In this document: positions 1 through 13,188 of the stretch, one piece after another
How the letters are laid out: the number at the start of each line of letters is the position of its first letter
Position numbering within the stretch: position 1 is the first letter of the stretch
Assembly: GCA_003452695.1 (NCBI GenBank)
Contig: DMNP01000062.1
Span: 1 to 13,188 of the forward strand
DNA: 13,188 nt
Reading direction: 5' to 3'
Origin: Eggerthellaceae bacterium
Lineage (GTDB): Bacteria > Actinomycetota > Coriobacteriia > Coriobacteriales > Eggerthellaceae
Notes under the pieces: generated by a model
The model's database searches: none
Told to the model about the DNA's origin: nothing
Seen by the model: the letters and a program-made list of their open reading frames with translations, nothing else
Translations under genes and position numbers: made by a program

Positions 1-1
1 C

Positions 2-787
2 ATGCCCGTATGGCAGGAATGGCTGCCCCTGGAAATGTGCAAGATCGTGAACGACCAGGCCGCCGAGATGTGCAAGCAATCGGAAGGACGCTTGCTGGCC
101 AATGCGGTCGTGCCGCCCTATGGCCGTCCCGAAGACATCGCCGAGATGAAGCGCTGTATCGAGGAGCTGGGCATGGTCGGCGTTCAGTTCGCCTGCTCGT
201 ACGGCAACAAGTTCCTGGACGACGAGCTGTTCGCCCCGATGATGAAGGCCCTGAACGACCTGAACGTGCCGGCTGTCATCCACCATACTCCGGGCCAGAA
301 CTCCTTCAAGAACTTCCAGGAGTACACGATTCTGCGCCGCGAGCTCGGCCGTATCACCGTGCAGGCCACGGCAGTCGGCCGCGAGGTGTATTCCGGCATG
401 TTCGCCAAGTACCCGAACCTGAAGTTCATCCACACCATGCTCGGTGGCAACTGGTTCGGTCTGATGGACCTGCTCGCCCCGCACAAGTCCACCAAGAAGA
501 AGGAGGCCATGAACCGCCTGGCTTCCAACGTGGGCCGCGACGAGTACGACGAGTTCCTGAAGAACAACATCTTCTTCGACGCGTGCCATCCCATGAGCTG
601 GGGCAAGGACCAGCTGGAGTGCGCCGTGAAGGTCTGCGGCGCCGACCACGTGCTGATGGGCTCGTCCTTCCCGGTGTTCTACGAGTGGCTGGCCCGCTCC
701 GTCGAAACCATCAACAGCCTGGACATAACGCCCGAGGACCGCGATCTTATCCTCGGCGGCAATGCCCAGCGCATCTTCAAGCTGTAA
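2..787 (+). CDS. Amidohydrolase family 2 (ACMSD-like decarboxylase/lactonase), 3' part only
   Basis: The last 261 residues read as a TIM-barrel amidohydrolase of the amidohydrolase-2 group, which includes ACMSD, gamma-resorcylate and 5-carboxyvanillate decarboxylases and the lactonase LigI. Visible landmarks are the family-like stretch LLANAVVPPYGRPEDIAEM, a strand ending IHHTPG (His94/His95), a strand ending FIHTMLGG (His144), and a C-terminal strand VLMGSSFP. The family's N-terminal metal-binding HxH lies about 60-90 residues before the first visible residue, and full proteins are usually about 320-350 residues. The ATG at position 2 is therefore probably internal and the gene is cut by the window edge. 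The usual (G)(S/T)DxP aspartate, a metal and catalytic ligand, is Ser222 here. In this setting decarboxylation or lactone opening of an aromatic acid is a plausible role, but reaction and substrate are not shown by the sequence. An MFS gene follows after 195 bp. Confidence 0.85.
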   Translation: MPVWQEWLPLEMCKIVNDQAAEMCKQSEGRLLANAVVPPYGRPEDIAEMKRCIEELGMVGVQFACSYGNKFLDDELFAPMMKALNDLNVPAVIHHTPGQNSFKNFQEYTILRRELGRITVQATAVGREVYSGMFAKYPNLKFIHTMLGGNWFGLMDLLAPHKSTKKKEAMNRLASNVGRDEYDEFLKNNIFFDACHPMSWGKDQLECAVKVCGADHVLMGSSFPVFYEWLARSVETINSLDITPEDRDLILGGNAQRIFKL

Positions 788-796
788 TGCGAGAAA

Positions 797-825
797 GGGA
801 GGTCGGGGAATCCACCCGGCCTCCC
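797..825 (+). terminator. Hairpin after the amidohydrolase gene, weak terminator candidate
   Basis: GGGAGG-T-CGGG pairs with CCCG-G-CCTCCC around a 7-nt loop (10 Watson-Crick pairs plus one G-U), starting 10 nt after the stop codon. No T-run follows: the next bases are TGGCGGGC. It may therefore be an mRNA 3'-end stabiliser or a partial terminator rather than a strong intrinsic one, and read-through into the MFS gene remains possible. Confidence 0.5.
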
Positions 826-879
826 TGGCGGGCGCCTTGTTCGCCGAAGCGGATTCTCCCGCATATTGAATGAGGGTAT

Positions 880-947
880 TGCGCATCGCCTGCAATGAAG
901 CTCCGGGTTGGTTTTCGCCCGACTCGCATGGAGGGAGGCGATGCGCA
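880..947 (+). repeat. Perfect 12-bp inverted repeat in the MFS leader
   Basis: TGCGCATCGCCT at 880-891 is matched exactly by its reverse complement AGGCGATGCGCA at 936-947, with a 44-nt spacer. The right arm ends 35 nt before the MFS start codon. It could form a long-looped 5'UTR hairpin or be a pair of regulator half-sites. The rest of the 195-bp gap (788-982) contains the hairpin at 797-825 and no gene that I can support. Confidence 0.6.
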
Positions 948-982
948 GCGTCCTCGATTGTTCCAGAAAAGGGGAAAGTATC

Positions 983-2398
983 ATGGCTAAACCTAACGAA
1001 GGTACGCCTCAGAAGACACCGGCCTATGCATGGCCGTGCTTGTTCGCATCGCTGTTCATAGCAGTGACGCTCGTATGGGAATGGCAGTGGATGCCCGGTG
1101 TGACCGGCGGTACCGCCACCAAGTGGTTCCTGTTCAACAACCCGGATATCCAGGCGATGTTCGGCTTCAGCCCGGCAGAGCTGCAGGGCGAGGCCCTCGG
1201 TGCCTGGTTCGGCCAGAACCTCGGCCGCACGATAGGCGTGGTCATGGGGAATTCCATGAGCTGGGTGCCCATCGGCGCCATAATCATGGCGTTCCCGACC
1301 ACCTTCCTGGTGCAGAAGATCGGCCCGAAGTGGTCTTCGATTATCGGCGTGTGCATCGCGCTCGTCGGCGCTATCATAACGACGCTCTGCCTGACCGGCA
1401 GCTGGACGGGCTATCAGGTCGGCCGTTTCGTGTTCGGCCTGGCGCTTGCCTGCACCATCGTATCCGGGCCCACCTGCGTGTCCATCTGGTTCCCGGGTGC
1501 CACCCGCGGCCGCGCCATGGCCATTTGGTCCACGTGGGCCCCGATCGGCATCTTCACCGTGAACATGTGGGGCGGCAACGTGCTCGACCTGTGCGGCGGC
1601 AACATCGTCACGCTGAACTGGCTCTGGATAATTCTCATGGCCGTGGCCGGCGTCGTGTTCTTCTTCGTGTTCCGCGAGCCGCGCGGCGACGAAGTCTCCG
1701 ACGTGTCTCCCGAGCGCAAGAAGCTGCGCGAGGTGCTGCCGTTCTTCAAGAGCCGCCAGCTGTGGTCGCTCATCATCCTGTTCGCCATCTTCAACTACAT
1801 GAACTATGCGTTCTCGCAGTACCTGAAGACATGGCTTGCCATGGACGTTGCATCAGGCGGCATGGGCTGGGAAGCCGGTCCTGCGGGCCTTGTCGGCGGC
1901 ATCCTGTGCGCATGTGGCATCCTCGGCCCCATCGGCGGCTGGATTATGGACAAGCTGCCGCGCGAGCGCAAGTGGATCGCCCCGCTGCTCGGCATCATCT
2001 CGCTCACGGTCTGCATGCTGCTGTCGTTCCGCGCGAACACGCCGATCTTCGCCTTGTACGCGCTGTTCTTCTGCATCGGCAACATGTTCCTGAACGGCTG
2101 CTGCCGCCCGATGGTGCCGACGTACGTGTTCAAGGGCGGTGCGACGGCCGTTGCGTTCGGCCTGTCGTTCCTGACCTGCGGCCAGTACCTCGGGCAGATC
2201 CCGACATCATGGGCGTTCCAGTACGGCACGGCTGCAGGCATGTCCTACAGCGACATCATGATGATGTTCTTCGTGCCGGTGGGCGCAATCGGCATCGTGT
2301 TCGGCCTGCTTATGAAGCCGTCAAAGCCCAAGGGCGATGCTGCCGGAGCTGCCGGAGCTGCCGAAGCCGCCGGCGGCGCCAAGCCGGAAGGCAAGTAG
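983..2398 (+). CDS. MFS transporter, probably for an aromatic or organic acid substrate
   Basis: This is a 471-residue polytopic inner-membrane protein with about 12 hydrophobic spans. The first span begins near residue 15, right after a short polar N-terminus. Residues about 90-140 (ending in a span with AFPTTFLVQKIGPKW) fit the TM2-loop-TM3 region of MFS proteins. The segment with GRFVFGLALAC and the short loop GATRGRAMAI fit the next spans. A charged central cytoplasmic loop (EPRGDEVSDVSPERKK, about residues 231-250) separates the two six-helix halves. The C-terminus is an Ala/Gly-rich tail. The ATG at 983 is chosen because AAAAGGGGAAAG lies just upstream; the open frame continues upstream but without a better signal. 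It lies between the amidohydrolase and a strong terminator. Uptake of the locus substrate is inferred from context only. Confidence 0.88.
   Translation: MAKPNEGTPQKTPAYAWPCLFASLFIAVTLVWEWQWMPGVTGGTATKWFLFNNPDIQAMFGFSPAELQGEALGAWFGQNLGRTIGVVMGNSMSWVPIGAIIMAFPTTFLVQKIGPKWSSIIGVCIALVGAIITTLCLTGSWTGYQVGRFVFGLALACTIVSGPTCVSIWFPGATRGRAMAIWSTWAPIGIFTVNMWGGNVLDLCGGNIVTLNWLWIILMAVAGVVFFFVFREPRGDEVSDVSPERKKLREVLPFFKSRQLWSLIILFAIFNYMNYAFSQYLKTWLAMDVASGGMGWEAGPAGLVGGILCACGILGPIGGWIMDKLPRERKWIAPLLGIISLTVCMLLSFRANTPIFALYALFFCIGNMFLNGCCRPMVPTYVFKGGATAVAFGLSFLTCGQYLGQIPTSWAFQYGTAAGMSYSDIMMMFFVPVGAIGIVFGLLMKPSKPKGDAAGAAGAAEAAGGAKPEGK
2339..2365 (+). repeat. 9-bp tandem repeat encoding the Ala-rich tail
   Basis: Two exact copies and one near copy of GCTGCCGGA lie in the last codons of the MFS gene and encode an Ala-Ala-Gly-type tail. 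It is low-complexity coding sequence that could vary in length by slippage without disturbing the membrane domain. Confidence 0.6.
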
Positions 2399-2441
2399 GC
2401 AAACGCGCGACGCCGGCAGGCGTCCGTGTAGTACAATTCGA

Positions 2442-2473
2442 GGGCCGCGCCGCAAATCGGCACGGCCCTTTCT
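2442..2473 (+). terminator. Intrinsic terminator of the MFS transcript
   Basis: GGGCCG-C-GCCG pairs with CGGC-A-CGGCCC around the 5-nt loop CAAAT, giving ten G-C pairs with one C/A mismatch. It is followed directly by TTTCT. It starts 44 nt after the MFS stop codon. This is the most convincing Rho-independent terminator in the window. Confidence 0.85.
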
Positions 2474-2504
2474 GCACCGTCGCATACAACCAAGGGAAGC
2501 GTAT

Positions 2505-2708
2505 ATGGACGCACCGTTCGACAAGCAAATCGGCGAAGCACCGCCCGCCCACCCGCAACAGGCGGCATCCGGGCACGATGGGCAGGCCGCGGCAGACGAG
2601 ACGACGGGGGCATCGCCCGGTACGGCGCAGGCCTGCGACGACTTGGGCCTGAACTCGCTTGAGGCAAACCTCGAGCGCTTCGGAATAAAGCCGCCGGGCA
2701 TGGCCTGA
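2505..2708 (+). CDS. Possible small hypothetical protein, 67 residues
   Basis: The ATG at 2505 follows a GGGAAG ribosome-binding-like sequence by 6 nt and opens a frame of 67 codons ending in TGA. I do not recognise the product. The first 40 residues are rich in Ala, Gln, Pro and Gly and look disordered. The last 25 (DDLGLNSLEANLERFGIKPP) could form a short amphipathic helix. There is no signal peptide, membrane span or Cys motif. It sits alone between the MFS terminator and the promoter of the LuxR-type gene, so it would need its own promoter; TACAAT at 2432-2437 is a possible -10, but it lies upstream of the terminator hairpin. A chance frame in GC-rich DNA cannot be excluded. Confidence 0.4.
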   Translation: MDAPFDKQIGEAPPAHPQQAASGHDGQAAADETTGASPGTAQACDDLGLNSLEANLERFGIKPPGMA

Positions 2709-2720
2709 CGAAAAAAGCCT

Positions 2721-2767
2721 CTGCAAATTAATCCCGTATCGATTACAATGCAGCAATGTCGATACGG
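2721..2767 (+). promoter_or_regulatory. Candidate promoter and operator of LuxR-type regulator 1
   Basis: TACAAT at 2744-2749 is a good -10 candidate with a weak -35 (CTGCAA, 2721-2726) 17 bp upstream. It lies inside a perfect 9-bp inverted repeat, CCGTATCGA at 2734-2742 and TCGATACGG at 2759-2767, spaced by 16 bp. Occupancy of this palindrome would cover the -10 and the transcription start. The regulator's start codon is 51 bp further on, so autoregulation is the natural reading (inference). Confidence 0.6.
2727..2737 (+). repeat. Direct repeat ATTAATCCCGT, copy 1
   Basis: This 11-bp sequence recurs exactly at 4411-4421. This copy overlaps the left arm of the palindrome in the regulator promoter; the other is upstream of molybdopterin oxidoreductase 1. 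A shared binding site for one regulator is possible. Confidence 0.5.
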
Positions 2768-2817
2768 CGCCTGGCGCCATTGGTCGGCAGAGGGGGGAGA
2801 GTCGATAGGGGCAGCTC

Positions 2818-4278
2818 ATGGCATCCGAGGCTCAGGATCAGACGGTTTCTTTTTCATCTACAGAGCTGCTTGCTCTCGGCGGGTTCGCACTGTACTTCAG
2901 CTGGATGTTCATCGTGTTCTTCTGGCTGTTCTGCGAATTTCCTCCCGAGGCGCCTACGGAACTGCGCGATTTCGTGCAGTTCTTCGTGTTCGCGGCAGTG
3001 CCAATCGGCTATCTCGCCCTGAACGCCCTGGCCAAACGCTCTTCGTTCAACGTGTTCTCGCTTCCGTGCAAGATTGCCGAAGCGGTTTGCGCATCGTTGC
3101 TGCCCACTGTCGCGCTTGCGATGTATCTGGGGCTGATGGTGCCGCTGCCCATCGTGTGCGCGGCGAATTTCCTAGCCGGAGCCGCCGCCGCTGCTATCCA
3201 GCTTTCGTGGTTGGACGTGTATTCGCGCCTGCGGACCAGTTACTACAGTCGTTTCACCGGGTTGTCGCTGTTCGCGGGCGGTTTGCTGTTCTCGTTGGCG
3301 GCGTTTTCCCCTGCGTTCATGCAGCCGCTGTCCGCCATCGTGTTCATCGTCATAAGCGTCGTCCTGATTTCCTACGCTTCGCACCATGCGCCCCGCAACG
3401 ACGAGCGCGCGCCGCTCGAATCCATCGACAGCACTTGGCGTTTCACCACCGAAATCGAGCCGTCGTTTTTCGTGTTCGGAGTCGTGTTCGGCATCACGTT
3501 CGTGTTCCTCTTCAACAACGGTGCGGAACCGGTTATCCTCGGGCTCATCGCAACGCTCGTGGGGTCGTTGGCGGTGGCCATTCTCTCCATCGTTGACAAG
3601 CAGTTTTCCATTACGGTGTACCAGCGGGCTCTCGTCGTCGTTACGGTGTGCGCGTGCATCGTCGTTCCGTTCGTTTCCTATCCGGCCCAGATAGCATGCA
3701 GCTGCGTCGTCACAGCGTCCTGGGCCATGTTCATGGCTATAAACTATGGCTACGTGGTAAAGAAATGCGTGATAGCGTGGGAGTCGCCGCTGTTTCGCCA
3801 GGCGCCCCTGCGCTTGGTTTTCCCCGCATTCGGCTTTGCGGTGGGCTGGGCGCTGGCGTCCTTCCTCACGGTGCAGTTCGGCGCGCATTCCGATGTCTTC
3901 ATGATCATGCGGCTCGTGGTCGCCGTGTTGCTGGTCGCCACGATCATGATTTTCTTCCCGTCCAACGAGCACCATACGACCGACGGCCTTTCGCCGGATG
4001 GCGTGAAGGTGCAAAAGACCGTGGTCACCGTGGACAAGACGGAAAAGGAGCTGTTCGAGGAGCGGTGCGCTGCCGTGGCGAAGCTGTATCAGCTCAGCCC
4101 GCGCGAGACCGAGATCCTGGGCTATCTGGCGCGCGGCCGCAACGCCGCCTACATCCAAGAGGAGCTCGTCATATCTCCCCACACGGTGAAGAGCCACATT
4201 TACAACATTTATCGCAAGCTCGACATCCACAGCCAGCAGAAGCTGATGGACTTCGTGGAGGATTTCCCCCTGGACTAG
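2818..4278 (+). CDS. Membrane-spanning LuxR-type transcriptional regulator 1
   Basis: This 486-residue protein has an N-terminal region of about 390 residues with roughly 12 hydrophobic segments. A polar linker of about 35 residues follows, then a C-terminal LuxR/GerE helix-turn-helix from about residue 426, recognisable by LSPRETEILGYLARG, the recognition-helix region SPHTVKSHIYNIYRKL and the HSQQKLMDF end. No response-regulator receiver domain is present. This architecture is known in Eggerthellaceae, where such regulators sit beside dehydroxylase genes and respond to their substrates; sensing through the membrane domain is inferred. The ATG at 2818 follows AGGGG at the proper distance. It lies directly upstream of, and in the same direction as, molybdopterin oxidoreductase 1, its likely target. 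It is a paralogue of the minus-strand regulator at 7276-8694. Confidence 0.9.
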   Translation: MASEAQDQTVSFSSTELLALGGFALYFSWMFIVFFWLFCEFPPEAPTELRDFVQFFVFAAVPIGYLALNALAKRSSFNVFSLPCKIAEAVCASLLPTVALAMYLGLMVPLPIVCAANFLAGAAAAAIQLSWLDVYSRLRTSYYSRFTGLSLFAGGLLFSLAAFSPAFMQPLSAIVFIVISVVLISYASHHAPRNDERAPLESIDSTWRFTTEIEPSFFVFGVVFGITFVFLFNNGAEPVILGLIATLVGSLAVAILSIVDKQFSITVYQRALVVVTVCACIVVPFVSYPAQIACSCVVTASWAMFMAINYGYVVKKCVIAWESPLFRQAPLRLVFPAFGFAVGWALASFLTVQFGAHSDVFMIMRLVVAVLLVATIMIFFPSNEHHTTDGLSPDGVKVQKTVVTVDKTEKELFEERCAAVAKLYQLSPRETEILGYLARGRNAAYIQEELVISPHTVKSHIYNIYRKLDIHSQQKLMDFVEDFPLD

Positions 4279-4285
4279 CGGGAAA

Positions 4286-4310
4286 GCTCTCATACCAGAA
4301 GTATGAAAGC
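4286..4310. repeat. Hairpin with TCATAC/GTATGA core, copy 1
   Basis: Ten-base arms (9 of 10 pairing) flank the loop CAGAA. The 17-nt core TCATACCAGAAGTATGA differs from the core of the large hairpin at 12599-12639 at only two loop positions. It begins 8 nt after the stop codon of LuxR-type regulator 1, but no T-run follows on the plus strand, so a terminator role is doubtful. It could be an operator or a dispersed palindromic element. Confidence 0.55.
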
Positions 4311-4317
4311 GTGATGA

Positions 4318-4339
4318 GCATACCCATCTGGGGATATGC
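4318..4339. promoter_or_regulatory. Imperfect palindrome upstream of molybdopterin oxidoreductase 1
   Basis: A 22-bp element begins GCATACCC and ends ATATGC; 7 of 11 positions pair. It contains ATACCCAT (4320-4327), which also occurs upstream of the second MFS gene at 12778-12785, followed in both places by a nearby CTG and ACCCTG. It may be a regulator site; no -10/-35 pair is evident here. Confidence 0.3.
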
Positions 4340-4410
4340 ACCCTGCCTTCCCATGCTGAAATAGCCCCAGCTTCGAGGGGGAGGCAAACGTGGTTGGGGG
4401 GAAATCAACC

Positions 4411-4430
4411 ATTAATCCCGTGGTTACGGG
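4411..4430 (+). promoter_or_regulatory. ATTAATCCCGT copy 2 with short palindrome
   Basis: The 11-bp repeat shared with 2727-2737 runs into the perfect 5-bp inverted repeat CCCGT-GGTT-ACGGG (4417-4430). It lies about 95-115 bp before the start codon of molybdopterin oxidoreductase 1, a suitable position for an activator site. That it is the target of LuxR-type regulator 1 is inferred from the shared motif. Confidence 0.45.
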
Positions 4431-4524
4431 GAAGATACCCGCGACTTCTCGAGGTCAGCCGGAACGAGTACCGGCGCTGCGCGTTTCGTGTACGTGCGCG
4501 CAGAGATGTGAGAGAGGAGTTGCG

Positions 4525-6906
4525 ATGGTAGAGACTACTATTGAGTCCAAGGACCGCGACGACATCGGTGCGACAAAGGAGGAGAACCAGTTCAACTTCG
4601 GCGCCGGCGAGGCGCACGAGGTGGACCCCCGCTGGAAGCACCCGGGCGAGTGGCAGTACATGGAAGACGGGATGCTCGTCACCCGCACTTCCGTGTGGTC
4701 GGCGCCTGGTTGCCACGAGGGCTGCGGCGTTCTGGTGTATTCCGACCCGGAGACCGGGCGCTTCATCAAATGCGAGGGCGATCCGGACGACCCGTACAAC
4801 CGCGGCGCGCTGTGTCCCCGTTGCCTGGCCTTCAAGCAAGTAGAGTTCCATCCCGACCGTATCCTGTACCCGATGAAGCGCGCCGGCGAGCGCGGCGAGA
4901 ACAAGTGGGAGCGCATATCGTGGGACGAGGCGCTGGAAACCTGCTATAAAGAGTTCCGCCGCATCGCGATGACCTACGGCGGCGATTCCATCCACTGCCT
5001 GCGCGGCACCGCCCGCGACAACCAGTGGCAAGTCGGCCGCATGGCCAATACCTTCGGATCCCCGAACGAGTACGGCTTCCTGTCCGGCACCGCGTGCTAC
5101 CTGCCGCGCCTGTCGCTGATGATCATGACCTACGGCGGCATGCTCATCGCCGACTTCTCGCAGTTCTCCGCGCTGCGCTACGACGACCCCGAGTGGACGT
5201 GCCCCGAGTGCACGATCGTCTGGGGCTGCAACCCCACCATTTCCAACCCCGACTTCTTCATGGGCCATTGGGTGACCGACGCCATGAAGCTTGGCTGCAA
5301 GCTCATCTCCGTCGAGCCGCGCGTTACCTGGCTGGCGGCCCACGCAGACATCCACCTGCAGCTGCGTCCCGGCACCGACACCGCGCTGGCACTCGGCATG
5401 ATAAAGGTGATCATCGACGAGGACCTGTACGACCACGACTTCGTGGAGAAGTGGACCTACGGCTTCGACGAGCTGGCCGAGCGTGCCCGCGAGCTTTCGC
5501 TCGACGAGGTGGAGAAGATGACGTGGGTCCCGAAGGACAAGATCGTCGAAGCTGCGCGCCTGTTCGCCAATTCGCATCCCGCAAACGTCGTGTGGGGCCT
5601 GGCCGTGGACATGCAGTCGCAGGGCACCCCGTGCGCGCAGGCCATCGCCGCGCTGTGGACCATCACCGGCAACCTGGACGTGCCGGGCGGCAACGTCATC
5701 GGCCAGGCATGCTGGGGAATCGACCAGCCGAACTGGACCGGGTGCTGGGGCTACGACGAGCTGCTCACGCCCGAGGAAGACGCGCGCCGCATGGGCTTCG
5801 ACATCTACCCGATGTTCCGCGTCGGCTTCAAGGAGGTCTGCTCCGACGTGGCCATCAAGTCGTGGGAAAGCGGCGAGCCCTATCGCTTCAAAGCCGCGTA
5901 TTTCGCCACGAGCAACTTCCTGGCCTGCATGGGCGCCCAGACGCCCAAGCAGCTGGAATGGTACAAGACGCTCGAATTCACGGCGTTCGCCGACCTGTTC
6001 ATGACGCCGACCATCATGGCGCTTGCCGACGTCGTGCTGCCGGCGGCTACCTACGAGGAGCGAGACGGCTTCGGCGGCTTGAATCCCTATCGTATTAGCT
6101 GCATCACCAAGGCAATCGAGCCGGTGGGCGAGTGCCGCGACGACATGACCATCTTCCTGCAGTTGGGCAAGCGCCTGGCGACTCCGCGCAACGAGGATAT
6201 CGCCTGGCCATGGGACACCGTGGAGGAGATGTGGGACTATGCGCTCGAAAACGGCGGCTTCACGTGGGAGGAGCTGCGCGATTCCGTGTGGAAGTATCCC
6301 GAGTTCGAGTACCGCAAATACGAGAAGGGCTTGCTGCGCCCCGATGGTCAGGTGGGGTTCGCCACCGAGACCGGACGTGCCGAGATCTATTCGATGGTCT
6401 TCCATCATACCAGCTGGTCAGGTCTCGACCCGTTGCCCAGTTACGTCGAGCCTGTCGAGAGCCCCTACAGTGCCCCAGAGGACGTGGAGGAATACCCCTA
6501 TATTGTCACGTCGGGCGCCCGCGTCATCCATTTCTTCCACTCCGAGCAGCGCCAGATTGCCAAGCTGCGCCGCCTGCATCCTGATCCGCTGTGCTACATC
6601 CATCCGGAAACGGCCAAGAAGCACGGCATCGAGGACGGAGAGTGGTTCTGGCTCGAGAACAAACATGGCAAGTGCAAGTACAAGGCATCGTACAACGACA
6701 CCTACGATCCGCGCGTCATGCAATGCGAGCACGGTTGGTGGTTCCCCGAACGCACCGACGAAGCCGAGGAATGCGTTGAAGACGAGAACCGCGGGCTCTA
6801 CGGCGTGTTCGAGTCGCAGATCAACAATCTCATCCCGTTCGATGCAGGTGTTTCCGGTTTCGGTTCCAACTACAAGTGCATGATGTGCAAGATATACAAG
6901 GACTAG
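4525..6906 (+). CDS. Molybdopterin (bis-MGD) oxidoreductase 1, catechol-dehydroxylase-like
   Basis: This is a 793-residue catalytic subunit of the DMSO-reductase superfamily. Domains in order: an N-terminal Fe-S-type region with C63-x3-C67 and LC97-PRC100; the large molybdopterin domain with a candidate Mo ligand Cys191 (SGTACYLPR), and EPRVTWLA ... LQLRPGTD (about 263-284) fitting MGD binding; and a C-terminal MGD-binding domain from about residue 658 (FHSEQRQ, then HGWWFPE near 736). The first Cys of the classic CxxCxxxC is Ala. There is no Tat signal, so it is probably cytoplasmic. The family context suggests reductive removal of a hydroxyl from a catechol or pyrogallol-type aromatic; the substrate is unknown. 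The ATG at 4525 follows GAGAGGAG and gives an N-terminus matching its paralogue; a GTG at 4390 behind GGGGGAGG is a less likely start. No ferredoxin gene follows, so it may share the one at 11539. Confidence 0.9.
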   Translation: MVETTIESKDRDDIGATKEENQFNFGAGEAHEVDPRWKHPGEWQYMEDGMLVTRTSVWSAPGCHEGCGVLVYSDPETGRFIKCEGDPDDPYNRGALCPRCLAFKQVEFHPDRILYPMKRAGERGENKWERISWDEALETCYKEFRRIAMTYGGDSIHCLRGTARDNQWQVGRMANTFGSPNEYGFLSGTACYLPRLSLMIMTYGGMLIADFSQFSALRYDDPEWTCPECTIVWGCNPTISNPDFFMGHWVTDAMKLGCKLISVEPRVTWLAAHADIHLQLRPGTDTALALGMIKVIIDEDLYDHDFVEKWTYGFDELAERARELSLDEVEKMTWVPKDKIVEAARLFANSHPANVVWGLAVDMQSQGTPCAQAIAALWTITGNLDVPGGNVIGQACWGIDQPNWTGCWGYDELLTPEEDARRMGFDIYPMFRVGFKEVCSDVAIKSWESGEPYRFKAAYFATSNFLACMGAQTPKQLEWYKTLEFTAFADLFMTPTIMALADVVLPAATYEERDGFGGLNPYRISCITKAIEPVGECRDDMTIFLQLGKRLATPRNEDIAWPWDTVEEMWDYALENGGFTWEELRDSVWKYPEFEYRKYEKGLLRPDGQVGFATETGRAEIYSMVFHHTSWSGLDPLPSYVEPVESPYSAPEDVEEYPYIVTSGARVIHFFHSEQRQIAKLRRLHPDPLCYIHPETAKKHGIEDGEWFWLENKHGKCKYKASYNDTYDPRVMQCEHGWWFPERTDEAEECVEDENRGLYGVFESQINNLIPFDAGVSGFGSNYKCMMCKIYKD

Positions 6907-6927
6907 GAATTCCGTACGCCTGAAGGT

Positions 6928-6968
6928 CGGGCCGTTCGGCAAGCGGATGATAGCCAGGCGGCCCGTTT
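6928..6968 (+). terminator. Possible terminator of molybdopterin oxidoreductase 1
   Basis: CGGGCCG at 6928-6934 pairs perfectly with CGGCCCG at 6959-6965, extended inward by two G-U pairs, with a loop of about 20 nt and a trailing TTT. It begins 21 nt after the stop codon. The long loop and short T-run make it a moderate candidate. Confidence 0.5.
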
Positions 6969-7021
6969 ACCGAGCACGCGGAATGCAGCGCCAGCATAGC
7001 CAATCTGGGCAAGAATCGAGA

Positions 7022-7194
7022 TTGAAATGGACAAAATGTAACAAAGTTAACTGCAAGGCTGCCTTTGATTGGTCGATAACGTAGTTGTTTCTTTCGTTTA
7101 CCCAGTTCAACTCATGTCGTCATCGGTATGGCTTGTCGACGGGGCTTCGAAAAACGCGTTTCGACGTTAACATCGTTACATTTTGTCAATTCAA
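7022..7194. repeat. Long imperfect inverted repeat between convergent genes
   Basis: The left arm (7022-7051) and the reverse complement of the right arm (7166-7194) share an exact 13-bp block (GTTACATTTTGTC in the right arm) and an exact GTTAAC, both at the same 3-nt spacing, plus further partial matches outward. The 114-bp interior has no gene. The arms are much more AT-rich than their surroundings. Each arm also holds a small palindrome (TAAC-AAA-GTTA in the left arm). It could be a miniature transposable element, a pair of regulator sites, or a structured RNA. Apart from this and the hairpin at 6928, the 369-bp gap 6907-7275 shows a 10-bp inverted repeat (CGAAAAACGC at 7148, GCGTTTTTCG at 7198) and no gene. 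Confidence 0.6.
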
Positions 7195-7275
7195 AGTGCG
7201 TTTTTCGCGCAGCGTTGGTTTTTGGGCATAGTCTTCCGTTTATCGAAAAGGATGGCAAAGGAACCGCGGCGGTGA

Positions 7276-8694
7276 TCAGGCTCTCTCCAGAAGGTCGAGT
7301 AGTTCCTGCTGGGAATGGATGCCCAGCTTGCGGTAGATGTTGGAAATATGGGTCTTGGTGGTGCTCTCGCTGATGAACAGCTTCTCGGCGATGTGCTTGG
7401 CATTGCGGCCGCGCACGAGGTAAGTCAGCACCTCGGATTCGCGGGGGGACAGCTTGTAGCGCTCCGTCACGGCTTTGCAGGTTTCCGATAGGTTGGCGTC
7501 GCGCGGTTCGTGCATGTCAACCAGCGCCAGCGTCTTGTAGCCCGGCGTCTTGGATTCGGCGTCGAAGGGCAGGAAGAAGAGCGCCGTCAATATGAATACG
7601 GCCACGATTGCGAGCGGTATGTACATCTCGAAAACGGGGGTGTCGTTCGACGAGATGCCAGCCACGCCGACGGCGAGGCCAATCGTGAAACCGATGTTTG
7701 CCGGCAGCTTCCCGCGGAGAGACGAGTACAGCATGGAGTAATCGCAATGGTTGGCTAGGTCCGTGAGCGACCCGCCGTTCATCGTGCGGAACATGAACCA
7801 GAATACGATGATTACGAACAGCGCGACGTTCGCAAGTGGGCCAACCGGGAACACGAGCAGGATGAGCGCGCACGACACGAATGCTCCGCATACGCGCGCC
7901 CAGCCTGCAAACTGTATCCATTTGCCGCGCCCGAACAGCACGGAGAACGCGAGGTCGACGAAGACGGCAACCGCCATGGTTCCCAGCAGCAGAGAGTTGC
8001 TCAGGTGGTACAGGAGCATGAACGCGTATCCGAAGATTACGGAAATCACGATGATGACCAGGTCGACGTGCCAAGCTGCACGAAAGTACGCTTGAACGGG
8101 TTTCACGGGCTTGTCCTCCAGAAGGTCGCAGCGCGGGGTGATGAACGCCAGCAGCGCAGTGCTCGCGCATAGCAGCAGTATGGAGATTGCGCTAGCACCA
8201 GCATTGTCGAGCAAGAACGTCGTTGCCAGAAATATGACGCCACCCGCGCAGAAGATGGTTCCATGCGCAAGCACGCCGCGGTTCAGGTACCCATGGGTTG
8301 CCAGGTCCTCCCAGAGCATGAATCCGAAGCCGATCGAGCAGCCGCAGAGGAAGCATGCAATGTAGAACGCCCATAGGGCAACGAGCACGCCAGTTACCTC
8401 GGAAACGGTTATCAGCAACGGCAGTGGAAGCGCCAGCAGCAAACTTATAAGGTGAAGCAACCGGTTATGGCCTACGGCCACGCTATCGGCTTTCCTGAAC
8501 CAGAAGAGCAGTGCGAGCGTGACCGCGATGCTGCCCAAGAAGAACACGACCTGTCCGGTATGCAGCGCGATGAAGTCGATGCGTTCCGGCGCGAACATGA
8601 AGAAGCCGAAGAACGAGATGAGATACCACGCATAGTACAAGCTGAAACCACAGATGATGGTCAGCTGCATGAAGCCGAGTCGTTTAACGCTCAT
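7276..8694 (-). CDS. Membrane-spanning LuxR-type transcriptional regulator 2
   Basis: This 472-residue protein has the same architecture as the regulator at 2818-4278: about 12 hydrophobic segments over the first 380 or so residues, a polar linker, and a LuxR/GerE helix-turn-helix from about residue 415 (LSPRESEVLTYLVRG, SESTTKTHISNIYRKL, HSQQELLDLLERA). The membrane parts have diverged much more than the DNA-binding ends, as expected if the two sense different ligands. The start at 8694 is chosen because the minus strand reads GGGGGAGGTCCCG just before ATG; the frame stays open further upstream without a comparable signal. It is divergent from molybdopterin oxidoreductase 2, which is its probable target. 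A minus-strand TAAAAT about 50-60 nt before the start could be its -10, with no clear -35. Confidence 0.9.
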   Translation of the reverse strand: MSVKRLGFMQLTIICGFSLYYAWYLISFFGFFMFAPERIDFIALHTGQVVFFLGSIAVTLALLFWFRKADSVAVGHNRLLHLISLLLALPLPLLITVSEVTGVLVALWAFYIACFLCGCSIGFGFMLWEDLATHGYLNRGVLAHGTIFCAGGVIFLATTFLLDNAGASAISILLLCASTALLAFITPRCDLLEDKPVKPVQAYFRAAWHVDLVIIVISVIFGYAFMLLYHLSNSLLLGTMAVAVFVDLAFSVLFGRGKWIQFAGWARVCGAFVSCALILLVFPVGPLANVALFVIIVFWFMFRTMNGGSLTDLANHCDYSMLYSSLRGKLPANIGFTIGLAVGVAGISSNDTPVFEMYIPLAIVAVFILTALFFLPFDAESKTPGYKTLALVDMHEPRDANLSETCKAVTERYKLSPRESEVLTYLVRGRNAKHIAEKLFISESTTKTHISNIYRKLGIHSQQELLDLLERA

Positions 8695-9123
8695 CGGGAC
8701 CTCCCCCTCTTGAGGTCGCGCAGAACCATTAGATTGCGATGTGCATTTTAGTTTGGCAGCAGCATATTGAGTCGAATGGAAAACATGAAAGTTCACTACG
8801 GCTCTAATACTGGTCGCATGAGTATCCTGAACAGTTGCTTCCTGGTGTTTGCAGCCTCCGGTGCGATTTTGCAAAACCCCAGGAAAACGCATGGCACTCA
8901 GAGTATGACCCATCCTCTTCGGCGGTGTAAATCTGAGAATGATGCTTTTGTCGGGAAGCCGTGTTTCCTGCATGCGGCTAGTCTTCGATGCGAGCGTACC
9001 CGAGGGGGAGTGCGAGAGGGGGGGGTAACTCAAGCTGCCAGGGGGCGGCACCTCGGTTTGGACGGCGGCTCGTCCAGTTTCGCTTCAGTCCATCCGTTTG
9101 ATACGAGAGAGAGTGATGTAGCT
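8695..9123. other. 429-bp divergent regulatory region
   Basis: This stretch lies between the divergent regulator 2 and molybdopterin oxidoreductase 2, and I see no supportable gene in it. It holds the perfect palindrome TTTTGCAAAA (8867-8876). It also holds an imperfect inverted repeat, CCTGGTGTTTGC at 8841-8852 against GCAAAACCCCAGG at 8871-8883 (one mismatch, one bulge). Near the oxidoreductase start a GAGAGAGAG run (9105-9113) supplies a weak ribosome-binding site and overlaps an ATG-TAG (9116-9121) that would be a one-codon frame. I cannot place the oxidoreductase promoter with confidence. Confidence 0.5.
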
Positions 9124-11535
9124 GTGACTCAAAGAATTGACATTCCTCACGACAGCGATTCATCGAAAGAAGTACGTCCGACGTTCTTCAACGAGCCTCC
9201 CGTCATGTACACGGGCGGCGACGTGCCGTGGCAGTGGGAAGAAGACGGCATGATCTGCACCCGTTCCGCTGCTTGGTCGGCGCCTGGCTGCCATGACGGC
9301 TGCGGTGTAATCGTGTACACCGACAAGGAGACCGGCAAGTTCATCAAGGTCGAAGGCGACGAGGAGAACCCCTATTACCAGGGCCGCCTGTGCATGCGCT
9401 GCCTGGACGTGGCCGAGGCAATCTACCATCCCGACCGCCTGCTCTACCCGATGAAGCGCGATCCCAAGGACCGCGGCAAGGCCGACAAGTGGACCCGCAT
9501 CACGTGGGAAGAGGCCTACGACATGATCGACGAGAAGTTCACGGCCATTCGCGACGAGTTCGGCGGCAAGTCGATTATCTTCGCATCCGGCACCGGGCGC
9601 GTCACCCCGCCGATCAATGCCCGTTTGGGCTACGCGCTGGGCTCCATCCAGTATTCGTACTTCCATTCCGGCAATGCGTGCTACGTCCCGCGCGTGGCCG
9701 CCGCCAACACCATCATGGGTTGTTACACCTGCCCGGACTTCAGCATGCAGTTCCCGGATCGCTACGACAACCCCGAGTGGGTTGCCCCGAAGAATATCTT
9801 CATCTGGGGCAACAACCCGCTCATCGCCAATGCAGACGGCAATCTGGGCCACTGGGTCGTGGACTGCATGCAGCGCGGCTCCAAGCTGGTCGTCGTCGAT
9901 CCGCGCCTGACCTGGCTCGCATCGCGCGCCGAGCTGTGGCTGCAGCTGCGCCCCGGCACCGACAGCATGCTGGCGCTAGCCATGAGCAAGTACATCATCG
10001 AGAACAACCTCTACGACGCAGATTTCGTGGACAAGTGGTGCTACGGTTTCGACGAGTACTACGAGGCCGTGAAGCCCTACGACCTGGATCAGGCTGCCGA
10101 GGTCTGCTGGCTGGAGAAGGAAGACATCATCCGCGCTTCCGAGCTTATGGCCGAGCAGCCCACCGCCGTGCAGTGGGGCCTTGCGCTGGACATGAACCTG
10201 CAGTGCATCACCGCATCGCAGGCCGTCCACAACCTGTGGTGCATCACCGGCCAGGTCGACCGTCCGGGCGGCATGATCACCGTTCACGACCCGTACAACA
10301 CCGAAGTCTGGCTGCCGCCCGATCCCCGCGAGGTCTTCACCCCGCAGCAGGAAAAGGAGCGCATCGGTTCCACCTACGAGATGATCACGAACTCCGGCAT
10401 GGTCCAGTGCCAGGCCGACAGCATGATCGACCAGCTGGTCACGGGCCGTCCGTTCAAGATTCATGCAGCGTGGATCCAGTCCACGAACCCGCTGGCGTGC
10501 TGTGCCCAGGACCCCGAGCCCCGCGTTGAAAAGGGCCTGAAGAACTGCGATTTCGTCGTCGGCGTCGACTGCTTCATGACCCCGACGCTCATGGCGAACT
10601 GCGATGTCGTGCTGCCGCTGTGCTTCTATCCGGAGCGCGAGGGCCTGCGCTCGGTGTGGTACTACATCCAGAACACGAACAAGGCTTGCGAGCCGATGGG
10701 CGAGTCCAAGGACGACTTCCAGATCAACTGGGAGCTCGGCCGCCGCTGGAACAAGGACCTCTGGCCGGGCGAGACGCTCGAGGAGTACTTCAGCTACCTC
10801 ATCCAGGAAGCTGGCATCACCTACGACGACAGCCGCAAGCTGAACTGGATCTACCCTGAGTTCCACTACTTCAAGTACGCCAAGGGCGAGCAGCGCCCCG
10901 ACGGCCAGCTCGGCTTCAACACCATGACCGGCCGCATCGAGCTGTACTCGCTGCTGCTTGCGCAGTGGGGCCAGAAGCCGCTGCCGTACTATGCCGAGCC
11001 GCCGATGAGCCCGTACAGCCAGCCCGAGCTGTACAAGGAATACAACTTGGTGCTGACCACCGGCGCCCGCCACTACGAGTCGTTCCATTCCGAGCATCGC
11101 CAGATGAACCGCCTGCGCTCGGCGTATCCCGACCCGCGGTTCGAGATCCATCCCGACGCCGCGGCAGAGCGCGGGATCGAGGAAGGCGACTGGTGCTGGA
11201 TTGAAAGCCCGATTGGCCGCTGCCGCGAGCGCGCGCACATCACGCCGATCGTCGACCCGCGCGTCGTGCAGGCCGACCACGGCTGGTGGTTCCCCGAGGC
11301 AGACCCCGAGGACCAGGGCGAGGGCTGCTTCGCCACGTATGCCCGCAACATCAACGTCGTCTTGCCTTCCGAATGCGGAGACACGGGCTTCGGCAACCAG
11401 TCCAAGTGCTACCTGTGCAAGGTGTACAAGTGCGAGCTCGACGAAATCGCGCTGCCGGCTCCCGAGAACCCGAAGGAGCGCTTCGCCGATGGATCGTTCC
11501 GCAACTTCACCTACGAAGCAGAGATGGAGGCGTAA
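9124..11535 (+). CDS. Molybdopterin (bis-MGD) oxidoreductase 2, catechol-dehydroxylase-like
   Basis: This 803-residue paralogue of the enzyme at 4525-6906 shares long aligned blocks with it: WSAPGCHDGCGV (C56-x3-C60), LC90-MRC93, SGNACYVPR with candidate Mo ligand Cys186, DPRLTWLA ... LQLRPGTD (about 259-280), FHSEHRQ and HGWWFPE. It again lacks the first Cys of the classic Fe-S motif and has no Tat signal, so a cytoplasmic reductase is expected. It ends with a C762-x2-C765-KVYK motif like its paralogue, but then has a 34-residue extension. The chosen start is GTG 9124, since the frame has no ATG before the conserved region and this gives an N-terminus of similar length to the paralogue. The ferredoxin-like gene begins 3 nt after its stop, so the two are translationally coupled and probably form a complex. 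The reaction is inferred to be reductive dehydroxylation of an aromatic; the substrate is unknown. Confidence 0.9.
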   Translation: MTQRIDIPHDSDSSKEVRPTFFNEPPVMYTGGDVPWQWEEDGMICTRSAAWSAPGCHDGCGVIVYTDKETGKFIKVEGDEENPYYQGRLCMRCLDVAEAIYHPDRLLYPMKRDPKDRGKADKWTRITWEEAYDMIDEKFTAIRDEFGGKSIIFASGTGRVTPPINARLGYALGSIQYSYFHSGNACYVPRVAAANTIMGCYTCPDFSMQFPDRYDNPEWVAPKNIFIWGNNPLIANADGNLGHWVVDCMQRGSKLVVVDPRLTWLASRAELWLQLRPGTDSMLALAMSKYIIENNLYDADFVDKWCYGFDEYYEAVKPYDLDQAAEVCWLEKEDIIRASELMAEQPTAVQWGLALDMNLQCITASQAVHNLWCITGQVDRPGGMITVHDPYNTEVWLPPDPREVFTPQQEKERIGSTYEMITNSGMVQCQADSMIDQLVTGRPFKIHAAWIQSTNPLACCAQDPEPRVEKGLKNCDFVVGVDCFMTPTLMANCDVVLPLCFYPEREGLRSVWYYIQNTNKACEPMGESKDDFQINWELGRRWNKDLWPGETLEEYFSYLIQEAGITYDDSRKLNWIYPEFHYFKYAKGEQRPDGQLGFNTMTGRIELYSLLLAQWGQKPLPYYAEPPMSPYSQPELYKEYNLVLTTGARHYESFHSEHRQMNRLRSAYPDPRFEIHPDAAAERGIEEGDWCWIESPIGRCRERAHITPIVDPRVVQADHGWWFPEADPEDQGEGCFATYARNINVVLPSECGDTGFGNQSKCYLCKVYKCELDEIALPAPENPKERFADGSFRNFTYEAEMEA

Positions 11536-11538
11536 ATC

Positions 11539-11898
11539 ATGGCTGATAAGGCATATGGTCTTCTGATCAACTACGAATACTGCACCGGCTGCATGTCCTG
11601 CGAGATGGCCTGCGCCGTGGAACACGACATCCCGGTTGGGCAGTACGGCATCAAGATGGAAGAGATCGGCCCCTGGCAGATTGACAAGAAGAAGTGGCAG
11701 CTGGATTGCGTGCCCGTTCCCACCGACATGTGCGACCTGTGCGCCGAGCGCGTCGGCAAGGGCAAGAAGCCCACGTGCGTGAAGCACTGCCAGTCGCTGT
11801 GCATGCAGTATGGCACGGTGGAGGAGCTGGCTGCCCAGTTGGCAACCGCCAAGACCAAGAGCGTGCTGTTCGTGCCGAAGTCCGGCACGGTCGACTAG
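11539..11898 (+). CDS. 4Fe-4S ferredoxin-like electron-transfer subunit
   Basis: This 119-residue protein has two cluster-binding Cys sets: C15-x2-C18-x2-C21-x3-C25 near the N-terminus and C65-x2-C68-x11-C80-x3-C84 further on, with extra Cys57 and Cys88. The second spacing is that seen in DmsB/PhsB-type iron-sulfur subunits of molybdopterin oxidoreductases, but this protein is shorter, consistent with two rather than four [4Fe-4S] clusters. GGAGG lies 9 nt before the ATG, inside the end of the preceding enzyme gene, and the intergenic gap is 3 nt. It most likely delivers electrons to molybdopterin oxidoreductase 2, and could also serve oxidoreductase 1, which has no partner gene. No membrane anchor subunit is encoded here, so the electron donor is unknown. 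Confidence 0.92.
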   Translation: MADKAYGLLINYEYCTGCMSCEMACAVEHDIPVGQYGIKMEEIGPWQIDKKKWQLDCVPVPTDMCDLCAERVGKGKKPTCVKHCQSLCMQYGTVEELAAQLATAKTKSVLFVPKSGTVD

Positions 11899-11929
11899 AG
11901 CTCGATCTGATCGCCAAGCGACTTGTCGA

Positions 11930-11964
11930 GGTTGCGCCCCTGCGGTCGAAAGCGGGGCGCAACC
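11930..11964 (+). repeat. Perfect 11-bp hairpin between ferredoxin and zinc-ribbon genes
   Basis: GGTTGCGCCCC at 11930-11940 pairs exactly with GGGGCGCAACC at 11954-11964 around a 13-nt loop. There is no following T-run, so it looks like an intercistronic stability or attenuation element that could lower expression of the downstream small genes relative to the enzyme pair. Confidence 0.65.
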
Positions 11965-12010
11965 ACGGCAGGGGAGCTGGAGCAAGCAACGGAAAGTTGG
12001 GAACGTTTCG

Positions 12011-12223
12011 ATGTGCGGCGGCTATACGCGGGTATGCGTAAGGTGCGGAATGTGCGGCAAGGTTGACCAGCGCCCTCTTGCCGCAAGCGGCGTGTGCGTC
12101 CGATGCGGGCACGAGAACGCCCCGGATGCAGAACGGTGCGATGCGTGCGGGTTGCCGCTGCCCAAGGCGCCGGGAAGCTCGGGAGCGGAGGGATTGCACC
12201 CGGGATTGCCGTCCATCGAATGA
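12011..12223 (+). CDS. Small zinc-ribbon protein
   Basis: This 70-residue protein begins MCGGYTRVCVRCGMCG and carries a zinc-ribbon-type set CVRC ... CDAC (two CxxC knuckles 12 residues apart), followed by a Pro/Gly-rich tail. The N-terminal Cys cluster could be a second, shorter metal site. It has no other recognisable domain. The ATG at 12011 has only a moderate ribosome-binding sequence (GGAAAG/GGGAACG). It lies 112 bp after the ferredoxin gene, behind a hairpin, and 13 nt before the next gene, so it is probably cotranscribed with both. A role as an accessory or metal-handling factor for the molybdoenzyme is speculative. Confidence 0.65.
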   Translation: MCGGYTRVCVRCGMCGKVDQRPLAASGVCVRCGHENAPDAERCDACGLPLPKAPGSSGAEGLHPGLPSIE

Positions 12224-12236
12224 CTGGAGGATTCGA

Positions 12237-12590
12237 ATGATCTCTAAAGACGATATAAAACCCATCGAAGTCGGGCAGTCGCTTTCCGTTGACGAGGCTG
12301 TTTCCCCGCGCAACTCGCTCGGGGGGAAGCCCGAGGGCGAAGGCGCCGTCGAAATCTACTGTACCGTGTGCGGGCAGCCTGCCACAGACGGCCGTTTCAC
12401 CGGCTACGGGCCGAGCATGGAGTGGTGGTACACGATAACCGGGACGCTCGACGAAATCCAGTGGGTCTATCAGACCGACAAGAATTACTGGGACAAGATG
12501 GTCGCCCCGCTCGTGAAGTGCGGTTGCGGACAGGGCACGCCTCCATGCGATCCCATGAAATGGAGCGTTCGCCAAATTCCCGCACAATAG
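12237..12590 (+). CDS. Hypothetical Cys-containing protein, 117 residues
   Basis: I do not recognise this protein. The ATG at 12237 follows GGAGG by 6 nt, a strong start. It begins with an acidic polar stretch of about 40 residues, then YCTVCGQPA (a CxxC knuckle), an aromatic segment (MEWWYTITGTL, then WVYQTDKNYWDKM), and KCGCGQGTPPC near the end. The Cys set CxxC ... CxC ... C suggests one bound metal. There is no signal peptide or membrane span. It is the last gene of the molybdopterin oxidoreductase 2 cluster, directly before the terminator hairpin. A pathway-specific accessory, chaperone or substrate-binding role is possible but unproven. Confidence 0.7.
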   Translation: MISKDDIKPIEVGQSLSVDEAVSPRNSLGGKPEGEGAVEIYCTVCGQPATDGRFTGYGPSMEWWYTITGTLDEIQWVYQTDKNYWDKMVAPLVKCGCGQGTPPCDPMKWSVRQIPAQ

Positions 12591-12598
12591 CTCCTGCC

Positions 12599-12646
12599 CT
12601 TAAAGCCGTCTCATACCGGCAGTATGAGACGGCTTTAAGCACTTTC
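12599..12646 (+). terminator. 18-bp perfect hairpin ending the oxidoreductase 2 cluster
   Basis: Arms 12599-12616 and 12622-12639 are perfect complements around the 5-nt loop CGGCA. The downstream bases GCACTTTCTTT give a T-rich tail, displaced by about 4 nt. It starts 8 nt after the last stop codon. The centre holds the TCATAC/GTATGA core also found at 4290-4306, so the element may be a dispersed palindrome acting as a terminator. Confidence 0.75.
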
Positions 12647-12819
12647 TTTATCCCGAAAATGACCCTGTTGATGCGATGTCCCGCCTTTCCAGACAACTAC
12701 ATTGCCCTCGGGGGAATGCATGGGCATTGCGAAAGGAGGTTTACCAACAACAGCGCCAGAGATGCAGGCGTAATTGAATACCCATATCTGTAACCCTGTG
12801 TAAAGGATAGAGGTGCATT
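12647..12819 (+). promoter_or_regulatory. Leader region of the second MFS gene
   Basis: No supportable gene is present. It contains a strong Shine-Dalgarno-like GAAAGGAGGT (12731-12740) with no start codon at a usable distance. It also contains ATACCCAT (12778-12785), shared with the region upstream of oxidoreductase 1, and TGTAACCCTGTGTAAA just after it. The promoter of the MFS gene is presumably here, but no clear -10/-35 pair stands out. Confidence 0.35.
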
Positions 12820-13188
12820 ATGGAGGGGAAATCCCAAGAACCGATGACAAAGTCGGGCCCGCTTACTCCGACTGCGTCGTCATACATTACAAAATCTGAA
12901 GAAAAGACTCCGCGCTATGCATGGGTCGTTTGGATTGTCACGTTTCTCGTGAGTTTCGCTGCGCCGCTCGGCCAGTTCAAGCTGGTGTCCATTCCGCTGT
13001 GGTTCATCTATGTTCCAGGCGTCAGCCCCGAAGGCGGCTTCATGCTGGATGCAGCCGGCTTCGGCATGCTCATGACCTGCGTGAGCCTGATCGGCATCGT
13101 GCTCGCATTCCCGGCCGCGTTCATCTGCCGCAAGCTTGGCCTGAAGACGACGGTCCTCGTCGCCACGCTCGGCGTCATCATCGGCGGC
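12820..13188 (+). CDS. MFS transporter, 5' part only
   Basis: The frame from ATG 12820 is open to the window end (123 codons). AGAGGTG lies 5 nt before the ATG. A polar N-terminus of about 30 residues is followed by TPRYAWVVW and a first membrane span (about residues 32-52). A loop with PLWFIYVPGVSPEGG comes next, then a second span (about 78-98) with AFPAAFICRKLGLK, which is the MFS loop 2-3 pattern, and the start of a third. The layout, including the Tyr-Ala-Trp before TM1 and AFP(A/T)(A/T)F at the end of TM2, matches the transporter at 983-2398, so the two appear to be paralogues. It is separated from the oxidoreductase 2 cluster by a terminator hairpin. A substrate uptake role is inferred from context. 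Confidence 0.85.
   Translation, partial: MEGKSQEPMTKSGPLTPTASSYITKSEEKTPRYAWVVWIVTFLVSFAAPLGQFKLVSIPLWFIYVPGVSPEGGFMLDAAGFGMLMTCVSLIGIVLAFPAAFICRKLGLKTTVLVATLGVIIGG

What the first reader, a model, noticed from the sequence alone, without database searches (positions are those of the whole stretch)
2..13188. Candidate multi-step aromatic degradation island: decarboxylase-like enzyme, two dehydroxylase-like enzymes, two transporters, two membrane regulators
Two regulator-molybdoenzyme modules sit side by side with a decarboxylase/lactonase-family gene and two MFS genes. Gut Actinobacteria convert ellagate-type polyphenols by lactone opening and decarboxylation followed by stepwise dehydroxylation. 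This gene set would fit such a route (for example early urolithin steps) or a gallate/pyrogallol-type pathway. The substrate is a hypothesis.
Basis: inference. Interest (0 to 1): 0.75.

Follow-up and report, generated by a model that had tools for sequence, protein, structure and literature searches.

The report
Ellagic acid to urolithin gene cluster
This DNA carries most of an already described gut-bacterial gene set that turns the plant compound ellagic acid into urolithins, but one of its two key enzyme genes is a hybrid of two different genes and is probably an assembly error.

Summary
The described genes are there. The locus is an eam (ellagic acid metabolism) cluster, characterised biochemically in PMC12771579 (December 2025), here from an unidentified relative of gut Eggerthellaceae. 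Gene 2-787 is Eah (ellagic acid to urolithin M5): 74% identical to its Gordonibacter sp. 28C counterpart; the start lies outside the window. Gene 9118-11535 is 89% identical to the extra eam dehydroxylase of Ellagibacter isourolithinifaciens, which Gordonibacter sp. 28C lacks; by elimination it is Eadh3 (urolithin C to isourolithin A). The 9 genomes of 138 with an Eadh3 copy of at least 80% identity all carry Eadh1/2-type genes, which 21 of the 138 have. The other "dehydroxylase", 4525-6906, is a hybrid: up to residue ~375 it is one Eadh1/2-type enzyme (X2), from ~390 another paralogue (X3). The join lies in a word the paralogues share, no relative found spans it at above 77% identity, and the 4Fe-4S partner gene that follows 27 of 27 comparison copies is missing. 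An assembly chimera is likeliest; a natural recombinant is not excluded. New member of a known kind.

The parts
2..787 (+). Eah orthologue (ellagic acid lactone hydrolase/decarboxylase), 5' end outside the window
   Evidence: PF04909; 75.5% to Ellagibacter, 73.9% to Gordonibacter sp. 28C and 90.4% to UBA3686
983..2398 (+). MFS transporter, probably for ellagic acid/urolithins
   Evidence: PF07690; 89-91% to the MFS next to Eah in G126, roe deer MAG and UBA3686, 52% to Ellagibacter
2818..4278 (+). membrane LuxR-type regulator 1
   Evidence: PF00196, 12 hydrophobic segments; lies directly before X2 in at least 10 relatives
4525..5660 (+). 5' part of an X2-type (Eadh1 or Eadh2) dehydroxylase
   Evidence: 90-91% DNA identity to X2 of the roe deer MAG, G126 and UBA3686; N-half tree inside X2 clade, support 99
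5650..5695 (+). hybrid junction (residues 375-390), in the conserved WTITGNLDVPGGN word
   Evidence: informative sites 198:3 before and 3:220 after; DNA matches of X2 type end at 5692, of X3 type begin at 5635 or 5650
5696..6906 (+). 3' part of an X3-type dehydroxylase (paralogue close to X1); no 4Fe-4S gene follows
   Evidence: first 165 bp (5679-5843) identical to G126 C68, the rest 86.4%; C-half groups with G126 C68 and P0001; partner missing
7276..8694 (-). membrane LuxR-type regulator 2, of the Eadh3 module
   Evidence: PF00196, 10 hydrophobic segments; divergent from the Eadh3 gene in UBA3686, roe deer MAG and others
9118..11535 (+). Eadh3 orthologue: molybdenum-dependent urolithin C 8-dehydroxylase (inferred)
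   Evidence: 88.8% to the third eam dehydroxylase of E. isourolithinifaciens, 99.0% to UBA3686; absent from Gordonibacter sp. 28C, best 49%
11539..11898 (+). 4Fe-4S electron-transfer partner of Eadh3
   Evidence: weak Fer4 hits and DmsB-type match; 78-93% conserved behind Eadh3 in close relatives
12237..12590 (+). small conserved protein (117 aa) of unknown role, always seen behind Eadh3
   Evidence: no Pfam/NCBIfam hit; 70-95% identity to 10 relatives aligned
12820..13188 (+). MFS transporter 2, cut by the window end
   Evidence: PF07690, below cut-off for the fragment; 82-94% in most Eadh3 loci

Best explanation
The window is part of an eam locus with an attached Eadh3 module. Inferred route: an MFS transporter brings ellagic acid in; Eah, a metal-dependent amidohydrolase-superfamily enzyme, opens a lactone and decarboxylates it to urolithin M5; cytoplasmic bis-MGD molybdenum dehydroxylases with small 4Fe-4S partners then remove catecholic hydroxyls one by one. 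Eadh1 and Eadh2 (C4-OH, C10-OH) lead to urolithin C, and Eadh3 (9118-11535) removes C8-OH to give isourolithin A. Membrane LuxR proteins sense the substrate and switch the genes on. X1 (one of Eadh1/2) is expected just upstream, outside the window. The ORF 4525-6906 is X2 up to residue ~375 and X3 after ~390, most likely an assembly chimera across a word shared by the paralogues. Shown here: gene content, orthology, co-occurrence, the hybrid. Shown in print for other strains: the reactions and induction. Inferred: the same reactions here, and that the hybrid is an artefact.
For: Eah orthology. Eadh3 by elimination: Ellagibacter's cluster holds X1, X2 and the window's 89% orthologue, Gordonibacter sp. 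28C only X1 and X2, and the paper assigns Eadh1/2 to both and Eadh3 to Ellagibacter alone. Eadh3 at 80% or more is in 9 of 138 family genomes, all 9 among the 21 with X1/X2-type enzymes (8e-9 if independent, which they are not). Hybrid. Missing 4Fe-4S partner: 27 of 27 comparison copies have it 12-142 bp downstream, the window does not.
Against: No expression, enzyme or metabolite data for this strain. Figures and supplements of the paper were not seen, so which of X1/X2 is Eadh1 or Eadh2 is unknown and the Eadh3 assignment rests on elimination. An 80% Eadh3-like gene also exists outside the eam cluster in Gordonibacter sp. Marseille-P2775. The X2/X3 hybrid ORF is in frame and full length and gives a reasonable model (pTM 0.80), as a real gene would. 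A 165-bp tract identical to G126 X3 looks like strain mixing, but a 173-bp tract at 99.4% also exists in the X2 half, so such tracts are not peculiar to the join.
Confidence: 0.8

Rival explanations
1. The locus is the eam cluster, and 4525-6906 is a real gene made by recombination between X2 and X3 at their shared motif, giving a dehydroxylase with a changed substrate pocket.
For: The ORF is intact and in frame, the join lies in a homologous position, and the model folds. X2 and X3 occur together in genome G126. The locus order LuxR1, X2, then Eadh3 module resembles genome G107.
Against: No full-length relative: best 73% over the whole protein (best 120 of 6768 listed), best 77% of 95 over residues 340-450; none of the listed matches in 138 family genomes crosses the join at above 74% DNA identity. 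It lacks the 4Fe-4S partner. Other hybrid ORFs at other points exist in the protein catalogue (P0017, P0122), as expected of assembly errors.
Confidence: 0.2
2. The genes act on another polyphenol (gallate, pyrogallol, catechin, a catechol acid), and the resemblance to eam is only family-level.
For: Eggerthellaceae genomes hold dozens of such paralogues with different substrates; function is not tested here.
Against: Identity to the eam enzymes (74-75% Eah; 89% Eadh3; about 97% for the X2 part at most positions) is far above the 40-51% typical of the other paralogues, and the gene order is that of eam.
Confidence: 0.08
3. The left (eam core) and right (Eadh3 module) halves come from different organisms and do not belong together at all.
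For: The hybrid ORF sits exactly between them; the stretch 6907-7276 matches none of the fetched loci; in UBA3686 the Eadh3 module is on another contig than Eah and X2.
Against: In Ellagibacter, G107, the roe deer MAG and G115 the Eadh3 module is on the same contig as eam genes. Both halves are closest to the same group of uncultured Eggerthellaceae.
Confidence: 0.3

Closest known systems
eam gene cluster of Ellagibacter isourolithinifaciens DSM 104140 (PMC12771579)
   Same: Eah, MFS, LuxR, Eadh3 with 4Fe-4S partner, small protein and MFS (75%, 52%, 47%, 89%, 78%, 71%, 83%)
   Different: X2 is intact and lies after the Eadh3 module there; in the window an X2/X3 hybrid lies before it, without its 4Fe-4S partner, and the second LuxR gene is in the opposite orientation
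eam gene cluster of Gordonibacter sp. 28C (PMC12771579)
   Same: Eah (74%), MFS, LuxR, X2-type N-terminal half
   Different: two dehydroxylases only (X1, X2), no Eadh3 orthologue (best 49%)
Acetylene hydratase 2e7z (closest solved structure by sequence)
   Same: same molybdopterin enzyme fold family (E 5e-86 and 7e-77)
   Different: non-redox hydration of acetylene; no partner, regulator or transporter of this kind (recalled)

Membership tests
eam gene cluster (Bae et al. 2025) | Eah homologue | tested here: met
   74-90% identity to eam Eah proteins
eam gene cluster (Bae et al. 2025) | two Eadh1/Eadh2-type dehydroxylases | tested here: inconclusive
   X1 would lie upstream of the window: it directly precedes Eah in 11 of 15 loci examined (1 has an MFS between, 1 has none, 2 end too soon). 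X2 is present only as the N-terminal part of a hybrid
eam gene cluster (Bae et al. 2025) | MFS transporters and LuxR regulator | tested here: met
eam gene cluster (Bae et al. 2025) | 4Fe-4S gene beside each dehydroxylase | tested here: not met
   present behind 9118-11535; absent behind 4525-6906
eam gene cluster (Bae et al. 2025) | induction by ellagic acid | not testable with these tools
   needs the strain
Eadh3 | orthology to the Ellagibacter-only eam dehydroxylase | tested here: met
   88.8% over 802 residues; which Ellagibacter gene is Eadh3 was inferred by elimination
Eadh3 | no signal peptide (cytoplasmic) | tested here: met
   no twin-arginine motif in the first 60 residues by a simple pattern; no signal-peptide predictor was run
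Eadh3 | C8-OH dehydroxylation of urolithin C | not testable with these tools
   needs enzyme assay
X2-type Eadh (for 4525-6906) | full-length orthology | tested here: not met
   residues 421-793 only about 26-58% identical to X2 proteins
10-12-TM LuxR regulators (PMC9734109) | N-terminal 10-12 TM segments plus C-terminal LuxR HTH | tested here: met
   12 and 10 hydrophobic segments by a hydropathy scan, PF00196 at the C-terminus

The most novel reading that the evidence does not exclude
4525-6906 is a real, recombined dehydroxylase: the X2 N-terminal half joined to the C-terminal half of X3, an uncharacterised paralogue clade near X1. It would be a natural experiment in moving regioselectivity between urolithin dehydroxylases, and X3 itself could be a urolithin dehydroxylase of a position for which no enzyme is known (the paper names C3-OH as unassigned).
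Probability: 0.17. Interest if true: 0.6.

Novelty: new member of a known kind. Interest (0 to 1): 0.35.

Why it matters
It adds another uncultured, probably animal-gut, lineage to the set of bacteria with the genes for ellagic acid to isourolithin A, and points to a small conserved protein tied to Eadh3 and to an uncharacterised paralogue clade (X3) as test objects. It is also a caution: catechol dehydroxylase families have so many paralogues sharing motif-length DNA words that metagenome contigs and protein catalogues contain hybrid ORFs, which would mislead anyone predicting substrate from such sequences.

Tried and rejected
Gallate/pyrogallol route: rejected on identity and gene order. Selenate/sulfur oxyanion reductase: NCBIfam hits are far below their curated cut-offs. 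MoA as a simple third eam paralogue (first idea, since it is 64-69% identical to both X1 and X2): rejected when sliding identity showed two halves. Deciding which of X1/X2 is Eadh1: not possible, the accessions are in supplements that were not open to me; passage searches of PMC12771579 and PMC13236738 gave none. Structure of the small protein: mean pLDDT 49, not used; no fold search was run. Structure of the hybrid: pTM 0.80, with low pLDDT at 387-390 and 402-407; it does not tell gene from artefact. A pair of inverted 21-bp sites at 7031-7051 and 7166-7186 (no match expected by chance) was sought in 208 fetched loci and not found. The Rfam, PHROGs and PADLOC libraries and the phage, plasmid and E. 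coli collections were not searched.

Mistakes mended: in the tree two outgroup rows (Ei_MoB, Gs28C_L020) were wrong-frame ORFs; the trees were redone, where the node that joins the window's C-half to G126 C68 and P0001 carries no printed support (one search gave 1.0), the 21-member clade around it has 100, and the X1 clade without it 95. In the Eah alignments the rows from minus-strand loci are wrong; I used only the UBA3686, Gs28C, G126 and G035b rows. The matches are near-identical stretches with mismatches allowed, not exact runs.

Full report
Observation. No genome is held for the window, so its host is unknown; the closest DNA is 84-93% identical, in uncultured Eggerthellaceae.

What it is. 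PMC12771579 (I read the abstract, Results, Discussion and part 1 of Methods; figures and supplements were not seen) describes the eam cluster: Eah turns ellagic acid into urolithin M5; Eadh1 (C4-OH) and Eadh2 (C10-OH) lead to urolithin C; Eadh3, in Ellagibacter isourolithinifaciens, removes C8-OH to give isourolithin A; MFS, LuxR and 4Fe-4S genes accompany them. The window's 2-787 gene is 75.5% identical to the Ellagibacter gene and 73.9% to that of Gordonibacter sp. 28C. In 138 genomes of the family, 18 have an Eah at E below 1e-60.

Which dehydroxylases. Whole-genome searches give Gordonibacter sp. 28C two close eam-type dehydroxylases, which I call X1 (before Eah) and X2, and Ellagibacter the same two plus an orthologue of the window's enzyme B at 89% between them; the best match of B in Gordonibacter sp. 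28C is 49% (the match lists are capped). Since the paper gives Eadh1/2 to both and Eadh3 only to Ellagibacter, B is Eadh3 by elimination. Nine of 138 family genomes have B at 80% or more; all nine are among the 21 that have X1/X2-type enzymes at E below 1e-270. The chance of that for independent genomes is 8e-9; related genomes are not independent. Two of the nine (G063, G115) gave no Eah at 1e-60, perhaps because they are incomplete.

The hybrid. Enzyme A was first puzzling: 64-69% identical to X1 and X2 alike. Sliding identity solved it. Up to residue ~360 it is 73-100% identical, mostly above 90%, to X2 of Ellagibacter, Gordonibacter, UBA3686 and the roe deer MAG; from residue ~421 it is 90-100% identical to two proteins of a third group, X3 (genome G126 contig 68, and P0001), and about 26-58% to X2. 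With roe deer X2 and G126 X3 as parents, sites that tell them apart go 198 to 3 for X2 in residues 1-385 and 220 to 3 for X3 in 386-793; the best break is between residues 375 and 390. Trees of the halves disagree in the same way.

Is the hybrid real? Against: (a) The join is in the conserved WTITGNLDVPGGN word, where X2 and X1/X3 genes share most bases; a piece of about 32 bases around it matches other paralogues in many family genomes. (b) Of the matches listed in 138 family genomes, X2-type ones stop at 5692 and X3-type ones start at 5635 or 5650; the only listed matches that run through are X1-type at 72-74%. (c) In a catalogue of 5.8 billion proteins the best full-length identity is 73% (7999 candidates scored, 120 of 6768 hits listed) and the best over residues 340-450 is 77% of 95 hits. 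(d) All 27 comparison copies of X1, X2 or X3 whose 3' flank was at hand have a 4Fe-4S gene 12-142 bp downstream; the window has none before LuxR2. (e) The first 165 bp after the join are identical to G126 X3, the next 1062 bp only 86.4%, which looks like a switch between strains; but a 173-bp tract at 99.4% also exists in the X2 half, so this is weak. (f) Other hybrids exist in the catalogue: P0017 (Gordonibacter pamelaeae X2 to about residue 300, then another paralogue) and P0122 (X1-like to about residue 545, then an MFS protein). For: the ORF is open and in frame, the join keeps homologous register, and the predicted structure is acceptable. I judge an artefact about three to four times likelier than a natural recombinant.

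Gene order. Eah-MFS-LuxR1 followed within 600 bp by X2 is seen in several relatives (LuxR1 then X2 in at least 10 of those annotated), so the left half is ordinary. LuxR2 divergent from Eadh3, then 4Fe-4S, small protein and MFS, is the order in UBA3686, the roe deer MAG and SIG38, so the right half is ordinary too. The two lie on one contig in Ellagibacter, G107, G115 and the roe deer MAG. The window's link between them is therefore plausible but unproven.

How it works. From the paper and families: uptake by MFS, lactone opening and decarboxylation by Eah, reductive dehydroxylation by molybdenum enzymes that need a catechol, electrons through 4Fe-4S partners, activation by membrane LuxR proteins. 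PMC9734109 (passages seen) shows three such LuxR proteins switching on their neighbouring dehydroxylases in response to substrate; PMC11887054 (abstract and section 5 seen) shows that accessory genes are needed for activity of E. lenta dehydroxylases. All of it is inference for this strain.

Verdict. A homologue of a recently published cluster: a new member of a known kind. The surprising element is the hybrid gene, more probably an artefact than biology.

Noticed in passing
window 7031-7051 (-) and 7166-7186 (+): Two inverted copies of GTTAACNNNGTTACATTTTGT between enzyme A and LuxR2, none expected by chance; not found in 208 fetched loci. They look like an operator but lie downstream of both neighbouring genes.
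   Followed up: partly
window 12237-12590: Small 117-aa protein with CxxC and CxCG...C motifs, conserved behind Eadh3 in the 10 relatives aligned (70-95%), no family hit; possible Eadh3 accessory factor.
   Followed up: partly
L171:3951-6479 (G126 contig 68), P0001: X3: a dehydroxylase group close to X1 but apart from it, followed by its own 4Fe-4S gene and an ORF resembling a membrane LuxR; substrate unknown.
   Followed up: partly
P0017, P0122: Two other hybrid proteins in the public catalogue, one X2 joined to another paralogue, one X1-like joined to an MFS protein.
   Followed up: partly
window 9118-11535 against 7276-8694: Eadh3 is 99% identical to UBA3686 while the divergent LuxR2 next to it is only 60% identical, a strong contrast in rate or origin.
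   Followed up: no
window 2-787: The loop that I recall as ending in a catalytic Asp in related decarboxylases reads GSSFP in the window, UBA3686 and Gordonibacter sp. 28C Eah, so a Ser stands there.
   Followed up: no
L146:10518-12948 (genome G017): X2 copy split into two overlapping frames, a frameshift or sequencing error.
   Followed up: no
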